64,000 nucleotides of DNA. Source: Actinomycetota bacterium (GTDB lineage Bacteria > Actinomycetota > Actinomycetes > S36-B12 > CAIYMF01). Where the stretch lies: contig JAPLAU010000030.1 of the NCBI GenBank assembly GCA_026393115.1, positions 1 to 64,000 on the forward strand. Direction: 5' to 3'. Both the position numbers and the translations under genes were made by a program. Below, piece by piece: positions 1-64,000 of the stretch. The stretch's first letter is position 1, and each line of letters starts with the position of its first letter. The notes below the pieces were generated by a model. It saw only the letters and a program-made list of their open reading frames with translations, was not told where the DNA came from and did not search any database.

Positions 1-99
1 ATCGAGACCAAGTACAACCGCCGCCGACGCCAACGCGCCCTGGGCAAACTCACCCCGGTCGAGTTTGAGATGATCTACCAAGCCGCAGACGCGGCGTAG
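1..99 (+). CDS. IS3-family transposase (OrfB), C-terminal end only
   Basis: Only the last 32 codons are in the window, read from base 1 to a TAG stop at 97-99. The peptide has the basic stretch, then ALGKLTPVEFE, which matches the usual C-terminal end of IS3-family OrfB transposases (R-x-H-S-x-L-G-x-x-x-P-x-x-F/Y-E), just after the last catalytic Glu of the DDE domain. The catalytic residues lie upstream of the window, so activity cannot be judged. A G-rich terminal repeat follows within 40 bases, as expected for the right end of the element. Confidence 0.8.
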   Translation: METKYNRRRRQRALGKLTPVEFEMIYQAADAA

Positions 100-136
100 G
101 AACCATCAACCCCGAGTGTCAACCAAACCGGGGGCA
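1..136 (+). mobile_element. Right end of an IS3-family insertion sequence
   Basis: The element's transposase ends at 99 and the probable right terminal repeat ends with GGGGGCA at 130-136, so that the element terminates in CA as IS3-family elements do. The left end lies outside the window, so the terminal repeat cannot be compared with its partner and any target-site duplication cannot be confirmed. Sequence from 137 onward reads, on the other strand, as the interior of a gene with its own ribosome-binding site, so the element seems to have inserted into that gene. The boundary at 136 is inferred from the CA terminus and could be off by a few bases. Confidence 0.6.
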
Positions 137-284
137 GACCCGTGTCATCGATACTGAGAATCAGGATGCACACGTGTCGGGTCGCCTCGGCAGGTGCCGT
201 GAGCATGGTGTCAACGCGGCGACGGAGGTCGATCTCAAGCGGGCCATCGAGTGGTCGTGTCGATGGGCGTTCGGGAGACGTCAT
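137..284 (-). pseudogene. 5' stub of an unknown gene cut by the IS element
   Basis: A good start (ATG at 284) lies 6 bases after a GAGGAG ribosome-binding site (290-295 on the minus strand). It opens 49 codons of sensible coding sequence: a polar N-terminus, then DLRRRVDTMLTAP and a hydrophobic strand HVCILILSIDD. The frame then runs straight into the IS right end and stops within it. What is seen is therefore the 5' end of a real gene whose remainder was separated by the insertion. I do not recognise the family from this short piece. The intact start and RBS suggest the insertion is recent or that the fused short product is harmless. Confidence 0.55.
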
Positions 285-499
285 GCTCACTCCTCATCAG
301 GCCTGCCAGTTGGTCGATTCACCACTAGCGTGCTCCCGAATCGGCCTTGATGGGGGTGCTGCCGCCCGGTTGGCCCAATCGAAAAGGCGCGATCAAGGGA
401 AATCCTGTATGTCCGAATTAGATGGTTTTTCACACACTTACACGAGATCAACGGAAACCTCCGAGGAAGCAAGGCGCATCACTGTGCGTTCACATACCT

Positions 500-528
500 T
501 TGACCCAGAGTGATGTATGGGTTACCGT
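500..528 (+). promoter_or_regulatory. Sigma70-like promoter for the first LuxR regulator
   Basis: TTGACC at 500-505, a 17-base spacer and TACCGT at 523-528 form a good -35/-10 pair. Transcription would start near 535, which lies after the upstream ATG at 517 and before the ATG at 565. This favours 565 as the real start. The rest of the non-coding stretch 285-499, between the truncated gene and this promoter, shows no other clear signal. Confidence 0.5.
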
Positions 529-564
529 ACTGCTGAAATAGTTGACCTTGGGTTGGGGGTAGGC

Positions 565-1416
565 ATGGAAACGTCATCTGCGAGTCTGATCGGCTCAGAT
601 TCGATGTCCATGGGACGCATCAGCACGTTCCTCGATCTTCTGACTGGTGTCCCCGACGGTGACACGGTCGCTCGAGCCCTCGCTGCTGGTGTGTTGATGG
701 ATCTGCGGGCTCATGTCACGTGCATCTACCGACTCTCAGACACGGGCCGCGATTTGCTGCTCGTGGGCAAGTTCGGCGGAGCACCCGAGCAGGTGCGCGC
801 CCTGGAAGTAGTGCCACTTGATCTTGAGTGGACGGTGGGGCGTGCGTTTCACACGGATCGGGTGCTGTTAGAAGCAATTGACGATATTCGTCGATCCTCA
901 CCGCTCACGGCGCCGCTATGTGGAGCTGATGTTGCTGGCTCGGCTGGTGGCACCTTGGCGGTCCTGCCGCTACATCATGCAGGTGTGAGCATCGGTGTGC
1001 TCACCACTGCCGTTGAAGTGCCATTGCGGCCAGGGGATCTCCTCGCCGATCAACTGGAATTGTTGGCGCCGCTGATCTCGCTATGGCTAATCGCGGCGAT
1101 GTCGCGTGACCGCCTCAAAGATCCGCAGACCGAGAAGGGTCGCCGGGTGCTCACCGACCGGCAGTTGCAGGTTCTCCAGCTCATGGATCAGGGACTGAGC
1201 AACGGCGAAATTGCTCGACTCGTTGGTTACTCCGAGCCGACAATCAAGGCCGACATTTCTGCCCTCTATCGGCTGGTGCCATCGGCGAGTCGTTCGGAAT
1301 TACTGGCCAATGCTGCGCGAGCGGGATTGTTGACAGTCGATCTGCGAAGTGCGGCCGAATCTAGCGGGACACTTATACCACGTACCGGCGCGACTACCGT
1401 CTCGATCTCTGTCTGA
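565..1416 (+). CDS. GAF-like sensor with LuxR-type DNA-binding domain
   Basis: A 283-residue transcription regulator. Residues about 25-175 look like a GAF-type sensory domain (GGTLAVLPL, then a run ending GVSIGVLTTAVEVPL), and residues about 195-255 are a LuxR/GerE helix-turn-helix (LTDRQLQVLQLMDQGLSNGEIARLVG). There is no receiver domain, so it should sense a ligand or redox state rather than accept phosphate. I chose ATG 565, which follows a GGGGGTAGG stretch and lies downstream of a promoter at 500-528; ATG 517 would fall before the predicted transcript start. It sits 73 bases before a second LuxR regulator and upstream of the glycan cluster, which the two may control (inference). The ligand is unknown. 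Confidence 0.8.
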   Translation: METSSASLIGSDSMSMGRISTFLDLLTGVPDGDTVARALAAGVLMDLRAHVTCIYRLSDTGRDLLLVGKFGGAPEQVRALEVVPLDLEWTVGRAFHTDRVLLEAIDDIRRSSPLTAPLCGADVAGSAGGTLAVLPLHHAGVSIGVLTTAVEVPLRPGDLLADQLELLAPLISLWLIAAMSRDRLKDPQTEKGRRVLTDRQLQVLQLMDQGLSNGEIARLVGYSEPTIKADISALYRLVPSASRSELLANAARAGLLTVDLRSAAESSGTLIPRTGATTVSISV

Positions 1417-1462
1417 TACCCCCATATGGCCCAATGAGGAGGTGAACGCTGTGCGATCGCGG

Positions 1463-1482
1463 ATTGACTGAGAGTAGTCAAT
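1463..1482. promoter_or_regulatory. Perfect inverted repeat before the second regulator
   Basis: ATTGACT (1463-1469) and AGTCAAT (1476-1482) form a perfect 7-base inverted repeat with a 6-base spacer, just before the GTG start at 1490. Paired half-sites of this kind are typical of LuxR/NarL-family binding sites, so this may be an autoregulatory operator. A strong ribosome-binding site (GAGGAGGTGA, 1436-1445) also precedes a six-codon reading frame, 1451-1471, which could be a leader peptide. Confidence 0.4.
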
Positions 1483-1489
1483 CGAGTGC

Positions 1490-2164
1490 GTGAGTCTCTT
1501 TCTTGACCACCTGTTTGATCAGGCCATAGAGTTGTTGACTATGCCGGCGACAGCTCAAGCCTTTTCAGAGCCGGTCAACGCACTTCCAGCGACAGCATTT
1601 GAATCTCTGGTGGTGGCATCGGTCCCTGCTCGGCGCACGGTGATTGAGACAGCATTGCGCCGCCTCGGTTCGCGGCACATCTTGGTCGCGAGCAGCGTTT
1701 ATGAAGCAGGCGAGTGTGCGGTAGTACCGATGTCGCGTGATGTTGCCGTGGTTGATTCCGATCTTGCCGATGGCACTGCGTATGAGGCTTTCAGGCTTCT
1801 GCGCGAAGCCGGATGGCGGCGCGTGGTGATGATGTCTTCGCGTGACGACCCGCTGGCGATCGTGGCGGCCGGAGCTCTTGGCGTGCGCAACTACCTTGTG
1901 GTCCCTGAGCATTCCGAATCGGGAATGCTCATGCCAACTCGAATTCACGATCGCACGGCTGTCGATAGCGGCCGACTCTCTGAGCGTGAACTTGAAGTGC
2001 TGCAGTTGGTTGCCGATGGGATGTCGAACAAGGACGTTGCCCGTCTACTCGGACTTTCCGCATTCACGGTAAAGAGTCACCTCGCTCGGATCTCACGCAA
2101 ACTGCAGACCGGAGACCGTGCCGAAATGGTTGCCATTGCAATGCGAGCAGGAAAGATTCGATGA
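1490..2164 (+). CDS. NarL/LuxR-family response regulator, degenerate receiver
   Basis: A 224-residue protein with a receiver-like N-terminal half and a clear LuxR helix-turn-helix at about 160-215 (LSERELEVLQLVADGMSNKDVARLLG, then FTVKSHLARISRKL). The receiver half has strands resembling VVMMSS and the final NYLVV, but the usual acidic pair and phospho-aspartate are not in clean positions (AVVDSDLADG is the nearest to the D-box). It may therefore be an atypical, non-phosphorylated receiver. The GTG at 1490 is the longest start; ATG 1541 (MPATAQAF) is an alternative that fits the domain edge better. It lies between another LuxR protein and the glycosyltransferase. Confidence 0.75.
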   Translation: MSLFLDHLFDQAIELLTMPATAQAFSEPVNALPATAFESLVVASVPARRTVIETALRRLGSRHILVASSVYEAGECAVVPMSRDVAVVDSDLADGTAYEAFRLLREAGWRRVVMMSSRDDPLAIVAAGALGVRNYLVVPEHSESGMLMPTRIHDRTAVDSGRLSERELEVLQLVADGMSNKDVARLLGLSAFTVKSHLARISRKLQTGDRAEMVAIAMRAGKIR

Positions 2165-2297
2165 TGTCGAATCTGGATTGCACTTCAACAGTGAACACTC
2201 CGGAGAGGTATCCGCGGCGCTCAGCGCGCGCACGAACTGCCAAGACGTAGCCGTGCCATTACTGATTTCGGCGCTGGCAGGCATTGGAGGTTGCACG

Positions 2298-3438
2298 ATG
2301 ACGACGTACGGAGTTCTGAGTACTTATCCGCCTACGCAATGTGGCCTCGCCACATTCAGCGCGGCTCTCGTTAGAGCATTGCGTTCTGATGAAGATGTCG
2401 TTGAGGTGGTGGCGTTGGTTGATCGCATCGATTCGGGTTTTCCTTCGGAAGTACGCCATCAGTGGGTACGAGGCGAACCGGGTGGAGAGAGCCGGGCCGC
2501 TGCGCGTCTTAATACCAATGACATCGTGATCGTGCAGCACGAATACGGCATCTTTGGCGGTGCCGACGGTGGCGAAGTGTTAGACCTCGTTCGCCAACTG
2601 CATGTGCCCGTCGTCGTGGTGTTTCATACCGTTTTGGAAGCACCTACTGTGCGTCAGCGCAGCATACTTTTGGAGTTATCGCGCCGCTGTGACTCCGTCG
2701 TCACTATGACGTGGACTGCGCGTCGTCGCCTGATCAATCAGTACGGCGTTCCTGCGAGCCGCATCACGGTGATTCCGCACGGTGCTTCAGACATTCACGT
2801 GCGCGGTGTGAAGTGGACCCCCCCCTGCGGCCAAGGCGCGGCCGGTTCTTCTCACGTGGGGATTACTCGGCCAGGGCAAGGGAATCGAGTGGGGCATCGC
2901 TGCGATGGCATTACTGCGAGACGTTCATCCCGCGCCGATTTACCGCATCGTAGGAGGAATACATCCGAAGGTCGCAGCGCGCGAGGGTGAGGCTTATCGG
3001 CGTCGACTCGAACGTCAAGTTCGAGAGCTCGGAGTCGACCACATGGTGTCGTTTGATGATCGCTACATCGACACCGATGAGTTGCAAGGAATCGTTGCGG
3101 ACGCCGACTTCATCTTGCTGCCGTACGACTCGCGTGATCAAGTGACATCCGGTGTTCTTGTTGAGGCGGTCACGGCGGCGAAGCCGGTTGTGTCGACCGG
3201 TTTTCCGCACGCCGTTGAACTCCTCTCGCGGGGAATGGGACTCCTTGTCGAACGACAAAGTGCGTCGTCGATTGCCGCTGCGGTGCGGCGATTGATCGAA
3301 GATCCGCAATTGGCGCAGCGCATGTCTGACGACGCGCGTACCGCGGCAAAGGACCTGCTCTGGCCGGCAGTGGCCGATCGCTACCGCGACCTTGCAGAGA
3401 GCCTTCCCAACAGGTCACTCGAATCGGTGAGCGCATGA
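2298..3438 (+). pseudogene. GT4 glycosyltransferase with a frameshift in a C8 tract
   Basis: The gene starts at ATG 2298 behind GGAGG (2286-2290). The first frame encodes a GT4 N-terminal Rossmann domain (GVLSTYPPTQCGLATF, then VQHEYGIFGG, then ITVIPHGASD). At eight C's (2818-2825) the reading shifts. The next frame, opening in the same place, continues ARPVLLTWGLLGQGKGIEWG and IYRIVGGIHPKV, and carries the GT4 C-terminal nucleotide-sugar domain (LLPYDSRDQVTSGVLVEA). Removing one C restores a single protein of about 380 residues. This could be a sequencing error, a true mutation, or a phase-variable switch. The stop overlaps the next start by ATGA, so the gene belongs to the operon with the GH130 protein. 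It probably builds or trims a mannose-type glycan (inference). Confidence 0.75.
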
Positions 3439-4445
3439 GCGTGGCTGGGATTCGTTACGACCACCTCATCGGGATGAGCGATGGCATTGGCTTGTTCGAG
3501 CACGCGAAATTCACGGTCCCGCGTCGTGAGCATGGCTACTGCGTTGACGATGTAGCGCGAGGACTCATCGTCGTAATGCGCGAACCCGAGCCAGATGACC
3601 AACTGCGGGCACTCGCACGGGTGTACCTGCAGTTCCTCGCAGAGGCGCAGTCGTATGACGGTCGCTTCTGCAATCGACGAGGTGCCGACGGCGAGTGGCA
3701 TGACGAGCCCAGCACACGTGACTGGTGGGGGCGTGCAGTGTGGGCACTGGGTACGACGGTCGCGAGGTCAGACGAACTTGCTGATGAAGCGATGGCGCTA
3801 TTCGAACGCAGTGTCACCTTGCGAGCGTCGTGGCTTCGGCCCATGGCCTTCGCAGGGTTCGGTGCCGCCGAAGTGTTGTCAGTCAGGCCCGAACATCGAT
3901 CAGCACGCGCGTTACTCTGTGCAGCGGCTCAGCGCATTGCCGTCCCCTCAGTCGAGGGTGAGTGGCCCTGGCCCGAGGCGCGTTTGCAGTACGCGAATGC
4001 AGCGCTACCTCAGGTGTTGATGGCTGCAGGATCCCTTCTTGATGAACCGCACTGGCAGGAACAAGGTCTGGCCATGTTGGAGTGGCTCGTCAGGGTCGAA
4101 ACGCGCGGCGAGCACCTGTCGGTTACCCCTGTCGGAGGTTGGGTGTTGGGCGAGCCGCGCCCAGGATTTGACCAACAGCCCATCGAAGTTGCAGCGCTTG
4201 CCGATGCGTGCGCTCTGGCGTTCGAACTCACGGCGAACCCGCTCTGGAGCCGCACTCTTGAACGCTGTGCGCAGTGGTTTGATGGCATGAATGATGTGGG
4301 GGTCGCACTCAGGGATCCCGCTGATGGCTCAGGCTGCGATGGGCTCGAGAGGCACGGGCGCAATGAAAACTGTGGCGCGGAGTCGACCTTGTCGATGCTC
4401 GCCACCTTCCAGCAGGTTTCACGCTCGTTAGCTGTGACGTCATGA
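3435..4445 (+). CDS. Unrecognised 336-residue protein of the GT4/GH130 glycan operon
   Basis: A soluble protein with no signal peptide. Its opening (GIGLFEHAKFTVPRREHGYC followed by VDDVARGL) and repeated helical segments with W/D/G motifs (RDWWGRAVWALG, EGEWPWPEARLQYANA, and a late NENCGAESTLSMLA) suggest an (alpha/alpha)6-barrel of the kind found in glycan-processing enzymes. I recall such proteins next to GT4 enzymes in actinobacteria, often labelled 'glycosyltransferase' only because they are sometimes fused to one. It overlaps both neighbours by ATGA, so it should be translated with them. Catalytic residues cannot be named; D/E residues in the VDD and AES motifs are candidates. Function in a shared glycan pathway is inferred from context. 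Confidence 0.5.
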   Translation: MSVAGIRYDHLIGMSDGIGLFEHAKFTVPRREHGYCVDDVARGLIVVMREPEPDDQLRALARVYLQFLAEAQSYDGRFCNRRGADGEWHDEPSTRDWWGRAVWALGTTVARSDELADEAMALFERSVTLRASWLRPMAFAGFGAAEVLSVRPEHRSARALLCAAAQRIAVPSVEGEWPWPEARLQYANAALPQVLMAAGSLLDEPHWQEQGLAMLEWLVRVETRGEHLSVTPVGGWVLGEPRPGFDQQPIEVAALADACALAFELTANPLWSRTLERCAQWFDGMNDVGVALRDPADGSGCDGLERHGRNENCGAESTLSMLATFQQVSRSLAVTS

Positions 4446-5926
4446 GCGGTCCCGGGCTGCTGCGTCGCAGCGAAGTCCGGATGCTTCCTGACACGACGCG
4501 CGTGGTGACGCGTCCGTTCTTGCCAGGTCAAGAGGCCCATACGCACGGAATCTCGCGTGCTGAGTCCGTGGTGGATCGCATCATGGATCTCAGTGAAACC
4601 GAGGTTGCCGTTGCTTTGTCGTCGGTGCTCACGTCGTTCGCTGGACGCCACTCCGATCTTGAGCAGACCTTCCGGGAGCATTTCGCGCTGGTCGCTCACC
4701 GAGTTCCGATGTGGTCCGATCTCACCCGTGACCGCATCACTCTCATCGGCGCTTATCTCACGCTTGAGTACTCGATCGAGGGTGCGGCTTTGTTTAATCC
4801 GGCGATCATCGCCCACCCCGACCAGAGTGGCTGCGCTGACGGTGAATTGAGATTCCTGATGTCGGTGCGTGCGGTTGGCGAAGGACATATGTCGAGTGTC
4901 GAATTTCGCACGGGGATCGTGGGACCACACGATGCGATCGTTATTGACGTTCCGGGCGGGGATTTGTCGCCAGGAGTCGTGACTCCTGGCCTGATGTCGG
5001 TTGACTTTTTGCGTGAGGCTCTCGATATGCACGGTGATGCGTTCGACGCGGAGAGTCTGTTGCAACACCTGCCTGACATGTTTTTGCCGAGCGAGTTAGA
5101 GGAAGTACTCGCGTCAACCGCGCTGGACAGTCCGTCAAGCAGCGGTAGCGATGGCTTACTCGAGCGAATCCGTCGGACGGCAGCGTCGACGTACCGATTG
5201 CGCTTCTCAGCCGGGTACCACATATCTGAGCGCGTCATCATGCCAACAAGTGCGGCTGAGAGTCATGGTCTCGAAGATGTGCGCCTTGTGGAGTTTCGTG
5301 AAACTGACGGAACTCTCACCTACTTCGGTACCTACACGGCCTACGACGGATCGCACATCGCCCCGCACTTCATGCGCACCGACGATTTTCTAACTTTTGA
5401 CTTCGGGCCAATGATGGGGCCGGCCGCTCACAACAAGGGAATGGCGCTCTTTCCGCGCCGCATCGGCGGCTTGATGTGGACGCTCTCGCGTTGGGACAGA
5501 GAGAACATCAGCGTTGCGAGTTCCATTGATGGAATCCGCTGGGAGTCTCCGGCGGTTTTGGTCGCCCCTCGCCGGGCGTGGGATCTAGTGCAGGTTGGCG
5601 CCTGCTCGTCGCCGATCGAAACGCCGCAAGGATGGCTGGTATTCACGCACGGTGTCGGCCCGATGAGGGTATACAGCATCGGTGTGGTGCTGCTCGATCT
5701 CGACGATCCGACGAGCGTGATCGGGGTGATTGATGCTCCGCTGCTTTCGCCTGAGTCAGATGAGCGTGACGGTTACGTCCCGAACGTTCTCTACTCCTGT
5801 GGGGCCTTGATTCACGGCAACTCAGTAGTGCTTCCCTATGGATGCAGTGATGCCACTATCCGCTTCGCGTTCATCGACTTAGCGCAGCTTCTCAGCCAGT
5901 TTCACCCACCGCGTAGATCGGAGTAA
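4442..5926 (+). CDS. GH130-family glycoside phosphorylase/hydrolase-like protein
   Basis: A 494-residue protein. The C-terminal half (about 240-480) has the five-bladed propeller pattern of GH130 (PH1107-related) proteins: RLVEFRETDGTLTYFGTYTA, MALFPRRIGGLMWTLSR, then ETPQGWLVFTHGVGPMRVY and DLDDPT. GH130 members cleave or phosphorolyse beta-mannosides. The N-terminal 230 residues are an extra region of unknown role, making this longer than the usual 300-350-residue enzymes. The start overlaps the previous gene (ATGA). The next gene, a mannose-6-phosphate-isomerase-type cupin, lies two bases downstream and fits a mannose-based pathway. Whether it is a phosphorylase or a hydrolase cannot be told from sequence here. 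Confidence 0.8.
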   Translation: MSGPGLLRRSEVRMLPDTTRVVTRPFLPGQEAHTHGISRAESVVDRIMDLSETEVAVALSSVLTSFAGRHSDLEQTFREHFALVAHRVPMWSDLTRDRITLIGAYLTLEYSIEGAALFNPAIIAHPDQSGCADGELRFLMSVRAVGEGHMSSVEFRTGIVGPHDAIVIDVPGGDLSPGVVTPGLMSVDFLREALDMHGDAFDAESLLQHLPDMFLPSELEEVLASTALDSPSSSGSDGLLERIRRTAASTYRLRFSAGYHISERVIMPTSAAESHGLEDVRLVEFRETDGTLTYFGTYTAYDGSHIAPHFMRTDDFLTFDFGPMMGPAAHNKGMALFPRRIGGLMWTLSRWDRENISVASSIDGIRWESPAVLVAPRRAWDLVQVGACSSPIETPQGWLVFTHGVGPMRVYSIGVVLLDLDDPTSVIGVIDAPLLSPESDERDGYVPNVLYSCGALIHGNSVVLPYGCSDATIRFAFIDLAQLLSQFHPPRRSE

Positions 5927-5928
5927 CT

Positions 5929-6312
5929 ATGAGTGCGACGACCCATAGGCTCGACAGCATCCTTATTGAGAATCGCCCCTGGGGACGCTTCGAACAGTTC
6001 GTCAGTAACGAGCAGGTGAGTGTCAAGGTGCTCACGGTTACGGCTGGTCAGCGCCTGTCGCTACAGCGACACCAGTTGCGAGATGAGATGTGGCAAGTGC
6101 TTGACGCTCCGCTTGACGTTCAGGTTGATGAGCGTCGGTGGTCGGCAGGAGTTGGCGAGCGCGTCTGGATTCCGCGCGGAGCTACCCATCGGCTCGGAAA
6201 CTCAGGTGCGGCGGCTGCTCGCGTGCTTGAGGTGGCATTCGGTCACTTCGATGAGGCCGACATTGAGCGATTCGACGACGACTACAACCGCGAATCTCAA
6301 ACCACCGCTTAG
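5929..6312 (+). CDS. Mannose-6-phosphate isomerase type II-like cupin
   Basis: A 127-residue single-domain cupin matching the C-terminal isomerase domain of type II phosphomannose isomerases: RPWGRFEQF at the start, then GQRLSLQRHQLRDEMWQVL (metal-binding His/Glu cluster), and WIPRGATHRLGN (second cupin motif). It should interconvert fructose-6-phosphate and mannose-6-phosphate in the cytoplasm. It closes the glycan operon, two bases after the GH130 gene. It converges with the histidine kinase gene; the two stop codons share the bases TTAG (6309-6312). Confidence 0.8.
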   Translation: MSATTHRLDSILIENRPWGRFEQFVSNEQVSVKVLTVTAGQRLSLQRHQLRDEMWQVLDAPLDVQVDERRWSAGVGERVWIPRGATHRLGNSGAAAARVLEVAFGHFDEADIERFDDDYNRESQTTA

Positions 6313-8066
6313 TTCGGTGAGATGACAACCTCAAGCCGAGTTCCCTCGGCAGTTGGGGTGATTGTCCACTGCCCTTGGCTTACTTGGGTGAGGTAGGCCG
6401 AACCAATTCCCGGAGTTCCGCCCTGGGGCCCAATTCCGTTGTCGGAGATCACCACGTGCAGCGCCTGGTGTGTGTCGTTCGAGACGTCAATGACGATATG
6501 GGTGGCCTTGCCATGACGAATGGCGTTCGCGATTGCCTCTTCCACCACTCGACCAACCGCGGGTGCCTCGGTTTGAAATCTTCGCGATGCCGATGGGTCG
6601 ATCTGCACGTCGAAGGTGCAGAACCCCTCCCACAGAGAGACTTTGCGTGCCACTTCCGATGAGAGAGTCGATGCGGTACGACGTGGTGCGACCGGTGCTC
6701 CAAGAGCACTCAGTGCCTCGGTGAGGGCAATGTTGAGCGTTGACTCGTCTTCGGTTGCGGCCGCCTGCTCAATCACCATGGCGCAGGTGACGAGTCGAGT
6801 CTGCACGGACCCGTGAAGGGATTGGGCCGTTTCGCGAGCGAGTGACGCAACCTGACGACTGCGTGCGATGGACTCGACCTGATCGTGTTGAATGTCGTCG
6901 CGCACATTGCTGCGCAATTCGTCTTCCTTGTCGCGCCAGGCACCGAAGCCTGAAGTGGCAAAGGTGACCAGGAGGCTGGCGATCATTTGAGTGAGTTGCC
7001 AGACAATCGACGCGGACCCGGGGATCCACATCTCGCGCAATTCAGCGCGAACCAGCACGGAGGTGAGGATCAGCAATGTGCCACCGATGAAGATCGCCGC
7101 GTGCCAACTGGGGCGGCGCCGCATGAGTACGTTGGCAAGCAGACCCACAGGGATGGTGATGGCAAGCCCGGCGAGCAGGAGCAGTACTCCGTGAGCGAGA
7201 CCGAATACCTTGGTCTGTACTGCGAGTGTGCCAAAGACATCAATAAGTGCGTACGCGAAAGGCCGAAAAGGCTGGTAGCGAACGATGTTGACGACGAGCG
7301 ACCACCATGGGGTCTTGGGGTACCGCTCTTCTGTGCGCTGCCAGAGTCTCTTACTCAGTGGTCGCACAGAGTTGTCCGCTGTTCCAAGAAGCAGGTTCGA
7401 AACAGATTCCCATTCATCGCGACTCATCGAAGTTGTGCTTCCGTCGGGTGCTGTTGTGATCTGCAGCAATGCTTCGACGTGTGCGCGGGCCGGGCTCAGT
7501 TCGGCTCCGATCTCATCACTGATTTCGGTGTGGATGCGGTCAAGGATCTCCGACTGCTGGATGCGGGCGAGTTCGAGTGCCACGGAGTCCGCGATGAGTT
7601 GACGGCGGGTATTTGCTGCCTGTTCGCGGTAGTCGAGGAAGTAACTCAGAGTTGGCCCCCACCAGATGGCATAGAGGAGGTTGAGCACGCAGCGTTCCGC
7701 AATGCTTTGGTTAGTTGGGAGTTCGAGAATCTCGGCGCTGATGCCTACGACCAGGCTGAACAGAACACCGCACAGACCGTCGAATGCGATAACCCACCCC
7801 ACGGCGATGGGGTGTTGTCGTCGATTGCGAAAGACCGTGGCATTCGCGGCAAGTACGAGTAGTCCGAGCGCCACAGATCCGAGGAGCCACAAGGCAATCC
7901 ATGAGGCCGCCACACTGCCCGTTGTCGTTGTGTAGGACTCTCCGGCAAGCAAGGCGAACAGTCCGAGTCCGGCAGTGATGAGGTACGACTGCCACGCGAT
8001 GGCCCACTTGCCGCCAATGCGTTCGCGAAAGGTACGCGTGGGTGAGGTCTCAGGTGAGTCGAGCAC
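6309..8066 (-). CDS. Membrane sensor histidine kinase (NarL/DesK-type)
   Basis: A 585-residue protein with about four membrane spans near the N-terminus (residues 25-145), a cytoplasmic stretch, about three more spans (270-375), and a C-terminal kinase core. The phospho-accepting His is probably H418 in SLHGSVQTRL, which is the HisKA_3 motif. ATPase motifs follow: EEAIANAIRHGKA (N box, about 509-521) and SDNGIGPQGG (G box, about 541-550). Two blocks of spans are unusual and may form a membrane sensor. The 5' end lies upstream of and overlapping the 3' end of the response regulator gene (8050-8066), so they form a two-component operon, regulator first. The signal is unknown. Confidence 0.85.
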   Translation of the reverse strand: MLDSPETSPTRTFRERIGGKWAIAWQSYLITAGLGLFALLAGESYTTTTGSVAASWIALWLLGSVALGLLVLAANATVFRNRRQHPIAVGWVIAFDGLCGVLFSLVVGISAEILELPTNQSIAERCVLNLLYAIWWGPTLSYFLDYREQAANTRRQLIADSVALELARIQQSEILDRIHTEISDEIGAELSPARAHVEALLQITTAPDGSTTSMSRDEWESVSNLLLGTADNSVRPLSKRLWQRTEERYPKTPWWSLVVNIVRYQPFRPFAYALIDVFGTLAVQTKVFGLAHGVLLLLAGLAITIPVGLLANVLMRRRPSWHAAIFIGGTLLILTSVLVRAELREMWIPGSASIVWQLTQMIASLLVTFATSGFGAWRDKEDELRSNVRDDIQHDQVESIARSRQVASLARETAQSLHGSVQTRLVTCAMVIEQAAATEDESTLNIALTEALSALGAPVAPRRTASTLSSEVARKVSLWEGFCTFDVQIDPSASRRFQTEAPAVGRVVEEAIANAIRHGKATHIVIDVSNDTHQALHVVISDNGIGPQGGTPGIGSAYLTQVSQGQWTITPTAEGTRLEVVISPN

Positions 8067-8709
8067 TGACGGCGCCTGTGATTTGGTAGTACACCTGCGC
8101 GATCATCACCCGTTGATTCTGGGCAGGGGATGCGTGAAGACCGAGTTGTTTGATGAGGCGGGCAATGGCCTTTTCCACTGAAGCAACCGTCAGCGAACGG
8201 CGTCGCGCAATCTCAGCGTTGGAATAGCCGGCGGCTACCATGCGCATCAAATCGATCTGCAAATCGCTCAGACTGCTCGCGGCGTGGGTCGTGCTTTCTG
8301 GGTTGGCGAGCCCCTCGCGCAGGTCGGGATCGACTGCCATCTGCAGAGCGCGCTCAAGAACTGCGGTGTCGACGACGGTGCGTTTCACGAGGTAAATCGA
8401 TCCGGCGGGAAGGGGTGGCTGGTTGTACCCCATGAGTCGTGGTTCTTCGTAGGTCGACAACACGACAATTCCGAGCGATGGAATCACGGCACGAAGGCGG
8501 TGTGCTAGGTCGATTCCCGTGGGGCCTTCGCCGAGGTCGAGGTCGAGCACGGCGACATCGGGAGAGTGGAGGTGGCCTTCACTGAGTCCCTGGGCCGCCG
8601 AGGTTGCTTCACCCACGACCTCGCAGCCGATCGTGCGCAGCATCGAACTCATCATGGTGAGCGTGAAGGGATCGTCGTCGACAAGGAGAACTCGCAGTGG
8701 TGCGGTCAT
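8050..8709 (-). CDS. LuxR-family response regulator partner of the kinase
   Basis: A 219-residue receiver-HTH protein. The receiver domain (1-120) has the acidic pair in VLLVDDDPF, the phospho-aspartate in DVAVLDLDLGEGPTG, a conserved Ser/Thr in VVLSTYEE, and Lys in YLVKR. The LuxR-type HTH follows at about 145-200 (LSDLQIDLMRMVAAGYSNAEIARRRS). Start chosen at 8709 because GGGAGGAG lies 6 bases upstream; ATG 8724 has no such site. The last 17 bases overlap the kinase gene, so the two are cotranscribed and coupled. An inverted repeat at 8736-8761 just upstream may be its own binding site. Confidence 0.85.
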   Translation of the reverse strand: MTAPLRVLLVDDDPFTLTMMSSMLRTIGCEVVGEATSAAQGLSEGHLHSPDVAVLDLDLGEGPTGIDLAHRLRAVIPSLGIVVLSTYEEPRLMGYNQPPLPAGSIYLVKRTVVDTAVLERALQMAVDPDLREGLANPESTTHAASSLSDLQIDLMRMVAAGYSNAEIARRRSLTVASVEKAIARLIKQLGLHASPAQNQRVMIAQVYYQITGAVSARLT

Positions 8710-8735
8710 TGCGACTCCTCCCATTACTCGACCCG

Positions 8736-8761
8736 CCCAACCTGCGCGAGTAAAGGTTGGG
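8736..8761. promoter_or_regulatory. Inverted repeat upstream of the two-component operon
   Basis: CCCAACCT (8736-8743) and AGGTTGGG (8754-8761) form a perfect 8-base inverted repeat with a 10-base spacer, 27-52 bases before the response regulator start. It could be an autoregulatory operator or an RNA hairpin. The absence of a following T run argues against an intrinsic terminator for the upstream pyruvyl transferase gene. Confidence 0.4.
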
Positions 8762-8810
8762 TAGGTATCGCGACGCTGGTCCCGGCGGCCACATCGAAGG
8801 TTTATGGGGT

Positions 8811-8827
8811 GCTAGCACCACAGGTCA
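8811..8827. repeat. 17-bp direct repeat, copy 1
   Basis: GCTAGCACCACAGGTCA, identical to 9714-9730. This copy includes the stop codon (TCA, read as TGA on the minus strand) of the pyruvyl transferase gene. Together with the bases before it, it forms the 12-base palindrome GGTGCTAGCACC (8809-8820). Confidence 0.8.
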
Positions 8828-9676
8828 GGCAGGTAATGAGGAGAACCACGACTGCAGCGCGTCGACCAGGGGCTCCGTGGCAAAGTGAGGCGGCCGCGAT
8901 ATCCGGTCACCAATCTCGCGCTCGGTGAAGGTAGGGCCGACCGGTCTCGGTAACTCGCGACTCGTGGCGGCGAAGTAGTCGCGAAATTTGAAGTCGTTGC
9001 CCGTGATGGGATTGTGGGTTCGGCTCCACACCGCGGGCACACCGTAGGCCTCGGCGACGATCAATCCGTGCAGGGATGAGGAGACGACCACATCGCACGC
9101 AGTGATGGCGTCGACCGTGGTGCGCCAGTTTCTGGCAGTGACATCGATGATGTAGGCATCGGGTGACAAAGATGCGGCAATCGGTAGGTCAACATAGTGC
9201 GGAACGAACCCGATGCGCTGATGAGTCACAGGACGAGGTGTGTAGAACGTGGGTAGCAGGAGGGCTGGATCGCCAAGTGGAGTACTGGGGTGGGCGTGCG
9301 TGAGCTTCATTGATAGGGGTCCGCGCAGGGCAAGCACAGTGACTCCGGCCACGTCAACGCGCTGATCGTGAATCGCGCCGCTGCCCCACACCGTGTCGCC
9401 GAAGCGTGCGTTGGCGAGGATGCTGCCGACGGTGAGCAACTTCCCCGTGGAATCCCCATGAGCCAACCCTGGTCTCGTTCCAGTGATGTATTCGACAATC
9501 GCGGGGCCGACTAGGTCGCCGAAATTACGGACACTGGTAAACCAGTACGCGCTCAGGTGGTTCTGGCGTTGGTCAACGGTCTGCGGACGCCATGCATTCA
9601 CCGGCGTTTTCGTACGAACCAGTCGCAGGGCATGTCGCACTTTCCGAGACGCCGTGGGGAGTAGGGATTCGCTCAT
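8825..9676 (-). CDS. Polysaccharide pyruvyl transferase family protein
   Basis: A 283-residue protein of the PS_pyruv_trans family, which adds pyruvate ketals to sugars of exopolysaccharides or cell-wall polymers using PEP. Seen: NFGDLVGPAIVEYITG (N-terminal motif), VGSILANARFGDTVWGSGA, LALRGPLS, LGDPALLLP, GFVPHYVDLP, and DVVVSSSLHGLIVAEAYGVP, the classic nucleotide-sugar-site-like motif with SxxH. There is no signal peptide, so it should act in the cytoplasm. It is a single gene placed between an SDR and a two-component system with no polysaccharide operon around it, and is flanked by a 17-bp direct repeat, which suggests it was inserted as a cassette. Confidence 0.8.
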   Translation of the reverse strand: MSESLLPTASRKVRHALRLVRTKTPVNAWRPQTVDQRQNHLSAYWFTSVRNFGDLVGPAIVEYITGTRPGLAHGDSTGKLLTVGSILANARFGDTVWGSGAIHDQRVDVAGVTVLALRGPLSMKLTHAHPSTPLGDPALLLPTFYTPRPVTHQRIGFVPHYVDLPIAASLSPDAYIIDVTARNWRTTVDAITACDVVVSSSLHGLIVAEAYGVPAVWSRTHNPITGNDFKFRDYFAATSRELPRPVGPTFTEREIGDRISRPPHFATEPLVDALQSWFSSLPA

Positions 9677-9713
9677 ACCGCCCCCTCATCACAACTGATA
9701 TTCGCGACCTCGC

Positions 9714-9730
9714 GCTAGCACCACAGGTCA
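9714..9730. repeat. 17-bp direct repeat, copy 2
   Basis: GCTAGCACCACAGGTCA, identical to 8811-8827. It lies one base after the stop codon of the SDR gene (9732-9734 on the minus strand). The two copies are 903 bases apart and bracket exactly one gene. Confidence 0.8.
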
Positions 9731-9731
9731 A

Positions 9732-10469
9732 CTAGAAGATGCTGCGCCGCACTCCGCCGTCGACCGACAGGGTCGAGCCTGTCAGTAGATCGGCGGCAGG
9801 GTCGAGGAGTCCGAGAATGAGCGTGGCAACGTCGTCTGCCGTCGGCAGGTGTCCGAGCGGAGAGTCGGCGACCATCTGTTCGCGCATGAGCTCAACGGAA
9901 ATCCCGTCCCCTGAAGCTTTCGAGGCAATGAGGCGTTCGGTGCGGGGGCTTTCAAAGGGGCCGGGCGCGACCAGATGAACGGTCGCTCCGCGTCGGCCCA
10001 ACGGCCCTACGAGTTGCCGCACCAGGTTGGCGAGGGCCGCGTTGGCGACTCCGGCCAGAGGCGCGTGTTCGCTGGGTTCGTTTCCCAAGTGGCCACCGAC
10101 CGCCACGAATCTGCTGTGCGCAACCAGTCGATCGTCTACGGCGCGCAGCAGTCGCAGTAGTCCACCCACCTTGACGTCAACGGCGTCTGCCAGCAGACCT
10201 GGCTCAACGGTTGTCACGCCGGGGGCGGGTGGAACTCCGACAGCGTGCACGGCCATGGCGAGTTCACCGGCAGGAAGGGCAGCGCGAATGATGTCGATGG
10301 CACTGTCACTCGCCAGATCGGCCGCAACTGTTGCGACTTCGCCGGCCCGAGGTGCCGTACCTGACTGTGAAACGGCGAGTACCGAAAGGCCGCGTGCGGC
10401 GAGCGCCGCTACGAGGCGGGAACCAAGATGGCCGGAAGCGCCAGTCACTACGGCAATCTGCTGCGTCAT
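9732..10469 (-). CDS. Short-chain dehydrogenase/reductase
   Basis: A 245-residue SDR. The Rossmann motif is VTGASGHLGSRL near the N-terminus. The usual YxxxK catalytic pair is not evident: the equivalent region reads HAPLAGVANAALANLVRQL, where Tyr and Lys are replaced. The C-terminus has the normal SDR ending DLLTGSTLSVDGG. It therefore looks like an SDR-fold protein that has lost the standard catalytic Tyr/Lys, and may be non-catalytic or use other residues. Start at ATG 10469 (MTQQIAVVTGASG) fits the fold; a longer frame to 10520 adds a basic, unlikely leader. Confidence 0.75.
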   Translation of the reverse strand: MTQQIAVVTGASGHLGSRLVAALAARGLSVLAVSQSGTAPRAGEVATVAADLASDSAIDIIRAALPAGELAMAVHAVGVPPAPGVTTVEPGLLADAVDVKVGGLLRLLRAVDDRLVAHSRFVAVGGHLGNEPSEHAPLAGVANAALANLVRQLVGPLGRRGATVHLVAPGPFESPRTERLIASKASGDGISVELMREQMVADSPLGHLPTADDVATLILGLLDPAADLLTGSTLSVDGGVRRSIF

Positions 10470-10550
10470 GTGCCGAACGTAGTGCACATGCGTCGTTGCG
10501 CGACGCCGACGTGCCATCATCAGTGATCAACAACTACCCCGGGGAGTGAA

Positions 10551-10982
10551 ATGCCGATCCTCACCTACCACCTTGTTCAGGGTCAGCATGAGGACGACGC
10601 TCTGGCCGCTCTGCTCATTCGCTCGGCTGTACTCTTTGCCGACGTCACCGAGTCACCTGTCGACCGAATTCGCGTGATGGTTGACGAGCGTTCCCCTCAA
10701 CGGGTGTGCGTGGGTGACACGTTGGTGAGTGAGTCGGGGGCTTCCGCGCCCTTCTTCACCTTCTGGCTGATGAAGGGCCGTCCCATTGAGCAGGCGCACC
10801 GACTGCTTGCCGGTTTCACCGATCTACTGGTTGACACACTCGGCGTTGAACGCTCAAGCATCAGGGGCGTGGTCACCATGGTCGAACCTGAGCACTGGGC
10901 GATCGCAGGTATTCCCGCGAGTGTCGTGCGACAGAGAGAGATCGACGCGCGGGCGGCCGCGTCAGGAGGGTCCGTCTCGTAG
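10551..10982 (+). CDS. Tautomerase superfamily protein
   Basis: A 143-residue protein starting MPILTYHLVQG, so that Pro becomes the N-terminal residue after Met removal, as required for the catalytic Pro1 of tautomerases. Length and pattern (VDRIRVMVDE in the first half; FFTFWLMKGRPIEQAHRLLAG in the second) fit the long cis-CaaD/MSAD-like group made of two tautomerase units. A GGGGAG site precedes the ATG. It faces the kynurenine operon and its 3' end overlaps the CoA ligase gene by 21 bases. A role on 2-oxo-hexenedioate products of the aminomuconate pathway is possible but only inferred. Confidence 0.75.
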   Translation: MPILTYHLVQGQHEDDALAALLIRSAVLFADVTESPVDRIRVMVDERSPQRVCVGDTLVSESGASAPFFTFWLMKGRPIEQAHRLLAGFTDLLVDTLGVERSSIRGVVTMVEPEHWAIAGIPASVVRQREIDARAAASGGSVS

Positions 10983-12518
10983 CACTCGACGCAAGATCTT
11001 GCCTGAGGCTGACTTGGGAATCGCGTCGATGACAGTGACTTCACCCAGTCGCTTGTAGGTTGCCACCTGCCCGGCGACGAACTCCTGAACTTCTTCGGGA
11101 GTCACCGACTGACCCGGCTTGAGTACCACGAACGCAATCGGAATTTCGCCGGCTTCCTCGTCGGGTTTGCCGACGACAGCGGCATCTGCGATGGCGGGGT
11201 GCGTCAGCAGAAGTGCTTCGAGTTCGGCGGGGGGAACCTGGAATCCCTTGTACTTGATGAGTTCCTTGAGACGATCGACCACGAATACGTGTCCGTCGCT
11301 GTCGATGTGTCCGATGTCTCCGGTATGCAGCCAGCCATCGGCGTCAATTGTGTCGGCGGTGGCCTGAGGGTTGTTGAGGTATCCCTTCATCACCTGCGGG
11401 CCGCGAATCCACATTTCTCCGTCGACGTCAATGTCGAGGTCTTCACCCGTGGCGACATCAACGATGCGCAACTCGGTGTTGGGCGTGGTGACACCAACCG
11501 ACCCCGGCTTGAACATGCCGGGAGGGGTCAACTGAGACACCGGGGACAGTTCGGTCATGCCGTAACCCTGCACAACCTCGCAGTCCAGACGGGTTCCGGC
11601 TTCAAGTGCCAAACTCGCTGACAGCGGAGCGGCACCACTAAACACCTGCTTGAGTTTGGACAGGTCGTAGTTGTCGACCATGGGGTGCTTGGCAAGAGCG
11701 ACCACGATGGGAGGAGCGACGAACGATCGCGTGATGCCGTGATCTTGGTGAACTTGCAGGAATTGCTCGAGGTCGAATCGCGGCATGGTGATGATCGTTG
11801 CTCCAGCGCGCAATCCGGTGTTCATGAGCACCTGCATGCCATAAATGTGGAAGAACGGCAGCACGGCGAGCAGGGTGTCATCGCTGTTGATGTCGGCCGG
11901 CATCAGCACCTGCTGGATGTTGGCGATCAGATTTCGGTGCGTCAGCATGACGCCCTTGTTCACGCCGGTGGTTCCGGAACTGTAGGGGAGCGCGATGATG
12001 TCGTCGGGGCTCACGGGTTCGGACACCGACCGGGGCGCCCCCATCAACGTGGTGAGTGCCGGCACATCGGAACCTTCAGGAACTTCGCCCAGAACATAGA
12101 TCTCGCGCACATTGGTGTCGACGGCTGCCGCGATGGCTGTTTCGAGGAACATGGCGACGGTGACAAGGATGCGGGCGTTGGAGTCAACGAGTTGGTGGTG
12201 AACCTCGCGCTCGGTGTAAGTGGGGTTGATCGTGGTGATGATGCCGCCGGTCATCGCAACTGCATGGAAGACCACCGCGTACTCGGGGATGTTAGGCGAG
12301 ATGAGGGCCAGAACATCGCCCTTTTCAAAGCCGTGTGATGTCAGTCCGCCGGCGAGCGAGCGCACGGCCCCCACCAATTGCGAATAGGTGAGTGTGCGTC
12401 CGGTCGGCCCATCGATGAGAGCGGGTTTATCTCCGCGAGCCGCCGCGCCTTCGAGTACGAAGTCAGTCAGCGGGACGTCGGGAATAACGACATCGGGAAG
12501 TGGGCTTGCGTGGATCAT
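10962..12518 (-). CDS. 4-coumarate-CoA ligase-like acyl-CoA synthetase
   Basis: A 518-residue ANL-superfamily enzyme that would activate a carboxylic acid with ATP and CoA. Motifs: YSSGTTGVNKGVMLTH (P-loop), VQGYGMTELSP, GDIGHIDSDGHVFVVDRLKE, IKYKGFQVPPAELE, and the C-terminal catalytic Lys in PKSASGKILRR. The arrangement is that of 4-coumarate/cinnamate-CoA ligases. Start at 12518 is set by GGAGG 5 bases upstream. It is the last gene of the kynurenine operon, 83 bases after TDO, and may activate an aromatic acid such as anthranilate, or an unrelated acid; the substrate is not known. Confidence 0.85.
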   Translation of the reverse strand: MIHASPLPDVVIPDVPLTDFVLEGAAARGDKPALIDGPTGRTLTYSQLVGAVRSLAGGLTSHGFEKGDVLALISPNIPEYAVVFHAVAMTGGIITTINPTYTEREVHHQLVDSNARILVTVAMFLETAIAAAVDTNVREIYVLGEVPEGSDVPALTTLMGAPRSVSEPVSPDDIIALPYSSGTTGVNKGVMLTHRNLIANIQQVLMPADINSDDTLLAVLPFFHIYGMQVLMNTGLRAGATIITMPRFDLEQFLQVHQDHGITRSFVAPPIVVALAKHPMVDNYDLSKLKQVFSGAAPLSASLALEAGTRLDCEVVQGYGMTELSPVSQLTPPGMFKPGSVGVTTPNTELRIVDVATGEDLDIDVDGEMWIRGPQVMKGYLNNPQATADTIDADGWLHTGDIGHIDSDGHVFVVDRLKELIKYKGFQVPPAELEALLLTHPAIADAAVVGKPDEEAGEIPIAFVVLKPGQSVTPEEVQEFVAGQVATYKRLGEVTVIDAIPKSASGKILRRVLRDGPS

Positions 12519-12601
12519 TCGTCCTCCATGCAGTGTCGACCGGCCGGGCAGTGAGCCCATCCTGTCTGCCCGACGTAGGTTATGCCAGTGGAATGAGCCG
12601 A

Positions 12602-13447
12602 TCAGACCTGCGAACGTGCAGTCCAGATCTCCGGGAATGGCATCTTGGCCAGACTCCGTTCGAGCCATGCCACGCCGGACGAGCCGCCGGTGCCTTCCTT
12701 GTTCCCCATCGTGCGGCGCACGGCGGTGAGGTGCCAGAACTTCCACTCGCTGATGCGCTGCGCCACATCGGTGAGCGCCTCGGCGAGCACAATTTCCGGA
12801 GCTGGTTCGTTCAGGTAGATCGTCACCCACACGGCCTCTACCTCATCGGAGGGCTCGTAGGGAGCATCGAGTGCCCGATCAAGAACATCTGCGGGAATGG
12901 CGAAGCCGCGACGCCCCAACCAGGCCAGGGTTTCGTCGTACAGACTCGGAGATTCGAGCGCCTCGGCAAGATCGCGGTGCAGTTCAGGGTTGCCTTTGTG
13001 TGCGGCGAGCATCTGCCGTGACTTGTTGCCGAGCAGGAATTCCATTCGTCGATACTGCGCTGACTGGAAGCCCGATGCTTCGCCGAGATCAGCGCGGAAG
13101 GTGTTGAACTCGCGCGGTGTCATCCACGACAGCGAGAGCCAGGCCGCGTTGAGACCATCGATGGAACTGCAGCTGCGCTTCAGCGCCTGCAAGGCGGTGT
13201 CGAGATCGTCGTCGCGCAGTGCCTCGACGGCGCGCTTCCATTCCCAACAGATCAGACCGAAGTACAACTCCATGATCTGGCTCACGACCAGGAACGGCAT
13301 CTCCGAGGGCTCATTGGTGAACAGGGTCTGCATCGTGGCGAGTTTGGTGGCGCCGACGTAGGCGTCGTAGGGCGTTCCTTCGACGAAGGTCAGCTGCGGC
13401 TCATCTGAGGCACGGTCGGGCGATGGGGTGCGTGAACGCTTGCGCAT
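12602..13447 (-). CDS. kynA: Tryptophan 2,3-dioxygenase
   Basis: A 281-residue heme dioxygenase that opens the indole ring of L-tryptophan to N-formylkynurenine. Seen: PYDAYVGATKLATMQTLF, FLVVSQIMELYFGLICWEW (the distal-site helix), GFQSAQYRRMEFLLGNK (the substrate Arg), and the hallmark WHLTAVRRTMGNKEGTGGSS, which holds the proximal heme His. This is the first committed step of the pathway encoded by its neighbours; it is placed three bases after the 3-HAA dioxygenase gene. Confidence 0.93.
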   Translation of the reverse strand: MRKRSRTPSPDRASDEPQLTFVEGTPYDAYVGATKLATMQTLFTNEPSEMPFLVVSQIMELYFGLICWEWKRAVEALRDDDLDTALQALKRSCSSIDGLNAAWLSLSWMTPREFNTFRADLGEASGFQSAQYRRMEFLLGNKSRQMLAAHKGNPELHRDLAEALESPSLYDETLAWLGRRGFAIPADVLDRALDAPYEPSDEVEAVWVTIYLNEPAPEIVLAEALTDVAQRISEWKFWHLTAVRRTMGNKEGTGGSSGVAWLERSLAKMPFPEIWTARSQV

Positions 13448-13450
13448 GAC

Positions 13451-13975
13451 TCATCCCTTCCCGGGGTGCAGAACCCCGCACGAGGAACAGGTGCGTGCTT
13501 CGACATTGGCGTGGAAGGCGTCGAAGATGGGCGGCATGTCGACGGCGATGTCGTTGAGTTGTACTTCGACATCGTGCACTTTGGTGCCGCATTCCAGGCA
13601 GTACCACTGGAAGTGTTCGGTGGTGCCCTGTTCGCGAATACGTTCGACCACCATGCCGATCGAACCCGCTTCGGGCCGTTGGGGTGAGTGAGGCATGTTG
13701 CGCGGCAGCATCCACATTTCGCCTTCGCGAATATCAATGCGTGCAGGCCCGTCGTCGGTGATGACGTTCAGGTGCATGTTGCCTTTGATTTGGTAGAAGA
13801 ACTCCTCGTACGGATCGACGTGATAGTCGGTGCGCTGGTTGGGGCCACCCACGATCATGATGATGAAGTCGGAGTGTCCGGGAAACATCTCGCGGTTCGA
13901 CACCGGTGGCTTGAGCAGCGGTCCGTTCTCGGCAAGCCACGCGGTGAAGTCGATGGGGGTAGGTGCATCGGTCAT
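13451..13975 (-). CDS. 3-hydroxyanthranilate 3,4-dioxygenase
   Basis: A 174-residue single-cupin Fe(II) dioxygenase that cleaves 3-hydroxyanthranilate to 2-amino-3-carboxymuconate semialdehyde. Metal ligands are visible in [15 protein letters not shown] (His and Glu) and MPRNMPHSP-like [13 protein letters not shown] (second His). The C-terminal rubredoxin-like site of the bacterial/fungal form is intact: CLECG and CSSCG. The start overlaps the deaminase gene by ATGA. Confidence 0.92.
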
Positions 13976-14403
13976 GAAAGGTTCCCTTCCTCGGGCAGCA
14001 CGGCAACGGCCTGGATTTCGATAACCAGGTCGGGGTGGGGTAGTTGGTGCACGGCGACAGTGGTGCGCGTGGGACCGTTGCGGTCGAAGTACTCGGCATA
14101 GGTCTGGTTGTAGCCGTCGAAGTCATCCATCGACACTAGATAGCTCGTCACCTGCACGAGATCGGTGAGTGTGGCTCCGACGGTCGCGAGTAGATCGGTG
14201 ATGTTTTCGATGACGGCCCGCGTCTGCACGCGAATGTCGTACACCATTTCGCCGTCGACGAGGTCGGCCCCGGCGATCGTGTCGTCTGGTCGGCGGCTAC
14301 TCGTTCCGGAGACATAGACGGTGCGGCCGACAACTTTCACATGGGGATAGGCACCGCGAGGCGTGGCTTTTCCTTCAACGGTGACACTGCGAACGTCGTT
14401 CAT
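13972..14403 (-). CDS. RidA-family 2-aminomuconate deaminase
   Basis: A 143-residue RidA/YjgF protein. [17 protein letters not shown], then [20 protein letters not shown], and a late [13 protein letters not shown] with VEIQAVAV-like [10 protein letters not shown] match the family; the Arg in GPTRTT is the usual substrate-binding Arg. Its length and position inside a kynurenine operon, between the dioxygenase and KMO, point to 2-aminomuconate deaminase, which releases ammonia to give 4-oxalocrotonate. General RidA imine hydrolase activity is the alternative. Confidence 0.85.
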
Positions 14404-15752
14404 GCGCTGTCGCCCTTGCGGCCGATGAGTGAGGTGAGTGAATCGCTGACCCGGGAAGCAACACCGGTGGCAACCGAGCGTGCCTGCGATGGCACCGTGG
14501 TGCGGCGCACGACTTCCGCGTACGGAACGGTGCTGAACGAGACGAGTTCGTATCGCGAAACGTAGTGCTCCGGCAGCATGCGTTCGAGGGTGTGCTCGAC
14601 ATCCTTTTGAGCTTGGAAGACCTTGCTCGCCGACCGGGTGCTCATCTCAACGAAGTTTTCGAGCGCCATGTCGGCGATGGCATTGGCGTTAGCGACGCGT
14701 CGCTGTTCATAAAGCGGGAATGCGCGTGCCCAATCGCCATCCGTCTCGTCGAGGCAGCGATCGAGTTCGACTACATCCTCAAAACCGCAGTTGGCGCCTT
14801 GGCCGAAGAAGGGTGTGATGGCGTGTGCTGCGTCGCCAATGAGACCGACGACGCCGTTGACTGACCAACGAGCACAACGCACGGTCACCAAGTTGCCCAC
14901 TGGATTCTCGTCGAATTCGTCGATGAGGTGTGGCATCAGCGGCACGGCATCGGGGTAGTTGGCCGTGAAGTACGCCAGTGCCTTTTCGCCCGAGTCGATT
15001 TCGTCGAACGACCCGGGGCCCGTGTGTGGCCAGAAGAGCGTGCACGTGAACGAGTGGTCGGGATTGGGTAGCGCGATCATCATCGAGCCCCCGCGCGGCC
15101 AGATGTGCAGTGCCTCCGGATCGATGGCGAAATCGTCATCGCGGGCAGGGATGGTGAGTTCTTTGTACTGAGCGCCGAGGTAGTCCTGGCGGTAGTCGAA
15201 TCCGGGCGTTGCGAGGAGGCGGGCCCGTACGGCGCTGTAGGCGCCGTCAGCACCAATGACAACGCCGGCATTGATGGTGCTGATGCCGTCGGGGGTTTCG
15301 AATTCAAGGGTGCCGTCTTCAAGGCCAACTCGCAGCAGTCGATGCTCGAACACCGCCGTGACGAGGGGCGACTCAAGTGCGGCCGAGAGCAATGTCTCAT
15401 TGAGCGCCGAGCGCGAGATCGATTCGATTGCGCGCGTTCCGTCGTGGCTGTAGGGAGTGAACACGGTCTGCCCTGCGATGTCGTGAATTCGTCGTCCACG
15501 CATCGGCAGCGCCTCGGCCATGACTTGGTCGCGCAATCCGATCCGATCGAGTGCATCGATTCCGCGCGCTGAGATGGCGAGGTTGATTGACCGACCACGC
15601 TCGGCATCGGCCGCCCGCGGATCGCTACGGCGTTCGTAGAGGGTGACCGACAATCCTCTACGCGAAAGAAAACACGCAAGAAGGCATCCGACGAGCCCGG
15701 CTCCCACGATGGCGACATCGGTGGTCGTGGACTGAGTGCGTGGTGGCGTCAT
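14400..15752 (-). CDS. Kynurenine 3-monooxygenase
   Basis: A 450-residue FAD monooxygenase that hydroxylates kynurenine with NADPH. Seen: [20 protein letters not shown] (FAD site), [18 protein letters not shown] (kynurenine-hydroxylase signature with the substrate Arg), [16 protein letters not shown] (DG motif), and [20 protein letters not shown] (GD motif). The C-terminal tail is soluble-ended, without the membrane anchor of eukaryotic KMO. The start at 15752 (MTPPRTQS) was chosen over the longer frame because it begins just before the FAD motif. It overlaps the deaminase start by ATGA. Confidence 0.92.
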
Positions 15753-15763
15753 GTGCGTGTCCT

Positions 15764-17026
15764 CTACATCGTGGCCAGCGCGTCGGCCACGCGCCAGCAA
15801 TCGTCGTACGTGCAATACAAGGGAACGGGGGCGAGTCGAATGACATGCTCACCGCGAGCATCGGCGATGACCGCGTGATCGTGGCGCAACGCGCGAGTGA
15901 CACTGCGAGCGTCGCGTTCACCAACGTCGAGTGAAAGTTGTGCGCCGCGCGCCGCGGGGTCGCTCGGGGTGAGCACTGTGAATCCGCGATCGATGACGAG
16001 GGCGTCGAGGAGTTGGTTGAGATAGCCGGTGAGGCGCAGGCTGCGCTCGCGCAAGGTGGCAATTCCGACTGAGTCGAAGATTGCGAGCGACGTCAGCACG
16101 GGGGCGAGGCCCAGGATGGGCGGGTTCGACAATTGCCACGCGTCGGCCGAGAACACCGGTGTCAGTGTTGGCAGCATCTCGAAGCGGTTCGACGGATCGT
16201 TGCTCCACCAACCCGACAGCCGGGGTATCGACTGATCTGCGAGGTGGCGTTCGTGAACGAAGACTCCAGCGACGGCACCCGGCCCGCTGTTGAGGTACTT
16301 GTAACTGCACCACGCGGCGAAGTCGACGTTCCAGTCGTGCAACTGCAACGGCACGTTGCCGGCGGCATGTGCGAGGTCCCACCCCACCACCACTCCCGCC
16401 GACTGCGCGGCGGCGGTGATCGTGGGAATGTCCATCAATTGCCCGGTGAGGTAGTTGACTCCTCCCAACATGATCAGAGCGATCGACTCACCCTCGCGAG
16501 TCACCAGATCGACGATGTCGTCAGTGCGCAAAGTCGTTTCGCCTTCGCGCGGTCGCAATCGCACGATCGCTTCGTCAGCGTTATAGCCGCGGAATTCGGC
16601 GTGACTGCGCACTGCGTAACTGTCGGACGGGAACGACGAGTCTTCAATGACAATGCGATGGCGACTCGCACTGGGTTGGTAGAACGACGCCATCAACAGA
16701 TGCAGGTTGACGGTGAGCGAGTTCATCGCCACGACTTCTGTTTCGCGTGCGCCGACCAAGCGCGACAGGGGCGCGCGTAAGAACTCGTGAAAGTCGACCC
16801 ACGGATGCGTTCCTTCCACGTGTGCCTCAACGGCGAGCGTGGCCCAGTCGTTCAACTCGATCGCGAGGTCATCGGCCACGGCGCGCGGCTGCAACCCCAG
16901 TGAGTTGCCGGCCATGTAGGCAACCTCGCCGCCGGCATGCGGGGGTATCAGGAAGTCACCGCGCCGGGTCGGCACTGCGTCGGAGTTCTCGCGAGTGGTG
17001 GCGTCGTCGCGTCCCGGAATGCTCAT
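15764..17026 (-). CDS. kynU: Kynureninase
   Basis: A 420-residue PLP enzyme that splits 3-hydroxykynurenine into 3-hydroxyanthranilate and alanine. Seen: AYMAGNSLGLQPR, VVAMNSLTVNLHLLMASFYQP, VVVGWDLAHAAGNVPLQLHD (the Asp/His pair near the pyridine ring), FAAWCSYKYLNSGPG with the PLP Lys in SYKYLN, and LSGWWSNDP. Length is normal for the family. It overlaps ACMSD by ATGA and lies 11 bases upstream of KMO. Confidence 0.94.
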   Translation of the reverse strand: MSIPGRDDATTRENSDAVPTRRGDFLIPPHAGGEVAYMAGNSLGLQPRAVADDLAIELNDWATLAVEAHVEGTHPWVDFHEFLRAPLSRLVGARETEVVAMNSLTVNLHLLMASFYQPSASRHRIVIEDSSFPSDSYAVRSHAEFRGYNADEAIVRLRPREGETTLRTDDIVDLVTREGESIALIMLGGVNYLTGQLMDIPTITAAAQSAGVVVGWDLAHAAGNVPLQLHDWNVDFAAWCSYKYLNSGPGAVAGVFVHERHLADQSIPRLSGWWSNDPSNRFEMLPTLTPVFSADAWQLSNPPILGLAPVLTSLAIFDSVGIATLRERSLRLTGYLNQLLDALVIDRGFTVLTPSDPAARGAQLSLDVGERDARSVTRALRHDHAVIADARGEHVIRLAPVPLYCTYDDCWRVADALATM

Positions 17027-18048
17027 GAGTTCACCGTGTCACGGCCTGGACCGTTGAGAAAGGTGAGCGCGTTCGCGCGCAGGATTGCCTGCTGCTCGTC
17101 GGCCGAAAGAAGTGGGTTGTCGCGAACCACCGCGCCAGCGGGCCGCTCGCCGAGTGCGTACGGGTAGTCGCTTCCCATCATCACTCGCTCAGAGCCCATC
17201 ACATCGACGAGGTAGCGCAGAGTGCGATGGTCGAACACCACGCTGTCGACGCTGAATCGGTCGACGTAGTACGACGGCGGGTGCTCAGTGGTACCCACGA
17301 TGTCGTGCCGGTTGAGCCATGCGTTGTCCATGCGGCCGAGCCACATGGCGATCGAGCCGCCGCCGTGAGCGAAGCAGATGCGCAGATCGCGAGGCAGTCG
17401 ATCGAAGGCGCCACCAAGAATCATCGCCGTGATCGACAGATGCGTCTCCTGTGGCATTCCGACCAACCACTGCGCCATCCATCGATCGAGGCGAGGAGAT
17501 TCGGGCATGTCCCACGGGTGTACGAACACTGGTGCGCCGACCGAGGCGCAGTGTTGAAGGAACGTGACGATGCCTTCATCATCGAGGTCGCGGTCGCCGA
17601 TGTGGTTTCCGATCTCGACACCGCGGAAGCCGGCCTCGATGCAGCGATCGAGTTCGCGGCAGGCGGCGTCGGTGTCTTGGAGAGGTACCTGGCAAAAGGG
17701 GATAAGCCGGTCGGGAGCTTCACTGCACAATTCGAGCGCGAGGTCATTGAAGATGCGTGCGACCGGGACGGCTTGTGCGGCTGGACGAGTGAAGGAGAAG
17801 AACATCGGTGTGGGAGAGATGACCTGAATGGCCACCCCGTCGGCGTCCATGTCGGCGAGGCGGGTGTCGGCGCTCCACGCCGAATCAGTGATGGGGCGGA
17901 ATTCCTGGCTGCCCATCATGATCATCGCGTCGCGTTCAGAATCGATGCGCAAGGAGGGCCAGTTGTCACCGCCGCCCGCTGCGACAGCCAGATCGGGCCA
18001 GCCGCGGGGCACGTTGTGGTTGTGCATGTCGATGGCGTCAGCAGTCAA
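17023..18048 (-). CDS. 2-Amino-3-carboxymuconate-semialdehyde decarboxylase (ACMSD)
   Basis: A 341-residue metal-dependent decarboxylase of the amidohydrolase superfamily. Zn ligands are seen in IDMHNHNVP (HxH), VFVHPWDM (third His), and GSDYPYALGE (Asp); FAHGGGSIAMWLGR holds the catalytic His/Arg region. It converts ACMS to 2-aminomuconate semialdehyde and so diverts flux away from quinolinate/NAD. The start is TTG at 18048 with a GAGGAG site about 10 bases upstream; ATG 18027 is an alternative but would remove residues just before the HxH motif. It is the first gene of the operon, divergent from the LysR gene. Confidence 0.92.
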   Translation of the reverse strand: MTADAIDMHNHNVPRGWPDLAVAAGGGDNWPSLRIDSERDAMIMMGSQEFRPITDSAWSADTRLADMDADGVAIQVISPTPMFFSFTRPAAQAVPVARIFNDLALELCSEAPDRLIPFCQVPLQDTDAACRELDRCIEAGFRGVEIGNHIGDRDLDDEGIVTFLQHCASVGAPVFVHPWDMPESPRLDRWMAQWLVGMPQETHLSITAMILGGAFDRLPRDLRICFAHGGGSIAMWLGRMDNAWLNRHDIVGTTEHPPSYYVDRFSVDSVVFDHRTLRYLVDVMGSERVMMGSDYPYALGERPAGAVVRDNPLLSADEQQAILRANALTFLNGPGRDTVNS

Positions 18049-18132
18049 GATTCAGGCTCCTCGTGGAAGGGTGGCACCTGCGAGTCTGTCGGTCCTGAGG
18101 TATGTACTGCCAATGCCGATTCCGTGCACAAG

Positions 18133-18157
18133 TATGTCTAAACAGGCATAGTTAGAC
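18133..18157. promoter_or_regulatory. Probable LysR operator between the kynurenine operon and its regulator
   Basis: Two nested inverted repeats lie just before the lysR start: TATG-N10-CATA (18133-18150) and GTCTAA-N10-TTAGAC (18136-18157). The spacing and A/T-rich half-sites fit a LysR-type T-N11-A box. The position, immediately before ATG 18159, suggests the lysR transcript has almost no leader and that the regulator represses its own gene while activating the operon. Confidence 0.55.
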
Positions 18158-18158
18158 C

Positions 18159-19094
18159 ATGGCTGTCCCGCACCTGCTTGATGGTCGACTCAAGATTCGC
18201 CACTTGGTGTTGATGATCGCCGTGGCTGACCAGGGAACAGTGCTGCGCGCCTCCGAACAGTTGCGGGTGACGCAGCCCGTGGTTTCACGCGGACTGCAGG
18301 AGTTGGAGGCGCTGCTCGAGGTTCGGCTCTTCGAACGAGGCAAGCGTGGCATGACCATCACGGCCGTGGGCGAGGTGTTTCTTGAGCATGCTCGAGCGGT
18401 GGTCGCCCAGCTAAACTCCGCGGCCGAGCACGTGCAGGAAGTCGCGAGCGGTGAGATCGGCACGGTCACCATCGGAACTCACCTCGCCGGCTCCAACCGA
18501 CTGCTGCCCGATGCCGTCGGCGCCTTCAAGAGGGCGTATCCGCGGGCCGGTGTGGTGATTCAGGAAGCAACTCCCGATCTGTTGCAGGTGAGTTTGCTCG
18601 CCGGTGCCGTCGATCTGGTGGTCGGTCGGCTCGCTGCGGGGGCATCGGATGTACGACTTGAGCAGGTGGCGCTGTATCGCGAGCCGATCCGTGTTGTCGT
18701 ATCGGCGGATCACCCCGCAGCCTCGATGCGCGATCCGCAATTACGTGACCTCATTGACGACCCGTGGATTCTGCCGGTCGCGCAAACACAATTGCGGGGT
18801 GAGTTGGAAGCCGCGTTCGCGCGTGAAGGTGTCGAACTTCCGCAAAACCGGGTCGAGACCACGTCTATTCTCACCCTGCGTTCGCTGATCGTGTCATCGA
18901 AATACATTGGGGTGCTACCGGAACTCATTGCGCGCGATGATCGGCAATTGAGACTCCTTCCAACGCCCCTTGAAGGAGTGAGTCGAACAGTAGGCGTGAG
19001 TAGTCGACGCGATGTCCCCGCAACTCCTGTCTGCCAGGCTTTCCTTGCCTGCCTCGTCGATGAGGGTCGCCGCATTCGTGGCAGCCTGCAGTAA
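18159..19094 (+). CDS. LysR-family regulator, probable control of the kynurenine operon
   Basis: A 311-residue LysR protein. The HTH is at about 14-70 (IRHLVLMIAVADQGTVLRAS, then VTQPVVSRGLQELE and LFERGKRGMTITAVG). The rest is the two-lobed effector domain (GTVTIGTHLAG, VDLVVGRLAAG, FILPVAQ-like WILPVAQTQL). It is divergent from the tryptophan degradation genes across a 110-base spacer, the standard layout for a LysR regulator and its target. The inducer is presumably kynurenine or a downstream metabolite (inference). Confidence 0.85.
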   Translation: MAVPHLLDGRLKIRHLVLMIAVADQGTVLRASEQLRVTQPVVSRGLQELEALLEVRLFERGKRGMTITAVGEVFLEHARAVVAQLNSAAEHVQEVASGEIGTVTIGTHLAGSNRLLPDAVGAFKRAYPRAGVVIQEATPDLLQVSLLAGAVDLVVGRLAAGASDVRLEQVALYREPIRVVVSADHPAASMRDPQLRDLIDDPWILPVAQTQLRGELEAAFAREGVELPQNRVETTSILTLRSLIVSSKYIGVLPELIARDDRQLRLLPTPLEGVSRTVGVSSRRDVPATPVCQAFLACLVDEGRRIRGSLQ

Positions 19095-19130
19095 GTTGGC
19101 GTGCATCGACGACATTCGGGAGATCGCACC

Positions 19131-19910
19131 ATGACACTCATCGCACTGCTGCAGTTGCGCATCGATGCCAGCGAGCCGGTGAGCGAGCGCGTTCCCCGGG
19201 CGCTGCAATGGGCTCGTTCGGAAGCGGCAACAGCAGATGTCGTGGTACTTCCAGAGCTGTGGCATGTGGGTGCCTTCGACATCGAGTTGGCCCGATCGAA
19301 CGCGGAGCCACTTGACGGGCCGCTCGTCACAGCTATCGCCGAAGTGGCACGCGATACGGCCACGTGGTTGCACGGCGGATCATTCTGCGAAGTCACTGCA
19401 GACGGTCGACACTTCAATACGTCGGTTCTGTTCGATCCGCAAGGAAACCTCGCCGCGATCTATCGCAAGATTCACCTCTTCGGATTCTCGGGCGGAGAGA
19501 CGACCTTGATGAGCGCGGGCGAACAGTTGGTGACCGTGGATACTCCGCTCGGTCACACCGGATTGGCCACCTGTTACGACCTGAGATTCCCTGAGCTGTA
19601 CCGGGGCTTGGTCGACACGGGCGCAACGTCGGTGCTGATGGCGTCGGGTTGGCCGACCCCACGCATTGCCCACTGGTCGACTCTGGTGCGGGCGCGCGCT
19701 ATCGAAAACCAGATGCTGATCGCGGCCTGCAACGAAGTCGGAACTCACGCCGGCACGGTTCTGGGTGGTCGATCGGTCATCGTCGACGCACGCGGTGAGG
19801 TGCTAGCCGAAGGTGGGGATGGGGAAGAAGCGGTGCGTGCGGATGTTGATTGCGATGTGACAGGTCAGTGGCGCGCGCAATTTCCCGTACTGAACGACCG
19901 CGTTCTCTAG
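19131..19910 (+). CDS. Carbon-nitrogen hydrolase (nitrilase superfamily)
   Basis: A 259-residue C-N hydrolase. The Glu-Lys-Cys triad is in VVLPELWHVG (Glu), YRKIHLFGFSGGE (Lys) and ATCYDLRFPELYR (Cys). It resembles omega-amidase/NIT2-type enzymes that hydrolyse small amides. ATG 19131 follows a GGGAGA site; an earlier ATG at 19101 adds a short basic leader. It lies 36 bases after lysR on the same strand and may share its transcript. Since no kynurenine formamidase gene is seen in the operon, this amidase is a possible but unproven substitute. Confidence 0.8.
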   Translation: MTLIALLQLRIDASEPVSERVPRALQWARSEAATADVVVLPELWHVGAFDIELARSNAEPLDGPLVTAIAEVARDTATWLHGGSFCEVTADGRHFNTSVLFDPQGNLAAIYRKIHLFGFSGGETTLMSAGEQLVTVDTPLGHTGLATCYDLRFPELYRGLVDTGATSVLMASGWPTPRIAHWSTLVRARAIENQMLIAACNEVGTHAGTVLGGRSVIVDARGEVLAEGGDGEEAVRADVDCDVTGQWRAQFPVLNDRVL

Positions 19911-20680
19911 CGCGTGGGGGCGCGCAGTGTGGGGCAGGTACTCAGAATGCGAACGATGGCGGCGCGCTCAGCCGACGTGACCCACAGGTGGTACTTGGCT
20001 TTGACGGCCACCTGGCGTGCGACGTAGATACAGCGGTACGACTTCAGTGGCGGTAACCAGGTGGCCGCATCGCCGTCACCCTTTTGTCTATTGAGGTGCG
20101 CCGACGTGGGCTGCAGATTAAGCGGGTCGTTGGCCAACGCAACCCGCGACGCAGAGCTCAATTGCTGCGCACCCGTTTGCCACGCATTACTCAGCGCCAC
20201 CATGTGGTCGATATCGATAACGCGGGCACCGCCGCGCACGAAGCGAATCGCCGCACCCGAGTACGGATCAACGAGCGTGCCGCTGTACACGATGCAGCGG
20301 CTGGTTCCGCGCATCACCACCTTCGTAAGGGAGCGCCGCAACGCATCGTTGCGGGCGTCGCAGCCATTGTGGTCGGGGTCTTTCCAGCCGGTGCCGAATT
20401 GCGATCGGGTGAATCCGGTTTTGGGTGCCCGGCCCTTGATCGCAAGTGTGCGAGCGAGAGCGAGAGCGAGTGCGGTGAGGCTCGAGGTGGTGCTCGAGGC
20501 GGCTGGGTCGCTGTCAGCGCTGACCGCACCACCGACGCTGGCATCGGCTGAGGGAATGGCGGACGTTGTCTGGTTGAGGGATCTACCGGCAGTGAGGACC
20601 GCTCCGTAGGCACCACCCACGCCAAGCGCCAAGGCCGCGGCAAGGCATAAAGCCACAATTGCGCCTCGTCGCCGACTCAT
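19907..20680 (-). CDS. Secreted or membrane-anchored HNH nuclease (GmrSD/DUF1524-like)
   Basis: A 257-residue protein. A basic N-terminus and hydrophobic segment (residues 5-30) form a signal peptide or anchor, followed by a low-complexity Ser/Ala/Thr linker to about 75. The nuclease domain has CDARNDALRRSL, then DPYSGAAIRF, then the HNH core VIDIDHMVALSNAWQTGAQ and ANDPLNLQPTSAHLNRQKGD, and ends with a paired Cys (YRCIYVARQ). Such extracellular nucleases are common in actinobacteria and may scavenge DNA. Its stop shares the bases CTAG with the amidase stop (19907-19910). Confidence 0.85.
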   Translation of the reverse strand: MSRRRGAIVALCLAAALALGVGGAYGAVLTAGRSLNQTTSAIPSADASVGGAVSADSDPAASSTTSSLTALALALARTLAIKGRAPKTGFTRSQFGTGWKDPDHNGCDARNDALRRSLTKVVMRGTSRCIVYSGTLVDPYSGAAIRFVRGGARVIDIDHMVALSNAWQTGAQQLSSASRVALANDPLNLQPTSAHLNRQKGDGDAATWLPPLKSYRCIYVARQVAVKAKYHLWVTSAERAAIVRILSTCPTLRAPTR

Positions 20681-20714
20681 CTCTCACCCCGTCGATTCAC
20701 TTATTCACACGTAT

Positions 20715-20765
20715 CTAATGCACAGGCGCTTCTAATTCACAGGCGCTTCTAATTCACAGGCGCTA
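20715..20765. repeat. Three tandem copies of a 17-bp unit
   Basis: Units at 20715-20731, 20732-20748 and 20749-20765 read CTAATTCACAGGCGCTT with single differences (the first has TGCAC, the third ends in A). TTCAC recurs outside the array too, at 20696, 20704, 20767 and 20791, so about 100 bases of the gap before the nuclease gene are built on this motif. It may be a regulator-binding array or slipped-strand expansion. Confidence 0.75.
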
Positions 20766-20821
20766 TTTCACGTACTCACGCATGTACCTATTCACGCACT
20801 AATTCGAGTGTCTCACTCCGG

Positions 20822-21763
20822 TCAGACAACGAGGGGTTGCGAAGCGGAATCGAGTGCGGTGATCTCGTCTGCAGACAGCCGCAGGCCAGCCATGGGCAGT
20901 AACTCGGCGAGTTGATGGGGGGTGCGGGCGCTGGCGATCGGGGCCACGACCGTGGGGCGTGAAGCCAGCCAGGCAAGAGCGGCAGTTGCCAGTGAAACCT
21001 CATGAGCGGCGGCGACGCGTTCGAGCGTCATCAGCACGTTCTCGCCCTGCTCACTGACATACGTCGATGCGCCTGCGGCGCGCACGCTGGTGATGTCGGG
21101 GCCACCTACTCGGTACTTACCGGTGAGGTAGCCGCGGGCGAGGGCGTAGTAGGGAAGGACGCCGAGGTTGCGCTCGGCGCACACCTGCTGCAGTCCGTGT
21201 TCGAACTCGCGATTCATGAGGTGGTACTCGGGTTGAAGCGCGATGAAGGGAGCCCAGCCATTGTCAGCCGCCAAATCGAGGGCGAGGGTGAGTCGTTCGG
21301 GGGAGTAGTTGGACGCGGCGAGATATCGGGCCTTGCCGCCGCGCACGAGCGAATCGAAAGTCTCGAGTGCGTCAGGCATGGAGTCGTCGTGATCCATGTG
21401 GGCGTAGTACAGATCAACGCGATCGGTACGCAGTAAACGCAGCGAGCGATCCATCTGCGTGCGAATGGTCTCGGGTCGCAGATTGTTCATTCCCGGTAGC
21501 TTGCCAACCTTCGTGGCAATAATCAGGTCGTCGCGGTTGCCACGTGCTGCCATCCAGTCACCGATGATGGTTTCGCTTTCGCCACCGTCGGTGCCCTGCC
21601 ATGACGAATAGGTGTCGGCAGTGTCGATGAGATTGCCGCCAGCCTCGACGTACGCATCGAGTACCGCGAACGATTCGTCGCGGTTGGCGCCCCAGCCAAA
21701 GACATTGCCGCCGAGACAGAGCGGATGCACGCGGATGTCAGTGTTCGGCAATTGTCGAAGCAT
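20822..21763 (-). CDS. Aldo/keto reductase
   Basis: A 313-residue (beta/alpha)8 NADPH-dependent oxidoreductase. The catalytic tetrad is visible: Asp and Tyr in GGNLIDTADTYSSW, Lys in VGKLPGMN-adjacent IIATKVGKLPG, and His in DLYYAHMDHDD. The C-terminal cofactor segment is PIASARTPHQLAELL. It is similar to YghZ/Tas-type or YajO-type reductases of bacterial housekeeping. The substrate is not indicated by context. Confidence 0.88.
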   Translation of the reverse strand: MLRQLPNTDIRVHPLCLGGNVFGWGANRDESFAVLDAYVEAGGNLIDTADTYSSWQGTDGGESETIIGDWMAARGNRDDLIIATKVGKLPGMNNLRPETIRTQMDRSLRLLRTDRVDLYYAHMDHDDSMPDALETFDSLVRGGKARYLAASNYSPERLTLALDLAADNGWAPFIALQPEYHLMNREFEHGLQQVCAERNLGVLPYYALARGYLTGKYRVGGPDITSVRAAGASTYVSEQGENVLMTLERVAAAHEVSLATAALAWLASRPTVVAPIASARTPHQLAELLPMAGLRLSADEITALDSASQPLVV

Positions 21764-21801
21764 GGAGCGAGCCTACCGAGGAGGCACCGTCACACGGTGT
21801 T

Positions 21802-22410
21802 TTAGTCGGGGCGAACGTCCAGACCCATCGCGGTGGCCAAGTCGATCGACTGTTGCCAGGTGATGACGGCGCCGCGCAACGAGCATTCGCTCGGGTCGAG
21901 GGTGCTGAGGTTGCTCCCTCGTAAATCGCACTCCGTGAGGTTGGTGCCCAAGAGAAGCGCGCCGCTGAGATCGCAGTCGCGCACGGCGGCACCTTCAAGT
22001 CGCGCATTGGTGAAGTCAATTTCCCGAAGCCGCACATCGGTGAACTCCGCGCCACGCAGATCGGCGCCGATCATGCTGCTCAGCGACCAGTCTCCGCCGG
22101 TGGCTTTGAGCGCGGTGAAGGTGCAGCGATCGAAGGTGGATCCAAAAACGCGGCAGTCGTCGAACGAGGTGTCAAAAAACGAGCATCGGGTGAACGTGCA
22201 GTTCGTGAATGCCGACGATCGGAGGGTTGCTGTATTGAAGGCAACGTTGCCAAACCGGCACGTGTCGAATGTGCTCGTCGAGAGTTGCGCGCCGATCAGC
22301 GTGCCATCGGTGAATCGCGTGTGATCGTAGGAAAGATCAGGGAGTTCTTGATCTTCCCAGTCGAAGTCAGGCAACTGCGTGTGCATCTGATCGCGCTGCG
22401 ATGGGGTCAC
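21802..22410 (-). CDS. Pentapeptide-repeat protein
   Basis: A 202-residue protein built from the A(D/N)LxX pentapeptide pattern: CRFGNVAFNTATLRSSAFTN in the first half and GADLRGAEFTDVRLREIDFT in the second, which should fold as a right-handed quadrilateral beta-helix. Many repeats carry Phe or Leu at the centre. It has a 30-residue acidic N-terminal region before the repeats. Some such proteins (Qnr/MfpA) protect DNA gyrase, but this one has no evident loop insertions and no telling neighbours, so the function is open. Confidence 0.8.
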   Translation of the reverse strand: MTPSQRDQMHTQLPDFDWEDQELPDLSYDHTRFTDGTLIGAQLSTSTFDTCRFGNVAFNTATLRSSAFTNCTFTRCSFFDTSFDDCRVFGSTFDRCTFTALKATGGDWSLSSMIGADLRGAEFTDVRLREIDFTNARLEGAAVRDCDLSGALLLGTNLTECDLRGSNLSTLDPSECSLRGAVITWQQSIDLATAMGLDVRPD

Positions 22411-22444
22411 CCGTTCATTCTGGCAGCGCGTTCGTCACCGGTCG

Positions 22445-23251
22445 TCACCCCATGTATTGAGGAAATGGAACGACGTTTCCTCCTGCATAAACGTTGCTCG
22501 TCTCAACTATCAGGAAGAGCAGGAGTCCGGTGATGGCCGCCATGAGGCCCATGAGTGTCAAGTTCAGGGTGAAACGTGTGGGTAGCAGTGCGGCTGTAAG
22601 AGCGAGGTTGGCAATTCCGAGTAGCGCAATGAGTGCGACAGCTCCCGGAGCGGCAGGACCAGGCACCTGCGCAATCCGAGTGGTTCCTTGGTCGGTCATG
22701 TCTGCTAGTGCGCTGGTGAGGTTGTCCCACTCCAGGCTCTTGGATGCGCCTGCCTGGGAGGCGCTCATGGCCGCCCGACCGATTGCTGTTGCTGCATCGA
22801 TATGCGCCTTCTGAGCCGTCTGTCTATCAGCGGCCTGCATCGCCGGCCATTCGGTTTCGCGCACACTCGCCCCGTACGCCTTCACCGCATCGGCGATCGT
22901 CTTGCCACCTTGGTCGGTGGGAATTGAGTCCGCTGCATTGAGCGCCTTCTGGTACGCCGATTGCTCCATCAAACTCGCCGTGCCCGCGTCTTGCCCGTTG
23001 CTCCAGAAACTGCCGAACGTAAATGCAAACAGAAAGACAAAGCCTGTGCCGGTAAGTGCGAGCACGCGGCTCGCAAGATCCCAACTGGGGGGCGGGGTCT
23101 TGCCGAACGCCTCGTCGTTTCGCTCAGAGATACTCAAACTGCGCGAATGCATGAGCTTGACGGCGATCAAGGTGATTCCAACGGTGACTACGAGGGCGAG
23201 AAGTAGCCGAACTGTGGATGGAACGTTGTTCATGAACTGCGTCAGAACCAT
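22445..23251 (-). CDS. DUF4239 (bestrophin-like domain) membrane protein
   Basis: A 268-residue protein with four hydrophobic segments: about residues 15-32 and 68-84 near the N-terminus, and about 200-217 and 229-250 near the C-terminus. The cytoplasmic or external central part carries VRETEWPAMQAADRQ, similar to the EEWPAM motif I associate with DUF4239 proteins. Function is unknown; an anion-channel-like role has only been suggested by the domain name. It is alone on its transcript. Confidence 0.6.
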   Translation of the reverse strand: MVLTQFMNNVPSTVRLLLALVVTVGITLIAVKLMHSRSLSISERNDEAFGKTPPPSWDLASRVLALTGTGFVFLFAFTFGSFWSNGQDAGTASLMEQSAYQKALNAADSIPTDQGGKTIADAVKAYGASVRETEWPAMQAADRQTAQKAHIDAATAIGRAAMSASQAGASKSLEWDNLTSALADMTDQGTTRIAQVPGPAAPGAVALIALLGIANLALTAALLPTRFTLNLTLMGLMAAITGLLLFLIVETSNVYAGGNVVPFPQYMG

Positions 23252-23322
23252 GTCGTGAAGACCCTCCCTGAACGACCGTGAGACGCTTTTGGTCTCACGC
23301 TAAGAACGCGCAATGCTGCTGA

Positions 23323-23342
23323 CTACCGTAGTAGCACGGTAG
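23323..23342. promoter_or_regulatory. Inverted repeat operator before the MFS transporter
   Basis: CTACCGT (23323-23329) and ACGGTAG (23336-23342) form a perfect 7-base inverted repeat with a 6-base spacer. A TAGTAT -10 box lies at 23363-23368, 7 bases before the GTG start, so the transcript is likely leaderless and the repeat sits over the -35 region, where a repressor would act. Confidence 0.5.
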
Positions 23343-23374
23343 GTGTGGGCGTCAGTGATGCCTAGTATCTAGTC

Positions 23375-24613
23375 GTGACTGAGACCACTGGAAACTGGCG
23401 CCGCGTCGTTGCATGGGCAGGAATTCCGCTCATGATTGGTGCACTCAACGAATATGCGCTGGCCGTGGCGCTGCCGAGCATTCGCGATGAGTTCGGTCTG
23501 GCGGTGCCGGACGTGCGGTGGGTGATGCTCTGCTTCCTCATCGCCGATGCGGTGCTACTCATCGCCGCGGGTCGCTACGGCGATGCCGTCGGCCGTCGGC
23601 GCGTGATGGTGATTGGCTTCGGCATCGTCGCGGTGGGTTCAATCGGTGCGGCGATAGCACCGACGTTTGCGCCATTTTTGGTGGCGCGCGTCATCGAAGG
23701 AATCGGTGCCGGGTTCCTCTTCTCTGGATTGCTCGGCATCGTTCGTGATGCGGCTCCTGCGGACAAGATCGGTCGAGCGTTCGGCCTCTGGGCCTTTGTG
23801 GGGGGCGTGGCGGTATTCCTCAGCCCCCTTGTTGGAGGACTGCTGACGCACAGTGCATCGTGGCGTTGGATTTTGGTGTTCAACGCGTTGCTGGCAGTCG
23901 TGGCGCTTGTGCTGACACCGAAGTTCATGCCAGCGACTCCGCAATCCGACCGCAGCGAGCGGGTTCGAACCGGTCGCCTGATAGCGCGTGAGCCCTTTGA
24001 GAGTGAGGGGTTTGTTACGGGAACCAGCATCATTGTGTTGCTCTACGCGGCGATGACGTTGATCTGGTTCATGTTGACCTTCTTCTTGCAGGCGACCTTT
24101 AATCTTTCATCACTGCAGGTCGGTTTAGTGTTTTGCTCGTACGCGCTCTGGTGGCTCGTTTTGACACCATTCACGGGTCGATTGATCGACCGAGTGGGTG
24201 CGCGCACCCCGCTGTTAGTCGGTCTGGCACTGGGGGTGCTGGGCATGTTGCTGCTGGCGCTGAGTGCCAGCAGCGAACGTCTTGGCATGGTGGTGGGCGC
24301 CTTGACTCTGTGCGCCTTCGGTATGGCCTTCGCGATTCCGGCGACGAATGCCATCGCTTTTGCCAACGTTGCCGCCCAATGGCGCGGTGAGGCGTCGGGA
24401 ATCAATATGACCCTGCGGCTCGTGGGATCGATCGTCGGCTTGGCCCTCACCGGACGTGTGATTGCGTCGAACGTGGGCTCGTCGGGAGGTTTCGGTCTCG
24501 CGCATTCGGCAGTCACAGTATGGGTGCTGGGGGCCGTGCTAGTCGCGGTGGCATTCGTTGTTGCCGTCATTCGCACGAAGAGCCACGTTGTTGAGGTCAC
24601 TGCTGAGCAGTAA
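23375..24613 (+). CDS. MFS transporter
   Basis: A 412-residue 12-span major facilitator. Motif A is seen in ADAVLLIAAGRYGDAVGRRRV (loop 2-3), and the repeat copy in GRLIDRVGARTPL. RVIEGIGAGFLFSGLLG is typical of the fourth span of drug-export MFS proteins. The GTG start follows a -10 box directly, so translation is probably leaderless. An inverted repeat in the promoter suggests inducible expression, but no regulator gene is adjacent. Drug or metabolite export is likely; the substrate is unknown. Confidence 0.85.
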   Translation: MTETTGNWRRVVAWAGIPLMIGALNEYALAVALPSIRDEFGLAVPDVRWVMLCFLIADAVLLIAAGRYGDAVGRRRVMVIGFGIVAVGSIGAAIAPTFAPFLVARVIEGIGAGFLFSGLLGIVRDAAPADKIGRAFGLWAFVGGVAVFLSPLVGGLLTHSASWRWILVFNALLAVVALVLTPKFMPATPQSDRSERVRTGRLIAREPFESEGFVTGTSIIVLLYAAMTLIWFMLTFFLQATFNLSSLQVGLVFCSYALWWLVLTPFTGRLIDRVGARTPLLVGLALGVLGMLLLALSASSERLGMVVGALTLCAFGMAFAIPATNAIAFANVAAQWRGEASGINMTLRLVGSIVGLALTGRVIASNVGSSGGFGLAHSAVTVWVLGAVLVAVAFVVAVIRTKSHVVEVTAEQ

Positions 24614-24640
24614 CTACCGGACGGTGCAGTGGTGTGGTCT

Positions 24641-25213
24641 TTAGGTGCCTTCGTCGTTCACGGTGGTTGTCACCATCAGGCTGGCGCGTTCGAAGATTCG
24701 GTCGCCAGCAAGCAACAGTCTTTCCTGCTCAGCCCAGTCATCCCAGTGCTCGGCGAATGACGTTCCGTCCTCTGGGCGTGACAGGGCACGGGTTTGACGC
24801 ACTCCTTCGCCACAGTCAAGCCAGACCAGATACGACAGGTACTCAGTACTGGACTTGGCGCCGCAGCCGACTCCTTCGACGATCAGCAGAGGCGGGGGCT
24901 CAAGCAGGCGAGGCTGGCCGAACTCGCCTCGCTCCCAGTCGTAGTTGGGAACCTGCGCAGCTTCACCGCGTGCCAAGGGTGCAAGTACGTCGGACGCGAG
25001 AAGAGCCACGCCCTGCTCAAGACCATCCCACCCAGGGTAGAGGCCTTCCATCGACACCAGTGGGCATTGCAATTCTTCGCGTAGTAGTCGCGCTGTCGAG
25101 GTCTTGCCACTTCCAGCTCGTCCATCAATTGCGAACACCGTTGTCGATCCACACATTGGCGTCAACGTGGTGAGGCATGACGCGAGATGGCGAACGAGCG
25201 CGTTGCGCGTCAT
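24641..25213 (-). CDS. Uridine-kinase-like P-loop protein under the TPP riboswitch
   Basis: A 190-residue P-loop protein with Walker A GRAGSGKTS (about residues 31-39), PLVSMEGLYPGWDGL (uridine-kinase-like substrate region with Asp), PNYDWERGEFG, and LLIVEGVGCGAKS (the second acidic motif region). It resembles small actinobacterial proteins labelled uridine kinase, though the exact substrate is not known. Its start overlaps the stop of the thiamine-type binding protein (ATGA at 25210-25213), so it should be controlled by the same TPP riboswitch. That hints at a role in thiamine-precursor salvage (inference). Confidence 0.7.
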   Translation of the reverse strand: MTRNALVRHLASCLTTLTPMCGSTTVFAIDGRAGSGKTSTARLLREELQCPLVSMEGLYPGWDGLEQGVALLASDVLAPLARGEAAQVPNYDWERGEFGQPRLLEPPPLLIVEGVGCGAKSSTEYLSYLVWLDCGEGVRQTRALSRPEDGTSFAEHWDDWAEQERLLLAGDRIFERASLMVTTTVNDEGT

Positions 25214-26217
25214 GGCGCGGGGAGGTAGTCGTTGGTGTAGTACGAACCCCAGTCGGGCTCGGTCTTCAGGGGCTCGCCGTTTGCGTCGGTGAGATAGCCA
25301 CCGTCGACGAGCGCCTGGTGACTGTCGATCACCAATTGCGGATCGGCGAATGCTTGTGCATCAGCTGAGATCATGTCCTTGGCAGCATCTACCGGGTGCT
25401 GCGCGGCGAAGGCGTACCCCTTCTGGGTTGCGGCCAAGAATCGCTTGGCCAGATCGCTCTGTGTCTGGAGAAAGTGGCGACTGCTCGCGAGCAGAATCGA
25501 GTACTGGTCGGGAAAGCCATAGTCGGTCAAGGCGAAGAACTTCATGGGCTTACCGGCGGCTTTGGCCTGCACGCCCTCCCACGTGGTGACAGGAATGGTG
25601 AAGTCGGCCGCGCCACCATGAACTGCTGCATAAGCACTGGTGTTCAGGTCGACATTGGTGAAGTCGCCGGTTCCCCCGTCGTTGGTGATGATGGTGCGCA
25701 GTAGCGGAAGTTCGTCGGGCGTGCCGAACCCCGCGTAGACCTTGCCATCGAGGTCTTGAGGGCGGGTGATGTCGGTGCGGTCGGCTGCCACGCCAATCGC
25801 GTGGGTGCCTTTTTGGTCAGGGGCGAACACGGCGACAACGTCTTGGCCGGCGGCGCGCGCGTACGCGACGCCCGCTTGGTAGGTGAAGCCAAAGTCGACC
25901 TTGCCGTTGGCGATCAAGGTTTCCGGGGCGGTGGTCGCGTACGGAACGATCTGTAGTTCGATCCCTTCCGATGCGTAGTAACCCCTCTGTTGCGCGACAT
26001 ACATTCCGGTGTAGTCGGTGTTGGGGCTCGAGCTCAGTGCGACCGTGATGGCTGTGGTGGTGGTAGCGGTGGTTGGCGAGAGCGACGAGGCGCTGCTACT
26101 GGGAACTTCTACGGTCGCTGACGTTCCGGTCGCCGCCGGCGTGGCACTGCCGCACGCGGAAAGTACGGCAGCGGCAATTGTGGTGATGAGCGCGGTGTGG
26201 ATGAGCCGTGACTTCAT
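25210..26217 (-). CDS. ThiY/NMT1-like binding lipoprotein for a thiamine precursor
   Basis: A 335-residue ABC substrate-binding protein of the NMT1/THI5-like group. A lipobox (VLSACGS) at about residue 22 shows a lipoprotein. The body has YVAQQRGYYASEGIELQIVP, GKVDFGFTYQAGVAYARA, and GKVYAGFGTPDELPLLRTI, as in pyrimidine-precursor (HMP/FAMP) binding proteins. A TPP riboswitch lies directly upstream. The permease and ATPase genes (ThiX/ThiZ) that normally accompany it are not found nearby; the next gene encodes a P-loop kinase. It must therefore use transporter parts encoded elsewhere. Confidence 0.85.
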   Translation of the reverse strand: MKSRLIHTALITTIAAAVLSACGSATPAATGTSATVEVPSSSASSLSPTTATTTTAITVALSSSPNTDYTGMYVAQQRGYYASEGIELQIVPYATTAPETLIANGKVDFGFTYQAGVAYARAAGQDVVAVFAPDQKGTHAIGVAADRTDITRPQDLDGKVYAGFGTPDELPLLRTIITNDGGTGDFTNVDLNTSAYAAVHGGAADFTIPVTTWEGVQAKAAGKPMKFFALTDYGFPDQYSILLASSRHFLQTQSDLAKRFLAATQKGYAFAAQHPVDAAKDMISADAQAFADPQLVIDSHQALVDGGYLTDANGEPLKTEPDWGSYYTNDYLPAP

Positions 26218-26221
26218 GACA

Positions 26222-26312
26222 TCCTCCCTACGCCGGCATGACCCGAACAGGTTCGACGGTCGGCGGCACCGTTCAGCCGCCCTCTCAGCCCGGTACTAGC
26301 CCAGACTCCCGT
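26222..26312 (-). ncRNA. TPP riboswitch (THI element)
   Basis: On the minus strand, from 26312 towards 26222, the leader has the conserved blocks of the TPP aptamer in order: CGGGAGTCTGGGC, GGGCTGAGAGGGCGGC, GAACCTGTTCGGGTCATGCC, and GGCGTAGGGAG. The last block merges with the ribosome-binding site (GGGAGG, four bases before the ATG at 26217), so that TPP binding could hide it and block translation. A variable hairpin (GCGGCTGAACGGTGCCGCC) sits between the second and third blocks. Confidence 0.92.
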
Positions 26313-26337
26313 GTTGGTGAAGTTGTGTGCTCGTATC

Positions 26338-28473
26338 TTACGTGGCGACCATGGTGTCGGCATCTCCGAGACCCATGGCAGTAAGTGCCCATGCTGTGAT
26401 CTCCGCCTCATACTCGAGTTCAGCGAAGCGACCTGAAGGACCGCCATGTGCGCCGGCGCCGGTTTCGCATCGGAACAAGATGGTGCGCGCGCTCACCGGA
26501 CTTGCAGGATCGACTCCGACGCCCCGATCGGGGTCGTCATCGCGCAGAGCGGCCACCCACTTAGCGGGTTCACGCACCAGAACGCGTGGATCGTGTACCG
26601 CGCCCGTGACGAGCAGGGGCGGCCGCGATGTCACGGGTGGCCGATTGTCGATGGGCGACCACGAACGCAGCCATTCGTACTCGACGGCGTCACGCGGGTC
26701 GCCCCACTCACGCCACTCTTGTGCGGTCAGCGGCAACGAGGCATCGCACATGGTGGTGATGACATCGACGAACGGAACCTCGGCGATGATGCCAGCCCAT
26801 CGATCGGGACGCCGACTGTAGAGAGCACCCTGAAGTAGCCCGCCCGCGGAGATGCCGCGAGTGACGATGCGCGCACCGTCGACATGTCCGGCCGCGAGGA
26901 AGTCTGCGACCGCCGCCTGATCATCGAACGTGTGGTGTTTGGTACTGAGGTGGCCGTCTTCCCACCAGCCCCTTCCGAGTTCACCGCCACCGCGCGGATG
27001 CCCGACTGCGAACACAACTCCTCGATCAAGGAGTGACGGAAGCGAACGCCACCAGTCGATGCCCCAGTCGGGATCGCACGATACTTCGTACGAGCCGTAG
27101 CCATAGAGCAGTGTGGGTGCCGTGCCGTCGAGTGGTGTTGAGCGGTGGCGCACGGTGATTACAGGTACGACGGTGCCATCGCCGCGGTCAACGAGATGCC
27201 GCTCGCTGACGTAGTCGGAGGGATCGACACCGACGTTGGTGATGCGATGCCGTTCGCGCAATGAACCGTCGGTGAGACTGATGTCGGCGTGTACCGCCGG
27301 GGTGATGAAGGATTCCTCCACCACCGTGACGTAGTCGACGGCATAGTCGTCGTTGCGCCCCAAAGACACCATGCCGCCGGCCTCATGGGGCACGACATCG
27401 AGCGAGGTTCCGTCGCGACGCACGATGCGCAGGCAGGCAACACCGTCGCGGCGCAGGTTCACCACGTGGCCGAGTGCGAAAGCATCAACGTCGAGAATTC
27501 GCTCGGTCGGGTCTTCGTCGACGACGGGTGCCCATTCCGAGGGGGAGTCGTCGTCCGCCCACGCAATGCGGAATTCGACTGCATTGAGATTGGTGACGAC
27601 GTAGAAACCATCGCTGCCGTTGGGGCCGTGCCCGGGTGCATGTTCAAGCGAGTACTCAACACCATCGGCGCGCGGTCGCACCATCACGGGGCCTGCATTG
27701 GGGTCGTGAAGCGACACGAGGTGTTGCTCGACAGTGTCGCGCGCGAGCAGTGTGATGACTGCCCACGCGCCCGAGCGGCTCGCGTGCAGCATGATTTCGT
27801 ATCGGTCATCGGGCTCGTCGAGTAGCAGCGTGTCGTCAGCGGCGTCAGTTCCGAGTTGGTGACGCCACACCTGATGGGGGCGATAGGCCTCGTCGTGCAC
27901 CACGTAGAGAAACGCACGAGAGTCTGCAGTCCAGGCGCCGCCGTAGTACGTGCGAGGAATGACATCGGCGAGGTCGGCGCCGCTGGTGAGGTCTCGGAAC
28001 CGCAGTTCGTACACCTCGTTGCCGTCGAGATCGAGTGACCATGCCAGGAGATCGCCGTTCGGACTGACCTCAATCTGGCCAGCCCGCAGGTAGCCAGTGC
28101 CTCCCTCATCGTGCACCCGCTGAAGGTCAAGCAGCACAGTGTCGTCGGAACTGGCGGCGGCGATTGGGCGACGCGTGAGCGTGGGGTATTCGTTTCCGGG
28201 CGCGGTGTCGCTCACGTATTGCCAGCCACCCGACTCCCACGGCGCCGAACGCTCGCGCGCGGGCACTCGACCGGTCATTTCAGCGGCCAACCGGGTACGA
28301 AGTGGGGAGAGGTCGGCGGTGCGAGAGTCGTAGAAGTCGCGCTCTGCGGCGAGGAGGGCGGCTACCTCAGGCTCAAAGGGGTCGGTGATCCATCCGTAGG
28401 GGTCGGTTCGGGTATGGCCGTGCTGTGTGTGCGTGAGTTCGCTACGGCGCGCTACGGGAGGAGTGAGGTTCAT
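26338..28473 (-). CDS. Prolyl oligopeptidase-family (oligopeptidase B) serine peptidase
   Basis: A 711-residue S9A-type peptidase. The N-terminus opens with HGHTRTDPYGWITDP, the start of oligopeptidase B (family TDxYGW/LRD). The beta-propeller follows, to about 430. The catalytic alpha/beta-hydrolase domain holds the Ser in ITRGISAGG-type VTRGISAGGLLQGAL, the Asp in TGAVHDPRV and the His in GAGAHGGPSGR. It should cut peptides after basic residues in the cytoplasm. It lies 25 bases upstream of the TPP riboswitch on the same strand, with no sign of shared function. Confidence 0.92.
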   Translation of the reverse strand: MNLTPPVARRSELTHTQHGHTRTDPYGWITDPFEPEVAALLAAERDFYDSRTADLSPLRTRLAAEMTGRVPARERSAPWESGGWQYVSDTAPGNEYPTLTRRPIAAASSDDTVLLDLQRVHDEGGTGYLRAGQIEVSPNGDLLAWSLDLDGNEVYELRFRDLTSGADLADVIPRTYYGGAWTADSRAFLYVVHDEAYRPHQVWRHQLGTDAADDTLLLDEPDDRYEIMLHASRSGAWAVITLLARDTVEQHLVSLHDPNAGPVMVRPRADGVEYSLEHAPGHGPNGSDGFYVVTNLNAVEFRIAWADDDSPSEWAPVVDEDPTERILDVDAFALGHVVNLRRDGVACLRIVRRDGTSLDVVPHEAGGMVSLGRNDDYAVDYVTVVEESFITPAVHADISLTDGSLRERHRITNVGVDPSDYVSERHLVDRGDGTVVPVITVRHRSTPLDGTAPTLLYGYGSYEVSCDPDWGIDWWRSLPSLLDRGVVFAVGHPRGGGELGRGWWEDGHLSTKHHTFDDQAAVADFLAAGHVDGARIVTRGISAGGLLQGALYSRRPDRWAGIIAEVPFVDVITTMCDASLPLTAQEWREWGDPRDAVEYEWLRSWSPIDNRPPVTSRPPLLVTGAVHDPRVLVREPAKWVAALRDDDPDRGVGVDPASPVSARTILFRCETGAGAHGGPSGRFAELEYEAEITAWALTAMGLGDADTMVAT

Positions 28474-28595
28474 AGGTTGACGCTAGCGCTCAAGTTGGGC
28501 ACGACTACATCACGATGCCCACATCAGGAGGTACTGCGGTGTTACTGTGACCAAAATCCTGATTGACCGGCCAGGAACTGCGAGAGGACCACCTC

Positions 28596-30473
28596 ATGTC
28601 CGTCCGTTTACCCCGGATCATGTCGCTCATAGTTGGTGCTGCGGTCGTTTCGGCCGGCCTCATTGCCGGCGCTGCACAGGCCGACACCGCCTCACCCTCG
28701 CCGGCCGCTTCGGCTGACGCGAAGGCAACCCTCACGGTCGGTATTACTCAGGACATCGACTCAGCGAACCCGTTCACCGGCATTGTGGCCTCGGCGTATG
28801 AGATCTACCAGATGCAATACCCGACGCTCACCAATTACTCGGCGCAAGATTTCTCGATCGTGCCTGGACTTGCCGATTCGTGGCAGGAGTCGGCTGACCA
28901 CTTGACTTGGACCTACAAGATTCACTCAGGGTTGAAGTGGAGTGACGGCGAGCCGATGACGGCGAAGGACGCCGCCTACACCTTCAACCGCATCATCAAT
29001 GGCGAGTACGAGCAGACCAACTATGGCAACTACGTTGCCAACATCACCAAGGCAGTGGCCACCGACGACACCACCTTGGTGCTCTCGGTCAAAGCGGCTA
29101 ACCCGATCATGACCCACCTTTCGATCTACATCCTTCCCGAGCACATCTGGTCGAAGGTCAGCGAAGCGCAGGTCAAGACGTACAAGAACGAACCGGTCGA
29201 CGGTCAGCCTGTGGTGGGTGGCGGACCTTTCGTCATGGCCGAGCGTCGCGTTGGCCAGTTCATTCGGATGACGGCGAACCCGAACTACGCGGGCGGCCCC
29301 ACCCCGATTCGTGAGGTGGTGTTCCGGGTCTTCCAAAACCAGGACGCGATGGGTCAGGCGCTCAAGAAGGGCGAGATCGATTTCGCCGATGGCATTGAAG
29401 CCAATGTCGCCAAATCTCTGGAAGGCATTCCTGGCATCACGACCGTGAACGCCACGTACTCGGGCTTCAACGAGGTTGCTTTCAACACTGGCGCAGCACT
29501 GTCCGATGGTAAGCCGATTGGTGACGGCAACCCGGTTCTCAAGGACCTCAAGTTCCGGCAAGCCTTGTCGTGGGCAATCGATCGGCAAACACTGGCCGAC
29601 AAGGTGTACGGCGGTGCTGCCACTCCGGGCAGCACGATCATCCCTGGCATGTACCCGGCGTATCACCTCACGCCAGCCACGCCGTACACATTCGATCCGG
29701 AGAAGGCCAAGTCGCTGCTCGAAGCTGCGGGTTACAAGGCCGGGTCTGATGGAGTGCGCACCGGGCCCGATGGCAAGCCAATCGAATTGCGACTCTTTGG
29801 TCGCACCAACAGTGCGAATTCCAAGCAGGTCGTGCAGTTCGTCAAGGGCTGGTTCGATGCAGTCGGAATTCCAACCACAGTGACGATGAAGAGCGAAGAC
29901 GCCCTCACCGAAATCATCGGCCAAGGAACGTACGACATGTTCGAGTGGGGCTGGGTTGTCGAGCCCGACCCTGACTATCAGGTGTCGACATTCACCTGTG
30001 GTCAGCGCTCGTACGAAGATGCGGGCTCAGTGTTGGCGGGATTGTCGGACTCGTTCTACTGTGATCCCGCGTACGACAAGCTCTATGCGGCTCAAGGCAG
30101 TGAGACCGATCAAACCAAGCGCTCGGACATCGTCAAGCAAATGCAGCAGATGGTGTACGACGCTGCGCCGTACATCGTCACGGTGTACTACAACAACCTT
30201 GAGGCCTACCGCAGCGACCGCTTCACCGGTTTCGTGCCGCAGCCGAGCCCGAGCGGCTCATTGCTCTTCCAGTACGGCGTCTGGTCGTACGTCAACGCCA
30301 AACCAGTGTCGAGTGCGGGCGAAGGAACCCAGCCTGCTGACGGCTCATCGGGAAGTTCGCCGGGCTGGGTGATTCCGGCCGGTGTTCTCGTGGTGCTGAT
30401 TGTGCTCGCCGGACTCGTTGGCTGGCTACTCAAGCGGGGGCGTGGTGGCGAGGCGGCCGATGATCGGGAGTAG
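28596..30473 (+). CDS. Family 5 ABC binding protein, C-terminally anchored (copy 1)
   Basis: A 625-residue peptide/opine/amine-type binding protein (SBP_bac_5). Signal peptide at 5-30 with no lipobox Cys (ends AAQADTASP). Family motifs: VGITQDIDSANPF, LADSWQESADHLTWTYKIHS, WSDGEPMTAKDAAYTFNRI, and a late FEWGWVVEPDPDYQ. After the ligand domain, an SSG-rich linker leads to a C-terminal membrane span (WVIPAGVLVVLIVLAGLVGWLL) ending KRGRG, so the protein is held by a C-terminal anchor rather than by a lipid. The start at 28596 (MSVRLPRI) follows GAGAGG. It opens the transporter operon. The paralogue at 34541 is highly similar throughout. Confidence 0.88.
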   Translation: MSVRLPRIMSLIVGAAVVSAGLIAGAAQADTASPSPAASADAKATLTVGITQDIDSANPFTGIVASAYEIYQMQYPTLTNYSAQDFSIVPGLADSWQESADHLTWTYKIHSGLKWSDGEPMTAKDAAYTFNRIINGEYEQTNYGNYVANITKAVATDDTTLVLSVKAANPIMTHLSIYILPEHIWSKVSEAQVKTYKNEPVDGQPVVGGGPFVMAERRVGQFIRMTANPNYAGGPTPIREVVFRVFQNQDAMGQALKKGEIDFADGIEANVAKSLEGIPGITTVNATYSGFNEVAFNTGAALSDGKPIGDGNPVLKDLKFRQALSWAIDRQTLADKVYGGAATPGSTIIPGMYPAYHLTPATPYTFDPEKAKSLLEAAGYKAGSDGVRTGPDGKPIELRLFGRTNSANSKQVVQFVKGWFDAVGIPTTVTMKSEDALTEIIGQGTYDMFEWGWVVEPDPDYQVSTFTCGQRSYEDAGSVLAGLSDSFYCDPAYDKLYAAQGSETDQTKRSDIVKQMQQMVYDAAPYIVTVYYNNLEAYRSDRFTGFVPQPSPSGSLLFQYGVWSYVNAKPVSSAGEGTQPADGSSGSSPGWVIPAGVLVVLIVLAGLVGWLLKRGRGGEAADDRE

Positions 30474-30476
30474 CCC

Positions 30477-31520
30477 GTGGCACTAATGCCCGAGGCGGGT
30501 CTGGATATCACCGCTCCCGAAACGTCACCCGCGAGCGGTTCGTGGGCATCACCGGGAGTTCGCTATGTGGTACGGCGCATTCTGGCCGCTGTTGCCACGC
30601 TCATCTTCGTTGTCTTGTTCAACTTCTTCCTCTTCCGCATGCTGCCAGGTGATCCGGTCAAGTTGTACACGCGTGGTCGCAACGTTGACCCCGAACAGGT
30701 GCGCAAGTTGACGGCTGCTCTCAACCGCCCACTCGGTCAGCAATTCCTCGACTACATTCGCAATCCCTTCGCCGCCAACGTCGACTCGGTCAAGTACAGC
30801 CAGCCGGTGTGGTCGGTTATCGGTGAACGTGTGTGGCCCACGCTGCTGCTCGTTGGCGTGGCGACACTGATCGCCACCGTGGTGGGCGTGTGGCTGGGCA
30901 TTCGTAGTGCATGGAATCGCGGTGAGCGTTTCGATCGCATCTCGACCAACACCACGTTGGTGCTCTACTCGATGCCGGAATTCTGGCTCGGCATGATCTT
31001 GCTCATCGTTCTCGGCGTGGGGGTGTTCGGTCTGCCGGGACTGTTCCCCACCGGAGGACTGTCTACTCCTGGTGTTGACACCAGTAGTCTGCGCGGATGG
31101 CTTGATGTGGCGTGGCACCTGTTCTTACCTGTCACGACGTTGGCGATCGTCTATCTCGCTGAGTATTCACTCGTCATGCGCGCATCGCTGATCGATGAGA
31201 TGGGTCAGGACTACCTGCAGACCGCCCGCGCGAAGGGGCTGATGGACAAACTTGTTCGTCGCCGTCACGCGGTTCCTAATGCGCTGCTGCCCACGATGAC
31301 GCTGATCTTCCTCAACCTCGGATTCGTGGTGGGCGGCGCCATCACCATCGAATACGTGTTCTCCATCCCCGGGCTTGGTGGGTTGACCGTTGACGCACTG
31401 TCTGGCCCCGATGTTCCGCTGCTGCAAGCGCTCTTCCTGTTGTTCTCGGCAGCGGTGATTCTGGCCAACCTGATCGCTGACCTGCTCTACGCACGACTTG
31501 ATCCGCGGGTACGTACATGA
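30477..31520 (+). CDS. Dipeptide-type ABC permease (DppB-like)
   Basis: A 347-residue permease with about six spans. The N-terminus carries VVRRILAAVATLIFVVLFNF and FRMLPGDPVKLY, typical of DppB/OppB. The EAA loop lies near YLQTARAKGLMDKLVRRRHA (ATPase contact). GTG start at 30477, three bases after the binding-protein stop; ATG 30486 is also possible. It overlaps the next gene by ATGA. Confidence 0.9.
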   Translation: MALMPEAGLDITAPETSPASGSWASPGVRYVVRRILAAVATLIFVVLFNFFLFRMLPGDPVKLYTRGRNVDPEQVRKLTAALNRPLGQQFLDYIRNPFAANVDSVKYSQPVWSVIGERVWPTLLLVGVATLIATVVGVWLGIRSAWNRGERFDRISTNTTLVLYSMPEFWLGMILLIVLGVGVFGLPGLFPTGGLSTPGVDTSSLRGWLDVAWHLFLPVTTLAIVYLAEYSLVMRASLIDEMGQDYLQTARAKGLMDKLVRRRHAVPNALLPTMTLIFLNLGFVVGGAITIEYVFSIPGLGGLTVDALSGPDVPLLQALFLLFSAAVILANLIADLLYARLDPRVRT

Positions 31521-32446
31521 CAACGACAGTGCCAACGCCAACGCCAACACCGATCTCGGCGTCACCGAAGTCGATTGCCCGCGCACGACGAAAAGCCTCG
31601 CGCAGGGCATTCGCCAAGCAGTTCGCACGAAGTCGCTCGGGGATGCTGGGCTTGATTGTGCTCATCGTGTTTGCGCTGCTGGCGATCTTCGCGCCACTGC
31701 TCTTTCCCGCAACGATGCTCGACGTCACCAAAGCCACGGGGATGCCCTACGAGCCGCCCTCACTGGAGTTTCCGCTCGGCACTGACGTCAGCGGGCGTAG
31801 CGTCTTGGCGCTGGTGGTGTGGGGTGCGCGCGTATCTCTGGTCGTCGGCCTCGCGGCCACCGTGTTGTCGATGGCAATCGGAACCAGTGTCGGAATCGTG
31901 TCAGGTCACTATCGGGGTTTCCTGGGCGGAACCCTCGATCGATTCACCGACTGGTTCTTGGTGATTCCCTTTCTCCCCCTTGCCATCGTGCTCGCCACGG
32001 TGCTGGGCGCGTCGATGCTCAACATCATCATCGTCATCGGCGTGACGTCATGGCCGGGGACTGCGCGCTTGATTCGGGCGCAGACACTGTCGGTCGGTGC
32101 GCGGCCGTACCTTGAACGTTCGCGTGCGCTCGGCGCTGGAAACGTGCATCAGATGGTGCGCCACGTTCTGCCCAATGTGATGCCATTGGTGCTGGCCAAC
32201 ACCACGCTTGCTGTGTCGATCTCCATCCTTTCGGAGACCACGTTGTCGTTCCTTGGCTTGGGTGACCCCACCGCGGTGTCGTGGGGTTCGATTCTGGAAG
32301 AAGCGTTCGCGTCGGGCGCGGTGTCACAGGGGGCGTGGTGGTACATCGTGCCGCCGGGCTTGTGTGTGGTGCTGGTGGTGTTGTCGTTCAATCTCATGGG
32401 TCGCTCGGTGGAAGAGATCCTCGACCCACGGAAGGGTGCCACCTGA
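31517..32446 (+). CDS. Dipeptide-type ABC permease (DppC-like)
   Basis: A 309-residue permease. After a basic N-terminus there is a span GMLGLIVLIVFALLAIFAPLL, then GTDVSGRSVLALVVWGARVS (the DppC 'GTDxxGRD' motif, here GR-S), and the EAA loop ARPYLERSRALGAGNVHQMV. Its last base pair overlaps the next start (TGATG). It pairs with the DppB-like protein to form the channel. Confidence 0.9.
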   Translation: MTTTVPTPTPTPISASPKSIARARRKASRRAFAKQFARSRSGMLGLIVLIVFALLAIFAPLLFPATMLDVTKATGMPYEPPSLEFPLGTDVSGRSVLALVVWGARVSLVVGLAATVLSMAIGTSVGIVSGHYRGFLGGTLDRFTDWFLVIPFLPLAIVLATVLGASMLNIIIVIGVTSWPGTARLIRAQTLSVGARPYLERSRALGAGNVHQMVRHVLPNVMPLVLANTTLAVSISILSETTLSFLGLGDPTAVSWGSILEEAFASGAVSQGAWWYIVPPGLCVVLVVLSFNLMGRSVEEILDPRKGAT

Positions 32447-33435
32447 TGTCGCTGCTTGAGTTCGACGATGTGTCGGTCACGTATCGATCGGGTGGCGCTG
32501 ATGTTCCGGCAGTGCGTGGTGTGTCGCTGACTATCGAAGCAGGTCAATCGATAGGTATCGCAGGCGAGAGTGGCTGTGGCAAGACCACTCTCACCGGCAC
32601 CGTGCTGCGGTTGCTGCCTAAGTCGACGAAGGTCACCGGGCGAGTGCTCCTCGACGGCGAAGACGTTCTCACGATGTCGTGGGGCAAGGTGCGCGCGGTT
32701 CGCTGGGCGCAGGCTGCAGTGGTGTTCCAAGGTGCGATGCACGCGCTGAACCCCGTGCAGCGTGTGGGCGATCAGATTGCTGAACCCATCACGTTACACA
32801 GCCCCAAGACCTCAGAGAAGGCAGCACAGCAACGGGTGGGGGAGTTGCTTGAGCAGGTCGGACTTCCGGCGTCGCGTGCTGCCAGTTACCCGCATCAGTT
32901 GTCGGGGGGTCAGAAGCAGCGCGTGATGATTGCGATGGCTCTGGCCTGTTCGCCCAAGTTGCTGATCGCCGACGAGCCGACGACCGCGCTCGATGTGATG
33001 GTGCAGGCCCAGGTTCTCGATCTACTGGCTGGATTGGTGCGCGATCTCGGACTCGGCATGGTGTTCATTAGTCATGACCTATCGGTACTCGCGTCGAGTT
33101 GTGATCGCGTCGCCGTGATGTATGCCGGCGAAATCGTTGAGGAACGACCGGCTGCAGCACTCTTCGATCACCCGCGCCACCCCTACACGGCCGCGCTCGC
33201 CGGTGCATTCCCGAAGGTGGGCGACCCTCGATTTCGGTATTCACCCGCGGGACTTCCTGGCGACCCGCCCTTCCCGGGTGAACTGCCTTCAGGTTGCCCC
33301 TTTCACCCTCGCTGCGCGGTCGCCATCGACCGTTGTTCGAGCGAGGTGCCGCCACTTCAGGTCGTCGACGACGGGCGCGTTGCGTGCCTGCGCTCGGGCG
33401 AGCACCTCGAATTACTCGGGGGAGGCGCAGCATGA
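32446..33435 (+). CDS. Dipeptide-type ABC ATPase (DppD-like)
   Basis: A 329-residue ATPase. Walker A GESGCGKTT, Q-loop VFQGAMHALNPV, signature LSGGQKQRV, Walker B LLIADEPTTALD, and switch His FISHDLSVL. The C-terminus has the oligopeptide-type tail with a CPFHPRC Fe-S-like cluster motif. ATG 32446 fits the fold; the longer frame upstream is in the wrong reading. It overlaps its partner by ATGA. Confidence 0.92.
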   Translation: MSLLEFDDVSVTYRSGGADVPAVRGVSLTIEAGQSIGIAGESGCGKTTLTGTVLRLLPKSTKVTGRVLLDGEDVLTMSWGKVRAVRWAQAAVVFQGAMHALNPVQRVGDQIAEPITLHSPKTSEKAAQQRVGELLEQVGLPASRAASYPHQLSGGQKQRVMIAMALACSPKLLIADEPTTALDVMVQAQVLDLLAGLVRDLGLGMVFISHDLSVLASSCDRVAVMYAGEIVEERPAAALFDHPRHPYTAALAGAFPKVGDPRFRYSPAGLPGDPPFPGELPSGCPFHPRCAVAIDRCSSEVPPLQVVDDGRVACLRSGEHLELLGGGAA

Positions 33436-34418
33436 CCGAGCGCACGCCCGTACTTGAGGCACGCAATCTGCAGGTGACGTTCACCGGTCGCGGATCACGT
33501 GGAGTTGCCCGTGCTGTCGATGGGGTTCAACTCGCTCTTCACCGCGGCGAGATTGTTGCTCTCGTGGGCGAGAGCGGCTGCGGCAAGACCACGCTCGCGC
33601 GCACGTTACTCGGTCTCGAGCGGCCCTCGGCGGGTGAAGTGCTGGTCGATGGTCAACCGTTGTCGTACTCGTCGCGCGATCTGACGGCCTACCGCAAACG
33701 AGTTCAGCTCGTACTTCAAGACCCGACGGGCGCGCTCAATCCGCGGCACTCGGTGTACGAGGCCGTGGCCGAGGGATTGCGTATTCATGGGTCGGAGGTC
33801 GACGAGGGTGTGGCGGTCGCCGATGCGTTGTCACGCGCCGGACTGCGTCCACCCGAGCGGTTCTTCCTGCGCTACCCGCATGAACTGTCAGGTGGGCAGC
33901 GTCAGCGAGTCGTGATCGCAGGTGCTCTGGTGTTGAACCCCGACGTGATCGTGGCCGATGAACCGGTGTCGAGTCTGGATGCGTCGGTGCGCGGTGAGAT
34001 TCTCGCGCTGCTTCTGCGTTTGCGCGAGGAACTCGGATTGTCGTTGCTCGTGGTCACACACGACCTTGGGTTGGCGTGGAATATCGCAGACCGCGTGGCC
34101 GTGATGTACCTAGGTCGCATCGTCGAAGAGGGCCCGACCGAAGAAATACTGAGGTCGCCGCGGCATCCCTACACGCGTGCCTTGCTCTCCGTGGTACCCG
34201 AAATGGAGGGCATGGACGAGGTTGTCCTCACGGGCGAACCTCCCGACTCGACGCGCATTCCATCGGGTTGTCGTTTCCACCCTCGATGCCCGGTGGTGGT
34301 TTCGGGCGAGGCTGAGCGACTCGGGATCGTTGAGGCGTGCAGGGGAACGGCGCTGCCGGTGCTTGAGGTGTCTGCAGGGCACCATGTGGCGTGCCACTTG
34401 CCCCCCGACTCCAACTGA
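33432..34418 (+). CDS. Dipeptide-type ABC ATPase (DppF-like)
   Basis: A 328-residue ATPase, partner of the preceding one. Walker A GESGCGKTT, VLQDPTGALNPR, LSGGQRQRV, VIVADEPVSSLD, and VVTHDLGLA. The C-terminal tail has CRFHPRCPVV. The last five genes before it overlap or abut, so the transporter is made as a unit. Confidence 0.92.
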   Translation: MTERTPVLEARNLQVTFTGRGSRGVARAVDGVQLALHRGEIVALVGESGCGKTTLARTLLGLERPSAGEVLVDGQPLSYSSRDLTAYRKRVQLVLQDPTGALNPRHSVYEAVAEGLRIHGSEVDEGVAVADALSRAGLRPPERFFLRYPHELSGGQRQRVVIAGALVLNPDVIVADEPVSSLDASVRGEILALLLRLREELGLSLLVVTHDLGLAWNIADRVAVMYLGRIVEEGPTEEILRSPRHPYTRALLSVVPEMEGMDEVVLTGEPPDSTRIPSGCRFHPRCPVVVSGEAERLGIVEACRGTALPVLEVSAGHHVACHLPPDSN

Positions 34419-34540
34419 GCGGCCATTCAGCGTGTTTACCCTCAGCCATGAATAACGGTGGCGAGGCGTGGTAGGAAAGGGTCACGTGTGGCCGGGGGAA
34501 TCGGCGATTGACAGTGCACTTTCACCATTGGGAGGACCCC

Positions 34541-36418
34541 GTGCGGGCTCGTATCGACCTATCGCGTGCTGCGCTGCTTGCAGGCGCCGCAACGCTGACT
34601 TTGTCAGCCGCCTTCACAGGCGCGGCCCACGCAGATTCTGCATCGCCGACTCCGAGTGCCCCGCCGTCGGTGCTGACGATCGGTGTCACGCAAGATATCG
34701 ACTCGGCCAATCCGTTCACGGGGTTGTCGTCAGTGGCCTACGAGGTATTCCAGATGCAATACCCCACTCTTACGCAGTACGCCGCTTCCGACTTCTCGAT
34801 CGTTCCCGGTGTCGCCGACTCCTGGCAGGAGTCGCCTGACCACACCACGTGGACCTTCAAGGTGCACCCCGGGTTGAAGTGGAGCGATGGCCAACCCATG
34901 ACCGCGAAGGATGTCGCCTACACCTTCAACCGCATCCTCAACGGCGAGTACGAGAAGACCAACTACGGCTCGTATGTCGCCAACATGACCAAAGTCGAAG
35001 CGACCGATGACACCACGGTGGTGTTCACGGTGTCGAAGCCGACGCCGGTGATGGACCACCTCTACGTGTTCATCCTGCCCGAACACATCTGGTCGAAGAT
35101 CGACGAGAAGGCCGTCACCAACTACAAGAACGAAGGAACCCCCACTGATCCGACGGTCGGTTCGGGACCGTACACGATGGTTGAGCGCAAGGTTGGCCAG
35201 TTCATTCGGATGAAGGCCAACCCCAATTGGCGTGATGGTCAGCGGGCCGTTGGCGAGATCGACTTCAAGATATTCCAGAATGCTGATGCCATGGGTCAAG
35301 CGCTCAAGAAGGGTGAGATTGATTTCGCTGAAGGTCTTGAGACCACGGTGTGGAACTCGCTCAAGGGAGTCGAAGGCATCACAACCGTCGCGGCCACACC
35401 AGCAAGCTTTAGCGAGTTGGCGTTCAACACCGGTGCTGCCTTGGCTGATGGCAAGCCGATCGGTGATGGCAACCCACTACTGAAAGACAAGGCACTTCGA
35501 CAGGCCTTGGCGTACTCGATCGACAAGCAGACGATGGTGGCCAAGGTGTTGGGTGGCCAAGGAACCCCTGGCAGCACGGTGATTCCACCGCTCTACAACC
35601 AGTGGCATGTTGACCCGGCGACCCCCTTTGCCTACGACCCCGCGAAGGCGCAGTCGTTGCTCGACGCCGCCGGTTACAAGGTGGGGTCTGATGGTGTGCG
35701 CGTTGACAGCAAGGGCGACCGGCTGAGTTTCCGCTTGTTGTTCCGCACTGACAACCCGTTGTCACCCAAGGCTGCTGAGTTCCTCAAGGGCTACTTGCAG
35801 GCGGTGGGTGTCGAGGTAACTCTCAAGGGAGTGTCAGAAGATGCACTCACCGAAACGATCGGTCAGGGCAACTTCGACATGTTTGAGTGGGGCTGGGGAG
35901 TTGAGCCCGACCCGAACTACATGCTGTCGACGTTCAAGTGCGAGAACCGTTCGTATGTTGAGTCAGGCACCGTGTACGCCAACCTGTCGGACTCGTTCTA
36001 TTGCGACCCTGCGTATGACGCACTCTTCGATCAGCAGTCGCAGGAGACCGACCAGGCCAAGCGTGCCGACATCGTCAAGCAGATGCAGCAGAAGTTGTAT
36101 GACGATGTTCCGTACATCGTCACCTACTACGCCAACAACCATGAGGCGTATCGCAGTGATCGTTTCCAAGGCTTCGTGCCGCAACCGGCCAAGGATGGCA
36201 CGCTGATTTATCAGTGGGGCTCATGGTCGTATCAAGCAGTGACGCCCTACGTGGCACCGACGACGCCCGACGGCGCGTCGACCGCGGATCAATCATCGAG
36301 TAAGACTCCGCTCATCGTCGGTGCCGTTGTGGGTGTTGTGGTGGTGGTGCTCGCATTCGTGTTCCTGATGCGTCGTCGCACGGCTGGCGCCGGCGTCGCT
36401 TCCGACGACAAGGAGTAA
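34541..36418 (+). CDS. Family 5 ABC binding protein, C-terminally anchored (copy 2)
   Basis: A 625-residue paralogue of the copy at 28596, aligning along its full length, including the DTTxV, NPFTG, and FEWGW motifs, and with a similar signal peptide (no lipobox) and the same C-terminal plan: linker, membrane span (LIVGAVVGVVVVVLAFVFL), then RRR. The start at GTG 34541 is set by GGGAGGA a few bases upstream. It lies 122 bases after the second ATPase gene, with its own leader, and begins a new block that continues into the hydrolase. Having two binding proteins suggests the transporter recognises two related substrates. Confidence 0.88.
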   Translation: MRARIDLSRAALLAGAATLTLSAAFTGAAHADSASPTPSAPPSVLTIGVTQDIDSANPFTGLSSVAYEVFQMQYPTLTQYAASDFSIVPGVADSWQESPDHTTWTFKVHPGLKWSDGQPMTAKDVAYTFNRILNGEYEKTNYGSYVANMTKVEATDDTTVVFTVSKPTPVMDHLYVFILPEHIWSKIDEKAVTNYKNEGTPTDPTVGSGPYTMVERKVGQFIRMKANPNWRDGQRAVGEIDFKIFQNADAMGQALKKGEIDFAEGLETTVWNSLKGVEGITTVAATPASFSELAFNTGAALADGKPIGDGNPLLKDKALRQALAYSIDKQTMVAKVLGGQGTPGSTVIPPLYNQWHVDPATPFAYDPAKAQSLLDAAGYKVGSDGVRVDSKGDRLSFRLLFRTDNPLSPKAAEFLKGYLQAVGVEVTLKGVSEDALTETIGQGNFDMFEWGWGVEPDPNYMLSTFKCENRSYVESGTVYANLSDSFYCDPAYDALFDQQSQETDQAKRADIVKQMQQKLYDDVPYIVTYYANNHEAYRSDRFQGFVPQPAKDGTLIYQWGSWSYQAVTPYVAPTTPDGASTADQSSSKTPLIVGAVVGVVVVVLAFVFLMRRRTAGAGVASDDKE

Positions 36419-36420
36419 TT

Positions 36421-37239
36421 GTGCCCACCGTGCAGGGTTCGCAAGCGACTATCAACTACCGTCAAGTTGGCGACGGACCCGACATCGTGTGGGTGTCGGG
36501 CGCCGGCGGAACCATCGGTTCGTGGGATGGCTATCAGGTGCCGTATTTCCGCGACAGTTTTCGTAACACCAGCTACGACTGTCGAGGAGTCGGTGGAACC
36601 ACCTGCGACATTCCGCTGCCCTGGACGATCGAAGACTTCGCCCGCGATACCGCTGAACTGATTAAGGCGGTGTGTGACGGACCGGTCGCGCTGGTCGGGC
36701 TGTCGTTCGGTGGCGGCATCGTGCAGCAGGTAGCACTCGACTACCCCGAATTGATCAGTGTGGCCATTCCCATGGGAACAGGCGCGGTCAGCATCGGCTG
36801 GACGTGGGACTACCAAATGGCCGAGATCGAATGGCGCCGTGCTGGTGGTCGACTCGACGGAATGATGGCAGTGACGCACTATGCCGCGATGTATTACCCC
36901 GCTCGTGTGCTGGGTGATCGCGAACTGTGGCCCAAGCTGCGCGATGAACTGCTCGAGTACTACGAAACCGATACTGCCGAGGATTCACTCATCGCGCAGT
37001 GGGAGCCGTGCGTGCTGTTCGATCAGCGAGATCGGTTACCTCAGTGTCAGGTTCCGATGCACGTCATCGCGTTCGATCAAGACGTGCAGGCGGTGCCACA
37101 GGATGGTGAAGAGGTGGCGGCGCTTGTGCCGGGTGCCGAGTTTCATCTGTTTGAAGGCATGGGGCACTGTTCTATCTACGGGCACACACAGGACATCCTC
37201 AACCCATTCATACGCGAGCTCATCGAGAGGTACGTTTAA
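36421..37239 (+). CDS. Alpha/beta hydrolase
   Basis: A 272-residue hydrolase. Nucleophile elbow GLSFGGGIVQQ (Ser), oxyanion region VWVSGAGGTIGSW, and a late His in FEGMGHCSIYGH; an acid in AFDQDVQ is the third residue of the triad. GTG start two bases after the binding protein. It sits between transporter and oxidoreductase genes, so it may hydrolyse an ester or amide of the imported compound (inference). Confidence 0.8.
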   Translation: MPTVQGSQATINYRQVGDGPDIVWVSGAGGTIGSWDGYQVPYFRDSFRNTSYDCRGVGGTTCDIPLPWTIEDFARDTAELIKAVCDGPVALVGLSFGGGIVQQVALDYPELISVAIPMGTGAVSIGWTWDYQMAEIEWRRAGGRLDGMMAVTHYAAMYYPARVLGDRELWPKLRDELLEYYETDTAEDSLIAQWEPCVLFDQRDRLPQCQVPMHVIAFDQDVQAVPQDGEEVAALVPGAEFHLFEGMGHCSIYGHTQDILNPFIRELIERYV

Positions 37240-38547
37240 ATGACGACCGACACTGACTCACTCGCCTGCGATGCGATTGTCGTAGGTGCGGGGGTCATCG
37301 GCTGTGCCATCGCGCTCGAGCTTGCGCGCGGCGGTCGGTCTGTCATTGTGGTCGACTCCAAGGGTGGTCCGGGACACGGAAGTACCAGTGCGTCGTCGGC
37401 CATCATTCGCTTTCACTACATGCACCTGACTGAGTCAGCCTTGGCCTGGGAAGCCGGTCATCGCTACATGCAATGGGAACGTCACCTCGGAGCCGTTGAT
37501 CCGGCGGGGATGGCCCAATTCATTCAGACCGGTGGAATGGTGCTGGAGGGCGGTGGTTACGACCTTGAGCGCATGGTCTCGAACCTGCGCACCCTCGGTG
37601 TCGACGTGCGTGAACTGTCGGGACCTGAGATTGCAGAAATGTACCCCGGGGTTGATCCCGGGAAATACGGCCCGCCGGCACTTCCCGACGACGACCATTT
37701 CTGGGCTGACGCCGACGGCGAGCTCGTTGCCTTTCACGTTGAAGCGTGCGGGCAGATGGACGATCCACAGTTGGCAGCGAACAACTTGGCGTATGCCGCG
37801 TCGGTCAACGGTGCGCAGTTCCTTTTCAACCGCAGCGTCTCTGACGTGATCATTGAGGGTGCACGCGTCGCCGGTGTTGAACTCTCTGACGGATCGCGCG
37901 TGGTGGCGCCGATTGTCGTCAACGCCGCCGGGCCATGGTCGTCTCAATTGAACCGAATGGCCGACGTGCTTTCTGATTTCACGATGACGACGCGGCCGAT
38001 GGAACAGGAAGTAATTTCCGTTCCTGCCCCCGAGTCGTTCAACCTCAGCAATGGCACAGTCATCACTGACCCCGACGTTGGTACCTACTTTCGCCCACAT
38101 CAGGGCGGAACGATCATCGTGGGCGGACTCGAAGCCGACTGTGATCCGGTGGTCTTTCTCGACAAGCCCGAGGATGCGATCGAGTCGGTGAGTGCTGAGA
38201 CGTGGAACGTGCAGTCGCTGCGACTGGCGCGGCGAATTCCCGACCTGGTGATTCCGGGCCGACCCAGCGGAATCGTGGGCGTCTATGACGTGACCGAAGA
38301 CTGGATTCCGATCTATGACCGCACGAGTCTTGACGGTTTCTATGTGGCGATCGGAACCAGTGGTCACGCGTTCAAGCAAGCACCCTATGTCGGAGTGCTG
38401 ATGGCGTTACTGATTGATGAAGTCGAGGCCGGTCGTGATCACGACAATGACCCGGTCGTAGCTGTCGCTCCCTGGACCGGTGTTGAAGTGAACGTCGGGC
38501 ACTTCTCGCGATTGCGTGACGTGCTGCCGCAGCGGGGGATGGGGTAG
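37240..38547 (+). CDS. FAD-dependent amine oxidoreductase (DAO family)
   Basis: A 435-residue flavoprotein. Dinucleotide motif DAIVVGAGVIGCAIALELAR, then SSAIIRFHYMHLTESALAWE (sarcosine-oxidase-like substrate loop), NAAGPWSSQLNRM, GIVGVYDVTEDWIPIYD, and YVAIGTSGHAFKQAP at the C-terminal end. It resembles the beta subunit of sarcosine oxidase and related demethylating amine oxidases. It starts directly at the previous stop, so it is coexpressed with the hydrolase and with MttB. Confidence 0.88.
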   Translation: MTTDTDSLACDAIVVGAGVIGCAIALELARGGRSVIVVDSKGGPGHGSTSASSAIIRFHYMHLTESALAWEAGHRYMQWERHLGAVDPAGMAQFIQTGGMVLEGGGYDLERMVSNLRTLGVDVRELSGPEIAEMYPGVDPGKYGPPALPDDDHFWADADGELVAFHVEACGQMDDPQLAANNLAYAASVNGAQFLFNRSVSDVIIEGARVAGVELSDGSRVVAPIVVNAAGPWSSQLNRMADVLSDFTMTTRPMEQEVISVPAPESFNLSNGTVITDPDVGTYFRPHQGGTIIVGGLEADCDPVVFLDKPEDAIESVSAETWNVQSLRLARRIPDLVIPGRPSGIVGVYDVTEDWIPIYDRTSLDGFYVAIGTSGHAFKQAPYVGVLMALLIDEVEAGRDHDNDPVVAVAPWTGVEVNVGHFSRLRDVLPQRGMG

Positions 38548-38550
38548 GAC

Positions 38551-39984
38551 GTGAGTTCCCTTCCGCTCGAGCCCCTCGATGCTGACGCGCTCGACCGCGT
38601 TCATGCGCAGGCGATGCGCATCCTTTCCGAAATTGGCACTGAGGTGCACGACGACGATGCTGTCGAAATGCTGCGCGCTGCCGGGCAGACCATTGACGGA
38701 ACTCGCGTGCTGTGGGACCCCGATTTCGTGATGACACAGTTGGCGCTCGCGCCGTCGACAGTCACGGTGACAGGGCGCAACCCGGAACGGTCGGTGGTGC
38801 TCGGCGGCGGTTCGTTGGCGCATTCGCCTGTTGGTGGACCACCCTTTGCAACCGATGGCGAGCGTGGCCGCCGAGACGGATCGATCAGCGATCACATTGA
38901 GTTGGTCAAACTCGCGCATGCGTCGAATGTGTTGTCGGTGCTGCAAAGTGGCACGACCGAAGCTCAAGATCTTGATCATGAGTCACGTCACCTTGAGATG
39001 GATTACTCGATTCTTCGCTACAGCGATCGACCGTTCATCATCTATGGCACGAGTGGTCCGAAGGCACGTGATGCCTTCGAGCTGGCCGCCATTGCGGCGG
39101 GTGGACGTGAGGCGTTGCTCGCCAACCCGATGACGATTGGCATCGTGAATCCCAATAGTCCGCTCGTGTGGGACGGTTTGATGGTCGACATGCTGCGCGC
39201 GTGCGCCGAGTACGGGCAGCCCGTTGCCATCACTCCTTTTCTATTGGCAGGAACCTCGGCCCCGGTGACACTGGCGGGGGGACTGTCGTTGCTTGTGGCC
39301 GAAACCTTGGCTGGCGTTGCCATGGCCCAACTGGTGCGTCCCGGAACTCCATGTATTCTCGGCACCTTCTTCAGCGGTGTTGACATGCGTTCGGGTGGAC
39401 CTTCGCTGGGACTTCCTGAATCGGTGCTCACCACCTTGGCCGGCGCGCAGGTGGCCAAGCGCTACGGATTGCCGCTGCGTGGAGGTGGCGGTTTGTGCTC
39501 AGGCATCGCGCTCGACGCGCAGGTCGCAATCGAAAGCACGATGTCGATGTGGGCGACGTACCTCGCCGGTTGCGATCTCGTGGTGCACTCGGCCGGCTGG
39601 ATCGAGGGAGGTCTGACGGCGTCGTATGAGAAGTTCGCCATTGACCTTGAGGTCATCGCGATGTTCGAGCGCCTTCGTGCTGGCTTGGTCGTTGACGACG
39701 ACTCGCTGGCCTTTGACGCCATCGCTGAGGTCGGCCCTGGGGGCATGTTCCTCGGGCACGAGCACACACTCGAACGTTTCCGCACTGAAGTCTTCATGAG
39801 CCCCCTGTTCCGATCGCAGGCGTATCCCACGTGGGTCAAGCAGGGATCGCGCACCTCAGAAGTCATCGCCACCGAGCAGTGGAAGGCGTTGCTGGACTCG
39901 TACGAAGATCCGGGCATCGACGAATCAGTTGATGCTGCGTTGCGTGAATACATCGACCGTCGCACGAGGGAGATCGACACATGA
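38551..39984 (+). CDS. MttB-family methyltransferase without pyrrolysine
   Basis: A 477-residue protein of the trimethylamine/betaine methyltransferase family: RVHAQAMRILSEIGTEVHDD, FATDGERGRRDGSISDH, YSILRYSDRPFIIYGTSGPK, then LRGGGGLCSGIALDAQVAIE, and HSAGWIEGGLTASYEKFAID. The frame runs through without an internal TAG, so it is the non-pyrrolysine type. Members of this group move a methyl group from glycine betaine, proline betaine or carnitine to a corrinoid protein. No corrinoid-binding protein is found nearby. GTG start at 38551. It overlaps the next gene by ATGA. Confidence 0.82.
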   Translation: MSSLPLEPLDADALDRVHAQAMRILSEIGTEVHDDDAVEMLRAAGQTIDGTRVLWDPDFVMTQLALAPSTVTVTGRNPERSVVLGGGSLAHSPVGGPPFATDGERGRRDGSISDHIELVKLAHASNVLSVLQSGTTEAQDLDHESRHLEMDYSILRYSDRPFIIYGTSGPKARDAFELAAIAAGGREALLANPMTIGIVNPNSPLVWDGLMVDMLRACAEYGQPVAITPFLLAGTSAPVTLAGGLSLLVAETLAGVAMAQLVRPGTPCILGTFFSGVDMRSGGPSLGLPESVLTTLAGAQVAKRYGLPLRGGGGLCSGIALDAQVAIESTMSMWATYLAGCDLVVHSAGWIEGGLTASYEKFAIDLEVIAMFERLRAGLVVDDDSLAFDAIAEVGPGGMFLGHEHTLERFRTEVFMSPLFRSQAYPTWVKQGSRTSEVIATEQWKALLDSYEDPGIDESVDAALREYIDRRTREIDT

Positions 39985-42395
39985 AGTCGCACTACCGCGT
40001 GGTTGTGATCGGTGGCGGAATTGTGGGCGCGAGCCTGCTGTACCACCTGACGCTCCGTGGCTGGACTGACGTGGCAATCATCGAGCGCAGCGAACTCACC
40101 GCAGGGTCGAGTTGGCATGCTGCGGGTGGATTCCACGCCATCAACAGTGACACGCACATCGCGGCACTGCAGAAGTACACCATCGGCATGTACCCGCAGG
40201 TTGAAGCCGAAAGTGGCCAGGCGGTGGGCCTGAAGATGTCGGGAGGTATTGAGTTGGCGAGCACTCCTGACCGCTGGGAGTGGTTGCAGGCTGAACTCGA
40301 ATGGCATCACATGATGGGCACCGAAGGTGCACGGCTGATGGATGTCGACGAAATCGTGCGGCTGGTTCCGATCGTCGAGCCCACGGGCATCATCGGTGGC
40401 CTCTTCGACCCCCATGAAGGCAACCTCGACCCGCACGGCGCGACACACGCGTACGCAACGGCAGCCCGTAATCGTGGGGCCGATGTGATTGTTCACAACC
40501 AGGTGTTGTCGATGTCACGCGGATACGGCCTGTGGCAGCTGATCACTGAAGAGGGCCGTGTCACCGCTGAACATGTGGTCAATGCCGCCGGCTTATGGGC
40601 GCGCAAGGTGGGGCGAATGGTCGGCGTCGATCACCCCGTTACTCCCATGCAGCATCACTACCTCGTGACTGAGTCGATTCCGCAAGTTGCTGCGCTCACT
40701 CATGTGATGCCCGCTGTGACCGACCTTGAGGGCTTTACCTACCTGCAGCGCGAGCAGGACGGTGTGTTGCTCGGCGTGTACGAGCGCAACCCGAAGCACT
40801 GGATGACCGAAGGGGCGGAGTGGGACTTCGGCATGACGCTGCTGCCTGAAGAGATTGAGCGCATCAGTCCCGAACTTGAGATCGGCCTGCGGCGATTCCC
40901 GGCGCTTGCTGAAGCGGGTATCAAGAAGTGGGTCAACGGCGCGTTCACTTTCACACCCGATGGAAACCCGCTCGTCGGTCCTGTGCGAGGAGTACCCGGC
41001 TACTGGTCTGCTTGCGGAGTGATGGCCGGATTCTCGCAGTGCGCGGCCATCGGTCTTGCCTTGTCGAACTGGATGGTCGACGGCGATCCAGGTGATGACG
41101 TCTTCGCCATGGACGTGGCGCGCTTCGGACCGTGGGCTTCGGACGATTCGTATCTCCTGCCGACAACCTCGCAGTTCTACTCGCGCCGATTTCTGATCGC
41201 GTACCCCAATGAATTTCTGCCTGCCGGTCGCCCACTGCACACCACACCTGCCTATGACGAACTCGTCGCCGACGGTGGTCGATTCAACGCCACCTGGGGA
41301 TTGGAAGTGCCGCAATACTTCGCTTCGGGGCAGCCAGACTTTGTCGAAGTGCCGTCCTTGCGACGGTCGAACGCATTCGGATTCGTTGCTGATGAAGTGG
41401 CCGCAGTACGCACGGCAGTGGGTGCCTACGAAACCGGCGTGTACGCGCGCTACGAAGTGAGTGGTCCCAAAGCACGTGAGTGGCTCGATCGAACTCTCGC
41501 CTGTCGTATTCCCGAGGTAGGGCGCATGCGGTTGGCGCCCATGCTGCACCCCAAGGGAACGTTGATGGGTGACCTCACCGTTGCGCGTCTTGGCGACGAT
41601 CGCTTCTGGTTGGTGGGTTCGTACTACTTGCAGGAATGGCATCAGCGTTGGTTCGAGAAGACCCTTCCGAGTAATGGCGTCACGGTCGACAATCTCACCG
41701 GTCAGTGGCTCGGTTTCGCGATCTCGGGGCCGAACTCACGCGAACTTCTGTCGCGGGTTGTGGAGGGTGACGTGAGTAATGAGGCGTTGCCGTTCATGTC
41801 GATCAGGTCGCTGCCAGTGTTGGGTACGCCGGGAGTAGTCGCGCGGCTGTCCCTGACCGGTGAACTCGGCTACGAGATCACCGTGTCTTGCGATGTGCAC
41901 GCTGACTTGTGGCGCGCGTTGCGTTCTTGCGGAAATGATCTCGGCCTGCGGCCCGTCGGCGATCGCGCGATCGACAGCCTTCGTTTGGAGAAGGGCTACG
42001 GAATCTGGTCGACCGAGTTCACGCAGGCGTACACGCCGGGCATGTCGGGACTCGATCGTTTCGTGGCATATGACAAGGGGGAGTTCGCGGGACGTGAGGC
42101 GGCTGAACGCGAACGTGCTGAGGGCGCGAGTCGACGACTCGTGCTGCTAGACGTTGACGCGTCAGACGCCGATGCCGCGGGTGATGAACCCGTGTGGTGT
42201 GGTGATGAGGTCGTCGGGTTCGTGACGTCGGGATCTTACGGACATCACGTACAGCGCAGTTTGGCCTTGGCGTACGTCGATGCGCATATTGTTGACGACG
42301 CTGCACTGCTGGTGTCGGTTATCGGGCAGCGACGACCCGCACGTATCCTCCCGGAGGTTCCGTACGACCCGAGCGGCGCACTCCTGCGCAGCTAG
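39981..42395 (+). CDS. Flavin-GcvT fusion, dimethylglycine/sarcosine dehydrogenase-like (copy 1)
   Basis: An 804-residue protein. The N-terminal half is a DAO-type flavin domain: VVVIGGGIVGASLLYHLTLR, then TAGSSWHAAGGFHA, in which the His is the likely covalent flavin site of this family, and YWSACGVMAGFSQ. The C-terminal half (about 420-800) is a GcvT/folate-binding domain (GELGYEITVSCDVHADLW, LRLEKGYGIWSTEF). Such enzymes oxidise N-methyl groups and pass the carbon to tetrahydrofolate. It ends the operon begun by the binding proteins. Confidence 0.88.
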   Translation: MKSHYRVVVIGGGIVGASLLYHLTLRGWTDVAIIERSELTAGSSWHAAGGFHAINSDTHIAALQKYTIGMYPQVEAESGQAVGLKMSGGIELASTPDRWEWLQAELEWHHMMGTEGARLMDVDEIVRLVPIVEPTGIIGGLFDPHEGNLDPHGATHAYATAARNRGADVIVHNQVLSMSRGYGLWQLITEEGRVTAEHVVNAAGLWARKVGRMVGVDHPVTPMQHHYLVTESIPQVAALTHVMPAVTDLEGFTYLQREQDGVLLGVYERNPKHWMTEGAEWDFGMTLLPEEIERISPELEIGLRRFPALAEAGIKKWVNGAFTFTPDGNPLVGPVRGVPGYWSACGVMAGFSQCAAIGLALSNWMVDGDPGDDVFAMDVARFGPWASDDSYLLPTTSQFYSRRFLIAYPNEFLPAGRPLHTTPAYDELVADGGRFNATWGLEVPQYFASGQPDFVEVPSLRRSNAFGFVADEVAAVRTAVGAYETGVYARYEVSGPKAREWLDRTLACRIPEVGRMRLAPMLHPKGTLMGDLTVARLGDDRFWLVGSYYLQEWHQRWFEKTLPSNGVTVDNLTGQWLGFAISGPNSRELLSRVVEGDVSNEALPFMSIRSLPVLGTPGVVARLSLTGELGYEITVSCDVHADLWRALRSCGNDLGLRPVGDRAIDSLRLEKGYGIWSTEFTQAYTPGMSGLDRFVAYDKGEFAGREAAERERAEGASRRLVLLDVDASDADAAGDEPVWCGDEVVGFVTSGSYGHHVQRSLALAYVDAHIVDDAALLVSVIGQRRPARILPEVPYDPSGALLRS

Positions 42396-42466
42396 ACCCC
42401 GAATTCGGCATGGGGGGACACTGAGCACGCATAGACGCAGTTTTTCAACCCCAGCAACTTCGCAAA

Positions 42467-42883
42467 TCAGCTGTGCGCAGCGGTCCAGGTAGCGACGGCT
42501 GCGCGCGCGATGGTCACGTCTTGCTCGGAGGTCGCGCCACTCACGCCCACGGCTCCGATTACGACACCGTCACTGCGCACCGCAACTGCGCCGGCGAGTG
42601 TGGTGAAGGGAACGGGAAGTTGGTCGCCGATCAAATCGTTGAGTTCGGGGTGCCGGTCAATGAGCTTTGCCAAGTCGCCGGAATCGCTGCCCATCGTGGC
42701 GGCCGACGTGGCCTTGGAACGCGCGATGTCGGGGGTGAACCAACCGGCGCCGTCCATGCGCACCGTGGCCAGTTCGCGCGCGTCGGCGGAAAAGACGCAG
42801 CAGGTGACGCTGACGCCGAGAGTGGCGGCTTCGATCTGGGCGGCGGCGACGATCTCGAGGGCGTCGGCGGTAGTGAAGGACAT
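42467..42883 (-). CDS. GlcG/HbpS-family heme-binding-like protein
   Basis: A 138-residue protein with the GlcG fold: SFTTADALEIVAAAQIEAA, VFSADARELATVRMDGAG, RSKATSAATMGSDSGDL, and GAVGVSGATSEQDVTIARAA. HbpS-type proteins bind heme and act as redox sensors; GlcG proteins accompany glycolate or other oxidases. It faces the amine operon, 71 bases downstream, with no clear shared role. Confidence 0.82.
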   Translation of the reverse strand: MSFTTADALEIVAAAQIEAATLGVSVTCCVFSADARELATVRMDGAGWFTPDIARSKATSAATMGSDSGDLAKLIDRHPELNDLIGDQLPVPFTTLAGAVAVRSDGVVIGAVGVSGATSEQDVTIARAAVATWTAAHS

Positions 42884-42981
42884 CGCAATCTCCTGAAGGT
42901 CGAATTGGTAGAGACACGCTATCGGCCGCCATCCACATCAGTGGGTTGACCAAGGTTAGTCAGGCATGCTGCACTGGCAGA

Positions 42982-43242
42982 GTGGAAACTGTGAATGTAC
43001 TCGACGCAAAGACTCACCTCTCGGCTCTGCTTGCCCGCGTTGAGAAGGGGGAGGAGATCGTCATCGCGCGCGCGGGGGTTCCTGTCGCCAAACTCGTGCC
43101 GATCCCTCAGGCGCGACAGCCCCGAGTTCCGGGCGCATGGAAGGGCAAATTCAACTTTCCCACCGATGAGGAGTGGGCAGAGAGTGACCGAATCGTCCAG
43201 GAGATCTTTGAAGAGAGCCTGGCCGGGAACGAGGAAGGATGA
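42982..43242 (+). CDS. Phd/YefM-type antitoxin
   Basis: An 86-residue antitoxin: ETVNVLDAKTHLSALLARVE at the start is the Phd/YefM-like DNA-binding part, then GEEIVIARAGVPVAKLVPI, and an acidic tail that should neutralise the toxin. GTG 42982 was chosen because it begins at the family's usual start; ATG 42946 is possible. It overlaps the toxin start (ATGA). Confidence 0.85.
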   Translation: METVNVLDAKTHLSALLARVEKGEEIVIARAGVPVAKLVPIPQARQPRVPGAWKGKFNFPTDEEWAESDRIVQEIFEESLAGNEEG

Positions 43243-43613
43243 GACTGCTGCTCGACACGAATGTGCTGCTGAATTGGCTGGAGGGCAGGCGCCTCTCACA
43301 CGATGCCGCGCAGGCAATCACCGACTCTGCTAACGACGCATTCGTTTCCGTGGCGACAGTGTGGGAGATGGGAATCAAATACGCGGTAGGCAAACTCTCG
43401 GTGCCACCGCCGTCCGAAGACACTCTCGATGCTCTGGGATTCTCAGTTCTTGGCATTCGTGTAGGCGATGCGCAGCGCCTGGCCGAGCTTCCGTTGCAAC
43501 ACCGCGACCCCTTCGACCGCATGCTGGTCGCGCAGGCTCTTGGCGAATCACTCACTCTCGTCACACGCGATCGCACGCTTGCCGCCTACGGAGTGGCGGT
43601 CATTACGGCGTAG
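43239..43613 (+). CDS. PIN-domain toxin (VapC-like)
   Basis: A 124-residue PIN ribonuclease. Acidic residues of the active site: RLLLDTNVLL (Asp), VATVWEMGIKYAVG (Glu), HRDPFDRMLVAQAL (Asp) and LTLVTRDRTLAAY (Asp). It would cut tRNA or rRNA when free. Pairs with the Phd-type antitoxin just upstream. Confidence 0.9.
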   Translation: MRLLLDTNVLLNWLEGRRLSHDAAQAITDSANDAFVSVATVWEMGIKYAVGKLSVPPPSEDTLDALGFSVLGIRVGDAQRLAELPLQHRDPFDRMLVAQALGESLTLVTRDRTLAAYGVAVITA

Positions 43614-43615
43614 CG

Positions 43616-44059
43616 TCAGCCGGCATCCAACTTCTCGACCGTCTTCTCGATTCGCTTGAACCGTGTCTCGGGCTTCTTGGCATCCTCAACCGCGCGTACG
43701 TGCTCTTTGCGCTGTGAATACGACAGTGCATTCCACTGCTCACTGAGCCCCGCAGCGTCGATAGCAACTTGCAGATCGTGAGGAACATCAACCGTGCGCT
43801 CGGAAACATCGCGCGTAACGTCGCAGGGGTAACTTCCACCAGGAACGAGTCCACCCTCGCGCATCTCGGCATTGACGACCGTCATCCACTCACCGCGATA
43901 CACGGAGACGCTCGTGCGAAAAGTGTTGCCCTTGAACGTGATCGCCAATGGAACGCGTGAGCGGCCTGCTTCGCCTCGGATCGCGTCGACCTGTTCCTGC
44001 GTCAACAGCACTGTGGCAGTCGTCTTTCCCGTGGCAATTACATCGAGCGTCAGCTTCAT
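43616..44059 (-). CDS. YdeI/OmpD-associated family protein (DUF1905-like)
   Basis: A 147-residue protein. The N-terminal half is a small beta-barrel (TTATVLLTQEQVDAIRG, VPLAITFKGNTFRTSVSVYR, MREGGLVPGGSYPCDVTRD), and the C-terminal half holds ALSYSQRKEHVRAVEDAKKP, the YdeI bacteriocin-protection motif. A role in stress or antimicrobial peptide tolerance is known for some relatives, not shown here. It converges with the toxin gene, two bases apart. Confidence 0.82.
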   Translation of the reverse strand: MKLTLDVIATGKTTATVLLTQEQVDAIRGEAGRSRVPLAITFKGNTFRTSVSVYRGEWMTVVNAEMREGGLVPGGSYPCDVTRDVSERTVDVPHDLQVAIDAAGLSEQWNALSYSQRKEHVRAVEDAKKPETRFKRIEKTVEKLDAG

Positions 44060-44088
44060 GGGCCGAGTGTACGATGCGTCGCTACGTG

Positions 44089-44628
44089 TTACTCGGGGGC
44101 GACTACTCGTAAGGCCGCGGACGACACTTCGAAGTACCGAGACGTACCGGTGTACGCATCTGGCACGTCAAGGACAAGGCGGTAGCGAAATCGGCCTGGT
44201 GCGAGATCAGGTGTCACACCGCCGGCCCAATAGCGGTAGGTGGGCGTCAGTGGGTTGCGAACCCGATCGGGCATTCCATAAGTCTTCAGATCCGAACTCA
44301 CCTTGATAGCGCTGGGCGCATCGGAGTCTTCGTGCAGAAATACGATCGTGGCGATGGACGGGAACGTCGGCCAAGAACCGTCGCTGCGCCGTTGTGAGTC
44401 AATTCCGTAGATGAGCCAGTTCAGTACCTGGCCGGGTGCGCAGGCCGTCTCAAGATGGGGAGTTCCCTTGCCAGTGCTGGAGGGACTGTTATCGAGCAGG
44501 AAGACGGCGTCATTGACCGATCCGGTTCTCTGCAGTCGCGAGACATCGACAACCGTGATGATGTTCAACTGCGGGTGCCGGAACGTCGATGAAGGCGGCA
44601 CGCTCGCGTTCGAGAGGTCGTGGGTCAT
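44089..44628 (-). CDS. AidA/PixA-like small protein D
   Basis: A 179-residue soluble protein and the last of four tandem relatives. Residues 20-65: LNIITVVDVSRLQ, then GSVNDAVFLLDNSPSSTGKG, followed by W-containing strands (LNWLIYGID, SWPTFPSIATIVF) and a C-terminal YRLVLDVPDAYTGTSRYFEV. This plan (VVD strand, variable loop with GxGT, alternating strands) is what I associate with AidA/PixA-type inclusion-body proteins, a beta-sandwich family. Its start overlaps the stop of protein C (ATGA). No catalytic residues are seen. Its function is unknown; the closest named relatives are quorum- or symbiosis-linked. Confidence 0.5.
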   Translation of the reverse strand: MTHDLSNASVPPSSTFRHPQLNIITVVDVSRLQRTGSVNDAVFLLDNSPSSTGKGTPHLETACAPGQVLNWLIYGIDSQRRSDGSWPTFPSIATIVFLHEDSDAPSAIKVSSDLKTYGMPDRVRNPLTPTYRYWAGGVTPDLAPGRFRYRLVLDVPDAYTGTSRYFEVSSAALRVVAPE

Positions 44629-45065
44629 TCGTCAACCCTTTCGTCAACGGAGTCAGCATCACTGTGCGAGCTGGGGATGAGCGACAAGGAGTCGACGAGT
44701 GTCAATTCGCGCCCATTGCGACCCAACGTGAGGGTGATCGAGTACGGAAGTGCTTCATCGATCGTGCCCACCGAGCAGTGCCACGCTGAAGTCTCCATGA
44801 TTGACGATTCGGTCTCGGTCCGGGGAGCGGCCAGCATGCCGGGAATCGAAATTCCGTCGATGGTGGCTTCCGCCTCGCATTCGAGCGGAATCAGAAGCCA
44901 CAGCAGTCGGTCGCCCGGCTTGACTGCAGTGGCCAAGGCTGATGTGCCAAGGCCATGTGATCCTGCTGAGCGCGCGGTGTCGAAAGCGAACATGTTGCCG
45001 TCGAGACGATCCTCGTGAAGGGCGGCGAGCACGTCGATTGTCATCTTGATCACGACGTCAGTCAT
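44625..45065 (-). CDS. AidA/PixA-like small protein C
   Basis: A 146-residue protein of the same tandem set: VVIKMTIDVLAALHEDRLDG, FAFDTARSAGSHGLGTSALA (the GLGT loop), then GDRLLWLLIPLECEAEATID and ALPYSITLTLGRNG. It is the shortest copy and lacks the long insert seen in B. Start at ATG 45065 was taken because it begins the pattern; its start lies inside the end of gene B (bases ATGACTGA, 45058-45065), so it is translationally coupled. Confidence 0.5.
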   Translation of the reverse strand: MTDVVIKMTIDVLAALHEDRLDGNMFAFDTARSAGSHGLGTSALATAVKPGDRLLWLLIPLECEAEATIDGISIPGMLAAPRTETESSIMETSAWHCSVGTIDEALPYSITLTLGRNGRELTLVDSLSLIPSSHSDADSVDERVDE

Positions 45066-45837
45066 CTGAGTCAACTCCTGCTTCGGCTGCATCGGCATCC
45101 AATTCAGATTCGTCTTCGGAAACCGGCGAGAGGTCGATAGGTTCCACGAACTCATTCGGAACGGGAAGTGGAAGGTATCCGGCCAATGCTCCGGTGAATC
45201 CGTTCACGGCCACGATCTGATCGACTTCAAAATGTAACTCGCAGGGATACAGCTCCGGCTCCCATGCAGGCCGATCGCCGTCCATGACCGCACGAAAGAC
45301 CCCAATGTGCATGGTGGCGTGGTGAGTCCCCACTCGATGGGTGTCAACGACGGCACTCCAATACCAGCCGTCGGTGGAAAGGTCGGGGGAGCCATAGCGC
45401 GCGGGGAAGATCACTCCGTCGTCCACCGCTTGGCCGGTGATGTCAGCGATGAACGGTGGCAGGAAGCCGCCTCGATCAATTTCCTCGGGAGTTAAAGGCA
45501 GTCCATCGAGCCCCGCCACTGAGTTCCCGACGAGACCTGAGCCCGACAGTGGCTCGGGAGCACCCTCGATGCGTCCCCATTTCATGCTGCCGGCGATGAC
45601 GCCGGGCTTGCTGGCGATGCCTCCGATTACCCAGTTGAGGGTGATTTCGTCAAGAACCGAGCCATCGGGATGGTGGACGCCAGTGCATCGAATGAAGAGT
45701 TCCGAATCCTGATGGTCACCGAGTGAGTTGAGCGCAGGCTCATCGAGTTTGGCGTCGACGAGAAATGCATTGCCGATGACGCTTCGGTCTGCGAGCGTCT
45801 GTGCCACGTCGATCATGAAGGCGAGCGACTCCTGCAT
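45058..45837 (-). CDS. AidA/PixA-like small protein B (extended)
   Basis: A 259-residue member, longer than its neighbours. It opens FMIDVAQTLADRSVIGNAFL, as in the other copies, but the usual GxGT loop is replaced by SLGDHQDSELFIRC, and a long middle part (GSGLVGNSVAGLDG, ITGQAVDDGVIFPARYGSPD, WYWSAVVDTHRVGTHHATMH) has no match to the short copies. The C-terminal tail is strongly acidic (DLSPVSEDESELDADAAEAG). It has a good GGAGG site nine bases before ATG. Function unknown. Confidence 0.45.
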   Translation of the reverse strand: MQESLAFMIDVAQTLADRSVIGNAFLVDAKLDEPALNSLGDHQDSELFIRCTGVHHPDGSVLDEITLNWVIGGIASKPGVIAGSMKWGRIEGAPEPLSGSGLVGNSVAGLDGLPLTPEEIDRGGFLPPFIADITGQAVDDGVIFPARYGSPDLSTDGWYWSAVVDTHRVGTHHATMHIGVFRAVMDGDRPAWEPELYPCELHFEVDQIVAVNGFTGALAGYLPLPVPNEFVEPIDLSPVSEDESELDADAAEAGVDSDD

Positions 45838-45871
45838 GGCTAAAACCCTCCATGGGTTGTGGTGGTCAGGC

Positions 45872-46363
45872 TCATAGAAGTCCCTCGATACTGGGCGGCG
45901 TCTCGACGGTGGCGGGCGGAATAATCCACTCGGGCGCCAACGTCGATGTCAACTGAAGTGAGGGACCTTCGACTGTCACGGGAGTTCCTCGATGCCCGTC
46001 ACCGAACGTGAGTTGAATGGCGTAGGGGGATGGCTCTGCGGGTGAGAGGCCCGCCGGCACGTAACCCTCCCAAATCAAGGAGCGCGGTCGGGGTGCCGGT
46101 AGTCGCTCGGGTAACGGCTCACTTCCAGCGAGCGGATCTACCCGGGCGAAGTCGATTCCGACGATCCAGCCCGGTGCCTGTAGGTCGACGGGCACCAGCG
46201 TCCATCGAACCAATTGAAAGGGATGCACAACTGAGATCAGTTGATGAGTGCCTTTACCTTGACTTTGATCGCCATCCTCGAAGAGGAAAACCGACTGATC
46301 AAGTGATCCACCTTCAAGCAACAGAAGAGAGTCAACGACGATTCTGATGTTCAACGGGTGCAC
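45872..46363 (-). CDS. AidA/PixA-like small protein A
   Basis: A 163-residue protein, the first of the tandem set after the ligase. LNIRIVVDSLLLLEGGSLDQ, SVFLFEDGDQSQGKGTHQLI, then FQLVRWTLVPVDLQAPGWIV and PYAIQLTFGDGHRG follow the shared pattern, with the GKGT loop conserved as in D. GTG start with a perfect AAGGAGG site three bases upstream. Expressed with the adenylating enzyme and the decarboxylase upstream. Confidence 0.5.
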   Translation of the reverse strand: MHPLNIRIVVDSLLLLEGGSLDQSVFLFEDGDQSQGKGTHQLISVVHPFQLVRWTLVPVDLQAPGWIVGIDFARVDPLAGSEPLPERLPAPRPRSLIWEGYVPAGLSPAEPSPYAIQLTFGDGHRGTPVTVEGPSLQLTSTLAPEWIIPPATVETPPSIEGLL

Positions 46364-46402
46364 GGTGCCTCCTTCGTATTAGTTTCGAGCTGAACTTCCG
46401 CT

Positions 46403-47920
46403 TCATGACCCATGATCAACCACCAACGGAACCTTCCCCACACTGGTGCGAGTGATCGCAGGCGAAGAGGGGTCCACAATCTGAGTCCCGAATGCGTAAC
46501 CGGACCGCGCGAGAGACGTTTCGTTCGCCTCGAGTCCATTGAAGATTGACAACGATTGATTAAGGCCGGCAGCGATGACTGTGGCCGAACCTGTCGAACC
46601 AAGACGTTGACCGAGCTCGCGACTTGTCTCCGTTGGATCGGAGGTTGAGATCAGTAGCACCAACTCACGGGGTCCGCGTCTGTTGATCAACTGCACCTCG
46701 AAAGCCGCAGCCTCGAGATCGAAGCCGACCTGATCGCGAAAGGCGCGAAAGATGGAGGCAAGCGCCCGTGGGGCGGAGTACTGGGTATCACCAATGTGCA
46801 GGATGTCCCCGCTACGACCAACGTATTCGAAATTGGTGGAGCACAGCGCCTCGCTTTCGGTGTCAGGGAGACGCCTCACGAAATCGCCAACCTTGTAGCG
46901 CAACGCTGGCACTCGGTGAGCGAAGAGTCGAGTGACCACGAGTTCGCCCTGCTCACCCACGTCAACCCAATGGCCGTCTTCATTGACGACTTCGATGAAG
47001 TTCAAGCCGGGCACGGTGGTGAGAGCGGGCGAGGTGTGGTCGAGTTGTAAACCGATCGCTTCGGCCTGGGTCGCAGCGAAGTAACTCAGTATTGTCACAT
47101 TTGGGTAAGCCTCGATGAGGTCTTCGTGGGCTCTACGGGTCAAGACACCACTTCCGTACATTGCCACACGCAGACTCAATCGCGCCTGTTCACTCAGGCC
47201 TGTTGCGAAAGTCGGAAGAAGCGCGATGCTCTGGGTGATGCCCATGATGGCCTTGGGTCCTGGGTAGGACATGAAGTGCGCGAACACGTCGGCGCTCATC
47301 GGTCCTGCGCCGACGTAGTTGACGTCGGGCACTCGCTGCAAGACCCCGCCCACCATCGTGCCGCTGCTCCACATTTGGTAGTCGGCAAGGGTTGTGGTCA
47401 GCCATTGCGGCCGTTCGTCGCCCATCGGGTGTGGAAGCATGTGGCGGCCGATGAAGCCGCCCGCACACTTGTAGGTGTCTCTGAGTTCCTGAAGTTCGTA
47501 GACCGTTTCTGACGGCCTTCCTGAACTCGTTCCTCCGCTCGCGACAATCTCGAATCCACCATGCTCAAGTGGGATCACCATTCCGGGGCGTTCGCCAGTG
47601 AACAGATCCGCGAAAGATTCCTTGTCGGTGAGAGGAATCGCTTGCCAGTCATCGAAGGAATCGATCGAAAGCGGGGCGTTCGTGAGCCGTTCGTTCCAAG
47701 CGCCGTTGAGTCGAGCGATGGAGGTCAATTGATGCAATCGGCGCAGGGTGACAGCGCCCTGAATTTCCAGCGGTAGCGCATCGTAGCGCGAGCCGGTGGT
47801 GTCACCGATGGCGCCAAGTGACGAGAGGAATGAGGGAAGGGCGAGAACGTGTTGAGTTGATTCCGGATTGAGATCGGTCTCAGGAATCGCCAAGACGGCC
47901 ATGTCGATGGGCGTAAACAT
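46403..47920 (-). CDS. CapK/PaaK-like adenylate-forming enzyme
   Basis: A 505-residue ANL-type enzyme of the phenylacetate-CoA ligase/CapK group. Motifs: ASGGTSSGRPSET (P-loop equivalent), ILSYFAATQAEAIG (A5 region), VGEQGELVVTRLF, and LRYKVGDFVRR (A7 equivalent). The C-terminal lid Lys is not clearly placed. It should adenylate a carboxylic acid; it may pass it to CoA or to an amine. It starts at ATG 47920, four bases after the decarboxylase stop. EhpF-like proteins of antibiotic clusters share this architecture. Substrate unknown. Confidence 0.72.
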   Translation of the reverse strand: MFTPIDMAVLAIPETDLNPESTQHVLALPSFLSSLGAIGDTTGSRYDALPLEIQGAVTLRRLHQLTSIARLNGAWNERLTNAPLSIDSFDDWQAIPLTDKESFADLFTGERPGMVIPLEHGGFEIVASGGTSSGRPSETVYELQELRDTYKCAGGFIGRHMLPHPMGDERPQWLTTTLADYQMWSSGTMVGGVLQRVPDVNYVGAGPMSADVFAHFMSYPGPKAIMGITQSIALLPTFATGLSEQARLSLRVAMYGSGVLTRRAHEDLIEAYPNVTILSYFAATQAEAIGLQLDHTSPALTTVPGLNFIEVVNEDGHWVDVGEQGELVVTRLFAHRVPALRYKVGDFVRRLPDTESEALCSTNFEYVGRSGDILHIGDTQYSAPRALASIFRAFRDQVGFDLEAAAFEVQLINRRGPRELVLLISTSDPTETSRELGQRLGSTGSATVIAAGLNQSLSIFNGLEANETSLARSGYAFGTQIVDPSSPAITRTSVGKVPLVVDHGS

Positions 47921-47924
47921 CGGG

Positions 47925-49427
47925 CTATTCGACCCCGATCTCACGCGCGGCCTCACGGATTTCGTCAAGGAGTGCGCGCACGTCAGGCTCGGTGATCTCG
48001 TGGTTCATCATCACCAATCTCAGTGCGCGCTCGTCGCCGACATCTGCCTTCGAGATGAGGAAATTGCCCCGGCTTCGCACCTTGTCGCGAAGGGCACTCT
48101 GTAGCGAGTCGCGATCCCAGACTGTGCCACCGGCAGGTGCGTACTGGAAGCACAGGATGTTCGATTGTGGAGTGTGCAGAACACGGAAGTCTGCCTGCGC
48201 GCTAATCAGGCCATGTGCCATGTCAGTGAGGTCAACCAGGGTCTCGAGCTTGCTTGCCAAAAGTTGGCGCCCGTACATCGACCAGAGCAGCCACAGATTG
48301 ACGATGGACGGGCGTTTGGTGCACTCGAGATTCTTCCCGCCGCTTTCCATGCGACTCGCCTCGCTGTAGGGCTCGTCGAAGACGTAACTCGCGACCTGTT
48401 CGAATGCGAGTTGGGACGACAGAGCCTCTCGATAGAACAGCAGGGTGCAAGCGGCCGGTACAAAGAGAGTCTTGTGTGCATCCAGAATGAACGAGTCAGC
48501 CCGTTCGATTCCGCGCAGCCGTGGTCGCAATCGTTCAGACACCAAGAAGGAAGCGCTATGCGCTCCATCCACATGAAGCCACAATCCTCGCTCGCTTGCG
48601 AGATCGGCCAGTTCATCCAGAGGGTCGATGGAGCCGGTGGCGGTGGTACCGGCCGACGCAACGAGGCAGAAAATGTCGATGCCGTCGCGCGCTGCTTGGT
48701 CGATAACCGTGACTGCATCGTGAACGCGGATGCGGCGCTGATCGTCGAGTGGGAGTCGTACCACGCAATTCTCGCCGATGCCGAGCACGCCGGCGGCGCG
48801 ACTCACGCTGTAATGCGAGTCAGCGCCGACGGCGATTCCTAACCGGCGACCGTCAGAACGACTTTGCAGGCCCTCGGTCCACGCCTGGGGTACGAAGCGG
48901 TTGCGTGCGGCAAGCAGCGCAGTGAGGTTTCCGAGCGCCCCGCCTGACGTTGCCACCATGTCGAATTGATTAGGCGCCCATCCCAGAAGCGCCGCAAATT
49001 CCTGCGCCATGATGGAGTCGGCCACATTGGCCAACTGACCCGCCTCGTAAAAGGAGGCGGGCTGCGGCGCCATAGCGCTGACCATGTCGAAGACTCCCGC
49101 AGCGGGCGCCACTGACGAGAATTGACGGCCCATGTATCCGGTCGTGTGGACTTGAATTCCGGTACGTAGGTAGAGGTCAATGATGTGAGTAAAGCGCTGC
49201 TCGTCGAAATCGCCATGTGGATCTGAAGACATCAGCGCTCGAGCCTGCGCAATCAGATCAGCTGGTTCCTGCAGGGTCACCCCTCGTCGATCGTTGGAGT
49301 CGAGGTGACGAGTGAGACATTGAACAGCGAGCGCTGCGGCTCGTTCAAAGGTCAAAACTGAAAACGCCTCAGAGAATACGTGGGGCAATTCGCCGAAGGC
49401 GCCTACCCGAGAATCGACGGAGGTCAC
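47925..49427 (-). CDS. PLP-dependent decarboxylase (aromatic amino acid/glutamate type)
   Basis: A 500-residue group II decarboxylase. Motifs: HTTGYMGRQFSSVAPAAGVF at the entrance, VATSGGALGNLTALLAARN, SDHYSVSRA-type ADSHYSVSRAAGVLG, GTTATGSIDPLDELA, LHVDGAHSASFLVS (Asp and His near PLP), and DAHKTLFVPAACTLLFYRE with the PLP Lys in DAHKT. It would make a biogenic amine from an amino acid, which the exporter or the neighbouring adenylating enzyme could use. Substrate not predictable here. It is 73 bases downstream of the MFS gene and starts the enzymatic part of the operon. Confidence 0.82.
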   Translation of the reverse strand: MTSVDSRVGAFGELPHVFSEAFSVLTFERAAALAVQCLTRHLDSNDRRGVTLQEPADLIAQARALMSSDPHGDFDEQRFTHIIDLYLRTGIQVHTTGYMGRQFSSVAPAAGVFDMVSAMAPQPASFYEAGQLANVADSIMAQEFAALLGWAPNQFDMVATSGGALGNLTALLAARNRFVPQAWTEGLQSRSDGRRLGIAVGADSHYSVSRAAGVLGIGENCVVRLPLDDQRRIRVHDAVTVIDQAARDGIDIFCLVASAGTTATGSIDPLDELADLASERGLWLHVDGAHSASFLVSERLRPRLRGIERADSFILDAHKTLFVPAACTLLFYREALSSQLAFEQVASYVFDEPYSEASRMESGGKNLECTKRPSIVNLWLLWSMYGRQLLASKLETLVDLTDMAHGLISAQADFRVLHTPQSNILCFQYAPAGGTVWDRDSLQSALRDKVRSRGNFLISKADVGDERALRLVMMNHEITEPDVRALLDEIREAAREIGVE

Positions 49428-49500
49428 GTCGACTGTTTACCGTACGAGGTAGCGCTTGTCGAATCTGTGAGCGCAGTTTTATCTTCCGGATGCGAGGTGT

Positions 49501-50976
49501 TCACCCGCTGGCGCTTGCTTGAGCGGCGAGGTCGGCCAGCTTGACGCGAACAAGTGCGAACCACAGGAGGCCGCCGATCACGAGAATGCCCGCGCTCCAG
49601 GCGAAGGCTGCCGTGTAGCCGGCCACGAGGGACTGCGCGGACGCGGCCGATTGGCCAGTGCTGGCGACGACTCCTGCAGTGGTGGCGGAGGCGACCGTGT
49701 TCAGCAAGGCGACGCCTATGGCGCCGCCAATCTGCTGGGTGACGCTCACCAGTGCGGATGCGACACCGGTGTCGGAGGGTGCAACTCGGTAGACAGCGCT
49801 CGCCGTGAGTGGCACGAAGATCAGTCCCATTCCCAGACTCATGATCACGAGAGGGGGAAGCACATTCACGACATACGAACTCTCAGGGCTGAGCCGCGCC
49901 AGGCCCACAGTTCCGAGGGTGGCGAGAAAGAAGCCAATCGTTGCCACATTGCGCGGGCCGAGACGGGGAAGAAGCGCGTTGGCCGCGTACGTGCTCACGA
50001 CAACTCCGACAGAGAAAGGTATGCCCGCGAGTCCAGCCTGAAGCGGCGAGAACAGGAGGACTTCCTGAAGGTAGTAGGAGATGAATAGAAACGTCGCGAA
50101 CAGAGCCGCTCCACTGAAAAGTCCCGCGAGATAAGCCCCACCCCTGTTGCGCTCGGTAAGGATGCGAAGTGGAAGAAGCGGGTGAGCTGACTTCCACTCA
50201 ACGAGGAAGAAGGCGGCCAGCAGCACGACCGAGAGCATCAGCATTCCGACAGTCAGTGAGTTCGACCATCCGCTCACACTGGCCTCGGAAACACCGAAGA
50301 CCAGACACACGAGGCCGAGGGTTCCGAGTAGCGCGCCAGGTAAGTCGTAGCCGCCTGCCTTGACCACTCGATTCTCGCGAACGAACGGAATCGCCAGAAG
50401 TGCTGCCACCACCGCAATGGGGACATTGATAAGTAAGCACCAATTCCAGTTGACGTACTCGGTGAGGACTCCACCCAAAACCAAGCCCACCGCGCCACCG
50501 GCTGCCGAAATTGCGCTGTACACCGCAAACGCCTTAGTGCGCTCGCTGACGTCGAGGAACGTGACGGCGATGAGTGCAAGTGTTGTCGGTGCGAGCAGTG
50601 CCGCGAAAACGCCGGTTGCGGCTCTGGCGAGGATGAGTTGCGTTCCTGTAGTTGACAGCCCAGCGATCGCCGACGCCACCGCGAAACCGATCAATCCGAT
50701 GATCAGGCAGCGCTTCCTGCCGGCAAAGTCTGAGATGCGTCCACCGAGGAGGAGCAGCCCTCCGAACGTCAGCGAGTAGGCGGTAATGACCCACTGCCGC
50801 TCAGCGTCGGTGAGATTCAATTCCTGTTGGATAGAGGGCAGGGCGATGTTGATCACGGTGCTATCGAGAACAACCATGAGCGCCGCGATACCAACCACGA
50901 GAAGGGTTTTCCAGCGCAGAGGATCGGGGGCGGCCGTGAAGGGGCCCGATGGCGGGGCGCTGTGTGACTCAGTCAA
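49501..50976 (-). CDS. DHA2-type MFS exporter
   Basis: A 491-residue, 14-span MFS protein of the EmrB/QacA group. Motif A in GGRISDFAGRKRCLIIG, LDSTVINIALPSIQQEL in the first span, ILARAATGVFAALLAPTTLA (motif B region), and the conserved motif C-like stretch AAGGAVGLVLGGVLTEY. Such proteins export drugs and secondary metabolites. It is the first gene of the block that continues with decarboxylase, adenylating enzyme and four small proteins, and is probably the product exporter (inference). Confidence 0.87.
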   Translation of the reverse strand: MTESHSAPPSGPFTAAPDPLRWKTLLVVGIAALMVVLDSTVINIALPSIQQELNLTDAERQWVITAYSLTFGGLLLLGGRISDFAGRKRCLIIGLIGFAVASAIAGLSTTGTQLILARAATGVFAALLAPTTLALIAVTFLDVSERTKAFAVYSAISAAGGAVGLVLGGVLTEYVNWNWCLLINVPIAVVAALLAIPFVRENRVVKAGGYDLPGALLGTLGLVCLVFGVSEASVSGWSNSLTVGMLMLSVVLLAAFFLVEWKSAHPLLPLRILTERNRGGAYLAGLFSGAALFATFLFISYYLQEVLLFSPLQAGLAGIPFSVGVVVSTYAANALLPRLGPRNVATIGFFLATLGTVGLARLSPESSYVVNVLPPLVIMSLGMGLIFVPLTASAVYRVAPSDTGVASALVSVTQQIGGAIGVALLNTVASATTAGVVASTGQSAASAQSLVAGYTAAFAWSAGILVIGGLLWFALVRVKLADLAAQASASG

Positions 50977-51035
50977 GGCAACTCTCCAGTCACTCGGGCT
51001 GGAATGCTAGCAGGGGGATGCTGAGCCGACCTGTC

Positions 51036-52979
51036 TCACACACGATCGCGAGGGAACGTGCGAGTCCATTCACGGGTGCCGACGACCTCGTCACCTTCGC
51101 GCGCGATGAGGTCGATATCGATTGAGTAGGTGGAGGCATCGGCTATCATGCGCATGCGTGACTCAACGGCCACCGTGACCGGTGCACCGTTCGCGTCGTC
51201 GGAGAAATCGAGAACGAAGCCGGCATACGCGTCGGCAGTCTGCTCGAATGTGCGAGTGTCGACGCTGACCGTCCCCTCGTATCGTTCCATCGCGCGTCCG
51301 TAGGGAATGTCGTAGAACTCGCCACCACTCGCCACGACTGCCGAACTGGTGCGCCTCACTACGTCATGCTCAAAGCGCCACACGATGCCAGTGAGTTCTT
51401 CACTCGATGTGGGTTCACCTGGCGTGAATGCCGGAGGAGTTGGAGAACCCGCGGGATCGTAGAGGGGAAGCGACACCTCACCGCCGTACACCGTGAGAGT
51501 GACCGGCCCGGGAGGTGCCGCTGTATTGGGCCAGTCGGTACCGGCCACGGTGATGCGCACGCGATGCCCCGGAAGCCAGCGGTGCGCCGACGCTTCAAGG
51601 TCAACCGTGAGAGTGATCGGCTCTCCCGGAATGAGGTCGACAGGCTCGGACAAACTCAGATGCCGGTTGAGATTCTGAGCCCAGCGCGCGACCAGAGTCG
51701 ATGTGCCATTGGGTGCCACGTCGCTCAACTTCGCCACGACATTCGCCACGGGTGTCGACGACGACAGCGTCAACGTGACACGAGGCATTCCTGCGATTTC
51801 GAGCGGACCCTCAGCGATGTCCCACGTGAGTGACGCGCGCTCATCATGCTGTTGATCAAGGGGTAGTCCGTAAGGCAGGTGGCCCGCGCACGAAATCCAT
51901 GCCGCCATGCCAACGTCGGGGCGCACGACAAGTGGTTCGCGTGCATCGAGTTCATAGGAAGCCCACGACGTGCGCGGTGTGGGCCAGTCGTCGGCCCGCC
52001 AGACACCCGGAACGGTGTCGAGGTCGGGTGCTGGCGTGTGTGACTCGATCGCGAACCAGGCACACGTCGGATCGGTGTCAGTTCCGTTGTCGATGCCGCG
52101 CAGCCATCGATCCCACCACTTCGCCATCTCGGGAACTGAGTCGATGCGAGGGCCGGGAATCGACGTCGCGGTTGACGCGTGTGACCACGGACCCGCCAAC
52201 AGTCGATGCGGAGTTCCGTTGGTGCGCAACGCTTCTAGGGTTCGGAAGGAATTGCTGCGATAGCCGTCGGCCCAACCAGCAATGATCATGGTCGGGGTGA
52301 TGATGCGGTTGTAGTCGGGCCGCACCGAACCGTTGCGCCAGTACGTTGCGTCGTTGTGTTGCTCGGTCCAGTTCAGAATCCATGGCTCGTGTTCGGCAAG
52401 GCGCGCGCGCCACTCATCGCGCCAGCCCGGGCCGAATACTGCGGGAACCGGTGGCAGCGCATTGAGCGGTGTCATGTAGTGGCAGTAGTCGACCAGATCG
52501 ACCCAGCGGCGGATTCCGCCCATGTAGTGCACGTCGTCGGTGTAGCGGTCGTCAGTGGCATAGATGGCGATGATGGCCTTGAGTTCCGGTGGCTGCTCAC
52601 ATGCCAGTTGCAGGGAGTTGAAGCCGCTGTACGACGTTCCGTACATGCCGATGTTGCCGTCGCACCACGGCTGGGCGGCAAGCCACGTCATTGCTGCTGC
52701 GAGATCGGTGCGTTCGGTGAGCGGGTATTCGTCAGTGGCACGACCTTCGCTGCTTCCAGTTCCGCGCACATCGATACGCGCAACCGCGTAGTGGTATTCA
52801 TCGCGGAGTCGTGTGTACTCGGGGCGATACGACGAGGTGAGGTCGTCCTTGCGGTAAGGAAGCGCCTCGATGATGCACGGATTGGAACCGGCGTCGGTGT
52901 GAGGAACATAGAGCGTGACGGCGAGGCGCCGACCATCGGGCATCGGAATCCAGTCGTCGACCTTCGTGCCCTCGTTCAT
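51036..52979 (-). CDS. CocE/NonD-family hydrolase
   Basis: A 647-residue X-Pro dipeptidyl-peptidase-like acylase. Catalytic Ser in GMYGTSYSGFNSL, preceding VARIDVRGTGSSEG motif, and later WSHASTATS (His) with an acid in the central region. The C-terminal jelly-roll domain (PxTPLYDPAGSPTP, HRWLPGHRVRITVAGTDW) is the beta-sandwich typical of this family. No signal peptide. It overlaps the P1 peptidase stop by 4 bases, so the two form a peptidase pair that may act on peptide or ester substrates. Confidence 0.88.
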   Translation of the reverse strand: MNEGTKVDDWIPMPDGRRLAVTLYVPHTDAGSNPCIIEALPYRKDDLTSSYRPEYTRLRDEYHYAVARIDVRGTGSSEGRATDEYPLTERTDLAAAMTWLAAQPWCDGNIGMYGTSYSGFNSLQLACEQPPELKAIIAIYATDDRYTDDVHYMGGIRRWVDLVDYCHYMTPLNALPPVPAVFGPGWRDEWRARLAEHEPWILNWTEQHNDATYWRNGSVRPDYNRIITPTMIIAGWADGYRSNSFRTLEALRTNGTPHRLLAGPWSHASTATSIPGPRIDSVPEMAKWWDRWLRGIDNGTDTDPTCAWFAIESHTPAPDLDTVPGVWRADDWPTPRTSWASYELDAREPLVVRPDVGMAAWISCAGHLPYGLPLDQQHDERASLTWDIAEGPLEIAGMPRVTLTLSSSTPVANVVAKLSDVAPNGTSTLVARWAQNLNRHLSLSEPVDLIPGEPITLTVDLEASAHRWLPGHRVRITVAGTDWPNTAAPPGPVTLTVYGGEVSLPLYDPAGSPTPPAFTPGEPTSSEELTGIVWRFEHDVVRRTSSAVVASGGEFYDIPYGRAMERYEGTVSVDTRTFEQTADAYAGFVLDFSDDANGAPVTVAVESRMRMIADASTYSIDIDLIAREGDEVVGTREWTRTFPRDRV

Positions 52980-54040
52980 GCGCGGTGTCCTTCCAGAATG
53001 CGTTGTACATCGTTGATAGGAAGTGCGGGAACTGTGCGGCCACCGACGCCAGTGACGTCACGCCCTGCAAGCAGTGAGCTCACCACCGCCTCTTCCGTGG
53101 CGTCGACCACGGCCTCAAAATAGGGATCGAATGAGCGACCGTGCAACGGTGCGACGGCACTCGACTCGCCGCGCGCAGCTCGTAACCCGGTCGCGAGTGC
53201 AATCGCGATCTCACCCGATGCGTGATGGGCTGTCGACCCGGAGCGCGCGAGCCCCAGACCCACTCGACGCGCGAGTCGTTCGCAGCCGTGATGATCGATC
53301 GGCGCATCGGTGATGACCACGGCCAGACACGAACCCGCCGGAGGTGGCTGAAGATGTGCGGGCATTCCGAGTTCGGCACCCACCGCAACGCCGTCGATCG
53401 TCAATCGATCCCACTGACCAAAGTTGGTGAGCAGCAGCACGCCCACTGTGTGTCCGTCAGGAAGTATGCGCGACGCGGATCCGATGCCGCCCTTCCAACC
53501 GAAACACACCATGCCCGTGCCAGCGCCGACTGCGCCGAGCGGCGGCGCGTCGCTTGAGCCGACGCTGGCGCGTGCCGCGCTCATCGCCTCAGCGACGTGT
53601 TCATCGTGCACGTGCATCGTTCGCGGATCACTGAGCCATGAGTCATCGCACTCACCCACCGCAGGAATGATGACGTCATCGATTCCGATCGCGGGTTGCT
53701 CACTCATCAGCAGCCGACACGCCGCGTCGTAGACGCGCCCCACCTGCATCGTTGAGGTGAGGAAAATCGGCGTCTCGCATACGCCCCACTCATCGATCTG
53801 TGAACGAGCGGTGAGTTCTCCAGCGCCATTGATGAGTGCGACTCCGGCAGGCACGGGGGAAGCCCAGCAATCGCCGCCAGGATCGATCACCGTGACTCCG
53901 GTGCGCGCAATTCCTCGACCCTGTGGTGGCGCCGCGTCGTCGTACTCAATCGTCGCGTGGCCCACCCCCACCCCCGGCACGTCAAGAATCGAGCGTGTGG
54001 GGCCAGAAGGAAGCGTGCCGATGTCGGCGAGGCGAGCCAT
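52976..54040 (-). CDS. P1-family aminopeptidase (DmpA-like)
   Basis: A 354-residue protein of the DmpA/BapA family, which matures by self-cleavage before a Ser or Thr. LDVPGVGVGHATIEYDD, GVALINGAGELTARSQIDEW, GAVGAGTGMVCFGWKGGIG, and HTVGVLLLTNFGQWDRLT are family motifs; the autocleavage site is expected near the last of these. ATG 54040 (MARLADIG) was taken; a longer frame to 54088 adds an unlikely leader. It is coupled to the CocE gene by a 4-base overlap. Confidence 0.85.
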   Translation of the reverse strand: MARLADIGTLPSGPTRSILDVPGVGVGHATIEYDDAAPPQGRGIARTGVTVIDPGGDCWASPVPAGVALINGAGELTARSQIDEWGVCETPIFLTSTMQVGRVYDAACRLLMSEQPAIGIDDVIIPAVGECDDSWLSDPRTMHVHDEHVAEAMSAARASVGSSDAPPLGAVGAGTGMVCFGWKGGIGSASRILPDGHTVGVLLLTNFGQWDRLTIDGVAVGAELGMPAHLQPPPAGSCLAVVITDAPIDHHGCERLARRVGLGLARSGSTAHHASGEIAIALATGLRAARGESSAVAPLHGRSFDPYFEAVVDATEEAVVSSLLAGRDVTGVGGRTVPALPINDVQRILEGHRA

Positions 54041-54118
54041 GCCCCGATCCTGCCACCAAGTGGATGGAAGTATCTGGCCGTCGCGCATAGTGCTTAAATT
54101 CGGTATGTCCTACTCGCG

Positions 54119-55201
54119 ATGGAAATCACCGTCGTGAAGGTGGTGCTGGTCAACATTCACATGCGCTGCGGAGGCGCTGAACGCGTGATGGCGTGGCTCG
54201 CTAATCAACTGGTCGCTGCGGGCCATAAGGTGACACTTGGAACGTGGTTCGTACCGACGGACGATTTCTATCCGCTTCCACCGGAGGTGAAGCGGGTCGG
54301 AGTGTGGGACTCAACGGACGCCTCTCGCCTCGACTTCCATGTCAGCCGCCTGCGATTCATGCGTAGAGTCCGGCACCTGGCGCGCGATGCCGATGTGGTG
54401 CTCTCATTTCAAACCGACACCAACCTCGCCACCCTGATTGCGACCGTCGGACTGCCCACGCCCGTGGTTGTCTCCGAACGCAGCACACCCATCGCTCTAG
54501 AACAGCGCTGGCGCACGCGATTGATGGGCGGACCGCTCGTGCGTCGCAGGGCTGCGGTGTTCGTCGTACAGACGACCGACATTGCCGAGCGATTCGCGAC
54601 GATGTGGCGAGTGACTGACGCGGTGGTCATTCCGAACGCGCCTGCAATTGAGTTGGCGCCGCCGACCCAACGAGAGAACGTCATTCTCAACGTCGGTCGT
54701 TTTGCTCCGGTGAAAGACCACGCCACGTTGATTCGTGCATGGGCACGTATCGCGTCAGCGCACCCCGCGTGGAAGTTGCGCATCATCGGTGAGGGGCCGC
54801 TGCGCAGCGACATTGACGAACTCATTGAACGTCTCGGTGTCTCCGCGCAGACCGAGATCGTCGACCCGCTGCACGACATCGCTCCGGAATACCGAGCCGC
54901 GTCGATTTTCGCCTTTCCCTCACTGCACGAGGGTTTTCCCAATGCGCTGCTCGAAGCGGCCGCCAGTGGGTGTGCCTGTGTTGCGACGAACTGCCCCGGC
55001 GGTGGTAAGGAGATTCTCGATCAAGGGAGAGCCGGCATTCTCGTTCCCGTGGGCGATGATTGCGCCATGGCCGCCGCCTTGGAGGCACTGATCAACGACC
55101 CCAACTATCGTGAGGACCTCGGCAGGGCTGCCGAGGAGTCGACCAGTCGGTTCACTCAAGAGAAGGTCTTCGCCCAATGGTTGACGGTGCTCGCGCAGTA
55201 G
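54119..55201 (+). CDS. GT4 glycosyltransferase
   Basis: A 360-residue retaining glycosyltransferase. GGAERVMAWLANQLVAAGHK in the N-terminal domain, VIPNAPAIEL, GRFAPVKDHATLIRAWARI, IIGEGPLRSDIDELI, and FPSLHEGFPNALLEAAASGC with the EGFP motif that holds the conserved Glu. It resembles PglH/PimB-like enzymes. It is alone between peptidase and amine genes; the sugar acceptor is unknown. ATG 54119 is used; GTG 54134 is the alternative. Confidence 0.85.
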   Translation: MEITVVKVVLVNIHMRCGGAERVMAWLANQLVAAGHKVTLGTWFVPTDDFYPLPPEVKRVGVWDSTDASRLDFHVSRLRFMRRVRHLARDADVVLSFQTDTNLATLIATVGLPTPVVVSERSTPIALEQRWRTRLMGGPLVRRRAAVFVVQTTDIAERFATMWRVTDAVVIPNAPAIELAPPTQRENVILNVGRFAPVKDHATLIRAWARIASAHPAWKLRIIGEGPLRSDIDELIERLGVSAQTEIVDPLHDIAPEYRAASIFAFPSLHEGFPNALLEAAASGCACVATNCPGGGKEILDQGRAGILVPVGDDCAMAAALEALINDPNYREDLGRAAEESTSRFTQEKVFAQWLTVLAQ

Positions 55202-55249
55202 GGTCGGTACCGGTGGTGTCCGCCCTGTGATTGAACGGAGCAACGCTCG

Positions 55250-57724
55250 ATGACCTTGACGACCGAGACCTCGGCATCCGCACTTCCCTCCCGCGCCCGC
55301 GTGGTGGTGATCGGCGGTGGTGTCATTGGAACGTCGACTCTCTACCACCTCGCTGAGGCCGGCTGGACCGACTCGGTGCTGCTCGAGCGCGACCGGTTGA
55401 CCTCAGGAACCACCTGGCACGCCGCGGGTTTGATGGTGACCTTTGGGTCGACATCGGAGACTTCAACGCGACTGCGCCAGTACACGCGCGATCTGTATGC
55501 GCGACTCGAAGCCGAAACGGGTCTTGCCACCGGCCTCATGCAGGTGGGATTCATCGAAGTTGCCGCTGACGAAGGTCGCCTTGAGGAGTACCGCCGCGTG
55601 TCGGCGTTCAACCGATTGATGGGCGTTGACGTTCAGGAGATCTCGCCGCGCGAGGTAGGCGAGATGTTCCCTCTTGCCCGCACCGACGATTTGCTCGCTG
55701 GTTTCTACGTTGCCGATGACGGTCGTGTGAATCCTGTCGACTGCACGATGTCGATGGCGAAGGGTGCGCGCATGCGCGGCGCACGCATCATCGAGGAATG
55801 CCCGGTGGTCGACGTCATCGTGCGCAACGGCGCTGTTGCCGGTGTGCGTACTCCGATGGGTGACATCGAATGCGATTACGTCATCAACTGCTCGGGCATG
55901 TGGGCGCGCCAACTCGGTGAAAAGTCCGGGGTCACCATTCCGTTGCAGGCAGCTGAGCATTACTACCTGATTACCGAACCGATCGCGGGCGTCGACAAGT
56001 CGTGGCCGGTACTCGAAGATCCGGGCTGCCACGGGTACTACCGCGAAGAGGGCGACGGGCTGATGATCGGCCTATTCGAACCGGTGTGTGCACCATGGAG
56101 TGTCGACGGAATTCCAGATGGCTTCTCGTTCGGCACCCTTGAGCCTGACTGGGACCGTATGGGACCGTACTTGGAACGCGCCATGTCGCGCGTGCCGATC
56201 ACCGCCGACACCGGCATTCGCACCTTCTTCTGCGGCCCTGAATCATTCACCCCCGACCTTGCGCCCGTGGTGGGTGAAGCACCCGAGGTACGCAACTACT
56301 TCGTGGCCGCCGGCTTGAACTCCATCGGCATTCTCACCGGCGGTGGAATGGGTCGCGCGATGGCGCATTGGGTCATCGACGGTGATCCAGGAATCGACAT
56401 CACTGCCATGAACATCGACCGGCTGCACCCATACCAAAGCACTCCGGAATACCGCGCGACGCGCACCGTCGAGTCGCTGGGCATGGTCTACCAGTGCCAT
56501 TACCCAGGACGTTCGATGCAAACCGCGCGCGGTGTGAAGTTGTCACCGGTGCACGAGCGCCTCGTTGAGCAGCGGGCATTCTTCCGTGACGTCAGTGGTT
56601 GGGAAGGTGCTGACTGGTTTGCACCTGAAGGCACCGAACCCGAGCAGGGTGAACTCACGTGGGGTCGTCCGCAGTGGTTCGACCAGTGGCGTGCCGAGCA
56701 TGAGGCGGTGCGCGACGCCGTGGGCCTCATGGACATGTCGTTCATGTCCAAGTTCCTTGTGCAAGGTCGCGACGCGGGCGCGCTACTTGACGAACTGTCG
56801 GCTAACGCTGTCAACGGCGAGAGCGGCGTCATCACCTATACGCAATGGCTCAACGATCGCGGACTCCTCGAAGCCGACCTCACCGTTACCAAACTCGATG
56901 ACGATCGCTTCTGGGTAGTGGCAAGTGATACCGCACATCGCCATGTGCTCACGCGCATGCAGCGACACATCGGTGACCGCCACGTGTTCATCACCGACAT
57001 CACGGGTGCCTACGCGCAACTCAATGTTCAGGGTCCCCGTTCGCGCGAGTTGATGCAGCGGCTCACTTCCGCTGACATGTCCAACGAGGCGTTCCCATTC
57101 CGCGCAGCACGCGAGATCGATCTTGGTTTCGCTCGCGCGTTGTGCATTCGCATCACGTACCTTGGCGAACTCGGGTACGAGTTGTACGTTCCGAGCGAAC
57201 ACGCCCTGCACGTCTACGACCGCATTTCTGAAGCCGGCGCTGACTACGGACTAATGCCGGTCGGCCTCAAGTCGCTCGCCAGCCTGCGCATGGAAAAGGG
57301 CTACCGCGACTACGGCCACGACATCGACAACACCGACTCGGTGCTCGAAGCCGGACTCGGTTTCGCGGTGGCACTCGATAAGCCAGGCGGCTTCATCGGA
57401 CGTGATGCGGTGATGGCGCGCAAGGCCGAAGGGGCATTGCGCAAGCGACTGCTTCAGGTGCAGGTCACTGACCCCGAACCGCTGATGTTCCACGCCGAAC
57501 CGGTACTGCGCAACGGAGTTCCGGTGGGCTACATTCGTGCCGCATCGTATGGTTTCACGCTCGGTGGCGCAGTGGGACTCGCGATGATCGAGGCTGATGA
57601 ACCCATCGATACAGCATGGATCGATGCGGGGGAGTGGACGGTGGAGATCGCAGGGCAGGTGTATCCGGCGATCGCGTCGCTCAAGCCGTTGTACGACCCG
57701 ACGAACGCGAGGATTCGCGCGTAG
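55250..57724 (+). CDS. Flavin-GcvT fusion, dimethylglycine/sarcosine dehydrogenase-like (copy 2)
   Basis: An 824-residue paralogue of the protein at 39981. RVVVIGGGVIGTSTLYHLAE, then SGTTWHAAGLMVTFGS with the probable flavin His, CGMWARQLGEKSG-type SGMWARQLGEKSGVT, and YFVAAGLNSIGILTGGGMG in the flavin half; LGELGYELYVPSEHALHVY and SLRMEKGYRDYGHDID in the GcvT half. It stands alone here, 48 bases after the GT4 gene. Its 3' end runs 44 bases into the gene on the other strand. Confidence 0.88.
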   Translation: MTLTTETSASALPSRARVVVIGGGVIGTSTLYHLAEAGWTDSVLLERDRLTSGTTWHAAGLMVTFGSTSETSTRLRQYTRDLYARLEAETGLATGLMQVGFIEVAADEGRLEEYRRVSAFNRLMGVDVQEISPREVGEMFPLARTDDLLAGFYVADDGRVNPVDCTMSMAKGARMRGARIIEECPVVDVIVRNGAVAGVRTPMGDIECDYVINCSGMWARQLGEKSGVTIPLQAAEHYYLITEPIAGVDKSWPVLEDPGCHGYYREEGDGLMIGLFEPVCAPWSVDGIPDGFSFGTLEPDWDRMGPYLERAMSRVPITADTGIRTFFCGPESFTPDLAPVVGEAPEVRNYFVAAGLNSIGILTGGGMGRAMAHWVIDGDPGIDITAMNIDRLHPYQSTPEYRATRTVESLGMVYQCHYPGRSMQTARGVKLSPVHERLVEQRAFFRDVSGWEGADWFAPEGTEPEQGELTWGRPQWFDQWRAEHEAVRDAVGLMDMSFMSKFLVQGRDAGALLDELSANAVNGESGVITYTQWLNDRGLLEADLTVTKLDDDRFWVVASDTAHRHVLTRMQRHIGDRHVFITDITGAYAQLNVQGPRSRELMQRLTSADMSNEAFPFRAAREIDLGFARALCIRITYLGELGYELYVPSEHALHVYDRISEAGADYGLMPVGLKSLASLRMEKGYRDYGHDIDNTDSVLEAGLGFAVALDKPGGFIGRDAVMARKAEGALRKRLLQVQVTDPEPLMFHAEPVLRNGVPVGYIRAASYGFTLGGAVGLAMIEADEPIDTAWIDAGEWTVEIAGQVYPAIASLKPLYDPTNARIRA

Positions 57725-58217
57725 CACTGCTCGCGATCACGGTGACGAGCGCGCCCGACTCGGTGCGTGCCATCACGCCAAGGATCGAGTAGCCGAATTC
57801 CGGTGCCAACGTCTCCAGGGCTAGTTGCCATCGACGGTCGAGGTCGTTGACTGCCGTGTTGCCGAGGCGATGGTGAATCAGGCCGACACTGAACGGTGCG
57901 CCAACGTCGCGTATCTCGTCGAGGTGCATGCCGAACCTGCCGACGAGCAGTGCGCAGTCTTCGAATGTCGGCTCCGGCGGTGCATCGGGAACGACGACCA
58001 GCGCGGGAGGTTGGCCCGGGCCGAGATTCGCGATCAAGACGACTGAACCCTGGCGCCTGTCACGAACCGAGATGTTGTCGGCGACAAAGCGCAGTGGATC
58101 GGCGTCTGCTGCGGCCCGCAATTCGTCGGGCGAGAGGTGACCCCAGCGGCGCTCGGCCGCTGCGAAGTCGTCGTAGGGGGTGTGCGTGTGTCCGCTCATG
58201 CGGTGGTGGTTGCTCAT
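57681..58217 (-). CDS. Conserved-looking protein of unknown function
   Basis: A 178-residue soluble protein: PYDDFAAAERRWGHLSPDEL, then GSVVLIANLGPGQPPALVVV, VGAPFSVGLIHHRLGNTAV, and FGYSILGVMARTESGALVTV. I do not recognise the family. It is His-rich at the very N-terminus. The start at 58217 and the end overlap the opposite flavin-GcvT gene by 44 bases, longer than any other overlap in the window. A 9-base palindrome lies 22-50 bases upstream. Codon use looks normal, so I treat it as real. Confidence 0.55.
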   Translation of the reverse strand: MSNHHRMSGHTHTPYDDFAAAERRWGHLSPDELRAAADADPLRFVADNISVRDRRQGSVVLIANLGPGQPPALVVVPDAPPEPTFEDCALLVGRFGMHLDEIRDVGAPFSVGLIHHRLGNTAVNDLDRRWQLALETLAPEFGYSILGVMARTESGALVTVIASSATRESSRSSGRTTA

Positions 58218-58239
58218 GAAGTCAGCGTGGACGCTGTCG

Positions 58240-58267
58240 CCTGTGGACAGTGCGAGCAGTCCACAGG
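58240..58267. promoter_or_regulatory. Palindromic operator between the unknown gene and the Acr3 gene
   Basis: CCTGTGGAC (58240-58248) and GTCCACAGG (58259-58267) form a perfect 9-base inverted repeat with a 10-base spacer. It lies 23 bases before the divergent unknown gene (58217) and 220 bases before the arsenite pump gene. It may bind a dimeric regulator of either gene. The rest of the 268-base gap holds no other strong signal. Confidence 0.5.
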
Positions 58268-58485
58268 GCAGGTGCGGTAGAAGCGAGGAGCCGGCCGCGG
58301 CGAAGGCGCGTGCGAGCGGGTGACTTCCGAGTGGGCTACTTCATTGATGACAGTCGAGTGACAGTGTGGGTGTTGCGGGTGGCACATCGACGCGAGGTGT
58401 GTCAGCGCTGATGGGTTCGCCGGTCGCCTAGTGGGTTGAGGGACCAGAATGCAAGGGTTGGAGTTTCACTGCCTGAGGAGTCTGC

Positions 58486-59553
58486 GTGCCGGTTGAGCAA
58501 GAAGCAGTACTTGGCCGTTTGTCACGGCTCGATCGTTTCTTGCCCGTGTGGATTTTGCTCGCGATGGCAGGAGGACTCCTGCTCGGCAAGTTTGTGCCAG
58601 GTGTTCAGAGCGCGCTGGACGCGGTGAAGATCGGGCAGACATCACTTCCGATTGCGCTGGGTCTGCTGCTAATGATGTACCCAGTGTTGGCGAAGGTGCG
58701 CTACGAGGACATGGGTCATGTCACCGGTGACCGAAAGCTGCTGTGGCTGTCGCTGCTACTGAACTGGGTCATCGGACCGTTGTTGATGTTTGCGCTCGCG
58801 TGGTTCTTTCTGGCCGATCAGCCGGCATTCCGAACTGGACTCATCGTCATTGGACTCGCGCGATGTATTGCGATGGTGCTGATCTGGAATGACCTCGCAT
58901 GTGGTGACGGTGAGGCGGCCGCGTTGCTGGTGGCCATCAACTCGGTGTTCCAAATTCTTGCGTACGCGTTGCTCGGCACCTTCTATTTGCGCATCCTTCC
59001 TGGTTGGCTCGGCCTCGATACGCAAGACGTGCAGTTCTCAACCTGGGAAATCACGAAGGCGGTGCTGATCTTCCTCGGAATTCCACTCGCGGCGGGTTAC
59101 CTGACGCGGCGCATTGGTCTGCGCACCAAGGGGCGCGAGTGGTACGACACCGTCTTCATTCCGCGCATCTCGCCATGGGCGTTGTACGGGTTGCTGTTCA
59201 CCATCGTGGTGATGTTCTCGCTGCAGGGTGATGCGATTCTTTCCGATCCTTGGGCGGTCGTGAGCATTGCGATTCCGTTGCTCGCGTACTTCGCGATCAT
59301 GTGGGGTGCGTCGTTCGTACTGGGTGCGCGCTCGAAGTTGGGCTATCCCAAAACGGCGACGCTTGCGTTCACTGCAGCGGGAAACAACTTCGAACTCGCC
59401 ATCGCCGTGTGCATCGGTGTGTGGGGAGTGACGTCTGGTCAGGCACTTGCGGGCGTTGTTGGACCGCTGATTGAAGTTCCCGCGCTGGTTGCTTTGGTGT
59501 ACGTGTCGCTGTGGGCGAAGCGTCGTTGGTTCAACTCTTCGTCAGTGAGCTGA
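58486..59553 (+). CDS. Acr3-type arsenite efflux permease
   Basis: A 355-residue, 10-span carrier of the BASS/Acr3 family that pumps arsenite (and possibly antimonite) out. The hallmark ARCIAMVLIWNDLACGDGEA holds the essential Cys and the conserved substrate region; LPIALGLLLMMYPVLAKVR and AAGNNFELAIAVCIGVWG are also typical. GTG start behind GAGGAG. No ArsR or ArsC gene is adjacent. It converges with the peroxiredoxin gene and overlaps it by 23 bases. Confidence 0.92.
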   Translation: MPVEQEAVLGRLSRLDRFLPVWILLAMAGGLLLGKFVPGVQSALDAVKIGQTSLPIALGLLLMMYPVLAKVRYEDMGHVTGDRKLLWLSLLLNWVIGPLLMFALAWFFLADQPAFRTGLIVIGLARCIAMVLIWNDLACGDGEAAALLVAINSVFQILAYALLGTFYLRILPGWLGLDTQDVQFSTWEITKAVLIFLGIPLAAGYLTRRIGLRTKGREWYDTVFIPRISPWALYGLLFTIVVMFSLQGDAILSDPWAVVSIAIPLLAYFAIMWGASFVLGARSKLGYPKTATLAFTAAGNNFELAIAVCIGVWGVTSGQALAGVVGPLIEVPALVALVYVSLWAKRRWFNSSSVS

Positions 59554-60013
59554 TTTCTTTGGCGAGAGTGTCGACGCTGTCGAACTTCAAGCCGAGGAAC
59601 GACACGTTCTTCCAACGCAGTACGCCATCGGCGTCGACGAGGAATGTCGAACGACGCAGGCCGAGTCCGGGGACTCCGATTCCGTACGCATTCACGACGC
59701 CGCGCCCCACGTCGGCAAGTAGCGGAAAGGTGAGTGATTCCTTGCGGGCGAACCGTTCGTGGCTGTCGAGATCTTGCGGGCTGATGCCCCAGACCTGCGC
59801 GCCGAGTGCATTGAACTGTTCGAGTTCATTGGAGTACGCGCACATTTGCTTGGTGCACACGGGAGTTTCGTCGCCGGGGTAGAACGCCAGCACGATGGGT
59901 GCACCGCGGTGCTGCGAGAGGGTGAAGTCACTGCGTTCGGCGGTGCCATCGCGTAGGACGAGTCCTGGCAACGTGAAGTCTGGAGCTTGCTGGCCGATCG
60001 CGGGTCCTGCCAC
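59531..60013 (-). CDS. Bcp/PrxQ-type peroxiredoxin
   Basis: A 160-residue thioredoxin-fold peroxidase. FYPGDETPVCTKQMCAYSNE holds the peroxidatic Cys and a second Cys five residues later, the C-x4-C arrangement of Bcp-type enzymes. APDFTLPGLVLRDG is the N-terminal family start. GTG at 60013 with an ideal AAGGAGGAACC site was chosen; the much longer upstream frame is a shadow. It reduces peroxides and overlaps the arsenite pump at the 3' end. Confidence 0.9.
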   Translation of the reverse strand: MAGPAIGQQAPDFTLPGLVLRDGTAERSDFTLSQHRGAPIVLAFYPGDETPVCTKQMCAYSNELEQFNALGAQVWGISPQDLDSHERFARKESLTFPLLADVGRGVVNAYGIGVPGLGLRRSTFLVDADGVLRWKNVSFLGLKFDSVDTLAKEISSLTKS

Positions 60014-60053
60014 GGTTCCTCCTTGGGTTCTTGCCAGTGTCACACCGTGCAGG

Positions 60054-60884
60054 TCAGTCGGCGAGTCGACGCATGAGCGATTCCTGAACAGCTGAGGCGA
60101 CCAGAGTGCCGTCGGCGGTGAAGAACTGGCCGAGGTTGAGCCCACGACCGCCGCCTGCCACGGGTGATCCGTGCACGAAAAGAAGCCATTCGTCGGCGCG
60201 GAAGTCGCGGTGGAACCACATCGCGTGGTCAAGGGAGGTGATCGACATTCCGGGGTTTGCTTCGTAGCCGCCGTGCTTCATCAGTGCGGCGCCCGCGAGT
60301 CGAAGATCGGAGATGTAGGTGAGTGCGCAGTTGTGTACGCGCTGGTCGGCCGGCATCTCTCCCTGCACGCGCACCCAGAGGCCGCCTTCAAAGCGACCGT
60401 GAGTGTCGTCGCGCACTGCATCTGCCGGAATCTCGCGAGCTTCGATCAGAGTTCCACCGGCATCTTCGGTTGCGGCGTCGAGCCAGCGCATGTCGAGCAC
60501 GGGGCAGTCGTCGGGCGCGGGGACGTGGGGAGCCTCGGGCTGATGCTCGGGTCCATCTTCGGAAATGGCGAAGGATGCGCTCAAAACGAATATGACTTCG
60601 CCGTATTGAACGGCTTGAACTCGGCGAGTGGTGAACGAGCGGCCGTCGCGTGGTCGGTCGACGAGGTAGACGATCGGGTCGGTGGTGCGGCCAGGGCGCA
60701 GGAAGTACGCGTGCAATGAGTCAAGCCCTCGATCGGGATCTTCGACGGTGATTCCGGCGGCCGTGAGCGCTTGCGCGGCGACGTGTCCGCCGAAGACGCG
60801 CAGGGGAGCCCCCGCGTGGCAACTTCCGGTGAAGATGTCGCGGTCGACGCGTTCGAGGGCAAGTAGATCGGTGAACGAGCTCAT
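60054..60884 (-). CDS. tesB: Acyl-CoA thioesterase II (TesB)
   Basis: A 276-residue double-hotdog thioesterase: GVFGGHVAAQALTAAG-like RVFGGHVAAQALTAA, LHAYFLRPGRTTDPIVYLVD, RSFTTRRVQAVQYGEVIFVL, ALTYISDLRLAGAAL, and FRADEWLLFVHGSPVAGGGR with SLDHAMWFHRD. It hydrolyses medium and long acyl-CoAs. Start at ATG 60884 (MSSFTDLL). Confidence 0.9.
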   Translation of the reverse strand: MSSFTDLLALERVDRDIFTGSCHAGAPLRVFGGHVAAQALTAAGITVEDPDRGLDSLHAYFLRPGRTTDPIVYLVDRPRDGRSFTTRRVQAVQYGEVIFVLSASFAISEDGPEHQPEAPHVPAPDDCPVLDMRWLDAATEDAGGTLIEAREIPADAVRDDTHGRFEGGLWVRVQGEMPADQRVHNCALTYISDLRLAGAALMKHGGYEANPGMSITSLDHAMWFHRDFRADEWLLFVHGSPVAGGGRGLNLGQFFTADGTLVASAVQESLMRRLAD

Positions 60885-60998
60885 GCGCTCATCCTGCCGG
60901 GAACGCGATTCTCGGTCTCCTTGGGTACCGAAAACTGCCTCTATGCGTGCTGAATGTCCCCCCATGCGGAAAAAGGGCGGAAACAGTGAGGGGGTCGG

Positions 60999-62588
60999 TT
61001 ACGGGCGGCGGTCCTTGAGGACTTGCTGTGAGACGAAGCGACCCGGTCCGCCACTGACGCAACCGCCGGGGTGGGTTCCTGATCCGCCCTGGTAGTAGCC
61101 CTCGATCGGCGTGCGGTAGTCGGTGTAACCCGGTGCCGGTCGGAAGATCCACGTCTGCGGTGCCAGGTACTCGCCACCGTAGATGTTGCCTTCGGAGAGT
61201 CCGGTGATGCGCTCGATGTCGAGCGGGGTGACCACCTCGCGCTGCAGCACGAGATCGTCGAAGCCCGGGAAGAATGACGCGAGGGTGCGCTGCGCGGCGT
61301 CGCCGAGGTTCTCGCGCTCGGTTTCCCAATCGCTGCCCTTGAGTTCGTAGGGCGTGTACATGGTGAAGCACGACATCACGTGCTTGCCGGGAGGTGCCAT
61401 GTCGGGGGCGAGGAATGACTGAATGCAGCAGTCGAGGTAGGGGCGGTCGGAGTACCAGCCGTACTTGCCCTGATCGAATGCGCGTTCGAGATATTCAATC
61501 GACGGACCAATGTTGATGAACCCCCGGTACTGATCGGTGCGATCACCGAGGGCGGGGAAACGCGGCGCGGCGTCGAGTGCAAAGTTCACCTTCGACGCGG
61601 TGCCTTGGAAGCGGTAGCGCTCAACGGCTTCGACCAGATCGTTGGGCAATTCGCGTGAGTCGACGAGCTCGAGGAAGGTGTGGCGCGGATCGAGGGCGCT
61701 GATGACCACCGGTGCGTGGAATTCGGTGCCGTCGTCGAGTACCACGCCGGTGGCCCGACCGTTATCGACCAACACGTGATTGACGCGTGAGTTCAAGCGA
61801 ATCTCGGCGCCGTAAGCCTCAGCGGCCCGACCAATGACCTGCGTGACGCCACCGTTGCCGCCCTTGTGGAATGACCAGCTGCCGATGTTGCCGTCGTGCT
61901 CGCCCACTGCGAGCAGCAGGTACACCAGGCCAGAGCCTTGTGACATCGGACCAACCTTGGTACCGATGATTCCGCTCGATGCCAGGTGTCCCTTGATGAC
62001 ATCGCTTTCGAAGTAGTCATCAAGGAAGTCGGCGATGCTGCCGGTGAGTAGACGCACGGTGTCGTGCACGACCTTCTTGTCGCCCGACCCCAGATGCTGC
62101 AGCAGCCAGGTGATCTCGGCCTTATCTTCGGGATCTCCGCTGAACAGGTTGGGCGGCATACGGTCGAACAGGGGCTTGACGTACTGCATTACCCGCGAGA
62201 TGTCGTGATCGTAACGTTCGGTGGCGTCGGCGTCGCGTGGCGAGTGGCGTGCGATCTCGCGCAGGTTGGCGTCATGGTCGGGTCCCATGAGCAGGTAGTC
62301 GCCGTTCTCCATCGGGCAGAACGTGGTGGGCATCTCGAGCGGCATGAACCCGAATTTCACGAGTTCAAGTTCCTGAATGACTTCCGGTCGCAGCAGGCTC
62401 AGGCCATAGCTGAACGTCGTGAACTGGAAGCCCGGGCGAAGTTCTTCAGTAATTGCCGCACCACCCACGAGGTGACGCTGCTCGAGGATCAGTGTGCGCA
62501 AGCCGTCCTTGGCGAGGTACGCGCCGGCGGTGAGGCCGTTGTGTCCGCCCCCGACCACGATCGCGTCGTACTGGTTGCCCTCGCTCAT
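60999..62588 (-). CDS. Phytoene-desaturase/PYROXD2-like FAD oxidoreductase
   Basis: A 529-residue flavoprotein: DAIVVGGGHNGLTAGAYLAK, LEQRHLVGGAAITEELRPGF, GGNGGVTQVIGRAAEAYGAE, and the C-terminal GGSGTHPGGCVSGGPGRFVS, which closes the FAD site as in carotenoid desaturases and PYROXD2. It has no carotenoid-pathway neighbours. It overlaps the upstream GcvT-like gene by ATGA, so the natural reading is an amine or methyl-transfer partner. Substrate unknown. Confidence 0.85.
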   Translation of the reverse strand: MSEGNQYDAIVVGGGHNGLTAGAYLAKDGLRTLILEQRHLVGGAAITEELRPGFQFTTFSYGLSLLRPEVIQELELVKFGFMPLEMPTTFCPMENGDYLLMGPDHDANLREIARHSPRDADATERYDHDISRVMQYVKPLFDRMPPNLFSGDPEDKAEITWLLQHLGSGDKKVVHDTVRLLTGSIADFLDDYFESDVIKGHLASSGIIGTKVGPMSQGSGLVYLLLAVGEHDGNIGSWSFHKGGNGGVTQVIGRAAEAYGAEIRLNSRVNHVLVDNGRATGVVLDDGTEFHAPVVISALDPRHTFLELVDSRELPNDLVEAVERYRFQGTASKVNFALDAAPRFPALGDRTDQYRGFINIGPSIEYLERAFDQGKYGWYSDRPYLDCCIQSFLAPDMAPPGKHVMSCFTMYTPYELKGSDWETERENLGDAAQRTLASFFPGFDDLVLQREVVTPLDIERITGLSEGNIYGGEYLAPQTWIFRPAPGYTDYRTPIEGYYQGGSGTHPGGCVSGGPGRFVSQQVLKDRRP

Positions 62589-63793
62589 GCCATTGACACC
62601 TTTCGCTCCGGGTTGAAGAAGGGCAGCGGCACGACTGTGGCCGGCACCGTGAAGTACTCGTGGTTGATCGTTTGTTCGACGTGCACGATGGTGCCCGGTT
62701 CGGCCAAGTGCGGACGCACCCGAGCCAGCCCGATGTGTCGCTGCATCAGGGGTGAGTACATCAAACTCGTCGCGTAGCCGGCCCGCACCCAGTCGCTGTT
62801 TTCGTAGAGCATCGTGTGCCAGTCGACCGGAATCTCGTCCATGTACGGAACGACGCCGTGTTCTTCATGCAGTGCGCGGTAATCAGTCTGGGCGATCGAG
62901 ATGCCGACCGTGGACCAGCGCGATGTGTTCGCGTCGCGTTCGCGTAGTAGTGCGCGGCGGCCAGTGAACACGCGCGAGTCGTCGTCGATTCCGCGCAAGG
63001 TCCAACCGAATCCGAGTTCCCAGGCAGAGAAGCGCTGGTCGTCGTTGTAAGCAAAGCGCGATGACGAAAAGTCGACGTCGATCAGCGGAAGTCCGGCCTC
63101 AATGCGCGCCATGCCAAGGGCTTCCTCGCCGAAGGGACGCAGGTGGTGCGGTGCGCCTGATTCGAGAATCGCATCAAGTACTGGAATGGCCGACTCTGCC
63201 GGAACCATCACTTCGTATCCCAGGTCGCCGGTGAATCCGGTGCGGCTGATGGTGACGCTGTGTCCGGCGATTTTGGCGGGGGTCATCCCGAAGAACGACA
63301 ACTCCGCAACTTCGGGAACGAGTGGCGTGAGGATCTCGCGTGAACGGGGACCCTGAAGTGCGAGCACGCCGAAGTCGTCAGACGCGTCGATGACCTCGAC
63401 GTTGAGGCGGCGTACCTGATCTTGCAGGAAACCCAGGTTGGGGCGGGCGGCGGTGAGGAGAAACTCATCAGGCGCGTGCCGGAACAGCACACCGTCTTCA
63501 AGGACGTGGCCATTGTCATCGCACCAGATCGTGTACTGCGCGCGACCTGGCTTGCAGGTGCGTACGTCGCGCGACATCAAGCCTTCAAGGAACTTCTGAG
63601 CATCGCGACCACGAATCCAGTACTTGTACAGGGGCGAGGCATCGAAGACCGCAGCGGCGTTGCGGATACCGAAGTATTCGTTCTTGGCTGAGTACTGATA
63701 GCGCAGTGCTGACAGATAGCCCGCCCAATGCCCGTAGAGGCCCGTTTCGTTGAGTTCGGACAGGCGTGGGTGGAACGGGGTGGTCAGGACCAT
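62585..63793 (-). CDS. GcvT-like tetrahydrofolate-dependent methyl transferase
   Basis: A 402-residue protein of the aminomethyltransferase (T-protein)/DmdA group. AAAVFDASPLYKYWIRGRDA, GRAQYTIWCDDNGHVLEDGV, VLALQGPRSREIL, GFTGDLGYEVMVPAES and FGEEALGMARIEAG are the usual T-protein motifs; the Asp in GHVLEDG is the likely folate partner. ATG 63793 with a GAGGAA site was used. It starts the operon with the PYROXD2-like gene and lies behind an inverted-repeat promoter region. Reaction could be demethylation of an N- or S-methyl compound. Confidence 0.85.
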   Translation of the reverse strand: MVLTTPFHPRLSELNETGLYGHWAGYLSALRYQYSAKNEYFGIRNAAAVFDASPLYKYWIRGRDAQKFLEGLMSRDVRTCKPGRAQYTIWCDDNGHVLEDGVLFRHAPDEFLLTAARPNLGFLQDQVRRLNVEVIDASDDFGVLALQGPRSREILTPLVPEVAELSFFGMTPAKIAGHSVTISRTGFTGDLGYEVMVPAESAIPVLDAILESGAPHHLRPFGEEALGMARIEAGLPLIDVDFSSSRFAYNDDQRFSAWELGFGWTLRGIDDDSRVFTGRRALLRERDANTSRWSTVGISIAQTDYRALHEEHGVVPYMDEIPVDWHTMLYENSDWVRAGYATSLMYSPLMQRHIGLARVRPHLAEPGTIVHVEQTINHEYFTVPATVVPLPFFNPERKVSMA

Positions 63794-63926
63794 GGTCGTT
63801 CCTCGCAGTTGGCGTCGAAGGCAGGGACGGTTCAGCCGTGTGCCCACCCTAGGCATTGACGTCGCGCCGTGCGAGTGGGTCGGCAGATCCGGGACGAATT
63901 GATCTGCATTCCCGCCTGGTGAGATT

Positions 63927-63983
63927 GCTATGCCCCTCGCGGCGCGGTGGGCATAGCGCGCATAACGGATATAGCGACTATGC
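63927..63983. promoter_or_regulatory. Operator-like repeats upstream of the GcvT operon
   Basis: GCTATGCCC (63927-63935) and GGGCATAGC (63949-63957) form a perfect 9-base inverted repeat with a 13-base spacer. Two more half-sites follow as GCATA-N14-TATGC (63960-63983). Four half-sites in 57 bases suggest a dimeric or tetrameric regulator. The stretch between 63794 and 63926 shows no riboswitch blocks. Confidence 0.5.
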
Positions 63984-64000
63984 ACAATTCACCCTCTCGG

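Follow-up and report, generated by a model that had tools for sequence, protein, structure and literature searches.

Among the described proteins that most closely resemble the small proteins considered here are those of the PixA/AidA family (PF12306; PDB 4lzk, 4pib, 4q52), for which the formation of inclusion bodies in stationary phase is characteristic. In one account, PixA is said to have been originally described as an inclusion body protein, the PixA proteins are called poorly understood, and a role as a DNA mimic is proposed for the family member Bnr1 (PMC9060813). Closer still, by both sequence and fold, are MakC and MakD (NF049870; 8rqy, which we take from its title to be MakC, and 6tct), which a second source presents as adjacent paralogues of the mak operon that are not secreted, with MakC forming large complexes in the cell and the functions of both proteins being described as unknown (PMC11484084). 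Roles of MakC and MakD as regulators or stress proteins have been speculated upon. The locus described below shares with these systems small proteins, one of them (S1) of a like predicted fold, and, as in the mak operon, paralogues encoded side by side. It differs in that four distinct members, rather than two groups, are fixed in one operon whose other products are two metabolic enzymes; moreover, none of the four matches PF12306, and their scores reach at most 44 bits against the 110 bits demanded by the MakCD model. Literature searches, in which coverage of subscription papers was limited, returned no description of this gene set.

The window, by which is meant the whole stretch of 64,000 nucleotides that was analyzed, contains on its minus strand a run of seven open reading frames spanning positions 44089-50976 and separated by the short gaps or overlaps that an earlier note on this DNA had pointed out:

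49501..50976, minus strand: MFS exporter of the DHA2/EmrB type (TIGR00711 and PF07690), 73 bp upstream of Dec
47925..49427, minus strand: Dec, group II PLP-dependent amino-acid decarboxylase (PF00282), nearest to glutamate decarboxylase
46403..47920, minus strand: Cap, divergent PaaK/CapK-like adenylating enzyme of the ANL type (profile, model and motif matches)
45872..46363, minus strand: S4, PixA/MakCD-superfamily protein of 163 aa (MakCD match, orthologue profile)
45058..45837, minus strand: S3, the longest small protein, 259 aa, with a PixA/MakCD-like N-terminal part
44625..45065, minus strand: S2, PixA/MakCD-superfamily protein of 146 aa (MakCD match, orthologue profile)
44089..44628, minus strand: S1, PixA/MakCD-superfamily protein of 179 aa (MakCD match, predicted fold)

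Reading of the DNA together with orthologue alignments suggests two revised starts: Cap probably begins at the ATG at 47920, 4 bp past the Dec stop, rather than at the TTG at 47968, and S2 probably begins at the ATG at 45065, which is preceded by an AGGAG site and overlaps S3 by 8 bp, rather than at 45155. The S4 start, a GTG at 46363, is preceded by AAGGAGG. With the revised starts, the intergenic distances from Dec through Cap, S4, S3 and S2 to S1 are 4, 39, 34, -8 and -4 bp. Scans for promoters and terminators gave no signal greater than that found in shuffled sequence. Whereas a tripartite pore-forming toxin is a characteristic neighbor of MakCD, the Pfam names assigned among the scanned neighbors within the window are OmdA, MFS, S15, S58, PIN, Phd, DAO, MTTB, HbpS-like and glycosyltransferase.

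The four small proteins are mutually related, with hhalign E values of 1.3e-9 to 1.3e-17 in the four of six group pairs that were compared, and they fall into four orthologous groups that match gene position (bootstrap values of 99-100 for S1-S3 and 74 for S4 in nine genomes). Across seven genomes, identity between paralogues does not exceed 30%, while that between orthologues averages 48%. None of the four window proteins matches any Pfam family at E values up to 1; when orthologues were searched with the PixA model PF12306, 0/7 S2 proteins matched and one of seven S3 proteins did so at 0.18. The MakCD model NF049870, whose curated cut-off is 110 bits, recognizes S1 (1.2e-9, 38.2 bits), S2 (2e-11, 44.0 bits) and S4 (4.8e-4, 20.2 bits) and scarcely registers the window S3 (E 0.11, 12.6 bits). 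All seven S3 orthologues match it at E values up to 1 (best 1.7e-10), a search that also finds matches in 2 of 14 control genomes, so that matches near E = 1 prove little.

Kinship to AidA and PixA, which the earlier note had read from the pattern of the four proteins, holds for S1 at the level of its predicted fold and is graded downward from there, all scores lying below family cut-offs. The AF2 model of S1 (pLDDT 76.4), the sole usable model among the four and hence the only one in which a PixA fold was found, aligns with 8rqy (Z 14.8), MakD (14.4), PixA 4lzk (13.9), 4pib (11.2) and 4q52 (11.0), and Foldseek places it with 4lzk_F at 3.7e-7. For S2 and S4 the relationship is supported by orthologue profiles, which match 8rqy at 1.1e-15 and 5e-7 and MakD 6tct at 7.3e-11 and 1.5e-6, respectively. 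For S3 it is more weakly supported: its profile matches 8rqy at 4.4e-4 over positions 3-48, its hhalign matches to S1 (7.9e-12) and S2 (1.3e-9) cover the N-terminal part only, its long middle region has no assigned fold, and its AF2 model, built from a 3-row alignment, is unusable (pLDDT 42). Two local features are invariant in nine of nine sequences, namely C63 of S1 and E62-C63-E64 of S2. The window proteins contain no strongly hydrophobic stretch (19-residue maxima of 0.65-1.41, with some orthologues reaching 1.88), and the small proteins of seven genomes have isoelectric points between 4.1 and 7.8, hence not uniformly acidic ones.

Dec carries the PF00282 domain well above its gathering score (1.2e-46; 159.7 bits against 27), and the best PDB match of its profile is glutamate decarboxylase 1 (2.8e-67), the profile lying nearer to glutamate decarboxylase than to the aromatic amino-acid decarboxylases. 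Conserved in 12 of 12 aligned rows are H205, D287 and K319, which we take to be the catalytic histidine, the aspartate and the PLP lysine of group II decarboxylases such as GAD, CSAD, PanP and DABA decarboxylase, as well as R470. Dec nonetheless scores far below the equivalog cut-offs of PanP aspartate decarboxylase (163.9 against 606.1 bits) and DABA decarboxylase (160.2 against 900). In addition, the column aligned with what is presumably the catalytic-loop tyrosine of GAD67 holds E, V or I, such that a GAD-like reaction is not assured.

Cap is the more divergent of the two enzymes. The nearest PDB match of its profile is the phenylacetate-CoA ligase 4r1l (4.2e-12); PaaK models (best 1.4e-15) and FlxY models (best 1e-11) match 11/11 Cap members, and a BagE/FevW model matches one of the 11 (9.4e-4). 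Present in all 12 rows are SGGT, GD, GR and a C-terminal GK, presumed to be the SGGT loop, the GD and GR motifs and the catalytic lysine of the PaaK/CapK branch of the ANL superfamily. Cap differs from PaaK, CapK and FlxY in that the window protein lies far under all equivalog cut-offs compared, including that of the PaaK model TIGR02155 (27.1 against 646.3 bits), in that its Pfam AMP-binding score is 13.5 against 29.9 bits, and in that, where we would expect the A5 motif, it carries FAATQAE in 11 of 12 rows and FAAVQAE in the other.

Dec, Cap and S4-S3-S2-S1 recur in this fixed order at 15 loci including that of the window, in hosts of two phyla comprising rhizobial plasmids, Azospirillum, Nonomuraea and further actinomycetes. 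The 14 loci outside the window bear out the earlier proposal that the two enzymes and the four small proteins belong together, and indicate that their grouping is more than chance. Gaps within the cassette range from -25 to 128 bp in the eight genomes measured. (L023, which is 99% like L017 in two proteins, was kept in the orthologue alignments and excluded from the identity comparison, trees and motif table; L049-L054 are absent from the trees, motif table and spacing table, and G1681 from the spacing table.) In a plasmid collection, queries with S1, S2 and S3 matched only seven records, each also holding a full-length Cap, and four of the seven were opened. This rare and patchy occurrence fits horizontal transfer. 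The association is not without exceptions: four of the 19 loci bearing the enzyme pair, all in small low-GC alphaproteobacteria, have Dec and Cap only, with no small protein adjoining them and no MakCD match at E values up to 1 in the genome, which implies that the enzymes as such can do without the quartet; conversely, in two actinomycetes a single S-like gene stands on its own, the enzymes not being nearby.

The exporter, which had been counted as part of the set, lies outside the conserved module, leaving the six remaining genes as the cassette. It passes the DHA2 efflux model TIGR00711 (233.9 bits, the cut-off being 230.2) and matches PF07690 (4e-50); no homologue of it was found at any of the 14 other cassette loci (eight searched at E 1e-5, six at 1e-10) or at the four pair-only loci (1e-5), some of the flanks being short, as in L005, where some 1.5 kb precedes Dec. 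These searches covered 12 loci at 1e-5 (eight cassette, four pair-only) and 11 at 1e-10, five being common to both. The window neighbors OmdA, CocE/S15, S58, PIN, Phd and HbpS-like had no match in 12 loci either, and no transporter, regulator or coupling enzyme was recognized as common to the 15 loci, whose flanks are partly annotated. An isochorismatase-type hydrolase adjoins 8/19 loci; five genomes without one at the cassette have weak relatives elsewhere (23-36% identity), which is not informative for so common a family. A copper amine oxidase lies near the cassette at two of 11 loci tested, L010 and L051.

We favor, with a probability of roughly 0.45, the view that these six genes are a cassette that has spread horizontally and is devoted to a small metabolite. 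Dec would convert an amino acid to an amine and Cap would adenylate a carboxylic acid, the two perhaps being joined or otherwise built into one product; in some hosts, the hydrolase or the amine oxidase may act on the amide or amine. The four PixA-type beta-sandwich proteins would assemble into one cytoplasmic hetero-oligomer, which would either retain the enzymes or prevent the product from being in solution. In the earlier note, the binding, storage or shielding of a product, or the formation of inclusion bodies, was put forward as a possible role for them. Such a reading draws upon the occurrence of the full set in one order at 15/19 enzyme-pair loci, the tight spacing, the four position-matched groups with low paralogue and higher orthologue identity, the confinement of S1-S3 plasmid matches to records with Cap, the motifs of Dec and Cap kept in every row, the amine oxidase of L010 and L051, and the published descriptions of MakC and MakD as unsecreted, of MakC as forming large complexes and of PixA as an inclusion body protein. 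Counted against it are the pair-only loci, the lone S-like genes, the replaced GAD67 loop tyrosine and the want of a common transporter, regulator or coupling enzyme. That the quartet serves a single amine-plus-acid pathway exclusively, either as an obligate hetero-oligomeric protein particle or as a scaffold carrying acyl groups, is a bolder proposition that we regard as unlikely; if true, it would provide the first defined biochemical role of the PixA/AidA/MakCD superfamily, that of building a metabolic assembly.

The small proteins could instead be regulators or stress proteins merely co-transcribed with the enzymes, as might be supposed from the NCBIfam designation of MakCD as a toxin regulator, from the existence of S-like genes on their own and from the DNA-mimic role proposed for Bnr1 (PMC9060813). 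The persistence of a complete quartet in one order at 15/15 cassette loci of two phyla, and isoelectric points that are not those of uniformly acidic proteins, make this account a doubtful one. Somewhat less probable is a catabolic route in which the amine made by Dec passes through an amine oxidase to an aldehyde and an acid, Cap forms the CoA thioester for breakdown, and the small proteins shield the cell from aldehyde or amine. Phenylacetate-CoA ligase as the nearest structural match of Cap would suit such a route, as would the primary-amine oxidase adjoining the cassette in L010 (891 bits against a cut-off of 651) and its 57% identical homologue in L051; the scarcity of that oxidase, the distance of Cap from the PaaK cut-off and the closeness of Dec to glutamate rather than aromatic amino-acid decarboxylases all speak against it.

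Lowest in our estimation, and improbable, is an acyl-carrier scheme in which S1 or S2 would carry, on a cysteine, the acid loaded by Cap, a loading of the kind carried out by the acyl-protein synthetase LuxE, and the Dec amine would release that acid. The invariant cysteines of S1 and S2 are compatible with this scheme, in which pair-only loci would use another carrier, a protein with an HHxxxD-like motif that has a homologue at all four quartet-less loci and at 0/14 cassette loci other than that of the window, although this contrast comes from one clade. Against the scheme, a lone S-like protein that is not accompanied by the enzymes has a cysteine corresponding to that of S1, and the HHxxxD motif was recognized by visual inspection in a protein with no PDB match at E values up to 0.1, no NCBIfam match, and two Pfam matches under cut-off that were taken for chance.

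A set of six genes kept in fixed order among unrelated bacteria offers a concrete handle on the function of the PixA family, since it ties four distinct relatives of PixA and MakCD to two recognizable enzymes and so links the family to small-molecule chemistry. Being compact and present in two phyla, including on plasmids of root-nodule bacteria, the cassette makes that function testable in hosts that are harmless, with the four pair-only loci and the two genomes with lone S-like genes serving as natural controls.

Anti-phage defense was also considered and set aside, PADLOC returning no match for six proteins. Viral contigs held no relative of Cap when queried with six peptide patterns from one sequence, a search that finds close relatives only. 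A Burkholderia stagnalis protein, H8, is 25.6% identical to Cap over 37% of the Cap sequence and lies in a cluster with no annotated decarboxylase or PixA gene. Relatives of the decarboxylase at 32-33% identity are H23, which is unannotated, and H24, which lies among genes annotated otherwise.

The seven open reading frames that an earlier note had placed at 44089-50976 were confirmed, at those positions and on the minus strand, from the DNA of the window. Downstream of an MFS exporter these encode Dec, a group II PLP decarboxylase, Cap, a PaaK/CapK-like adenylating enzyme, and four small PixA/MakCD-like proteins, S4, S3, S2 and S1; we would move two starts, that of Cap being better placed at ATG 47920 and that of S2 at ATG 45065. 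The exporter and Dec are both assigned by Pfam, Cap has a match at only 0.032, and none of the window's four small proteins has a Pfam match. The NCBIfam family MakCD is matched by S2 (2e-11), S1 (1.2e-9), S4 (4.8e-4) and S3 (0.11), all four far under its cut-off of 110 bits, and S1, S2 and S4 are its sole matches in the window's own 3.5 Mb genome (E up to 1). Little weight attaches to hits close to E = 1, since 2 of 14 control genomes give one too. All seven S3 orthologues match under that limit, the best at 1.7e-10. Profiles built from seven orthologues each find structure 8rqy (MakC, judging by its title) with S2 (1.1e-15), S1 (2.2e-7), S4 (5e-7) and S3 (4.4e-4, confined to positions 3-48 of its N-terminal part, the one portion of S3 to which a fold could be assigned). 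A model of S1 from 9 rows (pLDDT 76.4) has as its best structural neighbours 8rqy (Z 14.8), MakD (6tct, Z 14.4) and PixA (4lzk, Z 13.9, with a large rmsd of 8.9), followed by 4pib and 4q52 (Z ~11); the next entry, aspartic peptidase SO1698, still reaches Z 10.0.

The set Dec-Cap-S4-S3-S2-S1, hereafter the cassette, is complete in 15 loci including the window, and Cap proved the best probe for finding it. Among 72,556 plasmid records Cap matched eight, seven of them with 80% or more of Cap covered (five Bradyrhizobium, one Sinorhizobium and one Nonomuraea), and four of these seven were opened; a Cap scan of genome contigs added two Azospirillum loci, and all six loci carry the genes in the same order on a single strand. 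A Cap profile matched seven of 120 genomes of one actinomycete family, one of them known before, and each of the six new genomes holds the complete ordered set as open stop-to-stop frames. An S1 profile matched five of 394 genomes of the window's class: the window, two with full cassettes (L038 and L039) and two with a lone S-like gene.

Within a genome the small proteins share a mean identity of 23% (maximum 30%; 42 pairs, seven genomes), whereas positional orthologues share 48% (minimum 28%; 84 pairs, seven genomes), and in a nine-genome tree S1, S2 and S3 form single clades (bootstrap 99-100; S4, 74). Because orthologues exceed paralogues in identity and clades match positions, four distinct small proteins probably predate the spread of the cassette, each position having been kept since. 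In Dec, the PLP lysine, aspartate, histidine and GAD-aligned arginine are kept in 12 of 12 rows, as are the SGGT loop, GD and GR motifs and C-terminal GK of Cap. The Dec column aligned with the catalytic-loop tyrosine of GAD67 holds E, V or I, so the Dec reaction cannot be assumed; neither window enzyme reaches an equivalog cut-off.

The fixed quartet, the tight spacing and the joint presence on the same records, along with the behaviour of relatives described in PMC11484084 and PMC9060813, suggest a small-molecule pathway with a dedicated, putative cytoplasmic hetero-oligomer (probability roughly 0.45): Dec would supply an amine, Cap an activated acid, and the four PixA-type proteins would assemble together. 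Counting against this are four genomes of 2.0-2.6 Mb (G614, G917, G935 and G1001, with a GC content of 31-38% in the parts fetched) in which Dec and Cap adjoin no small protein and no MakCD match was found at E up to 1. Their size and GC content suggest that they are probably acetic acid bacteria akin to Commensalibacter, a genus in which C. intestini has 36.8% GC (PMC8776678). There the pair is oriented divergently from an isochorismatase-type hydrolase and an HHxxxD-like-motif protein, with a DJ-1/AraC-type regulator farther out. Such a hydrolase adjoins four of the 15 cassettes (L007-L010), and a profile search found none beside the other 11. Also against it stand lone S-like genes, encoding a nearly identical protein of ~130 aa in two actinomycetes:

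L040:2435-2827, lone S-like gene (no Pfam match)
L041:458-1018, lone S-like gene

No Dec or Cap surrounds either in the fetched stretches (14 and 3.3 kb). That the small proteins are instead regulatory appears unlikely, and a catabolic amine route rather improbable; that S1 or S2, which have invariant cysteines, would serve as an acyl carrier is more doubtful still. The pathway with its hetero-oligomer is our best reading. No description of the six-gene set was found in the literature searched; the individual parts belong to known kinds, and the combination and its four-way PixA-type quartet are new to us.

With scoring in the large samples confined to the best few candidates per genome, Cap matched the window alone, at the E limits used, among 396 genomes of its phylum and 60 relatives (its own genome, one of its genus, 15 of its family, 43 of its order). 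Elsewhere, the class to which G455 belongs, Alphaproteobacteria, gave two matches in 385 genomes (one being G455 itself) and the phylum of G455 three in 398; the Azospirillum family gave two in 82, and the order of G614 four in 150. The matches in the phylum of G455 and in the Azospirillum family were known previously. Patchy presence in two phyla and location on rhizobial plasmids fit horizontal transfer. In a Cap tree rooted on the clade lacking small proteins the window groups with other actinomycetes (96/95), whereas in the tree of the small proteins its S3 and S4 group with alphaproteobacterial copies (100/98 each, long branches), and no donor can be named with confidence. The G1001 cluster (L025:1-12000) lies on an 18-kb contig with replication-initiator-like and ParA-like genes, read by eye, and may therefore be plasmid-borne.

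Around the cassettes, a CVNH (cyanovirin-type) domain protein (L009:6817-7260) lies upstream on the Sinorhizobium plasmid, and a copper amine oxidase is near in two of 11 loci tested (L010, L051). In the window, an OmdA/YdeI-like gene (43616-44059, minus strand) begins 29 bp past S1 on the same strand; a search of 12 other loci gave no homologue of it. Close to the downstream end of the window cassette sits a toxin-antitoxin pair of Phd/YefM and PIN type (42946-43613, plus strand); L008 carries an annotated VapC/Phd pair ~6 kb from its own cassette, which is not similar to the window pair at 1e-5. Methylated-amine type genes flank the window cassette on both sides (37240-42395 and 55250-57724, plus strand): an FAD oxidoreductase (DAO), an MTTB-family methyltransferase and two DAO-GCV_T fusion proteins.
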